From the NCBI RefSeq assembly GCF_020510585.1, contig NZ_CP075190.1, forward strand, positions 1,920,001-1,984,000: a DNA stretch of 64,000 nucleotides. Reading direction: 5' to 3'. A program made the position numbers and the translations under genes. Positions 1 through 64,000 of this stretch are shown in pieces. The notes beneath the pieces are model-generated. The model saw only the letters and a program-made list of their open reading frames with translations, did not search any database and was not told where the DNA came from. Each line of letters starts with the position of its first letter. The stretch's first letter is position 1. Source of the stretch: Ferribacterium limneticum. GTDB taxonomy: Bacteria; Pseudomonadota; Gammaproteobacteria; Burkholderiales; Rhodocyclaceae.

Positions 1-633
1 CCGGCCCAGTTCGTGATTGGCGCCCTGTCGCCGGCCGAGGTTTCTTCCATCGTTGTTGATGAGGAAAAGCACGCCATGGACGTGGTTGTTGACGAAGACA
101 ACCTGGCTATCGCCATCGGTCGCAACGGTCAGAACGTTCGTCTGGCTTCCGAACTGACCGGCTGGACCATCAATCTGATGACCCAGGACGAGTCGGCCAA
201 GCGGTCCGAAGCTGAATACGCAGTGACCCGCGTCACCTTCATGGAAAAGCTGGATATCGACGAAGAACTGGCTGACCTGCTGATCGAGGAAGGCTTCTCG
301 TCGCTCGAAGAAGTAGCTTACGTGCCGCTCGCCGAGATGCTGGAAATCGACGGGCTGGACGAGGGGATCGTCAATGAACTCCGCAACCGTGCCCGCAACG
401 TTTTGCTGACGGAAGCGATTGCGACCGAAGAAAAGCTGGAAAATGTTTCCGAGGACCTGATGGGTCTCGAGGGAATGAGCAAGGAATTGGCCGCGAAACT
501 GGCAGGTCACGACGTCAAGACCCGCGATGATCTCGCGGAGCTGGCGGTAGATGAATTGACGGAAATGACCGGCATCGACGACGAGCGTGCCAAGGGACTC
601 ATTCTGACGGCACGGGCTCACTGGTTCGAGTGA
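1..633 (+). CDS. nusA: Transcription termination/antitermination factor NusA, C-terminal part (5' end outside window)
   Basis: This is the 3' part of nusA: 210 codons are open from the first base, so the start lies outside the window. NusA binds RNA polymerase and RNA to modulate pausing, termination and antitermination. The visible part begins in the second KH domain, with an IGRNGQN loop of the GxxG type around residue 36-42 of the visible protein. Two acidic C-terminal AR2-type repeats follow, each about 50 residues and ending near [12 protein letters not shown] and [14 protein letters not shown]. The stop is 17 bases before infB, in the usual nusA-infB operon order. AR2 repeats are typical of proteobacterial NusA. 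The identity is secure. Confidence 0.96.
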
Positions 634-650
634 GCAGGAGGTAGCAAAGT

Positions 651-3362
651 ATGTCCGCAACAACAGTTTCACAATTTGCCGTTGAACTCAAAATGCCAGT
701 CACGGCCCTGCTCGAGCAATTGAGCAAGGCAGGTGTGGGCAAGGAGGGTGCCAACGATGCGCTGAACGATCAAGACAAGGCCAAGTTGCTTGATTACCTG
801 CGCCGCGCGCATGGTGACGAGTCGAAGACCAAGATTACGCTGACTCGCAAGCAGACTTCCGAAATCAAGGCGACAGACTCCCATGGTCGCGCCCGTACCG
901 TTCAGGTTGAGGTGCGCAAGAAGCGCGTTCTGATGAAACGCGAAGTCGGCGAGCATGTGCCGGAGGCAGAACTCGAAGGGCTCGAACTTGAGCCCGAGAT
1001 GCCCGAGGTCGAATTGGCCCCGGAACCGGAGCCTATTCCGGAACCGGTGGTTGAGGTCATCCCGGAGCCGGTGGTTGAAGTGCCGGTCGAGGTGAAGGTT
1101 GAAGCGCCGGTCGAGCCGGTAGTCGAACCCGTTGTCGAGAAGCCGGGTCCGGTTATTCTGGACCGTGCCGCGATTATCGGCGAGAAGGAACTCAAGGCCC
1201 GTGAGGTCGAGTCTCGTCGCTACACGACGCTACGCGAAATCCAGGAGCGCGAACTGCGCGAGAAGCAGGCGCGTGAAGCTGAACTGATCCGCATGCGTCA
1301 GCAGGCAGAAATTGCTGCTGCCGCCGCCAAGGTTGCCGAGCAGGCCAAGCAGCAGGTTGCTGCCGCCGCCAAGGCTGGCGAAGGTGCCGCTCCGGCTGCT
1401 GACAAGGGTACCCTGCACAAGAAGCCGGATGCTCCGGGCAAGAAGGGCGACAAGGGTCGCGTGGCCGATGATGGCAAGAAAAAGGGCGGCCTGAAGACGC
1501 GTGGCTCCGATGGTGGTTCCGGTTGGAAGGACAACCGTCACGGCCACAAGAAGTCGCACAAGGGTGACGATGGTCAGGGCAGCTTCCAGGCGCCGACCGA
1601 ACAGGTCATTCGTGAAGTGCATATTCCTGAAACTATTTCCGTCACCGATCTGGCGCACAAGATGGCCATCAAGGCCATCGAGATCATCAAGGTCATGATG
1701 AAGATGGGTTCGATGGTTACCATCAACCAGGTGCTGGACCAGGAAACGGCGATGATTGTTGTCGAGGAAATGGGCCACAAGGCGTTTGCCGCCAAGCTGG
1801 ACGATCCGGATGCCTTCCTCGAAGAGTCTGCCGATCACAAGGATGTGCCGCTTGAGCCGCGTGCTCCGGTGGTGACCGTCATGGGTCACGTCGACCACGG
1901 CAAGACCTCGCTGCTCGACTACATTCGCCGTGCCAAGGTAGCGGCGGGCGAAGCCGGCGGCATTACCCAGCACATTGGTGCTTACCACGTCGAAACCGAC
2001 CGTGGCATGGTTACCTTCCTCGATACCCCGGGTCACGAAGCCTTTACAGCCATGCGAGCCCGCGGTGCCAAGGCAACCGATATCGTTATTTTGGTCGTCG
2101 CAGCTGACGACGGCGTCATGCCGCAAACCAAGGAAGCGATTCACCACGCCAAGGCGGCCGGTGTGCCGCTGGTCGTCGCGATCAACAAGATGGACAAGCC
2201 GGATGCCAATCCGGACCGCGTCAAGCAGGAACTGGTCGCCGAAGGCGTCATTCCTGAAGAGTACGGTGGTGATTCGCCGTTCGTCTCGGTCTCGGCCAAG
2301 AAGGGTACCGGTATTGACGAATTGCTCGAGCAGGTTCTGCTCCAGGCTGAAGTGCTGGAACTGACGGCGCAGAAGAATGCGCCGGCCAAGGGCCTGATCA
2401 TCGAAGCACGTCTCGACAAGGGTCGTGGTGCGGTGGCAACGATGCTGGTTCAGTCCGGTACCTTGAAGCGCGGTGATGTTGTGCTGGCCGGTCAGGTCTT
2501 CGGTCGCGTTCGTGCCATGCTCGACGAGAACGGCAAGCCGATCAACGAAGCGGGCCCGTCGATCCCGGTCGAAATCCTCGGCCTGTCCGATGTGCCGGCC
2601 GCTGGCGAAGAGGCCATTGTGCTCACCGACGAAAAGAAGGCGCGTGAAATCGCCTTGTTCCGTCAGGGCAAGTTCCGCGACGTCAAGCTGGCCAAGCAAC
2701 AGGCGGCCAAGCTCGAAAACATGTTCCAGCAGATGGAAGAGGGCGAGATCAAGACTCTGCCCCTTATCGTCAAGGCCGACGTGCAAGGTTCGCAGGAAGC
2801 TCTGGTGCAGACACTGGCCAAGCTGTCGAACGAGGAAGTCCGTGTTCAGATCATCCACGGTGCCGTTGGCGCGATCAGCGAATCCGACGTCAATCTGGCG
2901 CAAGCTTCCGGTGCGGTCATCATCGGCTTCAATATTCGTGCCGATGCCGGTTCGCGCAAGCTGGCCGAAACCTTCGGTGTCGATATCCGTTACTACAACG
3001 TGATTTACGACGCGGTGGACGAGGTCAAGGCTGCTTTGTCCGGCATGTTGTCGCCGGAGAAGCGCGAACAGATCACCGGCATGGTCGAAATTCGCCAAGT
3101 CTTCCAGGTTTCCAAGGTTGGTGCCATCGCCGGCTGTTACGTGCTGGAAGGCTTCGTCAAGCGCAATTCCCGCGTCCGTCTGCTGCGCAACCACGTTGTT
3201 CAGTGGGATGGCGAACTCGACTCGCTCAAGCGCTTCAAGGACGACGTCAAGGAAGTTCGTTCCAACTTCGAATGCGGTCTGTCGCTGCGCGGCAATAACG
3301 ACATCCAGGTTGGCGACCAGCTGGAAGCTTACGAAATTCAGGAAGTGGCACGCTCGCTGTAA
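651..3362 (+). CDS. infB: Translation initiation factor IF-2
   Basis: IF-2 is the GTPase that places initiator fMet-tRNA on the 30S subunit and promotes subunit joining. The protein has 903 residues. It has an N-terminal IF2N domain, then a long charged linker rich in Glu, Pro and Val (about residues 100-165) and in Ala and Lys, a second IF2N domain near 320, and the GTPase domain. The G motifs are GHVDHGKT at 412-419, DTPGH from 458 and NKMD at 512-515. Domains II, III and C2 follow. A good ribosome binding site (GGAGG) sits 8 bases before the ATG. The stop overlaps the rbfA start (TAATG), implying translational coupling. Long open frames on the opposite strand here are codon-bias shadows. 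Confidence 0.98.
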
Positions 3363-3733
3363 TGAAGAAAAAAGGATTTCAGCGTAGTGACCGGGTCGCG
3401 GAGCAGGTGCGCCGCGACCTTGCCGATCTGATTCGGACTGAATTGAAGGATCCGCGCGTCGGCATGATCAGCCTGACAGCTGTCGAACTGACGCCGGATT
3501 ACGCCCATGCCAAGGTGTTCTTTGCGACGCTTAATTCCGAGCATCTCGAAGAGATCGAACGTGGCCTGAAGCGGGCTTCCGGTTTCCTCCGGCGCGAATT
3601 GGGTCGTCGTATCCATATCCATACCTTGCCGGAGTTGCATTTTGTCTACGACAACTCCATTGAGCACGGCGCCAGCATGTCGCTATTGATCGATCAGGCC
3701 AATGCACTGAGCGATCTGACGCCGGAAGAATAA
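3362..3733 (+). CDS. rbfA: Ribosome-binding factor A
   Basis: RbfA (123 residues) is a small single-domain KH-fold protein that binds the immature 30S subunit and assists 16S rRNA 5'-end maturation and cold adaptation. The N-terminus ([19 protein letters not shown]), the central [24 protein letters not shown] and the late [14 protein letters not shown] are characteristic of the family. The length is normal. The ATG overlaps the infB stop by one base, and truB starts 7 bases after its stop, so the gene is inside the nusA-infB-rbfA-truB operon. Confidence 0.97.
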
Positions 3734-3740
3734 GCACACG

Positions 3741-4640
3741 ATGCAAGTCAAGAAGACCTGGAAACAGGTCGATGGTGTGCTGTTGCTCGACAAACCCATC
3801 GGACTCACCTCGAACGACGCGCTGCAAAAGGCGCGTCGCTTGTTCTCGGCGGCCAAGGGCGGTCATACCGGCACGCTTGACCCGTTAGCTACTGGCTTGC
3901 TGCCGCTCTGTTTTGGCGAGGCGACGAAATTCTCGGCCGATTTGCTTGATGCCGATAAGACCTACGAGGCAGTCATCAAACTTGGCGTGACCACCGATTC
4001 CGGCGACGCCGAAGGCAAGGTGACGGCAACTTCCACGGTCAACACGGAAAAAGCGGCAATTTTGAAATTGCTGCCGCAATTCACCGGCGATATCCAGCAG
4101 ATTCCGCCGATGCATTCGGCTCTGAAGCGTGATGGTCGGCCACTGTATGAACTGGCCCGTCAAGGGATAGAAGTCGAGCGTGAGGCGAGGGCGGTGACGA
4201 TTTACGCCATTGATCTGCTCGACTTTGCTGGTGACGCGCTGACGCTGCGCGTGGCGTGCAGCAAGGGTACCTACATCCGCGTCCTGGCGGCTGACATCGG
4301 TGCGGCGCTCGGTTGTGGCGCGCACCTGTCAGCCCTGCGCCGGACCCGGGTTGGCGATCTCGATCTGGATGGTGCCGTAACCTTGGCCGAGCTTGAAGGC
4401 CTTGACGAAGCAGGGCGTATGACACGCCTGAAGCCGGTCGATGCCCTGTTGCACACTTTGCCCATCCTGACTGTCGAAGGCGAGGCCGCACAGCGTTTCA
4501 GTCACGGCAATCCCGTTGATTTGCCGGTCGGCCTGAGTGGCAAGATCCGCGTTTATGAGAATGGCAAGCTGATCGGTATCGGCGAACCGGGCTCCGGGGA
4601 TCGTTTGTGGCCAAAACGGCTAGTTCAACTCGCTGATTAG
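3741..4640 (+). CDS. truB: tRNA pseudouridine(55) synthase TruB
   Basis: TruB isomerises U55 in the T-loop of tRNAs to pseudouridine. The protein has 299 residues. The catalytic motif GHTGTLDPLATG begins at residue 41, with the nucleophilic aspartate at D47. Other family signatures are TYEAVIKLGVTTDSGD, the substrate-loop IPPMHSALKRDGRPLYELAR and CSKGTYIRVLAADIG. The C-terminal PUA-like extension is short. It is the last gene of the nusA operon here. A new promoter-like element and a small hairpin follow directly after its stop, before rpsO. Confidence 0.97.
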   Translation: MQVKKTWKQVDGVLLLDKPIGLTSNDALQKARRLFSAAKGGHTGTLDPLATGLLPLCFGEATKFSADLLDADKTYEAVIKLGVTTDSGDAEGKVTATSTVNTEKAAILKLLPQFTGDIQQIPPMHSALKRDGRPLYELARQGIEVEREARAVTIYAIDLLDFAGDALTLRVACSKGTYIRVLAADIGAALGCGAHLSALRRTRVGDLDLDGAVTLAELEGLDEAGRMTRLKPVDALLHTLPILTVEGEAAQRFSHGNPVDLPVGLSGKIRVYENGKLIGIGEPGSGDRLWPKRLVQLAD

Positions 4641-4641
4641 C

Positions 4642-4650
4642 TGATATAAT
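4642..4650 (+). promoter_or_regulatory. Extended -10 promoter element upstream of rpsO
   Basis: TGATATAAT is a perfect TATAAT preceded by TGN, i.e. an extended -10 element. It overlaps the end of truB and lies about 93 bases upstream of the rpsO ATG. No good -35 hexamer is present at the expected spacing, which is common for extended -10 promoters. It would give rpsO a transcript separate from the nusA operon. Inferred from motif only. Confidence 0.55.
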
Positions 4651-4657
4651 CCGACGC

Positions 4658-4676
4658 TTTCCGTCGCCAACGGAAA
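4658..4676 (+). other. Small hairpin in the truB-rpsO intergenic region
   Basis: A perfect 7-bp inverted repeat (TTTCCGT / ACGGAAA) encloses a 5-base loop and is followed by ATTTTAT. It lies just downstream of the extended -10 element, so it would be at the 5' end of an rpsO leader RNA. It could act as a weak terminator after truB, a 5' stabilising stem, or part of an S15 autoregulatory structure. The sequence alone does not decide. Confidence 0.4.
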
Positions 4677-4742
4677 ATTTTATCCACTGGCGCTTGCTCT
4701 ATCAAACCGGGGCGGCGTCGTTATCATGAAAGAGAGTTTGAA

Positions 4743-5012
4743 ATGGCATTCACTACTGAAGTCAAAGCCGGCGTCGTCGCCGATTTCCAGCGCGCCAAGG
4801 GCGATACCGGTTCTCCGGAAGTCCAGGTCGCCTTGCTGACCGCCCGCATCAACGATCTGACCCCGCACTTCAAAGAGCACAAGAAGGATCACCACTCCCG
4901 TCGTGGTCTGCTGCGCATGGTCAATCAGCGTCGCAAGCTGCTGGATTACCTCAAGGGCAAGAACATCGATGCCTACCGTACCCTGATTACCCGCCTCGGT
5001 CTGCGCAAGTAA
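4743..5012 (+). CDS. rpsO: 30S ribosomal protein S15
   Basis: S15 (89 residues, the normal length) binds the central domain of 16S rRNA early in 30S assembly and contributes to inter-subunit bridge B4. The sequence carries the family core: [36 protein letters not shown] and the C-terminal [20 protein letters not shown]. It has its own apparent promoter and a purine-rich ribosome binding site (AGAGAG) before the ATG. A strong terminator follows. In E. coli S15 represses its own translation; whether the leader hairpin here plays such a role is unknown. Confidence 0.98.
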
Positions 5013-5031
5013 GCCAGATCGACGCCACGAA

Positions 5032-5070
5032 AGAGCGGCCCGGTTTATCCCGGCCGCTTTTTTCTTTTTT
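5032..5070 (+). terminator. Rho-independent terminator after rpsO
   Basis: A GC-rich stem (AGCGGCCCGG paired imperfectly with CCCGGCCGCT around a short TTTAT loop) is followed by a run of T interrupted by a single C. It lies about 20 bases after the rpsO stop and separates rpsO from pnp transcription, at least partly. Confidence 0.9.
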
Positions 5071-5146
5071 TGCAGTGCTGTTTGTAGTTGTCTATTGTAA
5101 GTTGTTGATAAATCGTTGTTTATTGTGTTGAGAGTGAAAGGAAAAT

Positions 5147-7288
5147 ATGTTTAATGTCGTGAAAAAAACATTCGCCTATGGTGCCCATCAAGTCACCATC
5201 GAAACCGGTGAAGTTGCCCGCCAGGCTGGCGGCGCCGTCCTCGTTTCCATGGAAGAGACTGTGGTTCTGGTCACCGTTGTGGCCGCCAAGAGTGCCAAGC
5301 CGGGCCAGGATTTCTTCCCGCTGACCGTTGATTACCAGGAAAAGACCTACGCTGCCGGCCGTATCCCCGGTGGCTTCTTCAAGCGCGAAGGCCGTCCTTC
5401 CGAAAAGGAAACGCTGACCTGCCGCCTGATCGATCGTCCGATCCGCCCGCTGTTCCCGGAAGGCTTCTACAACGAAGTCCAGGTCATCGCTACCGTAATG
5501 TCGCTGAACCCGGAAGTTGATTCCGATATCCCGGCCCTGATCGGCGCTTCCGCCGCCCTGGCTATTTCCGGCGTGCCGTTCAACGGCCCGATCGGCGCTG
5601 CCCGCGTCGGTTACATCGACGGTCAATACGTCCTGTGCCCGACCCTCAGCCAGCTCAAGGGCAGCCAGCTGGACCTCGTCGTCGCCGGTACCGAAGCTGC
5701 CGTGTTGATGGTTGAGTCGGAAGCTGACCAGCTGTCCGAAGAAGTCATGCTCGGCGCTGTCGTTTTCGGCCACACCGAAATGCAGAAGGCGATCAACGCC
5801 ATCAACGAACTGGTTGAAGAAGCCGGCAAGCCGGAATGGGAATGGGAAGCCGCGCCGAAGGACGAAGCGCTGGTTGCCAGCCTTTCCGCTCTGGTCGCCG
5901 CCAAGCTTGAAGAAGCCTACAGCATCACCGTCAAGCAAACGCGCAGCCAGGCCGTCAAGGTCATCCGTGCTGAAGCCATTGCTGCCCTGTGCCAGGGCGA
6001 GGGTGCTCCGGACGAAAATACCGTCGGCAACCTGTTCCACGAAATCGAAGCCGGCATCGTTCGCGGCCGCATCCTCTCCGGTGCCCCGCGTATCGATGGT
6101 CGCGACACGCGCACCGTGCGTCCGATCACCATGCGTTCCGGCGTCCTGCCGCGCACCCATGGCTCGGCCCTGTTCACCCGTGGCGAAACGCAGGCGCTGG
6201 CTGTTGCCACGCTCGGTACCAACCGTGACGAGCAGATCATCGACGCGCTGGCTGGTGAATACCGCGACCGCTTCATGCTGCATTACAACATGCCCCCGTA
6301 CGCTACCGGCGAATGTGGTCGTGTCGGTACGCCGAAGCGTCGCGAAATCGGTCACGGCCGTCTGGCCAAGCGCGCACTGCTTGCCGTGCTGCCGAAGCCG
6401 GAAGATTTCTCCTACTCGATGCGTCTGGTTTCGGAAATTACCGAATCCAACGGTTCGTCCTCGATGGCTTCCGTTTGTGGCGGCTGTCTGGCCCTTCTGG
6501 ACGCCGGTGTGCCGCTCAAGGCGCACGTTGCAGGTATCGCCATGGGTCTGATCAAGGACGGCAACCGTTTCGCCGTTCTGACCGACATTCTGGGTGACGA
6601 GGATCACCTTGGCGACATGGACTTCAAGGTCGCCGGTTCGACCAGCGGTATTACCGCGCTGCAGATGGACATCAAGATCCAGGGCATCACCAAGGAGATC
6701 ATGCAGGTCGCACTGGCACAAGCCAAGGAAGCCCGCATCCACATCCTGAACCTGATGCAGGAAGCTGCCGCTGGCCCGCGTGAAGAAATGTCGGCCTATG
6801 CACCGCGTCTGTACACCTTCAAGATCAATCCGGAAAAGATCCGTGACGTCATCGGCAAGGGCGGCGCAGTTATCCGCGCCCTGACCGAAGAAACCGGCAC
6901 CACGATCGACATTCAGGACGACGGCACGATTACCATTGCCTCCAGCAGCGGTGAGGCGGCTGCCGCAGCGCGCGCCCGGATCGATGCGATCACGGCTGAA
7001 GTCGAGATCGGCAAGATCTACGAAGGCACCGTGCTCAAGATTCTTGATTTCGGTGCAATCGTTTCCGTGTTGCCGGGCAAGGATGGTCTGCTGCACATCT
7101 CCCAGATCGCCCAGGAGCGCGTCAACAAGGTCGAAGACTACGTCAAGGAAGGCCAGATCGTTCGCGTCAAGGTTCTCGAAACCGATGACCGTGGTCGCGT
7201 CAAGCTGTCGATGAAGGCTGCGGCTTCTGAAGAAGGCACTGCGGCTGCTCAGCCGATTGCCAACGAAGCTGCTCAAGAGCAGCAATAA
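5147..7288 (+). CDS. pnp: Polyribonucleotide nucleotidyltransferase (PNPase)
   Basis: PNPase is the 3'-5' phosphorolytic exoribonuclease of the degradosome; in reverse it adds tails to RNA. The protein has 713 residues, the usual size. It contains two RNase PH-like domains (about 10-220 and 310-540) joined by an alpha-helical domain. A KH domain follows, with IGKGGAVIR near 565-573, and then an S1 domain from about 620 ([20 protein letters not shown]) to 690. [12 protein letters not shown] and the second-domain [19 protein letters not shown] segment are family signatures. The ATG has a GAAAGGAAAA ribosome binding site. The rpsO-pnp order is conserved in proteobacteria. A terminator follows closely. 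Confidence 0.98.
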
Positions 7289-7290
7289 GC

Positions 7291-7306
7291 TTCAGCCTAG
7301 GCTGAA
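7291..7306. repeat. Perfect 16-bp palindrome between the pnp stop and its terminator
   Basis: TTCAGCCTAGGCTGAA reads the same on both strands. It begins 2 bases after the pnp stop and 4 bases before the terminator stem. As RNA it can only form a stem with a strained loop, so it may be a DNA-binding palindrome or a chance element. No second copy was noticed in the window. Confidence 0.5.
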
Positions 7307-7310
7307 CGTA

Positions 7311-7343
7311 CAAAGGGCGCCTCGCGGCGCCCTTTGTTTTTTT
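7311..7343 (+). terminator. Strong Rho-independent terminator after pnp
   Basis: A perfect 11-bp stem (CAAAGGGCGCC / GGCGCCCTTTG) with a TCGC tetraloop is followed by seven T. It ends + strand transcription of pnp. It faces the 3' end of dksA but has no T-run on the other strand, so it should work mainly for pnp. Confidence 0.95.
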
Positions 7344-7385
7344 GGCATTATTTCCGGTTGACAGTAGCAATGCCAAAAAGACGAA

Positions 7386-7811
7386 TTACTTCGCCATCTG
7401 TTTTTCCTTGAGTTCATCCAGGGTCTTGCAATCGATGCACAGCGTTGCCGTAGGGCGGGCTTCCAGGCGCTTGATGCCGATCTCGACACCACACTTGTTG
7501 CAGAAGCCATAATCGCCACTTTCGATGCTGGCGAGCGTCTCATCGATCTTCTTGATCAGCTTGCGTTCGCGGTCACGGTTGCGCAATTCGATCGCCATGT
7601 CGGTTTCCTGGCTGGCCCGATCGTTCGGGTCAGCAAACACCGTTGCTTCGTCCTGCATGGTATGAACCGTGCGGTCGATATCCTCGCCCAACTCCTTTTT
7701 GAGCGTCTCGAGAATTTTGCGGAAATGCGTCAGTTGCTTCGCGCTCATGTAGTCCTCGCCGGTTTTCGGCTGGTACGGAGCGAAGTGTTTGTGGAGCAGT
7801 TCTTCTGCCAT
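7386..7811 (-). CDS. dksA: RNA polymerase-binding transcription factor DksA
   Basis: DksA binds in the RNA polymerase secondary channel and, with ppGpp, adjusts transcription of rRNA, tRNA and amino-acid genes. The protein has 141 residues. A coiled-coil hairpin carries the tip motif DPNDRA at 61-66; the equivalent Asp, Asp and Ala are needed for activity in E. coli. A four-cysteine zinc finger lies at C104, C107, C125 and C128. All functional residues are present, so this is a canonical zinc-containing DksA. It is transcribed toward pnp, and a promoter-like sequence lies about 30-60 bases upstream. Confidence 0.97.
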   Translation of the reverse strand: MAEELLHKHFAPYQPKTGEDYMSAKQLTHFRKILETLKKELGEDIDRTVHTMQDEATVFADPNDRASQETDMAIELRNRDRERKLIKKIDETLASIESGDYGFCNKCGVEIGIKRLEARPTATLCIDCKTLDELKEKQMAK

Positions 7812-7842
7812 GTTCTGGTGCGCCCTAGTGACGAAAAAAGCG

Positions 7843-7873
7843 ATTAAATATCATGAAGACAGCCTGTGGGCAA
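7843..7873 (-). promoter_or_regulatory. Possible sigma-70 promoter for dksA
   Basis: On the minus strand, TTGCCC is followed after about 17-19 bases by TATTTAAT preceded by TGA, an AT-rich -10 region. Transcription would start about 25 bases upstream of the dksA start codon. The -35 matches consensus only at its first three bases. Motif inference only. Confidence 0.4.
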
Positions 7874-7927
7874 GGATTCTTTCTTGCAGAAAGATAGGCT
7901 CTTGATCTGGTGCGGTTTTCCGGAGGG

Positions 7928-7936
7928 TGATAGAAT
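7928..7936 (+). promoter_or_regulatory. Extended -10 promoter element for the tRNA-Pro/tRNA-Arg pair
   Basis: TGATAGAAT (TGN plus TAGAAT) lies 14 bases upstream of the first tRNA base, followed by a GC-containing discriminator (GCCGTC). This arrangement fits a tRNA promoter and would be a natural target of ppGpp/DksA control. No clear -35 was found. Confidence 0.5.
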
Positions 7937-7950
7937 GCCGTCTTTCGTGT

Positions 7951-8027
7951 CGGGGCGTAGCGCAGCCTGGTAGCGCATCTGCTTTGGGAGCAGAGGGTCG
8001 TGAGTTCGAATCCCACCGCCCCGACCA
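7951..8027 (+). tRNA. tRNA-Pro (anticodon TGG)
   Basis: The 77-base gene includes an encoded CCA. The acceptor stem CGGGGCG pairs with CGCCCCG. The anticodon stem TCTGC/GCAGA encloses the loop TTTGGGA, giving anticodon TGG. The T-loop is TTCGAAT, and A is the discriminator base. It is followed 21 bases later by tRNA-Arg, so the two are probably co-transcribed. Confidence 0.98.
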
Positions 8028-8048
8028 ATTTCTCTAGATTCACCCTCG

Positions 8049-8125
8049 GTGCCCGTAGCTCAACTGGATAGAGCAGCTGCCTTCTAAGCAGCAGGTCGGG
8101 GGTTCGAGTCCCTCCGGGCACACCA
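8049..8125 (+). tRNA. tRNA-Arg (anticodon TCT)
   Basis: The 77-base gene includes an encoded CCA. The acceptor stem GTGCCCG pairs with CGGGCAC. The anticodon stem GCTGC/GCAGC encloses CTTCTAA, giving anticodon TCT, which reads AGA/AGG. The T-loop is TTCGAGT. It marks the border with the lower-GC accessory genes that begin 46 bases downstream on the other strand. Confidence 0.98.
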
Positions 8126-8171
8126 CGATATACATCCCCAATTTATGTATTTTCGACCGTATGGCTGCCAA

Positions 8172-9263
8172 TTACCGCTCCTCTTTGGCGAAGAGCATTT
8201 TGCGTGTCAGATGCGGTATCAGCAAATACATTGGCATGCGTAGATAATGGGATCGGACGAATATCAAGAATTTGGCCAGCGACGTAGCCAGAGTTTGGTG
8301 CTTCCCTTCATTCAATATTGCACCAATTGCAGACGTCAAAAGATAGACGACGACGTGAGTTGCTGCACCATTTAAGTTCCCGGCAGTTTTACTTGCTTGC
8401 ACCGCGTTGTCTGGTATTGAAGTTTGAAGAAATATCCTGCAACACTGGAGCGCGTAATATAGGGGACGGCTCAGGTCCAACTCCACCGCTCGTTGAGTTA
8501 GTTGTATCCAGAATTCGTCGTCTTTGGCGAATTGGGTGAGGAGGCTATCGATGTCGACGAGATCGCGTAGCCCGTGCTCCACTTCGCCATCGTGAAAAAG
8601 ATGAGCGGCGCTGTGAAGAATCATGTCTGCTGGGGCTAGTGCAAATACCCCCTCTTTTGTTCTGGATGCTAGTGCTTTGTCCCATAATTGGGTTACATCA
8701 GGTTTCAATGCGGCTGTTGGAGGAAGTATCGTGTGATGAACATCGAGCGATGTACCTCGCTTCAGATGATGTAGCGGAGGTAGTTCGTGCATCCATGTCC
8801 GATAGTATCGCTGGTCGTAGGCGTTCAGCTTTCCAGGAAACCATCCGTTTTCGATGAGGGTGCGCTCTGCATCGATGATATGAGCTTGTGGCACCATGAT
8901 ATCCACATCGGACATCACTCGGCCTACTCCCGCTTCATAGCCCATCACGATGTAGGCACCACCCTTTAGAACGATAAAGGGAATGTTTCTCGGCTTAAGG
9001 GCGCGGTGAATTTGCGTGATCTCCCAGAGCACGTTGCGACGCTGGCTTTCCGCAACCCTCAGGGCGCTTTCGATATGAGGCCTTACTTTTTCTGGTAGTG
9101 AGTTTTGCTGGTTATGTTGGCATACAAGATGAGCGACTCGCGAAAGCAAGTGCCCTCGTCGGGCGGCGCATATTAGTTGGCTCCAATCACATAGAGAAAG
9201 GGATTCAATGGTGGTTCGTGGATTTTGTAGGAATTGGATTAGAGGATGACGCTTTGGGCTCAT
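8172..9263 (-). CDS. Nucleotidyltransferase family protein (PF14907-like)
   Basis: The protein has 363 residues and resembles the uncharacterised nucleotidyltransferase family PF14907. It has KGG at 100-102 and SDVD at 118-121, with the two aspartates typical of metal-binding in the DNA polymerase beta fold. These enzymes transfer a nucleotide or phosphate unit to a protein, peptide or small acceptor; the acceptor here is unknown. The ATG at 9263 overlaps the stop of the HprK-like kinase (ATGA). This argues for that start rather than the TTG 15 bases further upstream. It is the last gene of a four-gene cassette. In some lasso-peptide clusters a related pair of kinase and nucleotidyltransferase modifies the peptide, which is the closest precedent I know. 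Confidence 0.75.
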   Translation of the reverse strand: MSPKRHPLIQFLQNPRTTIESLSLCDWSQLICAARRGHLLSRVAHLVCQHNQQNSLPEKVRPHIESALRVAESQRRNVLWEITQIHRALKPRNIPFIVLKGGAYIVMGYEAGVGRVMSDVDIMVPQAHIIDAERTLIENGWFPGKLNAYDQRYYRTWMHELPPLHHLKRGTSLDVHHTILPPTAALKPDVTQLWDKALASRTKEGVFALAPADMILHSAAHLFHDGEVEHGLRDLVDIDSLLTQFAKDDEFWIQLTQRAVELDLSRPLYYALQCCRIFLQTSIPDNAVQASKTAGNLNGAATHVVVYLLTSAIGAILNEGKHQTLATSLAKFLIFVRSHYLRMPMYLLIPHLTRKMLFAKEER

Positions 9264-10177
9264 GGCTGCACATCGCAAAATAACTTTTCCAATGCAGCAA
9301 TGGCGTCATCTAATCTTGAGTAGCTGAGGGAGCGGCCAAAGCTTCGGTCTGCAACGTTTGTGAGGCAGTGAAATCCATCAACCCCAAGAACGGGGTAATT
9401 GAAACAGTTTTCCGCCAGCTTCATCATTGTCTCGCCCTTGCTGATTGGCTCAAAGTTCAATTCCGAGTTGGGCTGGTAGTGTGGAAAGACCACGGCAAAT
9501 GGGCTGGCAGTGATCTGGCTTGCATCTATGCTGGTTCTGGGGGGGCGCATATGGGCAACATTACCCTTGGCTGTGTCGCCGATGGTTGCACCAAAAACAA
9601 CTTCATTTCCAAATTTCTGGATGATTTCGATAGAGTTGTTCTTTAATCCGATTGGCCTTGGAAAAGGGTGGATTTCATTTGTTTCCAGTGAAATCAACGT
9701 CATCTCGTCGGATAGAAGACGCCATCCTTCACACACCAAAGCTGCGCACAGCGTACTTTTACCGCTGCCGGGTGTTCCTGGAAGAATGAGTCCCTTGCCA
9801 TCTTTTTCGACGATTGCTGAGTGAATTATTGCGAACTGGTGACAATGGTTGGCGATAACCCAATTCAGCCCCCATTCGAACATGGCGAATGCTTGACCAA
9901 TTGGTAGTGGTCTAAACGGGAAGAAACCGTTGCAGGCAAAATTGACCTGCGGGCGAATCAGTCGCCGAGATAGAGATGGGGCATTTATACTGATTTGAAA
10001 ATCTGTAAATCCATCCTCGGCGCCGAGTGGATAGTCTGCGTATAGCAGCGAAAGTCCATCAGTGAGTTGTGGGAGCGAGGAGTGTATGGAGATTTCGAAA
10101 CTGGCCAAGGATAGGCGCAATCCATTCGAACCAAGTCGTCGTCTGATCTCGCTAGTTGAAAGCGATGAAAGCTTCAC
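9260..10177 (-). CDS. HprK-related kinase A
   Basis: The protein has 305 residues and the C-terminal fold of HPr kinase/phosphorylase without its N-terminal regulatory domain. The P-loop GTPGSGKST is at 134-142, in the setting KGLILPGTPGSGKSTLCAAL. The following LLSDEMTLI (D157, E158) corresponds to the second acidic motif. HPr kinases phosphorylate a serine of a carrier protein; relatives in RiPP clusters phosphorylate peptide serines. I recall this subfamily as HprK-related kinase A (TIGR04352), often near exosortase/EPS loci. It starts with GTG overlapping the stop of the PqqD-like gene (GTGA) and overlaps the nucleotidyltransferase by 4 bases. No HPr-like carrier protein is encoded nearby. 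Confidence 0.8.
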   Translation of the reverse strand: MKLSSLSTSEIRRRLGSNGLRLSLASFEISIHSSLPQLTDGLSLLYADYPLGAEDGFTDFQISINAPSLSRRLIRPQVNFACNGFFPFRPLPIGQAFAMFEWGLNWVIANHCHQFAIIHSAIVEKDGKGLILPGTPGSGKSTLCAALVCEGWRLLSDEMTLISLETNEIHPFPRPIGLKNNSIEIIQKFGNEVVFGATIGDTAKGNVAHMRPPRTSIDASQITASPFAVVFPHYQPNSELNFEPISKGETMMKLAENCFNYPVLGVDGFHCLTNVADRSFGRSLSYSRLDDAIAALEKLFCDVQP

Positions 10178-10461
10178 AAAAACTCTTTGATCTCTATTAA
10201 TCCAATATCTTGCAGACTGGCAAGAGTTCGGTCAACGAAGTTCTGAACTTCCTGTTCTGTGCCATCAAGGTGATGCGCCATTTCTCTGGCAAGCAGACTG
10301 CTAGTTCCTGAGTGGTCTCGGAGTATTTCGAAAAGGACAAGTACTGGAGGTGCGATCAGATGAGTCTCGCCAGAGAACGTGTCATACAACAGCAGATCAT
10401 CTTCCAATCGCCGTTCGATGAAACGACCAAAGTTATCGTGCTTAACGCTGATGCTAGGCAA
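10174..10461 (-). CDS. PqqD family protein (RRE-like) of the HprK-A cassette
   Basis: The protein is 95 residues with a PqqD-like winged-helix pattern. It opens with strand-rich sequence (FIERRLEDDLLLYDTFSGETHLIAPPVLVLFEIL), followed by helices ending in VDRTLASLQDIGLIE. PqqD-type domains bind leader peptides of ribosomally made, modified peptides and present them to enzymes. Its partner is unknown, but the gene lies 45 bases downstream of a secreted-protein gene and upstream of, and overlapping, the kinase. The predicted start is TTG without a convincing ribosome binding site, so the N-terminus is uncertain. I recall the matching family as TIGR04353 (HPr-rel-A system PqqD family). Confidence 0.75.
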   Translation of the reverse strand: MPSISVKHDNFGRFIERRLEDDLLLYDTFSGETHLIAPPVLVLFEILRDHSGTSSLLAREMAHHLDGTEQEVQNFVDRTLASLQDIGLIEIKEFL

Positions 10462-10506
10462 TGGAGTTTTACAAAGAGATTAAATGGGAGCGCTCAATTG
10501 ATCCGA

Positions 10507-11184
10507 TTACTGCCAAGTCGTGGTGAGGAATGCGTTAATGCTCAGACCGCCGGGCGGCACCAGAGTGCCATTGGCTAAATCCAGAACTTGCTGAACGGTC
10601 AGTATGTAGTGAAAAGAACTACCCGAGAGTTCACCGAGTTTTGCGTTGAAATATGCACATATCAGATGGCGGGTATTTTGATAGTTGTATGGTTCGTTCA
10701 GTACCTTGGCGAGCCTTTTTGTGCTAGACACGCCATCAGGATTTAAAACACCGGGGATGCTGGAAATCTTGGAGCCTCCCTTGTAGCAATCTGCTTGACT
10801 GGCACTGCCATTTGAACTGCAACCGGGAAGTGTTGAGTCAAAAGTTCCATAGCTGAACCCGATGGCTGTCCAAGCGCCAAGCGTTGTGTAGCTGCTAATA
10901 TTTCCACCGGGTTGTCCCCATCCTCCTGGGCTCCAGCCCTTGCTGCACCGACTGTCCCGGTTAGGGTCGGAGAGATTTCCAGAGAGCATGTTGGATAGGC
11001 ACTGTCCCGCAAGAACAGAACGACTGGATAGCGTCAGTACTACAGGCGCGCCAAGGATACCTAGTCGTGTCAGTTTGCGCCGACCAGAACTCTTGACGCC
11101 GTTTGGACTGGTTTCCTCAGTCACTATCGGATCGATTTTGTCTGACTCTGGGGGGCGATCAAGTTCTTTGTTGTTAGGTGACAT
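10507..11184 (-). CDS. Secreted protein of unknown function, candidate target of the HprK-A/PqqD/nucleotidyltransferase cassette
   Basis: I do not recognise this 225-residue protein as a named family. Residues 1-34 are polar and acidic. RRKLTR at 35-40 and a hydrophobic stretch (about 41-58, ending SVLAG) then form a Tat-like or Sec signal with an unusually long N-terminal extension. The mature part is rich in Gly, Ser and Asn, with five cysteines (first C62) and a GWSPGGW segment. The ATG at 11184 has GGAG 8 bases upstream and is preferred over the GTG three codons earlier. It is the first gene of the cassette, 45 bases before the PqqD-like gene. The long N-terminal extension could be a leader bound by PqqD, and the Ser/Thr-rich body or the C-terminal LTTTWQ could be modified. 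Both ideas are inference. Confidence 0.7.
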   Translation of the reverse strand: MSPNNKELDRPPESDKIDPIVTEETSPNGVKSSGRRKLTRLGILGAPVVLTLSSRSVLAGQCLSNMLSGNLSDPNRDSRCSKGWSPGGWGQPGGNISSYTTLGAWTAIGFSYGTFDSTLPGCSSNGSASQADCYKGGSKISSIPGVLNPDGVSSTKRLAKVLNEPYNYQNTRHLICAYFNAKLGELSGSSFHYILTVQQVLDLANGTLVPPGGLSINAFLTTTWQ

Positions 11185-11385
11185 GACATGCACTCCAAAT
11201 CGTGGGCGTTAATCTTTGCTTATTACAAGCAAAAAATAAGCCAAATTTATATTGCTTTGAATTCAATACGGTATTTGCCGTGCTGCCTACTAATTGGCTG
11301 GTGTATCGGCAAGTTTGTAAAAAAACCCGACAGTCGTAAATTGATGTTTAAACTTCGAATTAATATATCAATGGTAGGTCTTTTT

Positions 11386-12162
11386 CTATCGAATGGCTGA
11401 CTGTCTAAGAAGTTCTGTGAGAAAGTTCACTGGTATCGCGTATGTAATACCGGACGGGGTACTTAGAGCGGCCTCTCGGGTGCTTTTGATGAATACCATA
11501 TTGATTATTCCAATGACATCGCCGGTTTCTGGATTGAAAACAGGGCTACCACTGTTGCCAGGGTAGGCAGTCGCATCCAGTTGAAATATGTTGAAAACAC
11601 CATTTTTTAATCTATGGATCAATTTTTCGTTGAGTTGTCGCACATTTCCGCTGGGGAGCGCGATGGGAGTGATGGAAGAAACGATACCGCGATGAGTTAC
11701 AGGAGAGAAGCCGAGCGCACCTCCAATGGGAAAACCAGTAAATGTCACTTGCTGGCCTTCCCGTACAAAATCGGAGTTGGCCATGGGAAGCGCTGGTAGC
11801 GATGCTCCCTCTATAGTTAATACAGCGAGGTCGTGTTCTACGTCTTGTTTGGTAAGCAGCGCGCGACGGAGTTGTAACGTGCCCTGATCGCCACGAACTT
11901 GGACCACTAGTATGGGATCATCAGGAGAAAATTTTTCAGGAACCACGTGAGCATTGGTTGCAATGTGGTTGCCGTCTCCGACAACAAAACCTGTTCCCCG
12001 AAGAACGAATTGCGGGCTGCTGGTTTTCTTGAATGTGCCTACGGCAACGATCGATGGTTTTACCTTCTCGATTGTATTTGGAAGGTCTGCAAACGCCACT
12101 TGGGGGCAAGTACATCCAAAAACAATGCAAAATATAACAAAAATAATTTTTATCGGTCTCAC
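11386..12162 (-). CDS. Trypsin-like serine protease (Trypsin_2/S1C family), periplasmic
   Basis: The protein has 258 residues with a signal peptide (hydrophobic 5-24, ending VAFA). The catalytic triad is H72 (TNAHVV), D111 (EHDLAVL) and S204 (GNSGSP), in the order and spacing of HtrA/DegP-like proteases. No PDZ domain follows, so it is shorter than DegP. The GTG start overlaps the stop of the lytic transglycosylase (GTGA), indicating coupling. It is the last gene of the long prs operon. It could process exported proteins or clear misfolded ones during polysaccharide export; the substrate is unknown. Confidence 0.85.
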   Translation of the reverse strand: MRPIKIIFVIFCIVFGCTCPQVAFADLPNTIEKVKPSIVAVGTFKKTSSPQFVLRGTGFVVGDGNHIATNAHVVPEKFSPDDPILVVQVRGDQGTLQLRRALLTKQDVEHDLAVLTIEGASLPALPMANSDFVREGQQVTFTGFPIGGALGFSPVTHRGIVSSITPIALPSGNVRQLNEKLIHRLKNGVFNIFQLDATAYPGNSGSPVFNPETGDVIGIINMVFIKSTREAALSTPSGITYAIPVNFLTELLRQSAIR

Positions 12163-13067
12163 ATCGTCCTGCTGGAAATGATCTTTGGAAGCTCAGGCGA
12201 TGGCGCTGTAATCTTGGCATCAAACGGATGGTCGTCACGCTTGAATATCTCTCGGATGCGCTTTACGTAACCTCGTGTTTCCGCATAAGGGGGGATGCCG
12301 GAATATCGGTTCACTGTCCCTTCTCCTGCGTTATAGGCGGCTGCAACCAAGGGAACATTTCCCTGAAAATAGGCTAGCAACCAGCGCAGGTAGGAAAGCC
12401 CGCCGCGGATATTTTGTTCAGGGTCGAAGGGTTTCTTGACGTTGAAGCGTTCGGCGGTTTCGGGGATTAATTGCATTAGTCCTTGGGCATTTTTAGGTGA
12501 AATCGCGCCGGGGTTGAAATTGGATTCGGCGCGAATAATTGCCATAGCCAAGCGCGGATAAACCCCGTATTCGGGAGCTAGTTTCAAGACAAGATCCATG
12601 ACCTTGCGATGTTCAGGGGGAGCCTTGGCAAGGATATCTTGGCCTTCTTTGTCATGGGCATCCGGATCTGACAGACAGTCCGGGGGCTCGGCTACCGGTG
12701 TGCCAACTTGACGCAACATGCGTTTGGCCAAGGCATCTCCCTGCCGGGCGGCCATCGCAAAAAAATATGCAGCGGTTGCGTCGTCACGTTCAATGCCGCG
12801 GCCCATGGCATACATCCATCCGAGGTCGTATTGAGCCCCTGTGTCTCCAAGTCGGGCAGCTTCGCAATAAAGTTCAATTGCTTTTGTTGGGTTACGGGGA
12901 ATGCCGCTACCGTGCTCAAATAATTTTGCTTCAGAGCGTAAGGCTGCAGCGAAATCTTTTATATTGGCAGTCTCAGCTGTTGCCGATTTGCAAAATACGC
13001 TGGTTGCAAGCAAAGCGCAAAGCACCCAAGGGCGATGCCTATGGAGGGGAATCCTTGAGCGCTTCAT
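12159..13067 (-). CDS. Lytic transglycosylase (SLT domain) with N-terminal Sel1-like repeats
   Basis: The protein has 302 residues. After a signal peptide it has two Sel1-type repeats (about 48-118, with LYCEAARLGDTGAQYDLGWMYAMGRG-type pattern), then an SLT lysozyme-like domain. The catalytic Glu is in IIRAESNF (E181), followed by AQGLMQLIPETAERF and AAYNAGEGTV. It should cleave peptidoglycan between MurNAc and GlcNAc, perhaps opening a path for envelope assembly. The ATG at 13067 is preferred because AAGGAG sits 5 bases upstream; the GTG at 13073 overlaps that site. The gene lies just after the nucleotide-sugar dehydrogenase and overlaps the protease gene by 4 bases. Confidence 0.9.
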   Translation of the reverse strand: MKRSRIPLHRHRPWVLCALLATSVFCKSATAETANIKDFAAALRSEAKLFEHGSGIPRNPTKAIELYCEAARLGDTGAQYDLGWMYAMGRGIERDDATAAYFFAMAARQGDALAKRMLRQVGTPVAEPPDCLSDPDAHDKEGQDILAKAPPEHRKVMDLVLKLAPEYGVYPRLAMAIIRAESNFNPGAISPKNAQGLMQLIPETAERFNVKKPFDPEQNIRGGLSYLRWLLAYFQGNVPLVAAAYNAGEGTVNRYSGIPPYAETRGYVKRIREIFKRDDHPFDAKITAPSPELPKIISSRTM

Positions 13068-13076
13068 CACCACTCC

Positions 13077-14357
13077 TTATAAACGCCAAACCTCAACGCC
13101 TGCTTCGGCAAAAGCGTTGAGATCAAGCATGCTCTTGACGTCGGTAATGACACCGCCTCTTTTCAGTTTAGACACGAACTCAGCAGTTGTTAGTGCTTTG
13201 TACTGTTTGTGATTGACAGCAGCGACTACAGCGGCGGCCTCCGGTAGTTTGTCCCAGTCTACTAGGTCGACACCGTACTCGTGTTGTGCCTCGGTTGCAT
13301 CGGCCACCGGGTCATGCACCACCACTTTAGCACCGTAGGATTCAAGTTCTCTAATGACATCGATGACTCGGGAGTTACGAAGATCCGGGCAGTCTTCCTT
13401 GAATGTCAGGCCAAGTACTATGATCGGGCAATCTTTGATCGGGTGGCCTGCACGAACAAGCATCTTGATGGTCTGCTCCGCGACAAACTTGCCCATCCCG
13501 TCATTGATGCGCCTACCGGCTAGAATAACCTCAGGGTGATAGCCAAGCTTCTGTGCCTTGTGCGTCAGATAGTAGGGGTCGACGCCGATACAGTGACCGC
13601 CGACCAAGCCGGGGCGAAAGGGAAGAAAATTCCACTTGGTGCCGGCCGCCTGCAAAACCTCCAGCGTGTCGATGCCGATCTTGTCGAAAATGATGGCGAG
13701 TTCGTTCATCAGAGCTATATTAAGGTCACGTTGGGTATTCTCAATGACCTTGGCCGCCTCGGCAACCTTGATGTTGGAGGCTGGAAAGACCCCCGCCGTG
13801 ATCACGCTGCCGTAAATTTCCTGCACCTTGACCAGTGTCGCAGGCGTGTCGCCGGAAACCACCTTGACGATCTTGGTGACGGTACGTTCCTTGTCACCTG
13901 GGTTGATGCGCTCAGGAGAGTAACCTACAAAAAAATCTTTTTTCCAAGTCTTGCCGGATTCCTTTTCAAGAATCGGAATACAGACTTCTTCTGTGGCACC
14001 TGGGTATACCGTCGATTCGTAAACTACGATGGCACCCTGTTTCAGATTCCGACCAACGGTGGTTGATGAGCCGACAAGCGGGCTGAAATCTGGCTGGTGT
14101 GCGTCGTCGACTGGCGTCGGTACGGCGACGATGACAAAGTCAGCTTCGCGCAGAGCACTTGCATCTGTTGATACGATTAATTGTGTCGCTGCCTTGAGGT
14201 CTTCCGTGCTGACTTCGCCAGTCGGGTCGATATGGCGCTTGTAACTGTCAATTTTTACCTGGGAGAGGTCAAAGCCGATCGTTCGGTATTTCTTGCCAAA
14301 CTCAACGGCGAGCGGCAAACCGACATAGCCCAAGCCTACTACAGCAATTGTCGTCAT
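13077..14357 (-). CDS. UDP-sugar 6-dehydrogenase, TviB/WbpA-like
   Basis: The protein has 426 residues of the UDP-glucose/GDP-mannose dehydrogenase family. A Rossmann motif (VVGLGYVGLPLAVEF) sits at the N-terminus. The catalytic cysteine C256 is in GLVGGHCIGVDPYYL, and a C-terminal UDP-binding domain contains GLTFKEDCPDLRNS. These enzymes oxidise C6 of a UDP-sugar to a uronic acid with two NAD+. Overall resemblance is to the Vi-antigen TviB type (UDP-GlcNAc 6-dehydrogenase) rather than UDP-glucose dehydrogenase, though substrate cannot be decided from sequence. It implies an acidic sugar in the exopolysaccharide. AGGA precedes the ATG. It lies 44 bases downstream of prsT. Confidence 0.88.
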   Translation of the reverse strand: MTTIAVVGLGYVGLPLAVEFGKKYRTIGFDLSQVKIDSYKRHIDPTGEVSTEDLKAATQLIVSTDASALREADFVIVAVPTPVDDAHQPDFSPLVGSSTTVGRNLKQGAIVVYESTVYPGATEEVCIPILEKESGKTWKKDFFVGYSPERINPGDKERTVTKIVKVVSGDTPATLVKVQEIYGSVITAGVFPASNIKVAEAAKVIENTQRDLNIALMNELAIIFDKIGIDTLEVLQAAGTKWNFLPFRPGLVGGHCIGVDPYYLTHKAQKLGYHPEVILAGRRINDGMGKFVAEQTIKMLVRAGHPIKDCPIIVLGLTFKEDCPDLRNSRVIDVIRELESYGAKVVVHDPVADATEAQHEYGVDLVDWDKLPEAAAVVAAVNHKQYKALTTAEFVSKLKRGGVITDVKSMLDLNAFAEAGVEVWRL

Positions 14358-14401
14358 TTTTATTCCTGTATCTATCTAAAAGTTGGTTCCGAAATCGAAT
14401 C

Positions 14402-17191
14402 TCAAAGGGATTTCAGCAATTGACCGACCTCAGCTTGGCCTGGAAATGTGTTGCCAATTTTTGCCAAAGCTTCTAGTTCCTTGCGAGCCTCATCCTTCTT
14501 GCCGGCAGCAATGAGAGCCTTGGCAAGATTGAGCTTAATCGCACTGGCCTGAGGCGCAGCTGTTACGGCTTTCCTGAGTAAGTCGACAGCCTTGGCGGTT
14601 TCCCCCTTTTCGACCAACAACATGGCCAACGTATCCATGAATGCCGGTTGATTCGGCGCGAGCTGATTGGCTTTCTCCGCATATTCAAGTGCCTTCGGTG
14701 CTTTGAGTTGCCCCGATGCCCAAGCCAGGTTATTGAGAATGAGGGCATTGTTGGGTTGAAGGGTCGAAGCTGCCTGATAGTGACTAACTGCCAGTGAATA
14801 GTTCTTTTGTCCGGAAGCTAGGTCGCCCACATACATCCGGAATGTGAGATCTTTCGGATGCTCCTTAAGCCACGCTGTCGCTGTCTTTTCGGCTTCGATA
14901 GTATTTCCGGATGCGGTCAGAGAGCCATGCAACTTGATTGCAAGTTCTGGTGAGGCGACTTGTTTCAGACCGTTGCGGAAAGTATTGATTGCTTCGGGCC
15001 AAGCTTTGCCAAAAGCATGAATGTCACCTTCTAGAACGTAGCCAACAGTTTCCTTGGGGCGTTGTTTTTGTATTGTCCGAGCGATGTCGAGCGCATTTTG
15101 GGTATTCTTGTATTCCATAGCGACCATGATCAGCGAACGCTGGGCCTCCAGAATGTCAGGCTTGATCTCAAGTGCTTTCTTGAGGTTTTTGACGCCTTCA
15201 CCCTTATTCTTGTTTGCGAACTCGATTTCCGCCATGCGGAGCAGGGGAAGGGGGGAGGCGGGTTGAAGGAAGGCTAGTTTTCCATAGGTTATCTGTGCTT
15301 GATTGAGGTCACCAGACAGTTGCTGAGTGCGTCCCAACGCGTCGAGAATCTCCGGCTTGTCCTGAATGGCGCTGGCAGCCTCATTGGCTGCAGTCAATGC
15401 CTTTTTATTATCCTTAATCTTGAGGTAATACTGGATAAGGGTAAGTCGCGGCGCAGCTTCGCTTGGGTTTGCACTGATTGCTTTTCTAATTAAGGAAGAT
15501 ACCTCTTCCTCTGTGCCGCCACTGCCTGCTTTCAGTTCCGCAAGGGCGATTAGGGCTTGCGTGTTCTTTGGGTCGGCTGTGATGACAGACTCAAAGCGCT
15601 TGCGGGCTTCCTCTGGCTTTTTTTCAAGAAGATCCAGTGTCGCCAGGCTGGCAACTGCCGGAAAGAAGGTTGGGTCAATCGATAGAGCTTTTTCGAAGCT
15701 TTGACGAGCCCCGGCTATGTTCTTCTTGGCAAGCAAGGCGCGGGCACGCAGGTTGTGGGTTGCCGGGTTATTGGGTTGCTTCTTTTCAAGGCCGTCAATG
15801 GCCTTGATAGCATTGTCAAGCTGATTGTTACGCAGGTAGGCGGCAATTAGTGCCAAATCGGCTGTTATGCCTTTGTCTGCAACGGAAATTTGTTCAAGTT
15901 CCTGGAAGGCATTTTCAGAGTTTCCTTGGGCCATGTGCGCGAGGGCGAGTGACGTCTTTTTTGCGGCATTTTCGGGCTCCAGTTTACTGGCCTTGGCGAA
16001 ATACTCAGTAGCCTTGTTTGGTTCCCCATTCTGCAAATAGGCTTCTCCGGCCAGCGTCAACAGTGCCGAATCCTGATCGATACGGGTAAGGACAGGTTGC
16101 AGGGCCTCAATTGCCTTGCCGGGCTGACCCGATCGCAGGTGACTGGCAACCAGCAGGCGCCTTGCTAGCGGCAACCCGGGTGCTGTTTGCAACGCTTTGG
16201 TGAGGTAAGTCTCGGCCTGCTGGTAGGAGCGTAATTGATACTCGATAGCGCCAGCAATCTGGAGGCTGTTCGGATTGTTGGGCGAGTTCCTGAGAAGTTG
16301 TTGCGCTGATTCACGTGCAGTTTTGTAGTCTTTCCGCTGGTAGTTGACCTCGGCGTCAAGGAAATAGACTTGGGGATTCTTCGAGTTGATTTTCTTGAGT
16401 ACTTCAAGTTGTTTGGCAGCATCCTCAACCTTGTTGGCCCGGAGCAGCGAGGTAATGACAGCTGAATGAGCCGGCATAAAATCCGGTTTGGCTTGGATTG
16501 CTTTTTGATATTGCGCGAGCGCCCCCTCGGCATCTCCATCAATACCCAACAAGTTGCCTTGCATTAGCAGTGCATCAGGATTGCTCGGATGTTGGGTCAA
16601 TAGAGCACCAAGCTTGGATCGAGCGCCAGCAATATCCTTATTCGCTACCGTCTGCCTTATATCCGCGAGGCGTGCAGGGACATAGTCAGGCTGGGCTGTG
16701 AGAGCTTCCGCAAGCAGTTCTTTGGCAACTTCAGGCTTGCCGAGAGCAGTATAAGCTGAACCGAGGGTGGTGTTTAGCGCCGCCAATGATTCACCGGTGG
16801 AGAGTTTTGTTTTGCCAAACTCATCAACCAGTTTTTTGGCTTGTCCACCAGCCAGCATGGCGCGAGCCAACGTGGGCACAGTGGCATCGGCGGAATACTT
16901 GAGTTCCAGGGCTTTGCGCAATTCCACCTCAGCGCCGGCAACATCACCACTTTCGAGAAGCGCTGAGCCCAATAAGAAACGGGCTTCTGCGAGGTTGGGG
17001 TTTTTCTGCAAGGCGTTTTTTAGCTGAATGACGGCAGCCTTAGTGTCTTTTTTAGCCAGATAGTCCCTGCTGGATGCGATGAGTTTTTCCGTAGAGTCGC
17101 CGCTGCAGGCGCCAAGCATCAGAGTAAGTAGCGCAGTTGAAATAACGGTCGGGAATATTGAACGGGACATTTTCATGGTTGTATTCTTCAT
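14402..17191 (-). CDS. prsT: PEP-CTERM system TPR-repeat lipoprotein PrsT
   Basis: The protein has 929 residues. A lipoprotein signal ends at LMLGAC with lipidated C29, followed by tetratricopeptide repeats along nearly the whole length. Repeats of about 34 residues have the W/L-G-Y-A-F-P pattern, for example NPNLAEARFLLGSALLESGDVAGAEVELRKAL. Length and lipobox match the PrsT family (TIGR02917), which accompanies PrsK/PrsR in exosortase A loci and is expected at the outer membrane or periplasmic face as a scaffold for polysaccharide or protein export. It is 10 bases downstream of prsR in the same operon. Its exact role is not established. Confidence 0.92.
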   Translation of the reverse strand: MKNTTMKMSRSIFPTVISTALLTLMLGACSGDSTEKLIASSRDYLAKKDTKAAVIQLKNALQKNPNLAEARFLLGSALLESGDVAGAEVELRKALELKYSADATVPTLARAMLAGGQAKKLVDEFGKTKLSTGESLAALNTTLGSAYTALGKPEVAKELLAEALTAQPDYVPARLADIRQTVANKDIAGARSKLGALLTQHPSNPDALLMQGNLLGIDGDAEGALAQYQKAIQAKPDFMPAHSAVITSLLRANKVEDAAKQLEVLKKINSKNPQVYFLDAEVNYQRKDYKTARESAQQLLRNSPNNPNSLQIAGAIEYQLRSYQQAETYLTKALQTAPGLPLARRLLVASHLRSGQPGKAIEALQPVLTRIDQDSALLTLAGEAYLQNGEPNKATEYFAKASKLEPENAAKKTSLALAHMAQGNSENAFQELEQISVADKGITADLALIAAYLRNNQLDNAIKAIDGLEKKQPNNPATHNLRARALLAKKNIAGARQSFEKALSIDPTFFPAVASLATLDLLEKKPEEARKRFESVITADPKNTQALIALAELKAGSGGTEEEVSSLIRKAISANPSEAAPRLTLIQYYLKIKDNKKALTAANEAASAIQDKPEILDALGRTQQLSGDLNQAQITYGKLAFLQPASPLPLLRMAEIEFANKNKGEGVKNLKKALEIKPDILEAQRSLIMVAMEYKNTQNALDIARTIQKQRPKETVGYVLEGDIHAFGKAWPEAINTFRNGLKQVASPELAIKLHGSLTASGNTIEAEKTATAWLKEHPKDLTFRMYVGDLASGQKNYSLAVSHYQAASTLQPNNALILNNLAWASGQLKAPKALEYAEKANQLAPNQPAFMDTLAMLLVEKGETAKAVDLLRKAVTAAPQASAIKLNLAKALIAAGKKDEARKELEALAKIGNTFPGQAEVGQLLKSL

Positions 17192-17201
17192 AAGAGAGTG
17201 A

Positions 17202-18560
17202 CTACTTCAAGCCAAGACGATGCATCAAGTCGTACAGCGTCGGCCGGCTGATACCCAGAATTTCCGCCGTTCTAAGGAGGTTGTCGTTGGCGCGGCCCAA
17301 GGCAGTGACGATCGCCTGACGTTCCGCTTCATCGCGTACTTTTCGCAGATCAATGAATTCAACCTCACCAGCGTTTTCTGTTTCCAAGCCGATGTCGTCA
17401 CGGGTTATTCGAGAACCATCGGCCATGATGACGGCGCGCTTGATGCAGTTTTCCAGTTCGCGTACGTTGCCCGGCCATTGATGAGCTTCTATGGCACGAA
17501 CAGCCTCCTCGCTCAGGGTCATCTTGCCGCGTTTTTGTTCGTCTGCAAATTTGTGCACGAACGCGTGGGCCATTAATGCCGGATCACCCCGGCGTTCGCG
17601 CAATGGTGGGATCGGGACGACGATTTCAGCCAGTCGGTAATACAGGTCCTCACGGAACCCACCATTGCCGATCTGCGATTTCAGATCTTGGTGCGTAGCG
17701 CAGACGATGCGGACGTCAACAGCGATTTCCTGGCGGCCACCTAGTCGCTCGACAACACGCTCCTGTAGAAAACGTAATAACTTGGCCTGCAGTGGCAAAG
17801 GTAGGTCACCTATCTCGTCGAGCATCAGCGTGCCACCGTTTGCTGTTTCAATTTTCCCCGGTGTGGTTTTTCCGGCACCTGTGAACGCGCCTTTCTCGTA
17901 ACCGAATAATTCGCTTTCTAGCAGATTCTCCGGAATAGCGGCGCAATTGATGGCGACGAAACGCTCCGTACGGCGCGGGGACGACTCATGCAAACCGCGC
18001 GCTAACAGTTCCTTGCCTGTGCCGCTTTCGCCCAGAAGGAGAACCGTTGCACTGCTGTTGGCGACTTTCTCAATTGTGCGGCAGACCCGTTGCATACCGG
18101 CATCGCGCGTCAGCAAGCCGGCGAGTGCCGGAGGGTGCTGTGCAGCATGTAAACGACGGTTTTCTTGCTGGAGGTCATGTAGTCGAAAGGCTCGATCTAT
18201 GGTCAGTGCCAGCAGTTCCGGTTCAAAGGGCTTGGCAAAGAAATCGTAGGCGCCGAGGGCAATTGCCCTCAGTGCGTTGATCCGGTCATTCTGGCCTGTC
18301 AGAACGATCACTTTTGTATCAGGGGAAGCAGCTAGAATCTGCTCCAGTAAACGGAAGCCCTCAGAAACTGAATCTGCATCCGGCGGCAAGCCTAAATCCA
18401 TGGTGACGACTGCCGGGCTGTGACGGTGGATCTGCGCTAGGGCGCTTTCACGATCTGCTGCGGTCAAGGTCTCAAATTGGTCAAATGACCAGCGGAGTTG
18501 CTTTTGCAGAGCGAGGTCGTCTTCGACAATCAGTAGCGAGCGAGGTTTCTCGGTGCTCAT
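17202..18560 (-). CDS. prsR: PEP-CTERM-box response regulator PrsR (sigma-54 activator)
   Basis: The protein has 452 residues: a receiver domain (phospho-acceptor D55), a sigma-54 AAA+ domain and a Fis-type HTH. The AAA+ domain carries Walker A GESGTGKE at 177-184, the sigma-54 contact loop GAFTGA at 224-229, and Walker B in LMLDEIGDLP. The C-terminal helix-turn-helix is near 425-450 (NLLRTAEILGISRPTLYDLMHRL). It should activate sigma-54 promoters when phosphorylated by PrsK. In floc-forming betaproteobacteria the PrsK/PrsR pair with RpoN is reported to drive PEP-CTERM protein genes. It overlaps prsK by 4 bases. Confidence 0.94.
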   Translation of the reverse strand: MSTEKPRSLLIVEDDLALQKQLRWSFDQFETLTAADRESALAQIHRHSPAVVTMDLGLPPDADSVSEGFRLLEQILAASPDTKVIVLTGQNDRINALRAIALGAYDFFAKPFEPELLALTIDRAFRLHDLQQENRRLHAAQHPPALAGLLTRDAGMQRVCRTIEKVANSSATVLLLGESGTGKELLARGLHESSPRRTERFVAINCAAIPENLLESELFGYEKGAFTGAGKTTPGKIETANGGTLMLDEIGDLPLPLQAKLLRFLQERVVERLGGRQEIAVDVRIVCATHQDLKSQIGNGGFREDLYYRLAEIVVPIPPLRERRGDPALMAHAFVHKFADEQKRGKMTLSEEAVRAIEAHQWPGNVRELENCIKRAVIMADGSRITRDDIGLETENAGEVEFIDLRKVRDEAERQAIVTALGRANDNLLRTAEILGISRPTLYDLMHRLGLK

Positions 18561-20668
18561 ATAGCTTCTCGCTCTCGTAGATCAGATTCGGTACGAATGA
18601 TAAACAAGGGGAGGGTGACCGTAATGCATGTGCCCTTGCCTGGCTCGCTATCAACCAGCATTTCTCCACCTAATTCACGGATATATTGTGCGCTTTCGTA
18701 GGCGCCGATCCCCATTCCGGCTTCCTTGGTGCTTTGAAATGGCTTGAATAACCGGTCACGGATGAATTCTTGAGTCATGCCATGCCCTGTATCACCAACT
18801 TCGATAGCAGCCTTGTCGTTGTGGCGTTTGACAGAAGCCCAGACTTTGCCGGCGGGTGCTGAGGCATCTAGTGCATTCTGAACAAGGTGGCCAATGACCC
18901 TCTCCAGTCGCTCTTCGTGTCCCCGAGCGATTAATCGATCCTGCACGCGTATTTCGATCAATCTTCCCTGATTCATTTTATCCTTTTGAATACGTTGAAT
19001 GACGTCTGCAAGATTAACACCGCAAATCCCACCCGGGGGAGCGGCGCCCTCACGCAACTGCATCATCAATTGGCGCATGCGTTCGACGGCGTGGTCAACG
19101 GTCATCAGCATATCTTGCTGAAACTCCGGATTGTCGCGGTGGCGTTCCGCATTCTTTAGCATCAGGGAAAGTTGGGTAACGATATTCTTCAAATCGTGAA
19201 CCACGAAAGCTGACATTTTGTTGAAAGCGTCAAATTTTCGGACTTCGAGCAAAGCCTCGGTCGCCTGCATCCTGGCGAGAAAACTCGCAGCCTGGCAACC
19301 AGCCGTGCGCAGTAGATCATTGACTTCCCAATTGACATTAATTGGTGTGCGTGAACTTGCAAGAACGACATAACCATGCATTTCATTGCCAGCCATCAAC
19401 GGAATGATCAACCATGCATTTGGAAGTTCTGACAGCCAAGCTGGAATTTCCAAATCACTGTAGCGAGCCGGGAAGCAGCGATACTCCTCCAGATTGATGA
19501 CCCAACCGCTGGAGAGTAGAAAGCGGCAGAGTGAGGAGTTCTGGTGCTCTTCAGCAACGCATTCCGGGAGATTCCAGCGTGCGTTTTGTCGATACGTCTC
19601 ATGGACTGTTCCCCTTAGCCATAGGGTGCCAGCGGGACTCTCCACCATATTTGCAAGGCCGCGAATGACCTGCTGCCCCATGGTTTGTGGGGATTCTTGC
19701 AAAGTCAGTGTTTGGGTGAAACGCAGCCATTCCTCTCGATAGTCGTAGCGGTAGCGAAAAAAATGCTTACCTACCAGAACTTTTATTTTCGCGCGCATCG
19801 AGCCGGAAACCAGCAGTACACCCAATAGAAGCATTGCAGCGAATATGAGCGCCAGTTGGAATGCGCGACCCCACTCGCCACCGAAATAACGCACATAGTA
19901 GCCAACGCCGGCCATGAATAGCAGGTATAGCCCGGCAAAAAGCAACGTGGCCGAGTGGAATGCGGCTTTTTGGGAGAGGCGGATCTTCGAAGTCCAGTCC
20001 CGGCTTCGTTCGGTAGTGAGCATCAGAAGGGGAATGGTCATCACATGAACAAAACCACGGACCGTCAGTACGTCACTATCGATACGGTTGAACATCATCG
20101 CATCCGAGAACAGATAAACGTCGAAGGCGAACTGGAAGAGTAAAGCAAGGCAGAGCGGTTTCACGTTCCACCGGGAATCTTCAGATACAGTTCTGAATAA
20201 CTGTTCGAGAAGCACCAGAGCAATGACCGCTTCCGCCAATCCATGGAGGATCAGCGCGCGCAACCATTCCTGAGGCGAAATCCAGCTCAGAGGAAGCGAA
20301 AACTGAAGGAGAACCCCAGCCACTACCAGGGACCAGCAGCTCGTAGGCAACCAAGGGGGGAGTAGCGGCCGCAATTCCGAGTTGCCGGTTGGCTCGAGCA
20401 GGGTAATCAAAAAGAAATACCAGGCACCATACCTGATGACGTCGGCCAGCGACGAAAAGACGAGTAGTACCGCTTGGCTGTTAAGGGCGTATAGCAGACT
20501 GCTCAACGCCCATACCGTCGACAGAATGGCGGCAATGACCATTCGTTTGGCGCGGATAGTGGATCGCCATTCCCTGCCAAACGAAAAAAGGTAGGTTGAA
20601 AGCGACAGATATCCGAAGGCAGCGAGACCGAAGCTCCAAGCAATCAGGGACGCACTTGTGATATTCAT
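18557..20668 (-). CDS. prsK: PEP-CTERM/exosortase system histidine kinase PrsK
   Basis: The protein has 703 residues. About eight hydrophobic segments occupy the first 300 residues, followed by a GAF-like region (about 310-460). The dimerisation/phosphoacceptor segment FVVHDLKNIVTQLSLML has its histidine at H491. A HATPase domain follows, with N box (HLVQNALDAS), DTGHGM and GMGIG. The multi-span N-terminus is the PrsK hallmark (TIGR02916) and probably senses a membrane signal. It is coupled to prsR by an ATGA overlap and lies 40 bases downstream of the sugar transferase gene. The signal it senses is unknown. Confidence 0.93.
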   Translation of the reverse strand: MNITSASLIAWSFGLAAFGYLSLSTYLFSFGREWRSTIRAKRMVIAAILSTVWALSSLLYALNSQAVLLVFSSLADVIRYGAWYFFLITLLEPTGNSELRPLLPPWLPTSCWSLVVAGVLLQFSLPLSWISPQEWLRALILHGLAEAVIALVLLEQLFRTVSEDSRWNVKPLCLALLFQFAFDVYLFSDAMMFNRIDSDVLTVRGFVHVMTIPLLMLTTERSRDWTSKIRLSQKAAFHSATLLFAGLYLLFMAGVGYYVRYFGGEWGRAFQLALIFAAMLLLGVLLVSGSMRAKIKVLVGKHFFRYRYDYREEWLRFTQTLTLQESPQTMGQQVIRGLANMVESPAGTLWLRGTVHETYRQNARWNLPECVAEEHQNSSLCRFLLSSGWVINLEEYRCFPARYSDLEIPAWLSELPNAWLIIPLMAGNEMHGYVVLASSRTPINVNWEVNDLLRTAGCQAASFLARMQATEALLEVRKFDAFNKMSAFVVHDLKNIVTQLSLMLKNAERHRDNPEFQQDMLMTVDHAVERMRQLMMQLREGAAPPGGICGVNLADVIQRIQKDKMNQGRLIEIRVQDRLIARGHEERLERVIGHLVQNALDASAPAGKVWASVKRHNDKAAIEVGDTGHGMTQEFIRDRLFKPFQSTKEAGMGIGAYESAQYIRELGGEMLVDSEPGKGTCITVTLPLFIIRTESDLREREAI

Positions 20669-20708
20669 GCAGGGCTTCTTAAGTCACGGGGCAGCGTGAC
20701 ACTGGAGA

Positions 20709-22100
20709 TTAGTGAGCGCCCTTGCCTGTGAGCACGACACCCACGGTTTCGAAGAGAACCACCATATCCAAGAACAGGGAGTGATTCTTTACGTAATAAA
20801 GATCGTACTGGAGCTTTTCTGCTGAATCTTCTACTGTCGCGCCGTAGTGATAGCGTACCTGTGCCCAGCCGGTTACACCAGGTTTTACACTGTGTCGAAC
20901 CGCATAAAACGGGATTTCCTTGGTCAGTTGATCGACAAAGAAAGGGCGTTCTGGACGGGGACCGACCAGACTCATGTCCCCCTTTAATACACTAAACAAT
21001 TGGGGGAGTTCATCAATCCGAAGTTTGCGGATGATCTGGCCAATGCGGGTCGCACGATTATCCTGTGCTTGCGCCCAGATCGGTTTTCCGTCCTTTTCGG
21101 CATCACGTCGCATACTGCGAAATTTGATGACATTGAACAGACGTCCGTTAAGGCCAACACGTTCCTGCCGATAAAGCAGGGGAAAACCATCCTCAAATAC
21201 AATCAGGATGGCTGCTATGAGCATGACTGGGAGTGCTAATACAATCAGGATGAGAGCGCTGATAATATCAAAAAGTCGTTTGACGACAGTTCTGAATGTT
21301 CCCTGGCAGAACCCATCGCCAAAAATGAGCCAGCCCGCATAGAGGGAATCGAGGCGGATTTGGCCAAGTGTTTGTTCAAAATGACTCGCAAGATCCAGAA
21401 CCCTAACACCTTGCAGCTTGCAATCGAGGAGTTCGCGTAAGGGCATGGACCCGCCACGGCGTTCACTGAGCGCAACGACAATTTCATCTGCCTTTAAATT
21501 GCGAGCCGTGTCCGTTAGTGAGTTTTCCCGGCTAAAAGTCATGCTTGGTAATACCAATGGCTGATCTTCATTGGATCCGGGGAAGAAGCCAATGATCTCG
21601 GCTGAGGGGTCTGAATGATCAAGGGCTTTCTTGATAGCCAATGCCTGGTGTCCTGTGCCGAACACTAGAATACGCCGGCGCAGCATCTTGGCGGCGGGTG
21701 CATGAACCGCACTGACACGAGTCACAAGCATGCCGAAGACTGCAGACATTGCGGAGAGATGGATCAAATCACGGTTGACCGCAGAAATGGGGAGCACTGC
21801 ATAGAGGGCATAGGCAATCGGAATCGACAGGTAAATGGAGAGCACGGCGCGGGCACGAGTCTCGACAAAGGGGCGAATAGAGGCACGTTGATAGAGACCC
21901 AGCAGGGCGTTGATAGCTAGCATCGCGAGGCCGAACAGAATGGCATAAACCACGACCTGTTTCAGGTTGACCGGAAGGCCACTTTTTATCCACATCAGTG
22001 TAATTACCAGGCTGACGATCAGGAACGAGAAATCGAACAGCATTCCGGCGATGCTGCGCCAAGTAAACCAGTGATTAAACAGCCTGATCATGATGTTCAT
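20709..22100 (-). CDS. Undecaprenyl-phosphate sugar phosphotransferase, PEP-CTERM system type (EpsB/WcaJ-like)
   Basis: The protein has 463 residues of the polyisoprenyl-phosphate hexose-1-phosphate transferase family. It has four N-terminal membrane helices (about 18-130), a central cytoplasmic domain with a Rossmann-like GTGHQALAIKKAL, a fifth membrane helix near 275-295 and the catalytic C-terminal domain. Key motifs are KFRSMRRDAE, RKLRIDELPQL and GPRPERP. It transfers a sugar-1-phosphate to undecaprenyl phosphate, the first step of repeat-unit assembly. I recall it as the TIGR03013 type of exosortase loci. It is the first gene of the prs operon; a long AT-rich intergenic stretch lies upstream. 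Confidence 0.92.
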   Translation of the reverse strand: MNIMIRLFNHWFTWRSIAGMLFDFSFLIVSLVITLMWIKSGLPVNLKQVVVYAILFGLAMLAINALLGLYQRASIRPFVETRARAVLSIYLSIPIAYALYAVLPISAVNRDLIHLSAMSAVFGMLVTRVSAVHAPAAKMLRRRILVFGTGHQALAIKKALDHSDPSAEIIGFFPGSNEDQPLVLPSMTFSRENSLTDTARNLKADEIVVALSERRGGSMPLRELLDCKLQGVRVLDLASHFEQTLGQIRLDSLYAGWLIFGDGFCQGTFRTVVKRLFDIISALILIVLALPVMLIAAILIVFEDGFPLLYRQERVGLNGRLFNVIKFRSMRRDAEKDGKPIWAQAQDNRATRIGQIIRKLRIDELPQLFSVLKGDMSLVGPRPERPFFVDQLTKEIPFYAVRHSVKPGVTGWAQVRYHYGATVEDSAEKLQYDLYYVKNHSLFLDMVVLFETVGVVLTGKGAH

Positions 22101-22472
22101 GCCCCCAAACTTTTTGCCACCAAGCTAGCTCATGACCTCCGGAAGGAAATTCATGTGTTTTATTTTTACACAATATGAATAATATTGACTTTGGCGTATC
22201 TTGCCTGTGCACTATTTCACATTGACTACGAGTCTATGCAACGAAATTTGTTTTTCGCGACCATGATTTAGTAGCAAAAATAAAAAAATTTCTGAGTTAT
22301 TGTGATGTAGTTACTGATAGTGTTAAAGGCAGCTACTTGTAACCTCATAGCGATAACGTATGGTGCTTTGGTCAATCCGGAGTAAGTGAATTCAGACCAA
22401 ATGCATTGTCGTATTGTATCGAATTCCAGAGGTGGTTGTCTGGCAAGGCGGGGTTGGGATATCAATATGCCG
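22101..22472. other. AT-rich intergenic region upstream of the prs operon
   Basis: These 372 bases separate two minus-strand genes. They are clearly more AT-rich than the neighbours, with several A/T runs between about 22150 and 22300. They probably hold the promoter of the epsB-like/prsK/prsR/prsT operon. I found no convincing sigma-70 pair and no correctly spaced sigma-54 (GG-N10-GC) site on either strand. No open frame here looks real. Confidence 0.5.
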
Positions 22473-23717
22473 CTAGATCAATACCTCGATAACTTCAGGA
22501 TGCCCCAAAAAGCGATGTGGGCTGGCACTGGCCCCGTAGGCGCCAGATTGGAATACTACGACGAGATCATCAGGTTTTGCTACTGCCAGTGTCATGCGGT
22601 CTGCAAGAAGGTCCAGCGGAGTACACAGCGGACCGACGACGGTGGCTGTTTCTGTGCTCTTTGTATTCATGCGATTACCAATCGCTACAGGGTAGTTTTT
22701 TCTGATGACCTGCCCGAAGTTGCCCGATGCAGAGAGGTGATGGTTTAAGCCGCCATCAACGACCAGAAAGGTCTGTCCACGTGAAATCTTGCGGTCAACA
22801 ATCCTGGAGACATAAATCCCAGCCTCGCCGACAAGGTAGCGACCCAGTTCGATGACTAGTGATGCATCAGGAAAGTCTTGTCTGGCTCGATTCGCTAGTT
22901 GTTCGAGATTTTGCCTGATCGGTACCAGATCGAGTCGTTTTTCGCCAGGGAAGTAGGGGATGCCGAATCCGCCACCAAGGTTCAGGAAACTGACAGGTGA
23001 CGGGGCATGGCGCGATAGTACGAGGGCCAATTCATAGGATTTCTGCTGTGCCTCACAAATGGATTCTGCCTTGAGGTTTTGCGAGCCGGCAAATAGATGG
23101 AATCCCTCGAACGCCAGTTTGTATTCACCGATTTTTGCCAGTAATTCTGGCACGAGTTCGGCATCAACACCGAACTGCTTGGGGCCGCCGCCCATCTTCA
23201 TGCCGGAACCCTTGAGTTCGAAGTCCGGATTGACGCGCACAGCAACCCGGGCTGGAAGTCCAAGTTTCAGCGAAATGCCCGCCAGGATACTGACTTCGCG
23301 AAATGACTCAATGTTGATCAGCACGCCAGCCGCTACGGCCTGGTGTAGCTCTGAACTTCGTTTTCCCGGGCCGGCAAAGCTGATTTCATGCGGGTCTGTG
23401 CCTGCATCCAGTGCGACCTTTAATTCTCCGGCAGAGGCCACGTCAATACCGTCGACTAGTCCCGCCATGAAGCCAACGACCGCAGGCATTGGGTTGGCTT
23501 TCATCGCGTAGTGGAGTTTTACGCCATCTGGTAGCGCAGAACGTAATTCGGTAACACGTGAATGCAGCAAGCCTCGGTCATACGCATAGAACGGCGTCTG
23601 CCCAACCCGCTCAGCCAGTTGCGATATTGGTAAGCCACCGACCAGCAATTCATCGCCGACCGCGACAAATTGATTCATTGTTGTATGGATAGGCGTAGAG
23701 GGGATTGGTGTTGTCAT
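22473..23717 (-). CDS. PLP-dependent decarboxylase, exosortase A system-associated
   Basis: The protein has 414 residues of the fold-III group (diaminopimelate/ornithine decarboxylase type). The PLP lysine lies in LHYAMKANP (about K73), with a glycine-rich phosphate-binding LNLGGGFGIPY and late FQSGAYGASASP. I recall it as TIGR03099. It should decarboxylate an amino acid or amino-acyl group, possibly while it is carried on the nearby acyl carrier protein. The ATG at 23717 is chosen because a TTG 15 bases upstream is a weaker start. It lies 23 bases after the ligase gene and is co-transcribed with it. Confidence 0.88.
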   Translation of the reverse strand: MTTPIPSTPIHTTMNQFVAVGDELLVGGLPISQLAERVGQTPFYAYDRGLLHSRVTELRSALPDGVKLHYAMKANPMPAVVGFMAGLVDGIDVASAGELKVALDAGTDPHEISFAGPGKRSSELHQAVAAGVLINIESFREVSILAGISLKLGLPARVAVRVNPDFELKGSGMKMGGGPKQFGVDAELVPELLAKIGEYKLAFEGFHLFAGSQNLKAESICEAQQKSYELALVLSRHAPSPVSFLNLGGGFGIPYFPGEKRLDLVPIRQNLEQLANRARQDFPDASLVIELGRYLVGEAGIYVSRIVDRKISRGQTFLVVDGGLNHHLSASGNFGQVIRKNYPVAIGNRMNTKSTETATVVGPLCTPLDLLADRMTLAVAKPDDLVVVFQSGAYGASASPHRFLGHPEVIEVLI

Positions 23718-23740
23718 TCTCGGCTCTTGCAAAGGGCGCC

Positions 23741-25357
23741 TCAGAGGTTTTTTAGCTCAACCCATGCGGTCGACAGCGTTTTTCGGTCAATTTTCCCATT
23801 TGGGTTGCGCGGCAATGGGCCTTCGCGAACATCGATTCCGCTGGGCACCATGTAGGCCGGCATGCGTGCACGGCATTCGGCGAGCAGGGCGTTAACGTCA
23901 AGCGCCTTGCCTGCTGGCGGTGTCGCGATGACTTGAATGGCATGCCCCATGCGGTCATCGTCCACCCCAAAGGCGACGCATTCACCAACCAGTTTCGTGG
24001 CGTAAAGGACTTCTTCCACTTCGGTTGGGCTAACACGGTAGCCGGAAGTTTTCATCATTTCGTCGCGTCGACCAATGAAGTAGAGGAAACCGTCTTCGTC
24101 CATGCGAACAGTGTCGCCCGAGAATACAGCGATTTCCGGCAGAACCAGACCTGCTTCGCGACCCGGCGCATGGACTGGTAAGGGCTTGTAGCGCTCAGCT
24201 GTCTTTTCCGGATCATTCCAGTAGCCCATGCCGACCAAGGCGCCTCGATGTACCAATTCGCCCGGCTCGTTTGGCCCGCAAGGGGAACCGTCTTCGCGTA
24301 GCACCAAAATTTCCGCATTGGGAATCGCCTTGCCGATCGAGTCGGGTCTGCGATCGACCTCTGCTGGAGGCAAAAATGTTGAACGGAATGCCTCGGTCAG
24401 GCCATACATCAGGAACGGCTTGGTTTTGGGCAGATGTTGGCGCAGTGTCACCAGCGTTTCGCGTGGCATGCGTCCACCGGTATTGGCGAAATAGCGCAAG
24501 TGTTCGGTGATGCCCTCGGGCCAATTTGTCTGCGTTAGCTGGATGTACAGTGGCGGAACGGCTGTCAGGCCGGTAATCTTTTCCTGCTCAATTGCCTTGA
24601 TCACATCTCTGGGGAGCAGGTAATTGAGCAGAACAACCCGAGCTCCGACGTAGAAGGCCGTCGTTAGCTGGCTGAAGCCTGCATCAAAAGACAATGGTAG
24701 GGCCGCTAGCAGTGTGTCGCCGGCGTGGTTTTCTAGATAACTCGCTACGCTCTTGGCGCCTGCCACCATGTTTCGGTGCGAAAGAACGACCCCTTTGGGT
24801 TTGCCTGTGCTGCCAGAGGTGTACAAGATGCCTAGCATATCGGTATCGATTACCCGATGACCATTTGCAGGCGGCGCATTAAACAGATTGCTCCATTGAA
24901 TAGTATTTAGTCCGCTGATCACCGGCGGGGAGACGACAGAATCGAGCAAAACCACATGGCGAAGGTCGTGGCAAGCCGGTAGCGTTTCCTGCAGTAATGT
25001 CAGACGCTCAGGTGAAGTGACGAGCATGCGAACATTGCAGTCGCGCAGAATGTAACCAACCTGTTCGGCTTTTAGCAGTGGATTCAGTGGCACAAAAACC
25101 CCGCCGGCTGCTGGAGCGCCGAAACTGGCGATCACTGTCTCAAAGCGTTTTTCAAGATAGATGGCGACGCGCTCGCCACGCTGTAGGCCAAGGCTGAGCA
25201 AGCCGCTGGCGAAACGGGTGACTGCTTCGTGCAATTCGCCATAGTTGAGTGTTGTTTTGTTATAGGTCAGCGCGGGCGCTACCGAATTGCGCTCTGCCGC
25301 CAAGGAAATCAATTCGGGTAAAAGCGTAGAATTTCGCATGGTTAGGAGGTCTAGCAT
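23741..25357 (-). CDS. Acyl-CoA ligase (AMP-forming), exosortase A system-associated
   Basis: The protein has 538 residues of the ANL adenylating superfamily. Motif A3 LYTSGSTGKPKGVVLSH, YGLTEAF, the hinge region IGRRDEMMKTSGYRVSP and the C-terminal NPNGKIDRKTL lysine are all present, so it should be active. It activates a carboxylic or amino acid as an adenylate and probably loads it on the divergently encoded carrier protein. Known as TIGR03098 in exosortase A loci. A second in-frame ATG lies 18 bases inside; neither has a clear ribosome binding site. It is divergent from the ACP gene across 95 bases. Confidence 0.9.
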   Translation of the reverse strand: MLDLLTMRNSTLLPELISLAAERNSVAPALTYNKTTLNYGELHEAVTRFASGLLSLGLQRGERVAIYLEKRFETVIASFGAPAAGGVFVPLNPLLKAEQVGYILRDCNVRMLVTSPERLTLLQETLPACHDLRHVVLLDSVVSPPVISGLNTIQWSNLFNAPPANGHRVIDTDMLGILYTSGSTGKPKGVVLSHRNMVAGAKSVASYLENHAGDTLLAALPLSFDAGFSQLTTAFYVGARVVLLNYLLPRDVIKAIEQEKITGLTAVPPLYIQLTQTNWPEGITEHLRYFANTGGRMPRETLVTLRQHLPKTKPFLMYGLTEAFRSTFLPPAEVDRRPDSIGKAIPNAEILVLREDGSPCGPNEPGELVHRGALVGMGYWNDPEKTAERYKPLPVHAPGREAGLVLPEIAVFSGDTVRMDEDGFLYFIGRRDEMMKTSGYRVSPTEVEEVLYATKLVGECVAFGVDDDRMGHAIQVIATPPAGKALDVNALLAECRARMPAYMVPSGIDVREGPLPRNPNGKIDRKTLSTAWVELKNL

Positions 25358-25411
25358 AAGACAGGGTATGACACCGTGGAGTATCTTACAGCCGAATCGG
25401 CATTCTCCCCC

Positions 25412-25417
25412 TATAAT
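25412..25417 (+). promoter_or_regulatory. -10 element for the ACP/hydrolase operon
   Basis: A perfect TATAAT lies 35 bases upstream of the TTG start of the carrier protein gene, in the divergent region between the ligase and ACP genes. The nearest -35-like hexamer (TTACAG, 25386) is 20 bases upstream, longer than usual. Motif inference only. Confidence 0.5.
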
Positions 25418-25452
25418 GCGACATCACCATTCTGTTGTCGTAGGAGCAAGGC

Positions 25453-25704
25453 TTGAATACCAAAAAGGAAGTGCTCTCCCTTCTGGATGAAATCCTCAGT
25501 TTAAACGGTCGTTCCGCAGAGTTTTCTGCAAATACACCGCTTCTTGGTGCAATTCCAGAACTTGATTCGATGGCCGTTGTTGCCTTGATTACCGGTTTTG
25601 AGGAGCGTTTCGGTTTTATGGTTGACGACGACGAAATTGAAGGCAGCACCTTTGCGACGGTCGGCTCATTGATCGAATTCGTCGAAGGCAAGCTGGCCAG
25701 CTAG
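25453..25704 (+). CDS. Acyl carrier protein, exosortase A system-associated
   Basis: This is an 83-residue carrier protein with the phosphopantetheine attachment motif PELDSMAVVALI; the modified serine is S39. The fold pattern (helix, LDSM, helix FEERFGF, acidic DDDEIEG) is that of ACP/PCP domains. It starts with TTG preceded by AGGAG at 6 bases. It probably carries the group activated by the divergent ligase and acted on by the PLP decarboxylase. Two hydrolase genes follow in the same operon (15-base gap). Confidence 0.9.
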   Translation: MNTKKEVLSLLDEILSLNGRSAEFSANTPLLGAIPELDSMAVVALITGFEERFGFMVDDDEIEGSTFATVGSLIEFVEGKLAS

Positions 25705-25719
25705 GTCCGAGAGTCAGTC

Positions 25720-26532
25720 GTGCAGCCCTTCTTTCTTCCTAGTGAAAGGGGGCAATGTTTTTGCCTCTATCACCCTCCTCCTGATGTTGGTGTGGTGCGT
25801 GGTGCAGTCATTTATCTGCACCCTTTCGCCGAGGAAATGAACAAGGCGCGCCGTATGGCTGCACTTCAATCGCGCGCCATGGCCGCGGCCGGGTTCGCCG
25901 TGTTGCAGATCGATTTGCTCGGCTGCGGTGATAGTGCAGGTGATTTTTCTGATGCAACTTGGTCGGTCTGGAAAGAAAATGTATTACTGGCCTATCGTTG
26001 GCTGCGTACGCAAACCCAGGTACCACTGACGCTCTGGGGGTTGCGTGGAGGATGCCTACTGGCGGCCAGTGCTGCGGTCGATCTTCCGGAAAAGGCAAAT
26101 TTCATCTTCTGGCAACCGGCTATTTCGGGCAAGCTGCACTGGCAGCAGTTCATGCGTTTGAAAATGGCGGGTGAACTGGCCTCCGGGACGGCAAAGGGCA
26201 TCACCGAACAATTGTGCCGTCAACTCGCTGCTGGCGAACCTGTCGAAATCGCTGGTTACACGGTTTCTCCCGCCTTGGCTGAAGGCCTGGAGGCAGCTGA
26301 ACTTGAACCGCCAGCCTGCGGAGCTAGGCAGGTCATTTGGCTTGAGACATCGATGCGCGACGATGCAACGCTTGCTCCTGTTTCGCAAACGCGGATCGAA
26401 CACTGGTTGATGGCTGGGTATGCAGTACATGCAAAGGTAGTTCGCGGTCCAGCCTTCTGGCAGACCAGTGAAATCGAAGATGCCCCGGAACTCCTTGCCG
26501 CTACGCAGGCGGCGCTGGCGTTATTGACATGA
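25720..26532 (+). CDS. Alpha/beta hydrolase (hydrolase 2), exosortase A system-associated
   Basis: The protein has 270 residues with an alpha/beta-hydrolase N-terminal half: YLHPFAEEMNKARRMAALQSRAMAA, then LQIDLLGCGDSAGDF, matching the TIGR03101 subfamily as I recall it. A nucleophile elbow is not obvious: the expected GxSxG is replaced by WGLRGGC. It may therefore be a divergent or non-canonical hydrolase/acyltransferase. The start is GTG. It overlaps hydrolase 1 by 4 bases (ATGA). Its role is probably in releasing or transferring the acyl group built on the carrier protein. Confidence 0.82.
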   Translation: MQPFFLPSERGQCFCLYHPPPDVGVVRGAVIYLHPFAEEMNKARRMAALQSRAMAAAGFAVLQIDLLGCGDSAGDFSDATWSVWKENVLLAYRWLRTQTQVPLTLWGLRGGCLLAASAAVDLPEKANFIFWQPAISGKLHWQQFMRLKMAGELASGTAKGITEQLCRQLAAGEPVEIAGYTVSPALAEGLEAAELEPPACGARQVIWLETSMRDDATLAPVSQTRIEHWLMAGYAVHAKVVRGPAFWQTSEIEDAPELLAATQAALALLT

Positions 26533-27398
26533 ATTTCATTGAACAGGCGATCGTCTTTCCCTGTGCTGGTGATGAGTTGCTCGGCATTGTTGCCACGCCT
26601 GAACAGCCAAATAAAACAGGGGTTCTCGTTGTCGTCGGCGGACCACAATATCGGGCTGGTAGTCATCGACAATTTCTGTTGCTTTCCCGCGCCTTGGCAA
26701 TTGCCGGTTACCCCGTAATGCGATTTGATCATTCTGGCATGGGGGATAGCACCGGCGCATTGGAAAATTTTGAAGCATTGAATGACAACATCTCAGCTGC
26801 CATTGGAGCATTCCAACAAAAGTGCCCGAACGTAATTAGTGTGGTTCTTTGGGGTTTGTGCGATGCCGCATCGGCGAGCCTCCTATATTGGGATGCTACG
26901 CATGACTCTCGGATCACAGGGATTGTTCTGCTCAACCCTTGGGTGCGCTCCGAAGCGACACTCGCCAGGACACATATCAAACATTATTACGGTCAACGTC
27001 TGCTGGAGGTCGAGTTCTGGCGCAAGCTGCTAACCGGGAAACTCGGTATTGGCCGGGCGCTAGGCTGTTTTTTAACCAGCTTTGTGCTTGCACGACAGGC
27101 CACAGGTTCAACCAGTGCTGGTGTGACACTCTCGTTCCAGAAAAGAATGATGCGGGCGCTAAAGGAATTTCAGGGACAAGTCCTGCTGATACTGAGTGGT
27201 GACGATTTCACTGCCAAGGAATTCATCGAAGCTATTCGGGCAGATTCAGTAGGGGTTGCAGCACTTGATGGAAGTAACCTCAAACGAGTTGATGTTGCAG
27301 GGGCTGACCATACGTTTTCTTCTGCAGAGTGGCGGCAATCGGTTGAAGTAGCGACAATTGGCTGGCTTGGAACCCATGTGACGAAGTATGCAAAATAA
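26529..27398 (+). CDS. Alpha/beta hydrolase (hydrolase 1), exosortase A system-associated
   Basis: The protein has 289 residues of the second hydrolase type of exosortase A loci (TIGR03100 as I recall it). It has an oxyanion region GGPQYRAGSHRQFLLLSRALA, FDHSGMGDSTG, and a nucleophile-elbow region VVLWGLCDAASASLLY. Here Cys occupies the nucleophile position, in place of Ser in GxSxG. A late ADHTFSS provides the histidine. It is coupled to hydrolase 2 by ATGA. The paired paralogous hydrolases suggest sequential or heteromeric action on the same ACP-bound or polysaccharide-bound group. Confidence 0.83.
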   Translation: MNFIEQAIVFPCAGDELLGIVATPEQPNKTGVLVVVGGPQYRAGSHRQFLLLSRALAIAGYPVMRFDHSGMGDSTGALENFEALNDNISAAIGAFQQKCPNVISVVLWGLCDAASASLLYWDATHDSRITGIVLLNPWVRSEATLARTHIKHYYGQRLLEVEFWRKLLTGKLGIGRALGCFLTSFVLARQATGSTSAGVTLSFQKRMMRALKEFQGQVLLILSGDDFTAKEFIEAIRADSVGVAALDGSNLKRVDVAGADHTFSSAEWRQSVEVATIGWLGTHVTKYAK

Positions 27399-27473
27399 GT
27401 TTTTTGAAATTTCCCATGTTTGTTGGTAGGTATATTTTTTTGTAAATCCTATTTAATTTCATTCAGATAAATC

Positions 27474-28670
27474 GTGTCGCTAGACTACTGGGTCTTTGAT
27501 CCTTCAAACTGTGAGTTTCCTAAGCCCCGAGTGTCGATTTTGCCATCGACACTCGATTGCTCGGCGTCGCCAAACCGAAACCTAGCTTTATCAGATATTG
27601 GACTCCGCCACTTTAGTCGTGGCCGTTACGCGCTAGGCGAAGCTTACCGCCTTGCCGGACTCGACAAACAGGGGGCGTTATTGGCCCCCGCTTACCATTG
27701 CGTCACCATGCTTGATCCGGCTTTGGCGCTCGGTGCTGAAGTCAGGCTTTACTCACTCAAATCGGATCTGATGCCTGATCGAGATAGTCTGGATCAAATC
27801 TGTGCCCAATCTGACAAGCCGGTAAAGGCATTGCTAGCGACCCATTTTTTTGGATTCGTCCGGGATTTTTCCTGGTTGAAACAATGGTGTGATGAAAAGG
27901 GGATAGTCTTGATCGAAGATTGCTCGCACGTTCTTTTTGTCGAGCAATATCAGGCAAGTGGAGCAGGGCTTTATGGAAAATTCATTGCGTCCAGCCCCTA
28001 CAAATTTTTCTCATGCGCTGACGGCGGTTTGCTCTATATGCCAGAGGCCAGTTTTCTTGATGGTTTACCGACTGAGTCGGCCGGTTTTCTTGCCGAGCTT
28101 CGCGGAATTAAAAGCATTATCGAAAAATCCAGGTTGCCAAAAATTTCAACAGATGACATTGACCTGATTGATTGGCAGCTTGAATCCATCACTACTACTG
28201 CACCGAGGCCCTGGAGTGATCAACGTACCGAGCGTTCAGCACAATCGATGCAGTATTCGCTTGCTTTAGCCAGAACGGCACCCCTCCGAAGTTCCCGGTG
28301 GGTGGTAAGCCATTCATCGGTAAAAAATAACATTACTCGCAGGCAAGAAAACTACCGACGTTGGGTTCAGGCGCTTTCGGATGTGCCCAATTGCCACGGG
28401 CTTTATCCCGATATTCCACCGAACGTGGTTCCCTACATGTTCCCGCTCTATCTGGATACTCCAATGCCTCACTTTTTCTGGTTGAAACAGTTGGGGGTTC
28501 CAGTATGGCGCTGGGATGAAATGGCAATCTCGAATTGCCCGGTCGCTGCCGACTACCGCCTTCATTTACTACATTTGCCGTGTCACCAGTCATTGAGCGA
28601 AGTAGAAATGGCATGGATGTTCGCTGCAGTCAGAAAAACACTCGCTATTCCCGAGGCTGGTGTTCAGTGA
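27474..28670 (+). CDS. DegT/DnrJ/EryC1/StrS-like PLP aminotransferase
   Basis: The protein has 398 residues resembling sugar aminotransferases. It has an early RGRYALGEAYRLAGL region, LAPAYHC, the PLP ring-stacking/aspartate segment VLIEDCSH (D149) and the Schiff-base lysine K177 in SPYKFFSCADGGLLY. Such enzymes convert a keto-sugar to an amino sugar, here presumably for the exopolysaccharide. The GTG start lacks a strong ribosome binding site, and the 75-base gap upstream is AT-rich. It is immediately followed by the double GNAT gene (TGATG). DegT-like members with a divergent C-terminus also act on non-sugar substrates. Confidence 0.78.
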   Translation: MSLDYWVFDPSNCEFPKPRVSILPSTLDCSASPNRNLALSDIGLRHFSRGRYALGEAYRLAGLDKQGALLAPAYHCVTMLDPALALGAEVRLYSLKSDLMPDRDSLDQICAQSDKPVKALLATHFFGFVRDFSWLKQWCDEKGIVLIEDCSHVLFVEQYQASGAGLYGKFIASSPYKFFSCADGGLLYMPEASFLDGLPTESAGFLAELRGIKSIIEKSRLPKISTDDIDLIDWQLESITTTAPRPWSDQRTERSAQSMQYSLALARTAPLRSSRWVVSHSSVKNNITRRQENYRRWVQALSDVPNCHGLYPDIPPNVVPYMFPLYLDTPMPHFFWLKQLGVPVWRWDEMAISNCPVAADYRLHLLHLPCHQSLSEVEMAWMFAAVRKTLAIPEAGVQ

Positions 28671-30889
28671 TGTCAAACGAAATTGACGTTAGAGCTTGTA
28701 AGGCTACAAACGCATTGGTCTCAGCGGAATATGATCTTCGTGAGTTTGCTGCCAAAGATAATATTGAAGTCTCAATTGACTGGTTTGAGCTTCTGCAAAA
28801 ACAGGTTTACCCAGATGATCCGGGAGTTCGTTATTACTTCGTTGTTGAGAAAAATACTCCCTCGATAATATTGCCGCTCAGGCTGACCAACAAAGGGGGG
28901 GTCAGAGCCATTGAGTCGCTTGGTAACTACTACACTTCGCTTTACACCCCGCTGCTAACCAACGACAGCGATCTACTCACCCTTAGGCACATGCTCGCTT
29001 CCGCTTCGTGTGACCATGGTGGTGCGCATGTCATGCGTTTTGCCCCGATGGATCCAGAATCACCCGTCTATAAGGGACTCTTGAGCGAACTGCGGGCAAT
29101 TGGCTGGATACCCTTCAAATTTTTCTGTTTCGGCAACTGGTTTCTTACGGTCGACTTTAATTGGGATGGATATCTCAAGAAAAGAAGCGCCAACCTGCGA
29201 AGCAGTATCAAGCGAAGGAACAAGGATTTCGCTGCAGAAGGCGGAACGCTTGAAGTAGTGACCAACACTGATGGTATTGAGCAAGAAATCGCAGCTTTTC
29301 AGGAGGTCTATACAGCAAGCTGGAAAATACCCGAGCCCTACCCCGACTTCGTTCCTTCACTGATCCGCCGACTTTCTACGATCGGTATGCTTCGGCTCGG
29401 AATTGCCCGTTTGCAGGGGAGACCAATTGCTGCGCAATTATGGATTGTTGGTGAAGGCAAGGCCAGTATTTATAAAGTTGCCTACAGCAAGGAGTTTGCA
29501 TCACTTTCCCCTGGCACGGTGTTGACTGGTTTCCTTCTGAAACACGTTATTGAGCGGGATCAGGTCAAAGAGGTCGACTTCCTGATTGGTGACGACGAAT
29601 ACAAGAAGATATGGATGAATGATCGTCGAGAACGTTGGGGAATCGTAGCTTACAACCCGCGCACCATTATTGGTTTCGCACTATTGGTTAAAGAAGTTGC
29701 CGGGCGAACTGCCAAAATACTTAGAAAAAAGATCATAGAAATCTTTTTGAAATCGCAACAGCTTGGAAGCCGCGCTAGCTGGATATTCCGATTGAAAGTC
29801 GTCGCACCCACCCCGCAATCTCCACGAGACCAAGAAATGTCCTGGACCATACACCCCATCGCACAATTCTCTGATTTTAAAAACGAGTGGGATGTGCTTG
29901 TACAGTCCCGCCCGGGAACCCCATTTCTGGGGTCTGCATTCCTGCTACCCCTACTGGATATTTTTGGTACTGGGGAAGAGCAGTTGTGTCTGCTCCATTC
30001 CGACGGTCAGCTTTGCGCTGCCGCCATTATGCAAAGACGTCAGAAAAGCATTTGGCAGACTTTTCAACCCTCTCAGCTTCCGCTTGGTGCCTGGGTGACA
30101 AATGGCAATATCGATCTGGTATCAGCTTGCAGTGAACTTATGCGTCGGCTTCCTGGCTTGACGCTGGGCATCGGAGCCAGCCAGATCGATCCGCAAATTC
30201 AAAGTCGTCCCGACGACAGCGCTAAGGTACGAACCCAGGACTACATTCAGACTGCCTGGGTCGATATCGAAGGCAGTTTTGAAACGTATTGGGAGGCGCG
30301 AGGCAAAAATCTAAAGCAAAACTCACGTAAGCAGCGAAACAAGCTGCAGGCTGAAGGCATTGAAATCAGAATTGAGTGTATTACGGCTCCGGAGGACGTT
30401 TATAAAGCTATCGAAGACTATGGATCACTTGAAAGCGCTGGCTGGAAAGCTGCTGATGGAACGGCAATCCTTCCTGACAACGCCCAAGGCCACTTCTATC
30501 GGAAAATGCTGGAAAATTTTTGCAGCATGGGGCGAGGGCGTATCTATCGCTACTGGTTTGATGACAAAGTTGTTGCGATGGACCTGTGTATCCATGATGA
30601 CGCAGCTATCGTTATTCTGAAAACGGCTTACGACGAATCCTATAAGGCTGTCTCGCCATCGACGTTAATGCGTCAGGATGAATTCCAACAGCTTTTTCAG
30701 GAACAGAAGTTCCCCAGGATCGAGTTCTATGGCAAGGTCATGGAGTGGCACACGCGCTGGACAACGCAGAACCGTACCCTTTACCACGTAACCGAATACC
30801 GCTGGGCGTGGCTAAAAAAACTGCATGCGCGAATGTCAGCACCAGCCGAAGGGCCATCTCAGGAAACGTCATCTCCAGCGCAAACCTGA
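28670..30889 (+). CDS. Tandem GNAT/FemAB-like protein (two Acetyltransf_6-type domains)
   Basis: The protein has 739 residues. The ATG at 28670 overlaps the preceding stop (TGATG), so an in-frame upstream extension is not used. It has two related halves. The first, about 15-340, contains KKRSANLRSSIKRRNKDF and IGDDEYKKIWMNDRRERWGIVAYN; the second, about 395-720, contains KNLKQNSRKQRNKLQAEGI and EFYGKVMEWHTRWTTQNR. Each half matches the CelD/BioF2-like GNAT fold (PF13480), usually found as a single ~350-residue protein. These proteins probably N-acylate an amino sugar. The neighbouring aminotransferase could supply the amino group. Confidence 0.82.
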   Translation: MSNEIDVRACKATNALVSAEYDLREFAAKDNIEVSIDWFELLQKQVYPDDPGVRYYFVVEKNTPSIILPLRLTNKGGVRAIESLGNYYTSLYTPLLTNDSDLLTLRHMLASASCDHGGAHVMRFAPMDPESPVYKGLLSELRAIGWIPFKFFCFGNWFLTVDFNWDGYLKKRSANLRSSIKRRNKDFAAEGGTLEVVTNTDGIEQEIAAFQEVYTASWKIPEPYPDFVPSLIRRLSTIGMLRLGIARLQGRPIAAQLWIVGEGKASIYKVAYSKEFASLSPGTVLTGFLLKHVIERDQVKEVDFLIGDDEYKKIWMNDRRERWGIVAYNPRTIIGFALLVKEVAGRTAKILRKKIIEIFLKSQQLGSRASWIFRLKVVAPTPQSPRDQEMSWTIHPIAQFSDFKNEWDVLVQSRPGTPFLGSAFLLPLLDIFGTGEEQLCLLHSDGQLCAAAIMQRRQKSIWQTFQPSQLPLGAWVTNGNIDLVSACSELMRRLPGLTLGIGASQIDPQIQSRPDDSAKVRTQDYIQTAWVDIEGSFETYWEARGKNLKQNSRKQRNKLQAEGIEIRIECITAPEDVYKAIEDYGSLESAGWKAADGTAILPDNAQGHFYRKMLENFCSMGRGRIYRYWFDDKVVAMDLCIHDDAAIVILKTAYDESYKAVSPSTLMRQDEFQQLFQEQKFPRIEFYGKVMEWHTRWTTQNRTLYHVTEYRWAWLKKLHARMSAPAEGPSQETSSPAQT

Positions 30890-30939
30890 TACCTGAATAG
30901 ATAACCGATTATTGCTGTCAGCCACTCACTAGAAAAAAC

Positions 30940-32184
30940 ATGAAACGTCTATTAATGATTGCCTACCACTTCCCACCCTTGGCGGGTAGCAGCGGGATTC
31001 AGCGCACATTGCGTTTTGTGCAGCATTTGCCGAAATTTGGCTGGGAACCCATTGTTCTCACGGCTGATCCGCGCGCCTATGAGCGGACTAGCGAGGATCT
31101 TATGACAGACATACCGGAGAGTGTCGTCGTTCGAAGATCCTTTGCTTTGGATACTGCACGCCATCTTTCCATTGGTGGCCGTTATATCGGCGCAATGGCC
31201 CGCCCTGATCGCTGGGCAAGCTGGAAAATTGGCGCTGTTCGAGACGGGATGCGGATGATCAAGGAGTTCAAGCCGCAGGCAATCTGGTCAACCTATCCGA
31301 TTGCAACAGCACACTTAATCGGCGCCGAACTCCAACGGCGAAGTGGTCTACCATGGGTTGCCGATTTTCGTGACCCGATGGCACAGGATGGCTATCCTGC
31401 TGACCCGCTTGTTTGGCAAAGCTATAAATCGATAGAAGAGAAGGCTTTGTCGACCGCCAGTTACAGCACTTTTACCACTCCTAGTGCAGCTCAAACCTAT
31501 CAGTCGAGATACCCAAAAACAGCAGAGCGCGTGGTCGTGCTTGAAAATGGTTATGACGAAGAAACGTTTGCAGCAGTAGAAAATACAGGCGGGCAGAAAC
31601 AAAAAATTCATCCTGAAGCAGTCACATTGCTGCACAGCGGGATCGTTTACCCGGACGAGCGAGACCCGACACAATTATTTGAAGCCCTGGGTCAATTAAA
31701 AGCAAATGGGAAGATTCAGCCAAGCACTTTAAAGATCCGCTTTCGCGCGTCGGTGCATGATGATTTGCTCAACGCACTCGCCAGAAAGTATGACATCGCC
31801 GAATTTATCGATTGCCAGCCACCCATCCCCTATCGGGAAGCGCTCGCCGAAATGCTCAATGCGGATGGTCTTTTGGTCATGCAAGCTTCGAATTGCAATG
31901 AGCAAATTCCGGCCAAGATCTACGAATATTTGCGCGCAGGGCGCCCAATTCTCGCTTTAACAGACTCTCTCGGGGACACTGCTGCGACACTGAGGAATGC
32001 GGGTGCTAGCGACATGGCTCGGCTCGACTCAACCGCTGAAATCTGTCATGTCTTACCAGCATTTATTGATGCGATCAGACAATCAAAGGTCTCTTTACCC
32101 ATGACGCAGGTAGTGAAACAGGCCTCGCGAGTCGGACGTACCGCTCAATTGGCCAAACTACTTGATTCGGTATCGGCTAGGTAA
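30940..32184 (+). CDS. Glycosyltransferase, GT4-type
   Basis: The protein has 414 residues with a GT-B fold. The N-terminus LLMIAYHFPPLAGSSGIQRTLRFVQHLP is typical of GT4. The C-terminal half has LLHSGIVYPDERDP and EQIPAKIYEYLRAGRPILAL, the acidic nucleotide-sugar binding region. It transfers a sugar from a nucleotide donor to a growing lipid-linked repeat unit on the cytoplasmic face. It is preceded by a weak AGAAAA ribosome binding site. Donor and acceptor cannot be read from sequence. Confidence 0.88.
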   Translation: MKRLLMIAYHFPPLAGSSGIQRTLRFVQHLPKFGWEPIVLTADPRAYERTSEDLMTDIPESVVVRRSFALDTARHLSIGGRYIGAMARPDRWASWKIGAVRDGMRMIKEFKPQAIWSTYPIATAHLIGAELQRRSGLPWVADFRDPMAQDGYPADPLVWQSYKSIEEKALSTASYSTFTTPSAAQTYQSRYPKTAERVVVLENGYDEETFAAVENTGGQKQKIHPEAVTLLHSGIVYPDERDPTQLFEALGQLKANGKIQPSTLKIRFRASVHDDLLNALARKYDIAEFIDCQPPIPYREALAEMLNADGLLVMQASNCNEQIPAKIYEYLRAGRPILALTDSLGDTAATLRNAGASDMARLDSTAEICHVLPAFIDAIRQSKVSLPMTQVVKQASRVGRTAQLAKLLDSVSAR

Positions 32185-32239
32185 TGTTTGCAGCTTTGGT
32201 CTTGGCCGCTCAAATCCCTGGTTTTGCTAGCGCTAGAAA

Positions 32240-34669
32240 GTGTTAACCCCCTCCATAAATCTGCCGGTGGCGCTTGCTGCATTCAGCATCGGCAGTATTT
32301 TGGCTTTGAACTACCCGATAGGCCAGTTCATCGCGCCAATTTGTTTCCTGCTTTGCGCACTACTCGCCTTTTATAGGCTGAGTCTCTTCCCCATCATTAT
32401 TCCCGTGATTATGCCGATCATTGGGTTCGCGCCTTGGACTGGCTGGCTAAGTTTTGAGGAACTCGATTTGCTGATTCTCGCCACGGCTGCTGGGGGGTAT
32501 GCCAAATCCGTGGTTGAAGGCAAGCAGCCTTCTCCTAAGCGCACATCCTTGCTGTTTCTCGTGTTAGCTAGCTCGATGTCAGCATCGATATTGATATCAA
32601 TGTTTCGTGGTTTTGCTGATGCAGGCGGTTTCGTTTTCGGGTGGTTTCAAGGCTACGACGGCCCGATGAATAGCATACGAATTGGCAAAAGCTTTTTTCT
32701 GGCGCTGCTGCTTATTCCCCTAATGGCACGGCTTCAAGATAACCCGGAAAACAACATCAGCCAAAAATTGGCCTTGGGTATCGCCATCGGACTCGGTACC
32801 GCTTCCCTTGCGGCTTTATGGGAGCGTCTGGCCTTTACTGACCTGCTCAATTTCTCAAGTGATTACCGGTCGACCGCACTATTTTGGGAAATGCACGTCG
32901 GTGGCGCTGCTCTGGATGGATGGTTGTTGCTTACATTTCCGTTTTCCATCTGGGCGCTTCGGAACTCGCGAGGAAATGCACAATTTGCGATTTCACTATG
33001 CTTGGTAGGGTTGGCCTTATATGCATCTCTGACAACCTTTTCCCGCGGAGTTTATCTAGCGCTAATAGTCTCTTTGCCACTACTTGCATGGCAAACTCGC
33101 GGGCATTTAAAGGACGCTGAGAAGCAGCAGAAAATTCCTACTTGGGGCTTTTTTCGGTGGATTGTAGCGCTCATCTTATTGGGAACAATGGCTGGGCTGG
33201 TTTTTCCAGCAGGAGGCTACCGCGGCTTGTTGGCACTCTTGGGGCTTGTCGCCGTTGCCATATCAATCCCGTCGGTGCTGAGGGGGATGCCCTTTGCCTT
33301 GTTTCTCACCGGCGGTATGGCTGGTTTATTGTCCGGTGTGCTTTTGATTGCTATCGCCAATTTTTTGCCAAAGGGGCCCTATGCCCTTTACGCACTCATA
33401 TTGGCGGCAAGTTTTTCCTCAATATATTGGCAAAAGATACGCAAAGCGCGGACTGGTGAATTCGTCTGCACGGCCAGTTTTTTTGCCTTGCTGCTTGCTG
33501 CTGGCAATGTTGCAGATTATTGGGGCGGGATCGAAGCCTTTAAGGGGATGAGTGGCGCACTGGCCATGCTGCTCGTGATATCGCTTTGGGGCATGTTTTC
33601 CAGACAAGCGCTCTGGCCGAATGAGCTACGTTGGCAAGGCAGCTTGGTAACAGCGGCCATTGCAGCTTGTGGCGTAGTCGCCGTGTTTGTTGGTGGAGAT
33701 TATATGGGGGAGCGTTTCTCAACGTCTGGTAAGGATTTTGAGGGTCGTAAATCGCATTGGACACAAACAATCGCCATGCTCCAAACGCCGTGGGATATGG
33801 CTTTCGGCAAAGGGTTAGGCAGGTTTCCGGCCAACTATTTTTTTGCCATCCCGACCGGCGCATTCCCCGGAACCTATCAAATCAATGAGGAAAGCGGAAA
33901 TGCCTGGCTATCCCTGGTCGGCCCCAAGCACCCAATCAGTTTTGGCGACATTCTGCGGATTTCTCAGCGATTACCGCTAAGCTCGCAAGGTCCATTTGAG
34001 CTTAACTTCAAGATTAGAGCCAAGACTGATGTAGGAATTCATGCAGAGGTTTGTGAAAAACAGCTACTTTATCCCGGCGGTTGTGCAATTGGAAACGTGG
34101 AAATCAAGGGAACTGCGGGTGCCTGGCGGCCAGTACATATTCCACTGGTTGGACCATTGTTAAATGGTGGCCCTTGGTACGCCCCAAGGTTAAAAATGTT
34201 CTCGCTAGCGGTCGGGACTCAGAGCGGGACTGCCGATATCGACGACGTGCAGATGACCACCTTTGGTGGCCAAAATTTACTGACAAATGGTAATTTCGCC
34301 CACGAAATGGAGCGCTGGTTTTTCAGCAGTGACCGCGACCACATGCCTTGGCATGCCAAAAATCTACTTGTAAATTTAATGTTTGATCAGGGGGTAACCG
34401 GGTTTGTTGTGTTTTTGCTGTTGACCGTAGCAGCCTTGTGGAAAGTCAATTTTGGTAGCGCCCGCCAACATGAACTGGCCCCCTATTTGTCGGCTGCGTT
34501 TATAGGATTCCTGATGGTTGGCGTGTTTGATAGCCTGATGGACGTGCCGAGATTGGCTTTGATGTATTACCTACTGGTTTTATATGCTTTTTCTATTGGC
34601 CAGCGGGGCAAGGTGGTCCACCTCGGCGTTCCCTCGAATGACGTACCTGCTGGCCAGTACAAAAGATGA
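32240..34669 (+). CDS. O-antigen ligase/polymerase-like membrane protein with a large extracytoplasmic insert
   Basis: The protein has about 809 residues and many membrane helices. The Wzy_C-type signature lies near 262-285 (LTTFSRGVYLALIVSLPLLAW). Near 555-705 an unusual soluble insert has a beta-rich, carbohydrate-binding-like pattern (GPFELNFKIRAKTDVGIHAEV; NLLTNGNFAHEMERWFFSS). Two to three further helices close the protein. It could polymerise repeat units or ligate glycan to an acceptor. The GTG start at 32240 follows an in-frame stop and lacks a strong ribosome binding site. A 20-codon frame starting at the previous stop (TAATG, 32184) ends just inside this gene, so the true 5' end is uncertain. 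Confidence 0.78.
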   Translation: MLTPSINLPVALAAFSIGSILALNYPIGQFIAPICFLLCALLAFYRLSLFPIIIPVIMPIIGFAPWTGWLSFEELDLLILATAAGGYAKSVVEGKQPSPKRTSLLFLVLASSMSASILISMFRGFADAGGFVFGWFQGYDGPMNSIRIGKSFFLALLLIPLMARLQDNPENNISQKLALGIAIGLGTASLAALWERLAFTDLLNFSSDYRSTALFWEMHVGGAALDGWLLLTFPFSIWALRNSRGNAQFAISLCLVGLALYASLTTFSRGVYLALIVSLPLLAWQTRGHLKDAEKQQKIPTWGFFRWIVALILLGTMAGLVFPAGGYRGLLALLGLVAVAISIPSVLRGMPFALFLTGGMAGLLSGVLLIAIANFLPKGPYALYALILAASFSSIYWQKIRKARTGEFVCTASFFALLLAAGNVADYWGGIEAFKGMSGALAMLLVISLWGMFSRQALWPNELRWQGSLVTAAIAACGVVAVFVGGDYMGERFSTSGKDFEGRKSHWTQTIAMLQTPWDMAFGKGLGRFPANYFFAIPTGAFPGTYQINEESGNAWLSLVGPKHPISFGDILRISQRLPLSSQGPFELNFKIRAKTDVGIHAEVCEKQLLYPGGCAIGNVEIKGTAGAWRPVHIPLVGPLLNGGPWYAPRLKMFSLAVGTQSGTADIDDVQMTTFGGQNLLTNGNFAHEMERWFFSSDRDHMPWHAKNLLVNLMFDQGVTGFVVFLLLTVAALWKVNFGSARQHELAPYLSAAFIGFLMVGVFDSLMDVPRLALMYYLLVLYAFSIGQRGKVVHLGVPSNDVPAGQYKR

Positions 34670-34740
34670 TTGGAGTGTCATATTTTCTGTCCGCGAGGCT
34701 GATTGCCACAAAGTGCAACGTATGCGGAGCACAGATATAG
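34666..34740 (+). pseudogene. Possible 5' remnant of a zinc-ribbon methyltransferase gene
   Basis: An ATG overlapping the previous stop (ATGA) opens a 24-codon frame ending at 34740. The product carries ATKCNVCGAQI, a CxxC motif like the N-terminal zinc ribbon of many sugar methyltransferases. The rest of such a gene is missing, and the next gene encodes a methyltransferase without an N-terminal ribbon. It may be the relic of a truncated or deleted gene, or a chance frame. Confidence 0.3.
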
Positions 34741-34824
34741 AAACGGTAAATTAATGCCTTACTCATACAGTCGCACTTGGCGCTAAACTCACACTCTCCA
34801 CATATTGATACTTAAGTCTCGCAT

Positions 34825-35595
34825 ATGCCTACTGATCTCTCTGCATACCGTGCTAGCCCAACGGAACAACAGCGTATTACGGACTTATTAGCGCTTCTTC
34901 CTGGCAACGGCATTGAGATCCTCGACATTGGTGCACGGGATGGCTACCTTGCAAAAAAACTTGCCGGTCGGTTCGAGACGGTTATAGCCCTTGATCTGGA
35001 GAAACCTTCGATATTTCATCCTGGAATTGAGGCGGTGCAGGGCAATGTCACTTGCTTGCAGTTTGCCGACAACCAGTTTGACGCAATTCTTTGTGCAGAA
35101 GTTCTGGAGCATATACCTGAGCATCTCCTAACTCAGGCTTGCCACGAGATTGCAAGGGTCGCCCGGAACAAGATCGTAATCGGGGTTCCCTATCGCCAGG
35201 ATCTTCGCTGCGGGCGCACCTTATGTGCAAATTGCGGTAAAGCCAATCCTCCTTGGGGTCACGTAAATAGTTTTGATGAGCAAAGGCTTCGTTCCTTATT
35301 TCCCTCGTTGGTTTGGGAAAAAGCAACATTTGTAGGAACCAACATCGACCGTACCAATTTTATTTCTGCCGCACTGCTTGATTATGCGGGCAACCCCTTC
35401 GGCACGTGGCAACAGGATGAACCCTGTGTCCATTGTGGTGCACCAATTGGTATGCCTAGAACCCGCAGCCTTCCACAACGCATCGCCACCCGTTTCGCGT
35501 TCATGTTAAATCGTCTGCAGTCGCGGCTCGTTTCGCCTCGTGGCAACTGGATCCACGTTCGTTTCTCCAAACCTGTCGCAAAAACCACCTGCTGA
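34825..35595 (+). CDS. Class I SAM-dependent methyltransferase
   Basis: The protein has 256 residues of the Methyltransf_11 type. The SAM-binding motif ILDIGARDGYLAKKLA lies at about 31-46, followed by VIALDLE and the catalytic-region CAEVLEHIPE. Cysteine pairs in the second half (CANCGK and CVHCGAP) suggest a bound zinc. It probably O- or N-methylates a sugar or lipid intermediate of the exopolysaccharide. It lies 12 bases upstream of the asparagine-synthetase-like gene and is co-oriented with it. Confidence 0.82.
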   Translation: MPTDLSAYRASPTEQQRITDLLALLPGNGIEILDIGARDGYLAKKLAGRFETVIALDLEKPSIFHPGIEAVQGNVTCLQFADNQFDAILCAEVLEHIPEHLLTQACHEIARVARNKIVIGVPYRQDLRCGRTLCANCGKANPPWGHVNSFDEQRLRSLFPSLVWEKATFVGTNIDRTNFISAALLDYAGNPFGTWQQDEPCVHCGAPIGMPRTRSLPQRIATRFAFMLNRLQSRLVSPRGNWIHVRFSKPVAKTTC

Positions 35596-35606
35596 ATTCT
35601 CTCTAA

Positions 35607-37322
35607 ATGACCATCACACTGTCCGAATCCGAGCCAATGTTTGCTACCTCGACTAATTCCTATTGTTTGGGGCGTCATCGGTTTTCTGACTACCAACTTC
35701 AGAAAATTGCCCAAGAGCAAGGCGGAATTGCTGCATGGGCAGCAGCATTCAGAGACTCTGGCACTGACGCTGCCTCCTCTGTCAAAGGTGATTTTGCGGT
35801 AGCGCTCTTTGAACCGCAGGGTAGGGCATATATTGCCGTCGACCGCTTTGCGATTCGTAGCATCTGTTATCAAATTAAAGATGGTCAACTACGCGTTGCG
35901 GAACGCGCTGACGATCTCGCAGACACAGGTGCTGACCTTGATCCACAGGCGCTTTACGATTACCTATATTTTCACATGATCCCTGCTCCGCGCACTGTTT
36001 TCAAGGGGATTTACCGCCTCCCGGCAGGCCACTTTGCTTTATACGAAAATGGCAAACTGACCGTCGCGCCTTGGTGGAAACCCCACTTCATCGAAGATCG
36101 GCGCGTGCCGGTCGGTGAACTGAAAACCGAGTTCCGACAACTCTTGCGTGATGCAGTGACCGATCAACTCCAAGGTGGGACGACAGGCTGCTTCCTAAGT
36201 GGAGGTACCGATAGCTCAACCGTGGCCGGCTTACTCCGAGAGGTCACAGGGCAACCCGCCAAGGCTTTCTCCATCGGTTTCGAAGCTGCCGGTTACGACG
36301 AGATGGAATATGCCCGCCTTGCGGCTCGTCATTTTGGCGTTGAACATCATGAGTACTACGTTACGCCGGATGACCTCGTTCGCAGTATTCCCGATGTCGC
36401 TGCATCCTACGACCAACCATTTGGAAATTCCTCTGTGGTACCAGCTTACTATTGCGCCAAGGCAGCCCGCGAAGCTGGCGTGACCCGGATTCTGGCAGGT
36501 GATGGTGGTGATGAGCTTTTCGGAGGCAACACACGTTACGCAAAGCAGCGGGTCTTTGGTGCCTACGATCACATCCCCGGTATTCTGCGTCGCGGTTTGC
36601 TAGAGCCGCTACTAATCGGTACATCGCTACCTGGCAAAATTCCAGGAATCAAAAAGGCCGTTAGTTATATAGAACAGGCTAGCGTTCGGATGCCGGACCG
36701 CATGCAGATGTATAACCTGCTGACTCGGCTTGGTCTTGCTGAGGTACTTACCCCTGAGTTCCTTGCGCAGGTTCAACCAGAAGATACCATCCGCCAGCAG
36801 AGGGAAACCTACAATTCTGGCGACGGACATGCACTCGTTAACCGCATGCTCTGGTATGACTGGAAGTACACCCTGGCTGATAACGATTTGCCCAAAGTGG
36901 TCGGGGCAACTACATTGGCCAATATTGACGTTGGTTTCCCGCTTCTGGACGACCGCCTGCTTGATTTCTCGCTGCGCCTTGATCCTGAACTCAAACTCAA
37001 GGGTTTGACCTTGCGCTGGTTCTTCAAGGAAGCACTGAAAGATTTTTTACCCCCAGAAATCATCACCAAGAAAAAGCACGGCTTTGGCCTGCCATTTGGA
37101 GTTTGGGTAGTAAAACACGCCGGTCTACGGCAATTGGCGCTCGATTCACTAAGCTTGTTGCGAAGTCAAGGCGTCATTCGGGCTGATTTCCTCGATCGCC
37201 TGATTAAAGAGTACCTGCCGCAACACCCTGGGTACTACGGCGAGATGGTGTGGATTTTAATGATGATGGGACAGTGGACTGCCACAAATGGGGGGGCTTC
37301 ATATCAGAGAAGTAAATCATGA
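35607..37322 (+). CDS. Asparagine synthetase-like protein lacking the glutaminase cysteine
   Basis: The protein has 571 residues. The C-terminal half is an asparagine-synthase PP-loop domain with SGGTDSS at 198-204 and GDGGDELFGGNTRYA, and should bind ATP and adenylate a carboxylate. The N-terminal part resembles a class II glutaminase domain but lacks the essential Cys2 (it begins MTITLSES). It is shortened, with the PP-loop about 70 residues earlier than in the intact homologue at 58030-59937. It cannot use glutamine by itself and may use ammonia or an amine, or form an amide or ester on a sugar acid. It overlaps the next GT2 gene by 4 bases. Confidence 0.83.
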   Translation: MTITLSESEPMFATSTNSYCLGRHRFSDYQLQKIAQEQGGIAAWAAAFRDSGTDAASSVKGDFAVALFEPQGRAYIAVDRFAIRSICYQIKDGQLRVAERADDLADTGADLDPQALYDYLYFHMIPAPRTVFKGIYRLPAGHFALYENGKLTVAPWWKPHFIEDRRVPVGELKTEFRQLLRDAVTDQLQGGTTGCFLSGGTDSSTVAGLLREVTGQPAKAFSIGFEAAGYDEMEYARLAARHFGVEHHEYYVTPDDLVRSIPDVAASYDQPFGNSSVVPAYYCAKAAREAGVTRILAGDGGDELFGGNTRYAKQRVFGAYDHIPGILRRGLLEPLLIGTSLPGKIPGIKKAVSYIEQASVRMPDRMQMYNLLTRLGLAEVLTPEFLAQVQPEDTIRQQRETYNSGDGHALVNRMLWYDWKYTLADNDLPKVVGATTLANIDVGFPLLDDRLLDFSLRLDPELKLKGLTLRWFFKEALKDFLPPEIITKKKHGFGLPFGVWVVKHAGLRQLALDSLSLLRSQGVIRADFLDRLIKEYLPQHPGYYGEMVWILMMMGQWTATNGGASYQRSKS

Positions 37323-38281
37323 TTGCGGTCGTCATTCCTTATTTCCAGCGGGAACCGGGAATTTTACGTAAGGCACTGGAGTCTGTATTTGCTTCGGAAG
37401 GCGCAGGCGATGTATGCGTGATTTTGGTGGACGACGAGTCACCTGTCCCTGCCACGGAAGAGTTGGCCAAGATCGGCGATACCCGCTTTTCTGTGAAACT
37501 TATCCAGCAACGCAATGCTGGGCCGGGGGGGGCAAGGAACACAGGGCTGGACAATTTGCCGGATGAAGTCGACTACATTGCCTTCCTGGACTCTGATGAT
37601 ACTTGGGGGCCGCAGCATCTCCGGAGCGCAATATTTGCTTTGGAGGCCGGTTTTGATGTCTATTTTTGTGATCATGTACAACTGGGGGCGGAGGACAGCG
37701 CCTTTCGGCGGGCTGGACGTATTGACCCGACAAAACACCGCATGATTGGAGGACACCCCGAGATACACGCGTACGAGGGGGACATGTTCGACCAGATCAT
37801 TACCGGCAACATCATCGGCACCTCAACAGTGGTTTTTGATCGTCGAAAATTCGACGGATTGCGATTTCGTACGGACCTAACATCTGCCGGAGAGGATTAC
37901 TTGTTCTGGTTGGATCTTGCACACCGTGGGGCCCGCTTCGCATTCGGTGCCATGCCATCTGTATTCTACGGCAAGGGAGTCAACGTATATGCCGGCGCAG
38001 GATGGGGCACCGATGGACATGCACGTAGAATTGTCCACGAACTGACGTATCGCAAAGCGTTGTTGTCACTTTACAAACTCAATGGGGCGCAAGCTGAGCT
38101 AGTTGAAGGCGCGATTGGTCGTTTGGAAGAAGCGTTTGTGGCCGATAGCCTGCATCGAGTTGCGCACCGAAAAGTTATAGATTGGAAACTTGTTTTTGCG
38201 ATGCTTGAGATGGAGCCGCGAATTCTACTCAGGTTTGTCGGGGCAATTTCGGGCAAAGTTCTCAGTTCGATTCGGCGCTGA
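37319..38281 (+). CDS. Glycosyltransferase family 2 protein
   Basis: The protein has 320 residues with a GT-A fold. It has an N-terminal VVIPYFQREPGILRKALESV, VILVDDESP, the GPGGARNTGLD loop, and the DXD-type metal site FLDSDDTW near 90. A short C-terminal part follows. It transfers a sugar in repeat-unit assembly. It starts inside the stop of the asparagine-synthetase-like gene (ATGA). A gap of 170 bases without a clear gene follows. Confidence 0.88.
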   Translation: MIAVVIPYFQREPGILRKALESVFASEGAGDVCVILVDDESPVPATEELAKIGDTRFSVKLIQQRNAGPGGARNTGLDNLPDEVDYIAFLDSDDTWGPQHLRSAIFALEAGFDVYFCDHVQLGAEDSAFRRAGRIDPTKHRMIGGHPEIHAYEGDMFDQIITGNIIGTSTVVFDRRKFDGLRFRTDLTSAGEDYLFWLDLAHRGARFAFGAMPSVFYGKGVNVYAGAGWGTDGHARRIVHELTYRKALLSLYKLNGAQAELVEGAIGRLEEAFVADSLHRVAHRKVIDWKLVFAMLEMEPRILLRFVGAISGKVLSSIRR

Positions 38282-38451
38282 TCGAAGGCTAAAGATCGCA
38301 ATGTTATTTGGGGCCAAAAGAATTCAGCTTCTTCAGGACTGGACGAGATTGGCACGCTCGGAAAAATTTATTATTTGCTGATTGCTTCAAGCCACGGACC
38401 ACTTATTCGGATCATATGGCATGCAAATGGTTATGACTGGAACGGAAATTT

Positions 38452-39477
38452 ATGTTTACTTGCAGAGTTTGTGGTGGGTCAAGCGAACCGAAGGCGTTTA
38501 CCCTATATGAATTGATGTTCGGGACTCGCGAGCAGTTCGAATACCTTGAGTGCAATCTATGCGGTTGCCTTCAGATCACCAAAATTCCGGATAATTTGGG
38601 CAGTTACTACGCTGGCGGATATTACTCACTATCACCTGCTACCATTCCATCACCGAAAACGATACGGAACTCCTTAGCCAAGAGACAGCTTCAGGCTAGT
38701 TTAGGCTACAACGAGTTCATTGGCCTTCTTGCGAACACCTTTAAGGGCGAGCCGGAGATAGCGTCCTGGTTCCGTTACTCCGGGTGCGGCTTTGATTCTC
38801 GAATTTTAGATGTCGGTTGTGGAAACGGTAGGCTTCTGCTTCGCTTGCGGAACATGGGGTTTAGTTATCTGGAAGGAGTCGATCCCTACGTGGCAAGCGA
38901 TATTGATTACGCAAATGGCGTATCAGTACGGAAGGGTGAAATCGATTCAGTGGCGGGTGGCTATGATTTGGTCATGATGCATCACTCACTGGAACATGTA
39001 CCAGATCCTGTTTCAACGCTTACGGCAATTGCAAAAATCACGAACCCTCAAGGCTGCGTACTAATCAGGGTTCCAGTTGTAGATTGCGAGGCTTGGGACA
39101 TTTATCAAGAAAACTGGGTGCAACTCGATGCTCCGAGGCATTTGCATCTATTTTCTCGCAAGTCCATTGAAGCGCTGGCTAAGCGCTGCGGGTTTGTCGT
39201 AGAAAATGTGATCTATGATTCTCATGCGATGCAGTTCTGGGCAAGCGAGCAATACCGAAAGGGAATTAGCTTGCGAGATCCAAGATCAGTCATGACTGAC
39301 GCTAAGTCATCAATTTTTTCTAAAGCGGAGATTCGCACATTTGGAAAAAGAGCTACGTTACTAAATAAATCCAATCGTGGGGATCAAGCTTGTTTTTTTC
39401 TGCGTCCAGTAGCTTCAAATATGCTGAACTCCAAGTGCAGTCCTGCTCTTGCAGAAATCCAACATGCAGTTAAATGA
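38452..39477 (+). CDS. Class I methyltransferase with N-terminal zinc ribbon
   Basis: The protein has 341 residues. Two cysteine pairs (CRVCGG at 4-9 and CNLCGC near 34-39) form a probable zinc ribbon, followed by a Methyltransf_23-type SAM domain. That domain has ILDVGCGNGRLLLRL (about 120-134) and HHSLEHVPDPVSTL. This architecture is typical of sugar C- or O-methyltransferases in antibiotic and polysaccharide clusters. The substrate is unknown. The previous gene ends 170 bases upstream, and 82 bases separate it from the flippase gene. Confidence 0.85.
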   Translation: MFTCRVCGGSSEPKAFTLYELMFGTREQFEYLECNLCGCLQITKIPDNLGSYYAGGYYSLSPATIPSPKTIRNSLAKRQLQASLGYNEFIGLLANTFKGEPEIASWFRYSGCGFDSRILDVGCGNGRLLLRLRNMGFSYLEGVDPYVASDIDYANGVSVRKGEIDSVAGGYDLVMMHHSLEHVPDPVSTLTAIAKITNPQGCVLIRVPVVDCEAWDIYQENWVQLDAPRHLHLFSRKSIEALAKRCGFVVENVIYDSHAMQFWASEQYRKGISLRDPRSVMTDAKSSIFSKAEIRTFGKRATLLNKSNRGDQACFFLRPVASNMLNSKCSPALAEIQHAVK

Positions 39478-39559
39478 TGCGTGTGCTCCGAGCAAGGGAT
39501 GTTTATCGCTCCAAGGGCAGCGACCAACTAGCGTCAGACGGTTTTACAGTTAGCAAGCA

Positions 39560-41056
39560 GTGAATACCGATCAAAATATTAAAGCCCGCTTTATACGAGG
39601 AGCGGGGTTGATGCTCACCTCTAAGTTGGCCGAACGTGGGCTTGGCCTGATCAGTACGCTGATCCTCGCCAGACTGTTGCTACCTGCCGATTTTGGATTG
39701 GTGGCGATGGCGGCACCCATTGTTGCACTCGTTGAACTCCTTGGAGCTTTAGGCATGGATTCTGCGTTGATCCAGCGCCCCGACCTGAAGCGTAGTCATT
39801 TGGATACAGCATTTACAATAGGGTTGATCGTTGCCACAGCTATAGCGCTATGCCTTTGGCTAATAGCCCCCTTTGCGGCAGAGTACTTTAGGGAACCGCG
39901 CCTTGAGGCGATCATTTCGTGGCTAGCGCTTGGAAATCTGGTTCAAGGCTTTGGCAATCCAGGTTTTGTGTTGTTTCGTAAGGAAATCAACATGGCGCCC
40001 GAGGTGATTTTATTAGTTGCCAAAAAACTTACCTCCTTGGTTGTTGCCACTGGTGCTGCAATTTTGATTGGCAATTATTGGGCGCTTGTCTGGGGGATGC
40101 TATTGAGCCGAATGGTGGGCGTTGGCCTGAGTTATGCCATGACACCATTCCGGCCCCGTCTCTCGCTTTCCGAAAGACGGGAAGTCTTGGGGTTTTCGAC
40201 GTGGATGCTTGTCGTCCAGCTACTCTATTATCTGCAACTTAGAGCCAACGACTTGATCATTGGGCGGCTGCTCGGAGCCTCTCAACTCGCATATTTCATC
40301 ATTTCTATCGATTTGGCTGCCAGCGCTCCTGGCGAGGCCATGGTGGCCATATCACGAGCCGCATTTCCTACATTTGCAAAACTTAGCGGTGATATGCAAC
40401 GACTACGCATGGGACTGCGAAATATTCTTTCCGGGGTCGCCATCCTTGCCTTGCCGGCAGGATTTGGTATAGCGGCAGTCGCAGAGCTCCTCGTCCAGGT
40501 GCTGCTCGGCGAACGCTGGATGCCTGCAGCTGATATCGTGGAATCACTCGCCATATCCTGTGCCGTACTTGGCATCATGAGCCAAGTGTCATACGTATAT
40601 ATGGCACTTGGCAAACCACGTGTAGCGGCGGCGGTATCTGCACTTTCCGTAGTCGCCTTGGTCGGAACATCGATTGTGGCTATTCCGACCATGGGCCTGA
40701 AGGGTGTCAACATTGCCTATCCTGCGATGGCGGCTACCGTCACATTTGGTCATTTTGTGATGCTTCGCCAAATGCTGCCAGAGTTTCGAGCAAGTGACTG
40801 GGTTGCCGTATTCTGGAGGCCGCTTGCCTCAGCCGGTTTGATGCTGACAGTTTTGAAATTCGTCGCGCACTGGATAGGGCCTGTGCAGGGAAGCGCCGCC
40901 GGCATTCTTCCTTTGATCTCGCTTATCGCCATGGGGGTAGTTATCTATTTCTGCGGACTAATCTCACTCTGGCGTCTTTCAGGTTCACCCGATGGCCCTG
41001 AAGCCATGGCTTGGACAAAGTTGCAAAGCGTGCTCGGAAATCGCTTCGCAAAATGA
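39560..41056 (+). CDS. Wzx-type lipopolysaccharide/exopolysaccharide flippase
   Basis: The protein has 498 residues with about 12-14 membrane helices over its whole length, of the polysaccharide-synthesis MOP family (PF13440-like, WzxC type). The N-terminus GAGLMLTSKLAERGLGLISTLILARLLLPADFGLVAMAAPIVAL is characteristic. It flips undecaprenyl-linked repeat units across the inner membrane. The start is GTG with a weak ribosome binding site. Its presence alongside a sugar phosphotransferase and polymerase-like genes supports a Wzx/Wzy-type pathway. Confidence 0.9.
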   Translation: MNTDQNIKARFIRGAGLMLTSKLAERGLGLISTLILARLLLPADFGLVAMAAPIVALVELLGALGMDSALIQRPDLKRSHLDTAFTIGLIVATAIALCLWLIAPFAAEYFREPRLEAIISWLALGNLVQGFGNPGFVLFRKEINMAPEVILLVAKKLTSLVVATGAAILIGNYWALVWGMLLSRMVGVGLSYAMTPFRPRLSLSERREVLGFSTWMLVVQLLYYLQLRANDLIIGRLLGASQLAYFIISIDLAASAPGEAMVAISRAAFPTFAKLSGDMQRLRMGLRNILSGVAILALPAGFGIAAVAELLVQVLLGERWMPAADIVESLAISCAVLGIMSQVSYVYMALGKPRVAAAVSALSVVALVGTSIVAIPTMGLKGVNIAYPAMAATVTFGHFVMLRQMLPEFRASDWVAVFWRPLASAGLMLTVLKFVAHWIGPVQGSAAGILPLISLIAMGVVIYFCGLISLWRLSGSPDGPEAMAWTKLQSVLGNRFAK

Positions 41057-41086
41057 TTCACCTTTTAGTCATTGGAGAGGCAGACC

Positions 41087-42160
41087 TTGATTAAAGTGGC
41101 AGCGCTTACCACCGGTCGCAACGATCCATCGGCTCGCTTTCGGATACGTCAACATATTTCCCCGTTAAAAAATGCCGGTATTGAGGTGCAAGAATACATA
41201 CCTGTCATCGACAAACATGCGGGTCTACCTTCAGTCATCGGAGACCGGACGCCAAGTTTTATGTTACCGACTGTTCAGACTACCTGGCGCTGGGGAAAGC
41301 TTGTGGCGCGTGTTCCTGGATTGATTGGCAGTTCTTCGGCTGACTATGTATGGCTCAATCGCGAGTTGTTACCGGGGCGGTATTCGTTTGAACGTTTTCT
41401 GCGAAAGCCATTTGTTCTCGATATTGATGATGCAGTTTGGAGAGGGCGTCCGGACGGAACCAAGACAATGAAGCGGCTCGGTCTGGATGCCGACGCGATT
41501 TTCGCAGGCAACCAATACATTGCAGACTGGTTTTCGCCCTTTTCACGAAACATTCACATCGTACCTACCGCGATCGATACTGATCGGTTCAGGCCGGCGG
41601 ACCAAGCATTGAATTCTCAGCGGCCATTTATTATTGGATGGACCGGTACCAGTGGAAATTTTGGGTATCTCTACGATATCGAAGATTCACTTAGAGAATT
41701 CATGAAGCTGTTTGATGCTCGCTTGTTGATTATCGCAGAGTCTCCACCAAGCTTTAGTCGTCTTGATCCCAGCAAGGTTGACTTCAAGCGTTGGAGTCCC
41801 GAAATTGAGGCTTCGGCACTTCAGATGATGGATGTTGGCCTCATGCCATTACCAGATACCGAATGGACGCGAGGAAAATGCAGTTTCAAAATGTTGCAGT
41901 ACCTAAGTACCGGCTTGCCTGTGGTCGTCTCGCCCGTTGGCATGAACGCCGAAGTACTTGATCAGGGAAAAATTGGCTTCGGCGCAACTTCCAAAAGCGA
42001 CTGGTTTGAAGCTTTGGCATGGCTCCATCGAAATAGAGGGGATGCTCAGACGATGGGGGCGGTTGGCAGGAGTTTAATCTTGAAGCGGTATAGCACGACA
42101 GTAGTTTGCGGCCTTATCGCGAATGCCTTTAAGGGACTCGCTAATTCGCCTACTAATTGA
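41087..42160 (+). CDS. Glycosyltransferase, GT4-like
   Basis: The protein has 357 residues. The TTG at 41087 is chosen because GGAGAGG ends 6 bases upstream; a TTG five codons earlier would overlap that site. It is GT-B-like, with AALTTGRNDPSARFRIRQHISPLKNAGIEV at the N-terminus, IGWTGTSGNFGYL in the middle and CSFKMLQYLSTGLPVVVSPVGMNAEVL in the donor-binding region. It is the last gene of the + strand block and converges with the GT2 gene at 42227; the 66 bases between show no strong terminator. Confidence 0.83.
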   Translation: MIKVAALTTGRNDPSARFRIRQHISPLKNAGIEVQEYIPVIDKHAGLPSVIGDRTPSFMLPTVQTTWRWGKLVARVPGLIGSSSADYVWLNRELLPGRYSFERFLRKPFVLDIDDAVWRGRPDGTKTMKRLGLDADAIFAGNQYIADWFSPFSRNIHIVPTAIDTDRFRPADQALNSQRPFIIGWTGTSGNFGYLYDIEDSLREFMKLFDARLLIIAESPPSFSRLDPSKVDFKRWSPEIEASALQMMDVGLMPLPDTEWTRGKCSFKMLQYLSTGLPVVVSPVGMNAEVLDQGKIGFGATSKSDWFEALAWLHRNRGDAQTMGAVGRSLILKRYSTTVVCGLIANAFKGLANSPTN

Positions 42161-42226
42161 TGTCGACGTTGGCGTGGGAAAAGGAGAAAATTTCCGGAAT
42201 ATTGCTGGCAGTTTGCAAACGGATGG

Positions 42227-43135
42227 CTACTTAATACCTGCGATACAACGAATGAAGTAAGTTTTTATATAACTTAGATTCGTTGGGTCAAGTTTAATGG
42301 CTTCGCGAATAAATGGTTTCGCAGCAAGCAAGTCTTGATTATGTTCGATATGTTGATAGCCCCTACCAAATAACTCTGCCGCCAGACGCTTACGAATCCC
42401 TGAAAGTTCTCGCCACTGGGTTTGACTCATACGCTCCTGCTGAATAGCCAATACTTCCTGATTCAACAGAAGTCTGTTGTCGGATCCCGAGATCGTATTT
42501 GGAGAATCGAATAGCACACCAAGTGGTTCTGGTAGATGCATCAAAGGATAGTTGGCTGCAAATCGCAACCACATGTCGTAGTCAGCCCCAATACGGTAAC
42601 GCGTATCGAAAAATCCAAGTTCATTGTGCAACGACTTTCGCCACATCGGTTGTGAACCTGTAATGCAGCGCAACATCAAGTCTTCCGGCGTGTAGTCAGG
42701 CCAATGCCGCCGTTTCGCTCCTCGGCATTCACACTGCTCGAAAGTTTCGTTTTCGGTGTGGCTAATTAACTGATCTGCATAAACCAAGGCTACTTCGGGG
42801 TGGCGTTCCAGAGTTGCGACCATCACTTCCATGAAATCGACTCGGTGTCGGTCGTCAGTATTTGCGTTGGTGATGTACTTCCCTCGTGCAAGTGGGATAG
42901 CCCGGTTCCATGCAACGTAGAGAGGCTCGCGCTCTGTACGTATTAGCGTGATCTGCGGATATTGGCGGGCAAATTCCAAGCTGATGGCACTCTCGCCTTG
43001 CGGCGAACCACTGTCGATTACCAGTACCTCGATTTCGCTGAATAGTGTTTGCGCCACCAAATCTTCCAAACAGCCCTGCATAAAGCGCTCGGCGCTGTAG
43101 GTGGAAACAATGGCGGTCACAAGAGGTCGGTTCAT
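42227..43135 (-). CDS. Glycosyltransferase family 2 protein
   Basis: The protein has 302 residues of GT-A type. It has TAIVSTYSAERFMQGCLEDLVAQ at the start, EVLVIDSGSPQGES, and NANTDDRHRVDFM as the metal-binding region near 93-105, followed by MWRKSLHNELGFFD. It ends a long minus-strand series and faces the + strand glycosyltransferase. The C-terminal 60 residues are helical, with a weak TPR-like pattern. Substrates are unknown. Confidence 0.88.
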   Translation of the reverse strand: MNRPLVTAIVSTYSAERFMQGCLEDLVAQTLFSEIEVLVIDSGSPQGESAISLEFARQYPQITLIRTEREPLYVAWNRAIPLARGKYITNANTDDRHRVDFMEVMVATLERHPEVALVYADQLISHTENETFEQCECRGAKRRHWPDYTPEDLMLRCITGSQPMWRKSLHNELGFFDTRYRIGADYDMWLRFAANYPLMHLPEPLGVLFDSPNTISGSDNRLLLNQEVLAIQQERMSQTQWRELSGIRKRLAAELFGRGYQHIEHNQDLLAAKPFIREAIKLDPTNLSYIKTYFIRCIAGIK

Positions 43136-43228
43136 TATTTTCCAAGTGGTGGCAAATGATTAAAGGAAGGCAATGCCGTGAGTAATTCTTGATATCGTAA
43201 CGAGTTTCATAGGAGCAGAACGTTCAAA

Positions 43229-44179
43229 TTAATTACGCCACAGATGGGCAAGAGAGCGTAGTGCAAAGCGCCCGACCGTTCTGTCCCAAGGCGTGAAGCG
43301 AGGAAGTTGATGTATATCGGCATTGCGTAGGCCGACCCCAACTTGGGTACTCACAGCCGCGACAAAGCCAGCGCGTCGAACCATCTCCACATGTTGATTC
43401 CCATAATCGCGTCCGGGTGAGCCGTTTGGATAGGCGAACACTTCGATCTTGTGACCCAACAGAAATTCGAGGGTTGAACGGCCGCGAAGTATTTCATCTT
43501 CGGCATCCTGATCTGACAAGCTATTCAAAATGGGATGCGTTTCAGTGTGGGCGCCGATCTCCATGCCAGATTGGCTTAGCGCAATCAATTGTCCGCTAGT
43601 CATCATTAGGTCTGAATTGTCGCTTAATCCACATCTTCGGGCGATACTTCTAGCTACTTCGTGGCGGGTGTTATGTGGGCGATATTTTAATTCCGAAAGA
43701 ATATTCTCATAACACTGCATTCGCGACTCGACATTGTGCAATTGGTGGTGTCCGAGATGAATATCACTCAGATCGAGCTCGCCGTTGTTGATGTGGCGTA
43801 CGCCTTCAATTACATCGTCATTCCACATTCGTCCTCCATTTAGGAAGGATGTCGCTATGAAGAATGTGGCAGAAACGCCGTGCTTCAGCAATATCTCTCT
43901 CGCTTCCGTGAAGTTGTCAGCGTAACCATCGTCAAAGGTAATGACGGCTGCACACGAGGGCAAGGTTCCTGCAAGCAATTTCTTGGCCGCATCTGCCAGA
44001 GCAAGAACATTGTAGGCATTGCTGATAAAACCGACTAAAGCATCAAATTGCCTACGATCAGGTTCCCAAGGCAATAAGGGGTCCAACTCTGGAAGGACAC
44101 GATGGAAAATAAATATTGAGAGCTTACCCTGTGTCCCACTAGGGGAGGCCAAACCAAAAATCTTTCTAGTAAAGTGCAT
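43229..44179 (-). CDS. Polysaccharide deacetylase family protein
   Basis: The protein has 316 residues. The ATG at 44179 (MHFTRKIFGLASP) is preferred because an in-frame extension upstream would run into the preceding gene. NodB-type motifs are ITFDDGYADNF (D83, D84) and GAHTETHPIL (His-x3-His), so metal-binding residues are present. There is no clear signal peptide, suggesting a cytoplasmic or membrane-associated enzyme acting on lipid-linked sugars. It lies 17 bases after the putative glycosyltransferase at 44197. Confidence 0.86.
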   Translation of the reverse strand: MHFTRKIFGLASPSGTQGKLSIFIFHRVLPELDPLLPWEPDRRQFDALVGFISNAYNVLALADAAKKLLAGTLPSCAAVITFDDGYADNFTEAREILLKHGVSATFFIATSFLNGGRMWNDDVIEGVRHINNGELDLSDIHLGHHQLHNVESRMQCYENILSELKYRPHNTRHEVARSIARRCGLSDNSDLMMTSGQLIALSQSGMEIGAHTETHPILNSLSDQDAEDEILRGRSTLEFLLGHKIEVFAYPNGSPGRDYGNQHVEMVRRAGFVAAVSTQVGVGLRNADIHQLPRFTPWDRTVGRFALRSLAHLWRN

Positions 44180-44196
44180 GGTCAGCCCTTGGCAAT

Positions 44197-45090
44197 CTAT
44201 GCCGCGCGGAGTTCCATTGCAATCTTTCGCGCAAGTTGAGCATAGAAAGGAGTGGCGTACCGAACGTAGCCAATGAAATGAAAGAATGCCGAATCGGCGA
44301 TGCGGCGGTGAGGAGCGCAATATTTTGGATGAGGCAGGATTCTTGATCCGGGCATACTGGCCACGATTACATTCGAGGTAAATTGCTCAGTACCCCATTC
44401 CTGCCAGCGGTCAGGGAGAACGCGAGCCATTCGTTCGGAAAACAGGGCCATCGTTGCAAAACTGAATGAACCACGTGGATAGCCGGCAAATCCGGCACAG
44501 CCGCGGATGTATCGATATTCACTGTTGCCATCGATCCCGTCCAGGCGGGACTCGGCTACCAATTGAACATGGTCGTAATCGCTCAGTCTACCTCTAGCCC
44601 AAGCAGCAATTTCGCCACAGGTTTGAACGATTTGATTGTCTTCGGTACCTAGCGTGAAAGCTGTTTGTTCTTGCACAGATTTAACTACTTCGGGCATTGG
44701 TGCTATGGCCACCGTGTCAGAATCTAGTTGAATAACGTAGTGGTCGTGAACGTATTCTGCTACTGCACATAGCCGCTCCCAGCAGCCGCCCTGAGGAATT
44801 CCAGGTGTTCTGAAATCGGCCTGCTCACGAAATTCGATAGCTGGAACATGCTTGGCCATCAGCATACGATCCTGCACGGTGAGAGTTGGGTCTGCGACAA
44901 CTACGATTCGAGCAGGGTTCAAGTATCGGCAAAAAGACTTTATGGCCAGCAGATAGGGAAGGACATCCCGATGTTGGACCATAGACAATACCAGCAACTC
45001 TTGGCCTTCAAGGTGAACTGGATTTGTTCGAATAATCCCTTTGACCGCCATGCCAAATCGAAATTTGTTCCAAGATGTTGCAAAACTCAT
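44197..45090 (-). CDS. Putative GT-A-fold glycosyltransferase
   Basis: The protein has 297 residues and I cannot assign it to a named subfamily. IVVVADPTLTVQDRML followed by YVIQLDSDTVAIAPM gives a DxD-type nucleotide-sugar site. The C-terminal part has aromatic residues and a HPKYCAPHRRI segment. No membrane helix is evident. GGAG precedes the ATG. Between the TPR protein and the deacetylase it probably adds a sugar in the same pathway, but a non-glycosyltransferase role cannot be excluded. Confidence 0.6.
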   Translation of the reverse strand: MSFATSWNKFRFGMAVKGIIRTNPVHLEGQELLVLSMVQHRDVLPYLLAIKSFCRYLNPARIVVVADPTLTVQDRMLMAKHVPAIEFREQADFRTPGIPQGGCWERLCAVAEYVHDHYVIQLDSDTVAIAPMPEVVKSVQEQTAFTLGTEDNQIVQTCGEIAAWARGRLSDYDHVQLVAESRLDGIDGNSEYRYIRGCAGFAGYPRGSFSFATMALFSERMARVLPDRWQEWGTEQFTSNVIVASMPGSRILPHPKYCAPHRRIADSAFFHFIGYVRYATPFYAQLARKIAMELRAA

Positions 45091-45133
45091 ATTGCATCTC
45101 CTGCCCAGCTAGTGGTTCTGGTATTTAGTAAGG

Positions 45134-45802
45134 TCACCACTTTCCTGCCCCTTGAAGCAGATTACGTAGTCCTGGTAACTGGAATCCAAGAGCATAAGCC
45201 CGCTCCGCATACTCTTTGGATTTTGCATAGTCTTTAACCCTAAAGTAGGCTAACCCCATGTTGTAGAGTGTATTACGATCATCTGGTGCCATTTTCTCGA
45301 TCTCTGCCAGTTGTGATATGGCATCTAACACCTTGTTTCGTCGAATCAGATAAAAAGCATATAACAGGCGAACGTTAACATCATCAGGCATAAATTTGAT
45401 GGCACGAAGAAAATAGCACTTTGCTGAATACCTGGCCTCTGGCGGTTTATCGGTTTTTAAAATCAGCGAAAGTTTGTCTACAGCTGCCAGCGCTCTCGGG
45501 TTATTTGGAAAGGCACGCAAGGTGTAATCAAACTCGCCCCAAATTCGGTTGTCGGTTAGCGCTTTCGATGTATTAATCATGCGTTCCTGGGGGAGAAAGT
45601 GAAAGTTTTCAACCAGGTCTTTCTCATCTTGAGTCACCTTGCGATAATCAAATGGGCCATGGCCGAGAAAATTGGCTAGCCCTCCGCATTCTGGATCAAC
45701 GCTGTGATCGAATTTCGGAATGGGTGTTTGCCCAAGTTGCGCGTAGCACGAAAAATGAACGGCCAGTATCCAAATAAATGCAATAAATCTAAATAAAGTC
45801 AT
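45134..45802 (-). CDS. Secreted TPR-repeat protein of the exosortase A locus
   Basis: The protein has 222 residues. The ATG at 45802 overlaps the stop of the O-glycosylation ligase gene (ATGA), and AAAGG precedes it; a longer upstream frame is not needed. A Sec signal peptide (about 1-21, ending SCYAQ) is followed by three or more TPR-like helix pairs (for example LYNMGLAYFRVKDYAKSKEYAERAYALG). A protein-protein scaffold in the periplasm is likely; its partner may be the ligase encoded just before it. Confidence 0.75.
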   Translation of the reverse strand: MTLFRFIAFIWILAVHFSCYAQLGQTPIPKFDHSVDPECGGLANFLGHGPFDYRKVTQDEKDLVENFHFLPQERMINTSKALTDNRIWGEFDYTLRAFPNNPRALAAVDKLSLILKTDKPPEARYSAKCYFLRAIKFMPDDVNVRLLYAFYLIRRNKVLDAISQLAEIEKMAPDDRNTLYNMGLAYFRVKDYAKSKEYAERAYALGFQLPGLRNLLQGAGKW

Positions 45803-47091
45803 GTGCTTGCCTTTCTGGAGAATTGCGTAATTGAGACGTCTTTCTCCACTGCTGGATCGGCGCTGGTGCCTGCAAACATCCATTTCTTGACCAGCACTAT
45901 AATGACGAGGATATCGTACGGCAGGTCGAAGTAGGCAAGACTCAGGAAGGCGCCACCAACGGCATATCCGATCAGGCTGACCTGGCACATGGCAGCGAGA
46001 ACCTTGCACCAGGCACGATCCGGGTCATTTGTTTTGTACCGGATTATCGATCCGGCCATCCGCCAGGCCGAATACCACATGCCAATGAATAAAAATAATC
46101 CGATAAACCCTTGTTCGCCCAGTACCTGGAAATAAATACTATGCGCTGCGTGCAAATCCAGAGGATTCGGTGCAAACCTGGCAAAAATCTCATATGTATA
46201 CATATCAAACCCCGCCCCGGTAATGTGTGCCTTTGCTACGTTGAATGCAGCCCACCAGGCATTTATCCGGCCCATCGATGAGGCATCCTGTTCATAGTCT
46301 TGAATACTGTTCATTCGAGCGGACCATTCTTCTGGCATAAACAAGACAAGCCCCATACCCGCAATCACCATTCCAATCCCAAAACCAAGTTTTTTCGGGC
46401 TTTTGAGCCAGAGATAGATCGCCATAGCAGCAATGCCCAGCAGGGCGCCGCGTGAGTGACTACCCAGTGCGGCAGCTGCTGTCAAGAGCATCGCTGCTGA
46501 GCAAGCACGGCGCATCCAGGTTTTTGTCACCTGTAATTGGATAAAGCGGATTAGCGGGATAATCATGATCAATGCCAAGGCTAATTCGTTGTTTCCACCA
46601 ATGAATCCGCCTGGACCCCATACTCTGTAGTTTCCTCCATTAATTATCGTGAATATCCCGCCCTTGACGCCATAGAAAGCCAGTGAGCCAGCTACCACCC
46701 AGACAAATATCTCGATATGGCGGCGGGTTTTCAGAACCATTAGGGTCACAAGCGTCATGAGGTCGATCTTGACGATCTTTGTCAGCATATCCGTGCTGCC
46801 CTCGACGTTGTATGAAAACGGATAGGTAAAGCACATCCAGCCAAGAAACAAGGCCAACCAGATAACGGGTGGTTGATCAAATGGATTTTGCCTATCCTTG
46901 GTTGTCGCTACCCCGATCATCGTGGCAACGGCGACAATGGCTGCAACCGGGAAGCTATGAGCAAAACCGAATGCTAGATTGTGGGGATTCATCAAACTTA
47001 CCCATGCCCACAGGATTGCGCCAACCCAAGGCTGCCGCAGCGCGTAAAGGCTGCCGAACAGCACGATTCCGACCACCAGTAAGTCACGCAC
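45799..47091 (-). CDS. Putative O-glycosylation ligase, exosortase A system-associated
   Basis: The protein has 430 residues and about 11 membrane helices, of the Wzy_C/O-antigen-ligase type (TIGR03097 as I recall it). The GTG at 47091 (VRDLLVVGIVLFGSLYALRQPW) is chosen because GGGGG lies 7 bases upstream and homologues start there. The family signature SHSRGALLGIAAMAIYLWL lies near residue 215-233. It probably transfers a glycan from undecaprenyl carrier to a protein or polysaccharide on the periplasmic side. It overlaps the acyltransferase gene by 8 bases. Confidence 0.87.
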   Translation of the reverse strand: MRDLLVVGIVLFGSLYALRQPWVGAILWAWVSLMNPHNLAFGFAHSFPVAAIVAVATMIGVATTKDRQNPFDQPPVIWLALFLGWMCFTYPFSYNVEGSTDMLTKIVKIDLMTLVTLMVLKTRRHIEIFVWVVAGSLAFYGVKGGIFTIINGGNYRVWGPGGFIGGNNELALALIMIIPLIRFIQLQVTKTWMRRACSAAMLLTAAAALGSHSRGALLGIAAMAIYLWLKSPKKLGFGIGMVIAGMGLVLFMPEEWSARMNSIQDYEQDASSMGRINAWWAAFNVAKAHITGAGFDMYTYEIFARFAPNPLDLHAAHSIYFQVLGEQGFIGLFLFIGMWYSAWRMAGSIIRYKTNDPDRAWCKVLAAMCQVSLIGYAVGGAFLSLAYFDLPYDILVIIVLVKKWMFAGTSADPAVEKDVSITQFSRKAST

Positions 47092-48217
47092 GCTCAACCC
47101 CCGAATGTGAAGACCACTTGCCAACAGCTTGTTTACTCAACACGCGGTCGAACACGGTTCGCATTTTGGGTCTGAGCCACTCGCCAATCAATGCCACAAG
47201 ACCGACCGAGAGTAAGGTCAACCCCAAAACTGCCCAATATTTCCCTAACCCAGGCGACCACCCATTTAGTAGAGCACCCCACATATAGACAAACGGAAAG
47301 TGGATGATATACAAGGCATAGGTGAGACCACCCACGAACCCAACCCAAGTTAAGGTTCCTGCCTTGAGTTCAGGCAAGAGGGCCCCGATTTTTCTCGCAG
47401 CTACAAAATTCGCGGCAATGATTGCAGATAGCAGCCAGTCTGCTGCGAAGTAGCGAGAAAAATGCAACTGGGTGTGAGTCCATTCGCCCAGGTACGACAA
47501 GACAAACTGTTCGCTAAATACACGCATCAGATCGAAATGGTGATAACCCCAGAACGTAATCAGGCTTCCAGTCCAAATCAGCATGGTGCCTATTGGACGG
47601 TCTTTCTCGTCAGAAACCTGCCAACGGTAGGCAAATACACCAGCTAACCAGCATGGCGCCATAAGGACTACCTTTGGCCCCAAAATAAGACAGATTGTTC
47701 CTATGATGACCCATCTACGAGACGGGGTACAAAAGCAGTAAACGCCAAAGATTACGTAGTACCAAACCTCATAATTCAAAGACCAATAGGGTACATTTGA
47801 AAATGTCGTAATCGAGACGATCCATATTTCCGCAACGAATGCAAGGCTCGCAACAATCCGAAGCAAGACGTAATCCGAAGGGATGGTTTTGAGGTAGAGG
47901 TCTGGAGTAGCCGACCTACCAACCACATCGAGAAGCGGGGTAAGCAACACGGCCAATATGGAAAGAGACAGAATCCTTGCCGAACGGCTTGCAATATAAG
48001 CTGAAGGTGTGTTTTCACGTTTATCCACGACGAAGGCAACAACGTATCCAGATAACACAAAGAATACCGTTACCGCAGAATGTGCAAACTGGGCTAAGGG
48101 TAATGGGTCTGGTGTCAAAAACCGGACGTTGGTATGGGCGTACACTACGAAAGACGCCGCCATGAGCCGAATCACGTCGAGATACAAAGAGAACCAGCGG
48201 CTCATGGATTGAGGCAT
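47084..48217 (-). CDS. Membrane acyltransferase (Acyltransferase_3/OafA-like)
   Basis: The protein has 377 residues with about ten membrane helices. The N-terminal LYLDVIRLMAASFVVYAHTN carries the conserved Arg and the catalytic-region His of the family. Such enzymes O-acetylate or otherwise O-acylate surface polysaccharides. Two possible starts (M1 and M5) have no clear ribosome binding site. It lies just downstream of the Gtr-like genes and overlaps the ligase. Confidence 0.87.
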   Translation of the reverse strand: MPQSMSRWFSLYLDVIRLMAASFVVYAHTNVRFLTPDPLPLAQFAHSAVTVFFVLSGYVVAFVVDKRENTPSAYIASRSARILSLSILAVLLTPLLDVVGRSATPDLYLKTIPSDYVLLRIVASLAFVAEIWIVSITTFSNVPYWSLNYEVWYYVIFGVYCFCTPSRRWVIIGTICLILGPKVVLMAPCWLAGVFAYRWQVSDEKDRPIGTMLIWTGSLITFWGYHHFDLMRVFSEQFVLSYLGEWTHTQLHFSRYFAADWLLSAIIAANFVAARKIGALLPELKAGTLTWVGFVGGLTYALYIIHFPFVYMWGALLNGWSPGLGKYWAVLGLTLLSVGLVALIGEWLRPKMRTVFDRVLSKQAVGKWSSHSGVERA

Positions 48218-48222
48218 CAGAA

Positions 48223-49266
48223 TCAGGATTGTTGAGATATTGGAAGGTCAGTCAGTACGCCAGGTTGCTCGTTACCATGTGTGCCAGTCAGCTTGATGGC
48301 TTCTGCCGGAATCACTTCATCAAGCAGATACAAAGGGCGGTACTTGGTCTCGACAAACATACGGCCAACATATTCGCCGAGTAATCCGATGCCCACCAAC
48401 TGAATTCCGCCCAGGAAAAGTACAACCGCCATTAGCGAGGGGTACCCCTTGACGGGGTCGCCAAACATTATGGTTTTGTAAATAACGAAGATCGCATAGA
48501 GAAAAGCGAGCAAGGCAACAAATAATCCAAGGTACGTTGATACTTTGAGTGGCGCGATACTGAATGAAGTAATGCCCTCGATGGCAAAGTTCCAGAGTTT
48601 CCAGTAATTCCACTTCGTTTCACCAGCAAAACGGGCATCGCGCTGGTAGTCAATGGCTTTTTGAGAGAATCCTATCCATGCGAATAGCCCCTTCATGAAG
48701 CGGTGCCGTTCGCGAATCTGTTTCAAAGCATTTACTGCTCGGCGACTCATTAGTCGGAAGTCGCCAACATCCTCAGGAATGCTAACTGGCCCGATCCGCT
48801 GGATAATTTTGTAGAAAGCGCTAGCTGTCGCTTTCTTTAGCCATGTCTCTCCAGACCTACTAACGCGGCGCGCATAGACGACATCGAAACCTTCTCGCCA
48901 TCCATCAATAAGTTGCGGAATAAGCTCGGGAGGATCCTGCAAATCTGCATCAATAACGACCACAGCGTCTCCGCGAGCTGCATCCAGCCCAGCCGTCATG
49001 GCGATCTCTTTACCAAAATTTCGGCTCAGATTGACATATCCAACATGGGCGTCAGCGGCTTTTAAGTTGCGCATGACCTCCAGCGTGCCGTCCCGACTTC
49101 CATCATTTACAAAGAGAATCTCGTAATTAGGACAGAAGCCCGACAAGACTGCCGATAGTCGTCTATAGAGCTCAGGTAGCACCTCCTCTTCGTTGTAAGC
49201 TGGTACGACCACAGAAAGGCAATAGAGGCTCTGGTCTGGCAAGACGAATCCTTCATGTTGTTTCAT
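48223..49266 (-). CDS. Polyprenyl-phosphate glycosyltransferase, GtrB-like
   Basis: The protein has 347 residues: a GT2 domain plus two C-terminal membrane helices. The GT2 domain has SVVVPAYNEEEVLPELYRRL and the metal/lipid-phosphate site VVIDADLQDPPELI. The helices are near 230-250 and 265-290, followed by the typical FVETKYRPLYL end. GtrB-type enzymes load glucose or another sugar on bactoprenol phosphate. It overlaps the gtrA-like gene by 4 bases and lies 5 bases before the acyltransferase gene. Confidence 0.9.
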   Translation of the reverse strand: MKQHEGFVLPDQSLYCLSVVVPAYNEEEVLPELYRRLSAVLSGFCPNYEILFVNDGSRDGTLEVMRNLKAADAHVGYVNLSRNFGKEIAMTAGLDAARGDAVVVIDADLQDPPELIPQLIDGWREGFDVVYARRVSRSGETWLKKATASAFYKIIQRIGPVSIPEDVGDFRLMSRRAVNALKQIRERHRFMKGLFAWIGFSQKAIDYQRDARFAGETKWNYWKLWNFAIEGITSFSIAPLKVSTYLGLFVALLAFLYAIFVIYKTIMFGDPVKGYPSLMAVVLFLGGIQLVGIGLLGEYVGRMFVETKYRPLYLLDEVIPAEAIKLTGTHGNEQPGVLTDLPISQQS

Positions 49267-49643
49267 CGTGAACTTTCCTGAAAGGCCCAGAATCGACTAG
49301 CGAAATAGTTGAAGGCAAGGCACACCAAGGTAGCAATTATTTGAGCGAGGAGGTAGTGCAAGGTGCCATATGATAATAGAAGCGCCATTAGCCAAGTGTT
49401 CACGGCTAGGCTTAGGACGGCGATTACGATGAAGCGCGGCATGGTTCGCGAATGAGGTAACCGGCTACCGAAAGTCCAATGGTAGTTCAGGAAATAATTG
49501 GTTCCGGCACCAACAACTGCACCAGCAGCCGATCCAAGAACGGGATCAAGTGCTCCCCCATTGACCAATAGCCAAAGTACAATGTAGTGGGCAGTTGTAC
49601 CCAGAGCTCCGCAATTGGCAAACTTCAGAAACTCACGCCACAT
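49263..49643 (-). CDS. gtrA: GtrA-family membrane protein (putative lipid-linked sugar flippase)
   Basis: The protein has 126 residues with four membrane helices, of the GtrA/PF04138 family: FANCGALGTTAHYIVLWLLV, AGTNYFLNYHWTF and late FNYFASRFWAF. It is thought to flip bactoprenol-linked glucose across the inner membrane. It sits between a GT-C-type gene (11-base overlap) and the gtrB-like gene (4-base overlap), matching the gtrA-gtrB-gtr(type) composition of serotype-conversion modules, though in a different order. Confidence 0.88.
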   Translation of the reverse strand: MWREFLKFANCGALGTTAHYIVLWLLVNGGALDPVLGSAAGAVVGAGTNYFLNYHWTFGSRLPHSRTMPRFIVIAVLSLAVNTWLMALLLSYGTLHYLLAQIIATLVCLAFNYFASRFWAFQESSR

Positions 49644-51312
49644 TGTCGGCGCCTTTTCTGAGAAAAAATCGGTTTTTACCGATTAGTAAATACCCAATGA
49701 CGATTAGCGACCCAATAGAGATTACCAACCCAATGCTTTCCTGCGGTAGGCCATTCCAAATAGCAGAAATCGTGGTTTGTCCGGGTGGAATGAGAAATTC
49801 TGGCAATCCTGTTCCGGTATCAACTGTTGGGACGACTGCAGTCCCATTCAATTGAAAACGCCAACCGGGAAACGAGAAAACAGGCAATTTCAACGATTTT
49901 GCCTCAACCCCTTCATTACCAATAACCCAGATCTTGTAATGTGTTTTGCTGACTGGTTGGGAGCACGTGATGCCGATGGCTTTACAGTCGGCTTGCCAAG
50001 CATCATGATTGCGGTACCGGCGCCATTCTTCGCCTACTCCCGCCGGTTTCATTTCCGGTTGTCCGCTGTAGGCCTGGCTTGGAGCAGCAACGGATAGTGC
50101 TGGTTTTGCTTCAATAGCATATTGACGTTCTAGTGCAATAAGCATGGCGATGCTAGTCAGTAAGAACCCCCCGACCAATAACCAAACAGATTTTTTTCTG
50201 CCCTCTGTGTGTAGCGAGGCTGACCAGACGATAGCCAAGACTGAGGCTATGGAGGCTATTTGCAGGAATCGGAGCGGAAATTGGATTCGGCGAAAAAATC
50301 CAATGTGTTCCCAAACCGGATAGGACAATTCAGAGCCCAGCAGCAACGCCAGAACAGCTAAGGCGAGCATCTCGCTTGCTCTACGCCAAGCTACATTCTG
50401 GGTCGCCCTCGCCAGCCAGAGAAAGTACCCCGAACTGCCGCACGCCAAAACAGTCAGAATAGGAACTGTCCACTGCAGATGAAACCATCTGAATCCAAAT
50501 TCTGGCAGCGTGAAATATTGGAGCAAGAATGCGTTTCGCCAATCGAGATGAATCGGGGCATACCATCCAGCCGGCGAAACCAAGTGCTGTGTCGTCATTG
50601 CTGGAAGTAGGTAGATTGCCGATAGCCCTAATCCGAGGACAACACCCAATGCATGCTGGATCAGAAGCTTGCGCGCAGTTGCTCGCTCCAGAAGCGCCCG
50701 GCTGACAATAACGACACCAGTACAAATAAGGGCCATGAAGGCAGCAAGGATGTGCGACCCTACCAGAAGGGCAAGGAAAATCGCTGTAGCAGGTATGCGA
50801 GAGCGTTCGTCTGATGACCATACGGCACCGATAAACATCACGAGCGCGGGCATTGCGAAATGCATTGGCAAGAATTGCTGATAATGGGCAAGATGAAATG
50901 CATACGGTGAAATTGCTGCTGCACCTGCTGCCAATATTGCCAAGTATTCATTTGCATTTTTTCGAGCAACCCAGTAGATCGCGAGGGCAGTCACCGCCGT
51001 GTCAAGCGCACCAACCCCCAAAATTGACAACCAAATATTGTTGGCAAAGGTATCAAATGCCGCTACGGCGTAATAGAAGAGTGGATGGATATAGAGGAAG
51101 GTTGGATCGCCAAGGCCAAAATAGCTGTATGCAGCCCAACGCGGATAGATAACCCCTTCTGAAAGCGCGACTGCAAACTGCTGCGCCCACCGAAAATGAA
51201 TCTTGATGTCTGGGCCATTGATGACTTGCAACCCGGCAAGCGCGATGTAATGGGTGAAAATTGCCATGGCCGCGATCAAGGCCAGCAGCATAAGGTTCCT
51301 TGATCTAGTCAT
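49633..51312 (-). CDS. Multi-span membrane protein, putative GT-C-fold glycosyltransferase
   Basis: The protein has 559 residues with about 11-12 membrane helices. The first periplasmic loop holds acidic residues typical of GT-C enzymes (NGPDIKIHFRWAQ, D35), and a C-terminal soluble domain covers about 440-530. With the GtrA and GtrB neighbours it most likely transfers a bactoprenol-linked sugar onto the polysaccharide in the periplasm. Families with the same topology have other functions, so the exact assignment is tentative. The 96 bases upstream show no clear gene. Confidence 0.65.
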   Translation of the reverse strand: MTRSRNLMLLALIAAMAIFTHYIALAGLQVINGPDIKIHFRWAQQFAVALSEGVIYPRWAAYSYFGLGDPTFLYIHPLFYYAVAAFDTFANNIWLSILGVGALDTAVTALAIYWVARKNANEYLAILAAGAAAISPYAFHLAHYQQFLPMHFAMPALVMFIGAVWSSDERSRIPATAIFLALLVGSHILAAFMALICTGVVIVSRALLERATARKLLIQHALGVVLGLGLSAIYLLPAMTTQHLVSPAGWYAPIHLDWRNAFLLQYFTLPEFGFRWFHLQWTVPILTVLACGSSGYFLWLARATQNVAWRRASEMLALAVLALLLGSELSYPVWEHIGFFRRIQFPLRFLQIASIASVLAIVWSASLHTEGRKKSVWLLVGGFLLTSIAMLIALERQYAIEAKPALSVAAPSQAYSGQPEMKPAGVGEEWRRYRNHDAWQADCKAIGITCSQPVSKTHYKIWVIGNEGVEAKSLKLPVFSFPGWRFQLNGTAVVPTVDTGTGLPEFLIPPGQTTISAIWNGLPQESIGLVISIGSLIVIGYLLIGKNRFFLRKGADNVA

Positions 51313-51408
51313 ATCGCTGCAAATTATCCAGAATATTGGGAATAAACTTGTTTAACACGGCCGTCTAGAAGAATCGCCGACAGCCGACAAAAATGCGCAT
51401 TGCTATCA

Positions 51409-52629
51409 CTAATTTTTGTGTTGAAGTGCATTTGCCAAGTCTGCGAAGAATGGTGCAGGATCATCAGCGGCCCAAAGGTAATACCTCACACGAGGGCGGA
51501 AGAAATCCGCCACAAACCGAAGGACTTCCCGGGCAGGCGCCAGCTTGAAAAGTGGATCTCTAATTTTACTTCTTTGGAATACTATCCGAACAAGCCTTTT
51601 GAGTTCTGTACCTACCATTCGGCAGCGAATGTTACCCAGCGGATCGTCCAATTGTGGGTGCTTGCCAAGACCTTGAACCATGTATGCAAACACCGCAAAT
51701 CCAGCGTTGCAATGTACGGCCAAGGGGAAACTACCCCAGAAGCGACCATTTATTTCCATCAGTACTGCGCGTTTCGTAACTGGGTCGAAGCGATACTCAA
51801 CCATTGCAACTCCTTCCCAACGAATAGCGCGCAGCAAATTGATTGACTGTTCTTGCAACGCGGTATGCTGATTAAGCGGAACACTGTCGCAAACGCTTGA
51901 AAATCCACCTTCGGGAGGCCATTCGGCGACTCGAACGTGCTGAAACCGACGCAGTGCCTGACCTTCGTGCATGTAGAAAAACTGTCCCAAGCCTACACCC
52001 GGGCAGTACTCCTGAATTAGAGGCCACATTCCAATCGGTTCGTAGCGGCGGCAAATATTTAGGAGACTGCCGGCTGACAGGGCGTATTCAGCCTTTTCAA
52101 AGCTAATTCCATGCTTCGATAGCAGCGGGCCAACCAAATTTGGATCTTTCCATTTCAGAACCAATGGATATGCCAATTGGCTGGCAACCGCCTTCACTGA
52201 CTCGAAGGATTCTGGATCGATCGTGCGTGGAACATTGATTCCGACTGATTGTGCAATCGCTAAGGTTTTCTGCTTATCCAATACGACGCCAATTGCTTCC
52301 TGTCGTGGCAGTATCGGGCGAACTTTCCCAAGTCGAGTTCGATTCTCAAGCAACCAGTTCAAGTTAACCTCTGAAACGGTTAGTAAACAGATTTCCCCAA
52401 ATTCTTCCCCTAGTCTTACCAGACAATCGATAAGCTCCTTGCTTCTGGGTTGTTCAACAACTATCGCACGGGTCAGGTAGCGTGATCGCAAACCAATGGC
52501 GTTGGCTGAGTGCGTGATTCCGAGAACCTTTACACCGGCACGCCCAAGTTCCCTGACGATACCCAAGCCAATCTGGGTCTCTAGTCCAAGAACGATACAT
52601 GGAGTTTCTGGCATTGAAGTCGAGTTCAA
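51409..52629 (-). CDS. ATP-grasp domain protein (carboxylate-amine ligase type)
   Basis: The protein has 406 residues. It has a pre-ATP-grasp Rossmann-like N-terminus (CIVLGLETQIGLGIVRELG), the ATP-binding LAYPLVLKWKDPN, and a metal-site region VLMEINGRFWGSFPLAVHCNAGF. ATP-grasp ligases join a carboxylate to an amine or thiol by way of an acyl-phosphate. In a polysaccharide cluster it may attach an amino acid or other group to a sugar. Its ATG overlaps the stop of the deacetylase gene (4 bases), tying it to the deacetylase-phosphatase-ligase group upstream. Confidence 0.78.
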   Translation of the reverse strand: MNSTSMPETPCIVLGLETQIGLGIVRELGRAGVKVLGITHSANAIGLRSRYLTRAIVVEQPRSKELIDCLVRLGEEFGEICLLTVSEVNLNWLLENRTRLGKVRPILPRQEAIGVVLDKQKTLAIAQSVGINVPRTIDPESFESVKAVASQLAYPLVLKWKDPNLVGPLLSKHGISFEKAEYALSAGSLLNICRRYEPIGMWPLIQEYCPGVGLGQFFYMHEGQALRRFQHVRVAEWPPEGGFSSVCDSVPLNQHTALQEQSINLLRAIRWEGVAMVEYRFDPVTKRAVLMEINGRFWGSFPLAVHCNAGFAVFAYMVQGLGKHPQLDDPLGNIRCRMVGTELKRLVRIVFQRSKIRDPLFKLAPAREVLRFVADFFRPRVRYYLWAADDPAPFFADLANALQHKN

Positions 52630-53585
52630 ATAACTCTCCGGGCAATCTGTTCCAAGTGACGCAAAGCCGTTCCCCCCAAGTGCGCCCGAGGATGCTTGAC
52701 TTGAAGTGGCTGAAGAAAATGTAAGCCGCTGGTTGTAAATCCAGTAACTGGGAGTTCTCGCTGATTCTCACCAAGAAAGCTGCAAAGAGCTTCAAAACGC
52801 TTTGCGACGATAAAGTCTGGCGAAGTTACGCCTTGCTTAAGCATTTCAAAGTTGTGTGACACGATTACGAAATCGGTCCATTCAGATTGCTGGGCGGAGA
52901 TTAGGGCTTGGCGCATTTCTCGGTAACCGCAGGCGCCAACTTGTGCAGGACGCATCTGGCCAAACCCGTCGCGAAATACCGAGATCGGAAAAGTGGTTAT
53001 GCCATGAGCGGCAAAGGGCCTTGCCGAGCCGTATTCCTGAACTAGTTCAGGGGCGCTGATGGGGTAGCAGCCGTTGATGCTGGAATCGATGGTGATACCG
53101 TTACTGGCTAGTGCCTGAAAAGTGTTGGTATTGGCTGCGTAGCTACCGGCCCTGAAAGCTGTAATTTTCTTGCCAAGAGCATCTTCCAACAACGTTTTGC
53201 CAAAGCGAATCAATTCTACTTGTTCGTCAAACGAGTAATACGTTAAGTGCTGCCGCTTTTTCGAGACATCGGCAAGTATCGGTGGTCGGATCTCGTCGGT
53301 CCACTCCGGATGCAGGTGCAATTGCACTTCCTGACCGGCATCGTCAATTAGCCGGACGATGCGTTTGAGGTATTCGGCGCCAAAACGAGCGGAAAAGAGG
53401 GGTTCGACGAAAAAGATACCCCGGAGGTTGTAACGGGAAAGTATCTCAAGGGTCTTCGGTAGCGCATAGTTACCACGTCTGGAGTGACCATAAACATAGC
53501 GTGAGTAACATGTCGGAAACTGTTCATCCAGATTTGCCCAGCCATTGCACCAGACTTCAATATCGAAGGTGAGGTGGACGTTCAT
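52626..53585 (-). CDS. Polysaccharide deacetylase-like protein
   Basis: The protein has 319 residues. The ATG at 53585 overlaps the phosphatase gene stop (ATGA), which supports it over an ATG 33 bases upstream. It begins MNVHLTFDIEVW, with D8 and E10 in the place of the NodB acidic motif. QLHLHPEWTDE and FRAGSYAAN follow. The first motif lacks the second consecutive aspartate of canonical NodB enzymes, so metal use may be altered. It probably N-deacetylates a sugar. It sits in a tightly coupled group with ATP-grasp, LMW phosphatase and PaaK-like genes. Confidence 0.82.
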   Translation of the reverse strand: MNVHLTFDIEVWCNGWANLDEQFPTCYSRYVYGHSRRGNYALPKTLEILSRYNLRGIFFVEPLFSARFGAEYLKRIVRLIDDAGQEVQLHLHPEWTDEIRPPILADVSKKRQHLTYYSFDEQVELIRFGKTLLEDALGKKITAFRAGSYAANTNTFQALASNGITIDSSINGCYPISAPELVQEYGSARPFAAHGITTFPISVFRDGFGQMRPAQVGACGYREMRQALISAQQSEWTDFVIVSHNFEMLKQGVTSPDFIVAKRFEALCSFLGENQRELPVTGFTTSGLHFLQPLQVKHPRAHLGGTALRHLEQIARRVI

Positions 53586-54238
53586 CGCAGGACACAGGGG
53601 CTTTCGAGTCGTCGGCATTCAAGCGCCAATTCCCGGACCGCCGACTGAATTACGCTGAAGCATGTTCGGAAGTATGCATCCGACAAGGTGTGCGGATCAT
53701 GAATATGGACACGGTGGGGCGTCGCCCAATGCCCAAGGAGGGCAACGGCAGATTCAGGCACACCAAGAGCCAGCAGTTGTTGGGCATGCCTGACCTCCAT
53801 AGCCAGAAGCAGATCACCTTCGATATAGCTAAAATCGACAAAATTGGTCGCGAGATGCGCCGTGAGGTCTATTCCGAAGCGTTTTGCGGTGACCACTGCC
53901 GTTTCAAAGGCCGGAGCCCCCGTTGAAGTGGATAGCCCTATGGATGTTGTATTCATGCCTATTGAGGCGGCGACGTTCTCGGCAAACGGGCTGCGGTTGA
54001 TATTGCCTAGGCAGACGAACACCAAGCGCCGAGTATTGCGAAGATCTGGATGCAGAAAATTATTTAGACGGCCGGAAAGGTACTCAAACTCCCCCAAGGC
54101 AAGGCGCACCAAGCCCCGATGGGTTCCAAAGCTGCCATTGATAAGGGCGATCATCCGTCCTTTTCGATTTTGTAATTCCGAGGGCCAGGCGTCGCTTTCG
54201 CCAGTATTAGCCGCCGTTCGCAATTCGATTTCCGACAT
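53582..54238 (-). CDS. Low-molecular-weight protein-tyrosine-phosphatase-like protein with N-terminal extension
   Basis: The protein has 218 residues. The P-loop VCLGNINRSP (C76, R82) and the late general-acid segment HIHDPHT (D181) fit the LMW-PTP family. An additional N-terminal region of about 70 residues precedes the usual start (RRLVFVCLGNINRSP). LMW phosphatases in polysaccharide loci usually dephosphorylate the Wzc tyrosine kinase; no Wzc homologue is in this window. It could instead act on a sugar phosphate. The gene is 3 bases after the PaaK-like gene. Confidence 0.83.
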   Translation of the reverse strand: MSEIELRTAANTGESDAWPSELQNRKGRMIALINGSFGTHRGLVRLALGEFEYLSGRLNNFLHPDLRNTRRLVFVCLGNINRSPFAENVAASIGMNTTSIGLSTSTGAPAFETAVVTAKRFGIDLTAHLATNFVDFSYIEGDLLLAMEVRHAQQLLALGVPESAVALLGHWATPHRVHIHDPHTLSDAYFRTCFSVIQSAVRELALECRRLESPCVLR

Positions 54239-54241
54239 TCG

Positions 54242-55597
54242 TCAGCTCCCAACCACAAGGCTTTGGACGTACCGAAACTTGCCGGAATTTTCGAGAGGAA
54301 TATGGTCAACTCGTCGTACCTGCACGTCGACAGATTGGCCCAACCTGGCTTTGATACCGGCAGCGATAATTGCTTCGACCTGAGAATCACAACCATCCTC
54401 GGGGACAATCTGAACGACCACCCGCGCCAGTGTTTCTTGTACCACTTTGAATGCAGCAATACCCGGAATGTCCCGAATCGGGTACACAACGGCCAGGCCA
54501 TGCATGATAGTGCCGTCGGCGGCCAATACAAAATCGGTAGTCCTGCCCTGAATTTCATCAAGTAGTGGTAAGCCGCGGCCACAAGCGCAGGATTTTTCAG
54601 ACAGTACGGCAACGTCACCGGTGCGATAACGAATGAACGGAAAATCGCTAGTTGCAAGGTGCGTAACTACCACTTCACCGGCAGCGCCTTTGGGCAAAAC
54701 CTTGCCATCCTTGTCTATAATTTCAACGATGATGTCTTCGGCAGTAATATGCATGCCCTCGTTGGGGCACTGGTGGGCAATGAAGCCGGCATCGCGTCCG
54801 CCATAGCCGTTGGCAACCGGGCAGCCGAAAATGCGGCTGATCTCATCACGTTGGTGGTCGTAGAGGCGTTCCGAGGTCACGAAGGCGACTTTGATGCCAA
54901 GATCGCTCATGCGCTGCCCGCGTTTTTCAGCGTGGCGGGCAATCAGCGAAATAGAAGATGGGTAACCGAACAGCATGGCGGGGCGGGCGCGTTGAATGGT
55001 CTCGACGAAGCCGTCAAGCTTCGCTTCGCTCATCTCGAATGCGGGTAGCAATTGTGTACGCATCGCGCGGTCACGGAACTGGCGCACCCGGTCTTGAGAG
55101 GTAAGTTCGATCGGGCTTCCCCAAACCACAATTTCGGGATCGCCGATATCGACACCCCACCAGCGGGTAGCTCGCCATTTGGCGGCAACGTCGTGGCTGA
55201 CCCGTTCGCTGCCAATAAAGAAAATTAGTGGTTCGCCGGAGGAACCACCGGTATTGAATCGCGAAAGGTGTTGCGCCTTGTCTGACTTGAAGCGTTCCTG
55301 ATTGTTGCGGATGATTGGCTTGGTCAGGAACGGGATGCGCTGCAGGTCGGCAAGCGACTGAATGCTTGCTGCAGTCAACCCGATTTTTTCGAATAATTCG
55401 CGGTAGTAAGGAACGTGTTGCTCGGCATGACTGACCAGATTGCGGAGCCTGTCCAACTGGAGTGCTTCGATTCTCTCCCGGGGCCACCACTGGGATTCGT
55501 CCATTTTCTTGCGAACGGCAACGGTGTCGTGATGCTTCAGGCGTTCCTGAATGGGAAAGATGAAATTTGCTACGAGTTTTGTGTACAGGGCGCTCAT
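54242..55597 (-). CDS. PaaK/CapK-like AMP-forming ligase
   Basis: The protein has 451 residues resembling phenylacetate-CoA ligase and CapK. The P-loop-like FNTGGSSGEPLIFF is near 115-128. GYGGRDAGFIAHQCPNEGMHITAEDIIVEI follows, then a domain with RTTDFVLAADGTIMHG. It probably activates a carboxylic acid as an adenylate for transfer to a sugar or carrier. GGAG precedes the ATG; the start overlaps the upstream GT4 gene stop by 4 bases. Enzymes of this subfamily occur in capsule loci without a known substrate. Confidence 0.84.
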   Translation of the reverse strand: MSALYTKLVANFIFPIQERLKHHDTVAVRKKMDESQWWPRERIEALQLDRLRNLVSHAEQHVPYYRELFEKIGLTAASIQSLADLQRIPFLTKPIIRNNQERFKSDKAQHLSRFNTGGSSGEPLIFFIGSERVSHDVAAKWRATRWWGVDIGDPEIVVWGSPIELTSQDRVRQFRDRAMRTQLLPAFEMSEAKLDGFVETIQRARPAMLFGYPSSISLIARHAEKRGQRMSDLGIKVAFVTSERLYDHQRDEISRIFGCPVANGYGGRDAGFIAHQCPNEGMHITAEDIIVEIIDKDGKVLPKGAAGEVVVTHLATSDFPFIRYRTGDVAVLSEKSCACGRGLPLLDEIQGRTTDFVLAADGTIMHGLAVVYPIRDIPGIAAFKVVQETLARVVVQIVPEDGCDSQVEAIIAAGIKARLGQSVDVQVRRVDHIPLENSGKFRYVQSLVVGS

Positions 55598-56817
55598 TGC
55601 TTATTCTCCCGAACTGGCGCGATGCTTGAAAAGTGCGCACAGAGTCGCTCTACGCGTTCATCCCAGGAGTTTTTCTGGGCGTATTGTCGAATGTGGTCGC
55701 CATCCCAAATCATGTTCAGCGCCTGACAAATGGCTTCTTCCAATGCGTTCTGATCGCCAAATGGCGTGATGATGCCCAGTGTCTCATCACTGACAACCTC
55801 TCGATTGCCTCCGACATCGGTGGTCACCACAGGAAGCCCACAGGCCATTGCTTCGAGGAGTACATTGGCCCAACCTTCATTGCTTGTTGCCAGGACGAAC
55901 ACATCCGCAGCAGAAAGGAGGGGAGGGAGATCGTCGGGTTTGACGGCCCCCATGAATCTGACACACTCGCGAAGTCCCAGTGTTTCGATTTGTTGCTCCA
56001 GTTGCTTGCGATTGTTACCTTCGGGACTCGGACCCCCAACAATAAGGTACATAAGTTCTGGAAATTGAATTCGTAGCTTTGGCAGTATTTCGATGACGCG
56101 GTGAAAGCCTTTGCGGCGAACAAGTCCGCCGACAGAGATAAGGATTGGTACTCCGGACGGTATGCCGATTGCAGTTCTCGCGGCCCGGCGTTCAATTCGA
56201 GAAAATCGTTCTATGTCGACACCGTTGCCGACGACTTCAATTTTCGAGGCATCCGCACCGTGTTCGACTGCCAGTTTTTTCAGGGAATCGGAGACCGAGA
56301 ACACCTGACTTGCGCATTTTATGGCTTGCAGTGCTTTAGTGCGAAGACTGGGTGTCTGTAGATGCCGCGATTCTGTTCCTCGCAACGTGAGCGTGTAAGG
56401 CACGCCAAGCCAGCGACTGAGCAAACACGCTGCGTATCCGTCAGGGTAGGCAAAATGGGTGTCGATGATGTCGAGTTTTCCACATCGTTTCAAATGCCTC
56501 ATTCGTGGGAGGGCGCCGATGGCCATCATCATGCCATCCCAACCCTTGAGCAATCCGGGAACCGACAAGAAATGAGGGAACCAGACGTCTATGCCTGATT
56601 GTCGCTCGTGCTTGGGGGCTCCTGGGCGGAAATAGGGTTTCAGTTTCTGGATCAGGGATTGCAGTGGAAACCAGGGGGTTGGCGACACTACCGACAGGGG
56701 CAGGTGCTTGCCAACCCGAAACATTCGCTCACGGATGAAAAGCCCGGCTCCTGGCTGTATCTGGCTCGGAAACAGGCTCGACAAGACAACGATGTGAGGA
56801 TGCGCGCTACCTGCCAT
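55594..56817 (-). CDS. Glycosyltransferase, GT4-type
   Basis: The protein has 407 residues with a GT-B fold. It has IVVLSSLFPSQIQPGAGLFIRERMFRVGKHLP at the N-terminus, a GGLVRRKGFHRVIEILPKL donor region, and ADVFVLATSNEGWANVLLEAMACGLPVVTTDVGG with the E-x7-E motif. It is retaining in type. It lies 1 base from the next gene in the direction of the core exosortase cluster. Its donor is unknown. Confidence 0.9.
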   Translation of the reverse strand: MAGSAHPHIVVLSSLFPSQIQPGAGLFIRERMFRVGKHLPLSVVSPTPWFPLQSLIQKLKPYFRPGAPKHERQSGIDVWFPHFLSVPGLLKGWDGMMMAIGALPRMRHLKRCGKLDIIDTHFAYPDGYAACLLSRWLGVPYTLTLRGTESRHLQTPSLRTKALQAIKCASQVFSVSDSLKKLAVEHGADASKIEVVGNGVDIERFSRIERRAARTAIGIPSGVPILISVGGLVRRKGFHRVIEILPKLRIQFPELMYLIVGGPSPEGNNRKQLEQQIETLGLRECVRFMGAVKPDDLPPLLSAADVFVLATSNEGWANVLLEAMACGLPVVTTDVGGNREVVSDETLGIITPFGDQNALEEAICQALNMIWDGDHIRQYAQKNSWDERVERLCAHFSSIAPVRENKQ

Positions 56818-56818
56818 G

Positions 56819-58033
56819 CTAAACCTGCAAGCCGGTTAGCTGTTGATAGGGGGCGCGATAGTTAGCAACGCTGCTCTGCCAGTTCCGGATGTTTTCGACA
56901 AACTGACGGCCATTGGCTTTGAGCTCAGGCCAGCGATGACGGTCGTTGAGCAGATTTAGCAGCGCTTGGGTTAGCGAATCACGATCTCCTGCTCTGAAAA
57001 GGATGCCGGTCTTGTTGTGCTCGACCAGTTCTTTGTGGCCACCGACATCGGAGGCGACGAATAGCTGGCCTTGGGCCATGGCTTCCAGGGGTTTGAGCGG
57101 CGTGACAAGCTCGGTCAGGCGCATCGGGTGGCGCGGGTAGGCGAGGACGTTGATCAGGTCGTAATAGCGGCTGACGTCTTTGTGCGGTACGCGGCCGGTA
57201 AAGATCACGACATCATTGAGACCGAGTTTGTCTGCTTGCTGGCGAAGGTTGGCTTCCTGCGGGCCGCCGCCGACAAGCAGGACGCGAATGTCAGGTTGAG
57301 ATGCGATGAGGGCGGGTAGTGCATCCAGCAGCAGGTCAAGGCCTTCGTAAGCGTAGAAGGAGCCGATAAAGCCGATGACGGTTTTACCGGTCAATCCCCA
57401 TTTTTTGAGGAGTTCGGGGTCGGGCGGGCTGGCCAGGTTGAAGGAGTCTATGTCGACGGCGTTGGGGATGACAGTGACTTTATCGGCGGAAATGCCGCGC
57501 CTGACGATGTCGGCGCGAAGGCCTTCGCAGATGGTGAAGACGTGGTCGACTTGCTCAATGGCACGGGTTTCGAGTTTGCGCGTGGCGCGGTAGCGCAGGC
57601 TGCCTTCGCTGGTGGTGCCGTGGTCGACTGCCGCATCTTCCCAGAAGGCACGGATTTCATAGACTACCGGGATGCCGAGACGGCGCGCCACCTTGATGGC
57701 GGGAAGGACATTGAGCACCGGTGAGTGGGCGTGAATGATGTCGGGGCGAACCTCGCGGGCGACTTCTTCCAGCCGGGTTTCCAGTTGCTTCATCAGGGCC
57801 AACTCCTTGCCGATGGGCAGGCTGGCCAGGGTGCCGGTGGCGAGCGGGGTGCGGAAGAAGCGCAGGCCGTCGACATCTTCAAAAGGCGCGTCCGTTTCGC
57901 CTTGCTTGGGCGAGGTGAGGTGAAATGTTTGCCAGCCGAGGGCGCGCTGTTCACGCAGCAGCGCAGCGGTGCGGAAGGTGTAGCCGCTGTGCAGGGGGAT
58001 GGAATGGTCGAGGACATGGAGAACGCGAATCAT
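56819..58033 (-). CDS. Glycosyltransferase, exosortase A-associated (TIGR04063-like)
   Basis: The protein has 404 residues of GT4 type. It starts MIRVLHVLDHSIPLHSGYTFRTAALLREQRALGWQT, which matches the exosortase A-associated subfamily I recall as TIGR04063 (named for a Dechloromonas aromatica protein). The donor-binding end has PRHPMRLTELVTPLKPLEAMAQGQLFVASDVGGHKELV. It overlaps the amidotransferase by 4 bases. It belongs to the conserved core of XrtA loci. Confidence 0.92.
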   Translation of the reverse strand: MIRVLHVLDHSIPLHSGYTFRTAALLREQRALGWQTFHLTSPKQGETDAPFEDVDGLRFFRTPLATGTLASLPIGKELALMKQLETRLEEVAREVRPDIIHAHSPVLNVLPAIKVARRLGIPVVYEIRAFWEDAAVDHGTTSEGSLRYRATRKLETRAIEQVDHVFTICEGLRADIVRRGISADKVTVIPNAVDIDSFNLASPPDPELLKKWGLTGKTVIGFIGSFYAYEGLDLLLDALPALIASQPDIRVLLVGGGPQEANLRQQADKLGLNDVVIFTGRVPHKDVSRYYDLINVLAYPRHPMRLTELVTPLKPLEAMAQGQLFVASDVGGHKELVEHNKTGILFRAGDRDSLTQALLNLLNDRHRWPELKANGRQFVENIRNWQSSVANYRAPYQQLTGLQV

Positions 58034-59937
58034 GCCGGTTGGCCTTGTTCCATGACGTTGCGCAGGAAGGCTTCAAACATCAGCAAGGTCCAGATCGAGG
58101 CGCTGTAGTCGCGGCTGCCGTTGTTGTGGGCGTCGACGAGGTGTTTCAGGTAGTCGCGATTGAACCAGCCGGTGCCGGCCAGGCGCGGGCCGAGCAGCGC
58201 ATCCTGGACGCGCTGTTTGAGCGGGCCGCGGAACCAGCGGGCGAGAGGTACCGAGAACCCCATTTTCGGACGATAGAGGACGTCGTTGGGGAGTAAGGGC
58301 TCCATCGACTTTTTGAGCAGGTATTTGGTTTCCTGACCGCGAATTTTCTGGGAGGAGTTCAGCGTGGCCAGCCATTCGATCAGTTCGTGGTCCATCAGCG
58401 GTTCGCGGACTTCCAGCGAATGGGCCATGCTGGCGCGGTCGACCTTGGTGTTGATGTCGCCGACGAGGTAGGTTTTGAGGTCGAGATACTGAATCTGGGC
58501 CAGCGGGTCGTCGGTGTTGGCTTTTTCTGCATGCTGTTTGAATGCATCGATGGCGTTGTAGCCACCGAGGGCTGATTTGAATTTCTGGCTGAATAGCTGG
58601 TTGCGCATCGGGGCGCGCAGAATCGATACTGAGTGGAAGTAAGCTTCCACCGAGCTGCGGGCGATGCCTTCAAAGGTTGTTTTGGCGCGGAAGACGCGTG
58701 GCGCCCAGTCGGCTTTCGGGTAGAGCTTGCCCAGAGCGCCGAAGACGGGGCGACGCAGGCTCAGCGGCAGGGCCGAGCGCATTTTTTCTTCCATCAGGTG
58801 CAACTTGTAGCGGCGGTAGCCGCCGAAGCTTTCATCGCCGCCATCGCCGGAAAGGGCAACGGTGACGTGTTTGCGGGCCAGTTGGCAAACGCGGTAGGTG
58901 GGGATGGCGGAACTGTCGGCGTAGGGCTCGTCGTAGAGTTTGGCCAGGGTGTCTATGAGGTCGAAGTCGTCGCTTTCGACGATGTCGAGGTGGTGGTTGG
59001 TGTGGTAGCGGTCGGCCACCATTTTGGCGAATTCGGATTCGTTGAAAGCGGGGTCGGAAAAGCCGATCGAGCAGGTGTTGACCGGGTTTGGCGAGAGGCC
59101 GGCCATGATGGCGACGACGGCGCTTGAGTCGACGCCACCGGAGAGGAAGGCGCCGAGTGGCACTTCCGAAATCATGCGCAGTTTGATCGACTCTTCGAGT
59201 CGGTGGGTCAGCTCGGCGCGGGCGTCGACATCGTTGATCGGGTTATCGAGCGTAAAGCGGACATCCCAGTATTCGCGGGGTTCGCCGACCGGCTGGCCAC
59301 GGCGCAGGAGCAGGGTGCAGGCGGGCGGGAGCTTTTGGGCTTGCTTGAAGATGGTGCGCGGCTCGGCGACGTAACCGAGGGCAAAGTATTCCTCGACGGC
59401 GCACGGGTCGATGTCGCGTTTGAGGGCGCCGTGGGCGAGGATGGATTTGAGTTCAGAACCGAAGAGGAAGGTGCCGTCGTCAAGCAGGGCGTAGTAGAGC
59501 GGCTTGACGCCAAGGCGGTCGCGAGCCAGAAAGAGCGTTTCGCGATTGCGGTCCCAGAGGGCGAAGGCGAACATGCCGCGGAAGCGGTCGACACAGCTTT
59601 CGCCCCAGGCTTCCCAGGCGTGCACGATGACTTCGGTGTCGCTGCGGGTGTGAAAAATATGGCCGAGCGCTTGCAACTCCGGGATCAGCGCCTGGTAGTT
59701 GTAAATTTCACCGTTGAAGACGACGCAGACGCTCTGGTCTTCGTTGTAGAGCGGTTGCTGGCCCGTGGACAGGTCGATGATCGACAGGCGACGGTGGCCG
59801 AGCCCGACGCCGGGTTCGACATGCAGGCCGCCTTCATCAGGGCCGCGATGGAACTGCGCTTCGTTCATGCGATTCAGTAGCGCACGATCGATGTCGCTTT
59901 TGCCTCGGGTGTCAAAGATGCCTGTGATGCCGCACAT
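58030..59937 (-). CDS. Amidotransferase of the XrtA/PEP-CTERM system (asparagine synthase-like, TIGR03108-like)
   Basis: The protein has 635 residues with the intact glutaminase domain starting MCGITGIF (catalytic Cys2). RGPDEGG and FNGEIYNYQ are both present. The synthase domain has the PP-loop SGGVDSS from about 266. It should transfer amide nitrogen from glutamine to a carboxylate, perhaps a uronic acid of the polysaccharide, since a nucleotide-sugar dehydrogenase is encoded in the same locus. It is part of the conserved XrtA core and differs from the cysteine-less homologue at 35607-37322. Confidence 0.92.
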   Translation of the reverse strand: MCGITGIFDTRGKSDIDRALLNRMNEAQFHRGPDEGGLHVEPGVGLGHRRLSIIDLSTGQQPLYNEDQSVCVVFNGEIYNYQALIPELQALGHIFHTRSDTEVIVHAWEAWGESCVDRFRGMFAFALWDRNRETLFLARDRLGVKPLYYALLDDGTFLFGSELKSILAHGALKRDIDPCAVEEYFALGYVAEPRTIFKQAQKLPPACTLLLRRGQPVGEPREYWDVRFTLDNPINDVDARAELTHRLEESIKLRMISEVPLGAFLSGGVDSSAVVAIMAGLSPNPVNTCSIGFSDPAFNESEFAKMVADRYHTNHHLDIVESDDFDLIDTLAKLYDEPYADSSAIPTYRVCQLARKHVTVALSGDGGDESFGGYRRYKLHLMEEKMRSALPLSLRRPVFGALGKLYPKADWAPRVFRAKTTFEGIARSSVEAYFHSVSILRAPMRNQLFSQKFKSALGGYNAIDAFKQHAEKANTDDPLAQIQYLDLKTYLVGDINTKVDRASMAHSLEVREPLMDHELIEWLATLNSSQKIRGQETKYLLKKSMEPLLPNDVLYRPKMGFSVPLARWFRGPLKQRVQDALLGPRLAGTGWFNRDYLKHLVDAHNNGSRDYSASIWTLLMFEAFLRNVMEQGQPA

Positions 59938-59964
59938 GGGGTTCTCGTGATTTGATTTTTGGGG

Positions 59965-61125
59965 TTAATTTCCGGTTGACCGTAGCATTCTGCCAAGCAG
60001 TCGGTCGTAAATCTGCTGGTAGCTGTCGATCATGGCCGTCATGCTGAATTGTGCCTCAATGCGCTTCCGTCCGGCATAACCCATGGCACGGGATTTTTCC
60101 GGGGAATGGGCGAGGTTGATGATGGCTCGGGCGAGGGCGCCGGGATCAGCCGCCGGGACCAGATGGCCGGTGCGCCCTTCCTGGACCAGTTCCGGATTTC
60201 CACCGACGTCGGTGGCGATCACTGGTAATCCGCTGGCCATGGCTTCGAGGATGGTATTGGAGATGCCTTCGCCGAGCGAGGGCAGGATGAAACAGTCAAG
60301 CCCGCGCATGATGTCGGGGATGTCATTACGTTCCCCGGGCAGCCACGCGAGTTCGGCAAGGCCGGCTGTTTCGAGGATGGCGAGCGATTCGTGGCGCAAG
60401 GGGCCGTCGCCGACCATGACCAGACGCAGGAGCTCGCGCAGGGATGGTTCGATATTGATGGCCAAAACGAAGGCACGGGCCAGGTTGGTTTGATCCTTGA
60501 CGGTCTGCATGCGGCCAGCGGTACCGACGAGCCAGAGCCCGGCTTGGTTAAACGGGGAACCGGAAATGTCTTGTCGCTCAGGGGCGGGATGGAAACGGGC
60601 GGCATCCACTCCGTTATAGATTTGCGTCACGCGCTTTGCACTAATGCCAACGGGATGGGTGAGATAGTGCGCGAGATCCTGGGACAGGGCTATGTAGTGT
60701 TTCACGAACGGACTGTAAATTCGTCGAATCCATTGGCATTTCTTGTTTGTGCCGTCAAAGTCGCCAACGTCGCGGCCATGTTCGCCATGGATACGTGCCG
60801 GCACTCGGGCAGCCCACGCCGGCACGGCGGCTTCCAGCGCGGCAAGGTTACGGGTGTGCACGATCGCCGGCTTGAGTTGGCGGAACAGGCGATAAAGCTG
60901 CGGATATATCCAGAGCACATGACCGGGTTGCTTGTTCAGGGCAAAAAACTGGACATCAGGACGCTGGATGCGGTTTTTGAAGTCGGTGATGTCGGTAAGT
61001 GCGATGACAGCGTGGCGGTAGGCATTGACCGGCATATGGTTGATCAGGTTCACCACGCCGTTTTCAAGTCCACCCGTATCGAAGCGGTGCAGGACGTGGG
61101 CCACGAGGGGGCGGCCATCGCTCAT
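59965..61125 (-). CDS. Glycosyltransferase, PEP-CTERM/EpsH1 system-associated (TIGR03088-like)
   Basis: The protein has 386 residues with a GT-B fold. It starts HVLHRFDTGGLENGVVNLINHMP, the signature of the subfamily I recall as TIGR03088. The donor site contains PSLGEGISNTILEAMASGLPVIATDVGGNPELV. It overlaps xrtA by 4 bases and lies 27 bases before the amidotransferase start. It is part of the conserved EpsH/XrtA core. The sugar transferred is unknown. Confidence 0.93.
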   Translation of the reverse strand: MSDGRPLVAHVLHRFDTGGLENGVVNLINHMPVNAYRHAVIALTDITDFKNRIQRPDVQFFALNKQPGHVLWIYPQLYRLFRQLKPAIVHTRNLAALEAAVPAWAARVPARIHGEHGRDVGDFDGTNKKCQWIRRIYSPFVKHYIALSQDLAHYLTHPVGISAKRVTQIYNGVDAARFHPAPERQDISGSPFNQAGLWLVGTAGRMQTVKDQTNLARAFVLAINIEPSLRELLRLVMVGDGPLRHESLAILETAGLAELAWLPGERNDIPDIMRGLDCFILPSLGEGISNTILEAMASGLPVIATDVGGNPELVQEGRTGHLVPAADPGALARAIINLAHSPEKSRAMGYAGRKRIEAQFSMTAMIDSYQQIYDRLLGRMLRSTGN

Positions 61126-62633
61126 TTCAGCCGTGCCTCGGTCAGGCTACGCAGTATTTCGCCGCCAGCCTCGTTTGCGAAGGCTGGCAAATCCTTGGCG
61201 GCCGAGTCTTTCGGAGCGTAGATAATGATAGCGGCGCTATCGTCGCCGTGCCCGGTGAGCATGGCCCATGCGGTCAGCCATTTGGCTTCGATATCGCTTG
61301 AGGTCAGGCGCCCGTTGATCCAGTATCCCTGCCAGATGATGTAGCGCTCATTCGCAATATCCTGTTTCTTCAGTAGTTCAGCCTCGCGAATAGCTACTTG
61401 GCTGCCACCGAAGCTCGTATTTGCCTGACGATTTGCGACGATTTGCCAGAGCGGGTCGCTCGACGTCACAAGCACGTTGGTGGAGGTCACCAACTTGCGC
61501 TCGTAGTTCTGGTTTTGGTAGTAGGCGATGTAAAGACCGACCCAGCCATCCTGGTTGCGGTAAGCCGAGTGCAGTTCCGCCGAGGGATTGGTGAATCGCG
61601 GTTGCCACTCAATGGCAGGGGCCTCGGTATGCCAGGATCCGGCAGTGGCTGGTAGTGCAAGATTGATGACGGCGTCGGTGTTGGCCTGCCGCAGACGCAT
61701 TTCGTAGAGCGAGCCGGCTGCGATGACGACTGCGAGAATGAGCATGATCGTCCAGGTATGCAGCGGCTTCTGGAATTTGCTGCCTGGCGCCGAAGTGACG
61801 CGCTGGGCTGTCTGGATTGGTTCAGCCCAGCGGGCACCAATCGCAAACATGATAACGATGACTATTCCGAAAAAGACCCAACCGTAGATCAGGTGGTCCG
61901 CTCCGACCGCGAGCTTGTTACCCGAAAAGTGGCCAAGCATTACGATCATATAGGCGCGTAGCCAATTAGCAAGGATGGGGACGAGCAGCGAAACGAGGAT
62001 GAAAATCAGCCGGCGCTTGAGCGAGGTATAGGTCAGATAAGCGTATAGCGTGCCGACCGTCAGCGACGCGATCAAATAGCGAACGCCGCTGCAGGCTTCG
62101 ACGACAGACCAGTTACCGCTGGGGATGACGAAGTTCTGCCCTTCGCGGAAAACGGGAATGCCGGTCAGGCGCAAGGCCAGTACCGTAAAGTCGGCGGTCC
62201 ATTCCATCAGGCGCGGCAGCAGGAAGTCGCCGACAGGGACTGCAAAGAAGAGAAAGAGTAGCGGGAAGGCCAGGACCTTGCTGATTGGCCAGCCAACTAG
62301 GGCCATGATCGCTACGACGATCAAGCCGATGACGGCAAACTGGGTCAGGGCGTTGACAGCGGTTAGATCACCGAGCAACCACAGAAAAACGAAGCCGGCG
62401 AGAGGCATGGCAAACCACAGGGTGGCATGCGGGGCAAGCGCTACTGGCCGCTGCCGGTCGCGCCAGATGAGCCAAAGCGCGATAGGCGGCACGATGAGCC
62501 CATGGGCGTAGGTTTCTGATCGCCACCAGATCTGCGCCATAGCCTCCAGTGTTCCCCAGTACCAATAGCCGATCCAGAGGAGGGTCAGCGCAATTGCGGC
62601 CAGGGTCGGCTTCCAGTTGGGCCGATGGGTCAT
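61122..62633 (-). CDS. xrtA: Exosortase A with fused EpsI domain
   Basis: The protein has 503 residues. The N-terminal two-thirds is a multi-span membrane cysteine protease/transpeptidase-like domain with predicted active-site residues C181 (SVVEACSGVRYLIAS), R226 (ILANWLRAYMIV) and H247 (GADHLIYG). A C-terminal EpsI-type domain (about 310-500) follows a further membrane helix. Exosortase A sorts PEP-CTERM proteins across the inner membrane and probably cleaves or transfers their C-terminal signal. No PEP-CTERM substrate is encoded in this window. The gene overlaps its neighbours by 4 bases on both sides. Confidence 0.96.
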   Translation of the reverse strand: MTHRPNWKPTLAAIALTLLWIGYWYWGTLEAMAQIWWRSETYAHGLIVPPIALWLIWRDRQRPVALAPHATLWFAMPLAGFVFLWLLGDLTAVNALTQFAVIGLIVVAIMALVGWPISKVLAFPLLFLFFAVPVGDFLLPRLMEWTADFTVLALRLTGIPVFREGQNFVIPSGNWSVVEACSGVRYLIASLTVGTLYAYLTYTSLKRRLIFILVSLLVPILANWLRAYMIVMLGHFSGNKLAVGADHLIYGWVFFGIVIVIMFAIGARWAEPIQTAQRVTSAPGSKFQKPLHTWTIMLILAVVIAAGSLYEMRLRQANTDAVINLALPATAGSWHTEAPAIEWQPRFTNPSAELHSAYRNQDGWVGLYIAYYQNQNYERKLVTSTNVLVTSSDPLWQIVANRQANTSFGGSQVAIREAELLKKQDIANERYIIWQGYWINGRLTSSDIEAKWLTAWAMLTGHGDDSAAIIIYAPKDSAAKDLPAFANEAGGEILRSLTEARLK

Positions 62634-63841
62634 GCTGCAACCTCCTGCAATCCAGGTAGATATTGGTCGATGCTCGCGAGATGGGCTTCCCAGCTATATC
62701 GTGTAATCACCCTTTGGCGGGCTGCATTGCCGATGGCAATGCAGCATTCGGGAGCCTGCATCAGTGCGTTGATTTCGCCGATGAAGTCGGTCGGGGTCGT
62801 TGCAGTTATCAATTCCTGGCCAATAATAGCGTCGACCGCAGCAGCACATTCGCTGGAAGCAACGACGGGCCGAGCCATGGCCATCGCTTCGAGGATCTTG
62901 TTCTGGATGCCGCGGGCGATGCGTAGCGGTGCGACGACGACCGCTGCATGTTGCAGGTAGGGACGAACGTCGGGAACCGTACCCGTGACAGTGACGGTTT
63001 CACCGGCCAAAGCCAGAACTTCCGGCGTCGGACAGCGTCCGACGATGTAGAAACGTAGTTGTGGCCACCGTTCGCATAGCGCCGGCAACATCTCGGCGAC
63101 AAACCAGCGCACGGCATCGATATTCGGCAGATAGTCCATGGCACCCGTGAATACGATGGGTATTTCATCAGCAGCATATGGCGATGCACGATTGTCAATC
63201 GGGGCGAAATAGTCGGCGTCCACACCGTTGCAGAGGGCTTCAACACGAATGGCGCATTCAGGTGCCAGCCGGGTGAAAAGCGCCGCCTCCGCCTCGGTTA
63301 CGAAGAACGAACGTGCCGAGCGGGCAGCAATTTCCCGTTCATAAGCCAGCAGCCGCGCACCTTCCCGACGATATAGCCAGGACATAGGCCAGCGGTGATT
63401 GGGGGCGTATTGCGTCCATTTGGCCGAGTCGACATCGACAAAATCAATGATGACGGGCAGTCGGGCTATCGATTCGATGTACTGAGCCATCGCCGAACTG
63501 AAAACCACAATGGCATCTATATTTTTCTGGCCGCAGATGTTATCAACCCAGTCTTGCAGTCCGGCGTCACGGTAGTAACGCAGGGTTAACGGATCATCGG
63601 CAAGCAAGGCATTTAGGCTACGTATTTTTGCCAATCTAGGATCAAGACGAGCGACATGCAGGTCGCTGCAAAAACTGCGAACCTTCTCGATGTATTGAAA
63701 ATCGTCCGGGTCATCGACAAAGGTGCCGAGAAAAATCTGATTCTTTTCGGCAAGGTGTTTCAGAAGGTGGTACGAACGCACCTTGTCGCCCTTGTTGGGC
63801 GGGTAGGGAAGGCGATGGACGAGATAAAGAATATTCGCCAT
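62630..63841 (-). CDS. Glycosyltransferase, PEP-CTERM/EpsH1 system-associated (TIGR03087-like)
   Basis: The protein has 403 residues. The ATG at 63841 (MANILYLVHRLPYPPNKGDKVRS) matches homologues; an upstream in-frame ATG would run 69 bases back into the preceding gene. GT4-like donor motifs include VFTGAMDYLPNIDAVRWFV and GIQNKILEAMAMARPVVASSECA. It overlaps xrtA by 4 bases and lies 2 bases after the femAB-type gene. It is the first glycosyltransferase of the conserved XrtA core seen here. Confidence 0.93.
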   Translation of the reverse strand: MANILYLVHRLPYPPNKGDKVRSYHLLKHLAEKNQIFLGTFVDDPDDFQYIEKVRSFCSDLHVARLDPRLAKIRSLNALLADDPLTLRYYRDAGLQDWVDNICGQKNIDAIVVFSSAMAQYIESIARLPVIIDFVDVDSAKWTQYAPNHRWPMSWLYRREGARLLAYEREIAARSARSFFVTEAEAALFTRLAPECAIRVEALCNGVDADYFAPIDNRASPYAADEIPIVFTGAMDYLPNIDAVRWFVAEMLPALCERWPQLRFYIVGRCPTPEVLALAGETVTVTGTVPDVRPYLQHAAVVVAPLRIARGIQNKILEAMAMARPVVASSECAAAVDAIIGQELITATTPTDFIGEINALMQAPECCIAIGNAARQRVITRYSWEAHLASIDQYLPGLQEVAA

Positions 63842-63843
63842 GA

Positions 63844-64000
63844 CTAACCAAGATTGCGCACGATGTGCGGCCCAAGCCAGTTGGCAAGGCCAATTGGCAT
63901 GCGCCGCCAAGCTTCGATGAACAGCTTGTATTTGGCGTTGTTTGGGTTGTTCTGGGGAATACTATCGCGCTTGTACAGGCAATACTCGTAGTGGAGCGGC
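63844..64000 (-). CDS. FemAB-family XrtA/PEP-CTERM-associated protein, C-terminal fragment (5' end outside window)
   Basis: The last 51 codons are visible, read from the window edge to a TAG. They include HYEYCLYKRDSIP near the start, then KYKLFIEAWRRMPIGLANWLGP and a short RNLG end. This matches the C-terminus of the PEP-CTERM-associated FemAB protein (TIGR03019 as I recall it), which normally sits directly before the TIGR03087-type glycosyltransferase. FemAB-like proteins transfer an acyl or aminoacyl group. The gap to the next start is 2 bases. The fragment is too short to judge integrity of the rest. Confidence 0.85.
   Translation of the reverse strand, partial: PLHYEYCLYKRDSIPQNNPNNAKYKLFIEAWRRMPIGLANWLGPHIVRNLG

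Follow-up and report, generated by a model that had tools for sequence, protein, structure and literature searches.

The closest known system to the locus studied here is one from Bacillota that makes linear polyphosphorylated peptides (LPP; Popov et al. 2026, PMC13381572). In the sections of that paper drawn on here, LPP precursors are 35-200 aa long, conserved toward the N-terminus and variable toward the C-terminus, and their clusters often lie inside capsular polysaccharide loci; the leaders (YxxPxVLxHQxIxFETxxS) are removed by a SipW-like signal peptidase, which is a cluster component along with an MsbA-like exporter, the kinase LppK acts on Ser3 of its core, and deletion of lppN, the gene of the LPP nucleotidyltransferase (NTase), caused no change in a heterologous host, which counts against a capping step by the NTase. 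The same sections describe LPP as restricted to Bacillota. The lasso peptides paeninodin and pseudomycoidin are also alike, having an HprK-like kinase that acts on a conserved C-terminal Ser, a nucleotidyltransferase, and a RiPP-recognition element (RRE) of the same fold; PsmK adds phosphate to the C-terminal Ser, and PsmN, annotated as a nucleotidyltransferase, attaches one or two hexoses to the phospho-Ser (PMC9266682, in the part consulted).

We analyzed a window of 64,000 nucleotides from Ferribacterium limneticum, which contains a four-gene cassette that shares with LPP the combination of a discrete RRE, an HprK-like kinase and an NTP-transferase, as well as precursors that are constant near the N-terminus and diverge in their C-terminal parts, and a location in polysaccharide loci. 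The two differ in the leader (the YxxPxV... motif in LPP, a twin-arginine signal as proposed here), in the substrates, which for the window type are in most cases about 200-residue proteins, and in host range, since the present loci belong, by the names seen, to Pseudomonadota (the phylum of the window) and LPP to Bacillota. Paeninodin and pseudomycoidin have short lasso precursors, whereas the substrates here are exported proteins. A macrolactam cyclase and a B2 leader peptidase are further marks of lasso pathways. The cassette already has a name, that of NCBI's HPr-rel-A families, whose members in NCBIfam are the kinase (TIGR04352, HprK-related kinase A) and the PqqD-like protein (TIGR04353, PqqD family peptide chaperone).

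Gene content of the cassette

The features of the locus are:

10507-11184, minus strand: exported protein (type-1 substrate), 225 aa from ATG, in no NCBIfam or Pfam family
11008-11082, minus strand: predicted Tat-type signal peptide RRKLTRLGILGAPVVLTLSSRSVLA, residues 35-59 of the exported protein; related signals occur in cassette substrates
10969-11001, minus strand: candidate Ser acceptor segment C62-L-S64-N-M-L-S68-G-N-L-S72, directly after the signal, from conservation in the type-1 alignment
10174-10461, minus strand: PqqD-like protein, putative discrete RRE, 95 aa, TTG start (TIGR04353; predicted fold)
9260-10177, minus strand: HprK-related kinase A, 305 aa, GTG start (TIGR04352)
8172-9263, minus strand: PF14907 nucleotidyltransferase, 363 aa from ATG
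11386-12162, minus strand: trypsin-like serine protease (Trypsin_2, Pfam match), upstream of the exported-protein gene

All four ORFs of the gene set first described in an earlier note on this DNA are present on the minus strand at these coordinates, and the 4-base overlaps it gave for the last three genes are there as two overlaps, PqqD/kinase at 10174-10177 and kinase/NTase at 9260-9263; 45 bases lie between the exported-protein gene and the PqqD-like gene. A chance arrangement is unlikely, since the gene set recurs in many genomes.

The kinase and the PqqD-like protein belong to HPr-rel-A, scoring 361.9 bits against TIGR04352 (cut-off 200) and 54.5 bits against TIGR04353 (cut-off 35), respectively, and the NTase matches PF14907 at 194.1 bits (cut-off 31.2). 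The P-loop GTPGSGKST of the kinase and the SDVD of the NTase, both read from the sequence earlier, are present, and the reading of the two proteins as enzymes is borne out by their active-site residues: H119, K140, D157, and E158 of the kinase (E158 sits where HPrK has its second Asp, a point against the proposed kinase activity) are conserved in 98/98 sequences, and R114, D118, D120, D173, and H175 of the NTase (numbered on the 362-residue translation of 8172-9260) in 84/84. PsmN is presumably a PF14907 protein as well. In 14 of 96 loci there is no NTase within the fetched stretch. For the PqqD-like protein, structure prediction gives a winged-helix RRE fold, closest to the RREs of lasso peptides (lasso B1); this model supports the earlier assignment to the leader-binding type, and the protein is predicted to be a RiPP-recognition element.

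The exported protein has a variable N-terminus (residues 1-34), a Tat-type signal (35-59), and a conserved acceptor-like segment (62-72), nearly all of which is below pLDDT 50 in the predicted structure; a confidently predicted domain runs from about residue 80 to the end. Transport by Tat is predicted from the sequence, which has the twin-arginine R35 R36, a hydrophobic stretch, and an A-x-A-like end (V57-L58-A59), with the motif P47-V-V-L-T51-L52 inside the signal. Neither NCBIfam nor Pfam gave a match to a curated family. PEP-CTERM proteins have a C-terminal PEP motif followed by a transmembrane segment and a basic end; the window cassette lies in an exopolysaccharide region and adjoins an exosortase A (XrtA)/PEP-CTERM locus, but the exported protein ends in SINAFLTTTWQ, with no PEP-CTERM-like C-terminus.

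Linkage of the exported family to the enzymes

Of 369 genomes sampled from the class, 29 have a match to the family of the exported protein, and in 28 of these 29 a kinase scoring above the TIGR04352 cut-off adjoins it (Fisher p 6e-31); the remaining match is a short precursor that belongs to a related system. The genome co-occurrence check thus supports the linkage that the earlier note had assumed. An exported ORF with a twin-arginine signal was found by 90 of 97 kinases, 81 of these substrates by a signal HMM and 9 more as ORFs chosen by eye; no substrate was recognized by six kinases, and one further kinase is at a contig edge. RR is present in 89 of the 90 substrates as cut for the count, and the 90th (L179) has RRSF in the alignment. 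L076, a sister system, was counted apart from the cassette substrates, and the fragment G524 was not included. Both substrate types gave nothing beyond single chance-like matches against NCBIfam and Pfam models.

Cassettes with matching target proteins recur in many bacteria, often beside exopolysaccharide genes. Exosortase A co-occurs with the cassette in the class sample; among 57 further genomes with the kinase, 36 have no XrtA above the cut-off. A Trypsin_2 protease homologue is a frequent, not universal, neighbor (22/96 cassette loci vs. 0/20 random stretches).

The signal peptide as putative leader

The segment common to the substrates is the signal. A motif within it, P-h-h-x-T-[LVIM], is found in 55 of 90 cassette substrates vs. 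none of 30 other Tat signals (15 genomes), and a looser form in 63/90 vs. 2/30; the strict motif is missing from the other 35 substrates. Separation by the signal HMM, whose 27 seeds were drawn from the very cassette loci under test, is incomplete (the 30 background Tat signals reach 18.6 bits, a score that 22 of the 81 substrates found by the HMM do not exceed). The leader motif of lasso and LPP precursors, [YW]xxPx[LVIFA], is present in 11/11 sister-system precursors and in none of the 90 cassette substrates, the window protein included, so the RRE binding site is inferred. The idea of a modification system with an exported target stands, given the linkage, the predicted RRE fold, and the conserved active sites; the part of it that placed the leader in the 34-residue polar N-terminus is unsupported, because this stretch varies among relatives and the Tat-type signal is what the substrates have in common.

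Two substrate types that follow the kinase tree

We find two types of substrates with different Cys/Ser motifs, and they separate along the kinase tree. Within the last 16 residues, C..S[FLIVA] occurs in 42 of 49 substrates of one kinase clade, in 0 of 40 of the other, and in 2 of 919 further proteins encoded at the loci; downstream of the signal, CxxSxxxS or CxSxxxS occurs in 32/40 substrates of the latter clade vs. 1/49 of the former. Across the 86 labelled rows of the kinase tree, a single change accounts for substrate type; the branch that parts the two types has an SH-aLRT value of 98 in the quick kinase tree, and in the careful tree it is absent from the starred sets given for the window. 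Some types were assigned by eye (L138, L140, L144, and L145 to type 2; L075, L100, L135, L164, and L179 to type 1); L067, L083, and L084, which keep S-I and have lost the Cys, were set apart as type-2-like, L178 was given no type, and L172 (59 bases upstream) was omitted from the tree.

In an alignment of 46 type-1 proteins, C62, S64, and S68 are each at least 90% conserved. In the alignment of 45 type-2 proteins the C-terminal Ser is the sole invariant Ser/Thr, but type 2 was partly defined by this motif, and its invariance there is thus by construction; the independent evidence on the acceptor motifs is the count by kinase clade. A Ser is found at positions 1-6 after the presumed cleavage site in 33/39 anchored type-2 and 18/33 anchored type-1 substrates (control windows: 36-37%). 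Most type-2 substrates (43/45) have 129-234 residues; in two type-2 substrates (L081 and L160) the mature part is reduced to about 12 or 20 residues, with the motifs retained. The type-2 profile has matches in 30 of the 369 class genomes; weak matches are in G201, G080, G224, G111, G056, G055:C19, G286:C464, and G184:C4.

Proposed mechanism and alternatives

The four genes are probably dedicated to modifying a single exported protein ahead of its export, through RRE, kinase, NTase, and Tat. The PqqD-like RRE would bind the Tat-type signal of the 225-residue protein and not its polar N-terminus, so that residues 35-59 would direct export and also serve the RRE as leader. The RRE would present the protein to the HprK-like kinase, which would add one or perhaps several phosphates to a conserved Ser. 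In the window protein the likeliest site is in C62-LS-NM-LS-GN-LS, directly behind the signal, and in type 2 it would be the Ser of the C-terminal C-x-x-S-[FLI] or one shortly following the signal. The PF14907 enzyme may then cap the phospho-Ser, a sugar or nucleotide being the most likely cap, and the modified protein would be exported by Tat, lose its signal to signal peptidase, and may act with exopolysaccharide in many genomes. The chemistry of both enzymes is read by analogy from LppK, PsmK, and PsmN; we found no phosphorylation or nucleotidylation of such an exported protein in the literature searched.

The same three proteins might instead leave a nucleotide as the end product (AMPylation-like), with phosphate only an intermediate or the kinase regulatory. 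The conserved DxD of the nucleotidyltransferase would suit this, and the pseudomycoidin review, in the part consulted, leaves room for nucleotidylation followed by a host glycosyltransferase (PMC9266682), but the one tested relative described there, PsmN, gave hexose on phospho-Ser, and we consider this outcome unlikely. Still less probable is that the PqqD-like protein mainly serves as a Tat chaperone, retaining the substrate until it has folded or assembled, and that the kinase is a timing switch, phosphorylation of the signal region (T51, S53, or S54) blocking or licensing export: the segment common to the substrates is indeed the Tat signal itself, T-L motif included, but among the 46 type-1 proteins conservation of at least 90% is seen for post-signal Ser and for none of the Ser/Thr residues inside the signal, in type 2 the C-terminal Ser alone is invariant (though it was also a selection criterion), and such a switch leaves the NTase without a role.

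It is very improbable that the product is a lasso-like or otherwise cyclised RiPP whose ring is closed on the precursor by an asparagine-synthase-like protein of the neighborhood. The predicted RRE fold is closest to lasso B1, asparagine-synthase and glutamine-amidotransferase proteins make up 13 of 101 neighbors scanned at loci lacking exosortase A, and the window has an asparagine-synthase-type protein at 35607-37322 and one of similar look at 58030-59937; but these genes are at least 24 kb away, the 35607-37322 product is below the cut-offs of the amidotransferase and asparagine-synthase models, and 43 of 45 type-2 substrates are 129-234 residues long. That the exported protein is unrelated to enzymes acting elsewhere, their linkage reflecting a shared polysaccharide island, would fit an exopolysaccharide region where genes travel together, but is hardly credible when substrate type tracks the kinase tree with one change and the ORF adjoins the kinase in groups with differing neighborhoods.

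Extending the preferred reading, modification of one protein before export, we suggest only tentatively, and with more doubt than confidence, that the system is a protein-scale RiPP relative in Gram-negatives, in which the Tat signal doubles as the RRE leader, the protein is phosphorylated in the cytoplasm, glycosylated via the phosphate, and then exported, and the phospho-sugar ties it to exopolysaccharide; 12-20-residue peptides and 200-residue proteins might then be two ends of one system.

The HPr-rel-A families gain a concrete, testable substrate in about 100 sampled genomes. The findings suggest that RRE-guided modification reaches beyond small peptides, and that an export signal may double as a modification leader. 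Finally, a second phylum is seen to have an HprK-like kinase and a PF14907 enzyme next to polysaccharide genes, as with LPP in Bacillota, and a link between this modification and the extracellular matrix thus becomes testable.

Cassette and Flanking Genes

The four minus-strand open reading frames that the earlier note had read at 8172-11184 are present as it described them. In the window, the kinase and the PqqD-like protein both score above the NCBIfam HPr-rel-A cut-offs, and the nucleotidyltransferase is PF14907; the exported protein has no Pfam or NCBIfam match. The genes of this part of the window are:

7951-8027, tRNA-Pro, directly beyond the nucleotidyltransferase gene
8049-8125, tRNA-Arg, likewise directly beyond it
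8172-11184, minus strand, the cassette
11386-12162, trypsin-like serine protease, upstream of the exported-protein gene
upstream of the cassette, lytic-transglycosylase-like protein
past the protease and lytic-transglycosylase-like genes, exosortase A/PEP-CTERM exopolysaccharide region (PrsT, PrsR, PrsK, EpsB_2, ligase_PEP_1, XrtA)
61122-62633, XrtA (exosortase A) of that region

The two tRNA genes and a drop in G+C at the cassette (to 0.48-0.50, from 0.58-0.60) may mark the edge of an island. A homologue of the protease, which could process the product, occurs at 22 of 96 cassette loci versus none of 20 random stretches. The polysaccharide region also holds an asparagine-synthase-like protein at 35607-37322 (scanned) and another, as judged by eye, at 58030-59937; such genes are common neighbours at loci lacking exosortase A too.

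Linkage of the Exported Protein to the Kinase

Homologue search found 169 relatives of the exported protein (120 listed); in an alignment of the window protein with 30 of those listed, residues 1-34 are variable, and little or no variation is seen in the RR, much of the signal, and the segment C-L-S-N-M-x-S-G-N-x-S ... C..G.SPGGWG. The source names one homologue, P0120, “PqqD family protein of HPr-rel-A system”, a label that was probably transferred from a neighbour. The earlier note had made the enzymes' action on this protein depend on co-occurrence across genomes, and the two do occur together: among 369 genomes of the class, 29 match the exported-family profile, 41 have the kinase over cut-off, and 28 show both. 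The 29th family match, at E 4e-4 in genome G184, is a short precursor belonging to the sister system (see below); a sub-cut-off kinase match lies 1 kb off. We regard the linkage of the exported protein to the enzymes, and its identity as their substrate, as near certain. Genome G296 also has a second, distant copy on a contig other than its cassette's (locus L106, 7405-8601; a type-1 substrate in a 398-aa frame with the signal inside); no kinase lies in the 15.5 kb fetched, making it a possible orphan substrate.

The kinase is over cut-off in 61 of 398 genomes drawn from across the phylum. Flanks were fetched at 96 such kinase loci (40 from the class sample besides the window, and 56 of 57 new ones), to which we added the below-cut-off locus L076 and a Dechloromonas locus, L004 (n=98). 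A signal HMM built from 27 of these same loci identified an exported ORF upstream of the kinase at 81 of the 98, and nine more were chosen by eye. Because 30 ordinary Tat signals reach 18.6 bits on this HMM and 22 of the 81 substrates score no higher (nine below 8), the HMM alone is not proof, and assignment of low-scoring substrates rests on location and the Cys/Ser motifs. Elsewhere in the loci only three matches exceed 8 bits, and two of these are themselves cassette substrates. In the kinase tree set (n=97, including the window and L004 and omitting L172), 90 kinases have a substrate. At L066 the contig edge was reached, and no substrate was recognised at L152, L153, L159, L166, L176, and L190. 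At L153 and L166, with no substrate seen nearby, the place expected of the PqqD-like gene is taken by long same-strand frames that run up to the start of the kinase.

Two Substrate Types

Type-1 substrates, including the window protein, have C-x(1,2)-S-x3-S after the signal; type-2 substrates have a Ser and then a Cys after it (40 of 45 match this pattern), and their C-terminus carries, at its end or close to it, C-x-x-S-[FLI], most often as SCWxSF. C..S[FLIVA] lies in the last 16 residues of 42 of 49 substrates of one kinase clade (46 of 49 within the last 30) versus 0 of 40 in the other, and in 2 of the 919 remaining proteins encoded at these loci; conversely, C-x(1,2)-S-x3-S occurs in 32 of the 40 versus 1 of the 49. 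Substrate type changes once on the kinase tree (86 labelled rows, nine labels assigned by eye); kinase and substrate type are therefore inherited together. The mature part of type 2 has an even number of cysteines in 44 of 45, the pattern that extracytoplasmic disulfides would be expected to give. It shrinks to about 12 and 20 residues at L081 and L160, both keeping the S...C and CxxS motifs. Three type-2-like substrates have lost the C-terminal Cys and retain S-I, which points to the Ser. When 45 type-2 and 46 type-1 proteins were scanned, the matches were single ones only, and no NCBIfam or Pfam family was common to them.

Signal Motif and a Proposed Sister System

The proposed leader of the cassette substrates is the signal itself. 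P-h-h-x-T-[LVIM] is found in 55 of 90 cassette signals versus none of the 30 Tat signals taken from 15 of these genomes (63 versus 2 in a looser form). Seven loci (L076, L196-L200, L209) each have one to three short frames of 63-106 residues with a cassette-kind signal (SRR[DQ]FLKK.AYVAPAILTL.A.PA.A..GS-like), and all 11 frames contain the lasso/LPP motif [YW]xxPx[LVIFA]. Five of the seven (all but L197 and L200) have a nearby HprK-like kinase that scores under the family cut-off, and L196 and L198 have a PqqD-like protein as well. From these sequences we take the seven loci as a sister system, its RRE motif and Tat signal forming one stretch; it looks like a separate RiPP-like family. Compared with it, the main family appears to have lost the aromatic residue, often keeping the Pro and following hydrophobic residue.

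Genomic Setting and Predicted Chemistry

In the class sample, 35 of 41 kinase genomes have exosortase A over cut-off versus 38 of 328 others. Of the 57 further kinase genomes 21 have it, and Magnetococcales are among the remaining 36. Among the 101 neighbouring proteins scanned at the 35 fetched loci without exosortase A, glycosyltransferases and amidotransferases are frequent. Polysaccharide-type genes adjoin 53 of 96 loci versus 2 of 20 random stretches, 30 of these 35, and none of 11 in f213/f246, so the setting is common, not universal; a tie of the product to exopolysaccharide is speculative.

The linear polyphosphorylated peptides (LPP) of Bacillota (PMC13381572) resemble the cassette in their enzyme kinds, and have a conserved N-terminal leader, variable cores, and a location in capsule loci. 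There LppK phosphorylates core Ser3, and lppN deletion had no effect in a heterologous host. For pseudomycoidin, the review PMC9266682 describes PsmK as the kinase for the C-terminal Ser and reports that PsmN attaches one or two hexoses to the phospho-Ser. Based on these enzyme reports, the exported protein would likely be phosphorylated on Ser; whether a sugar would then cap it is an even guess.
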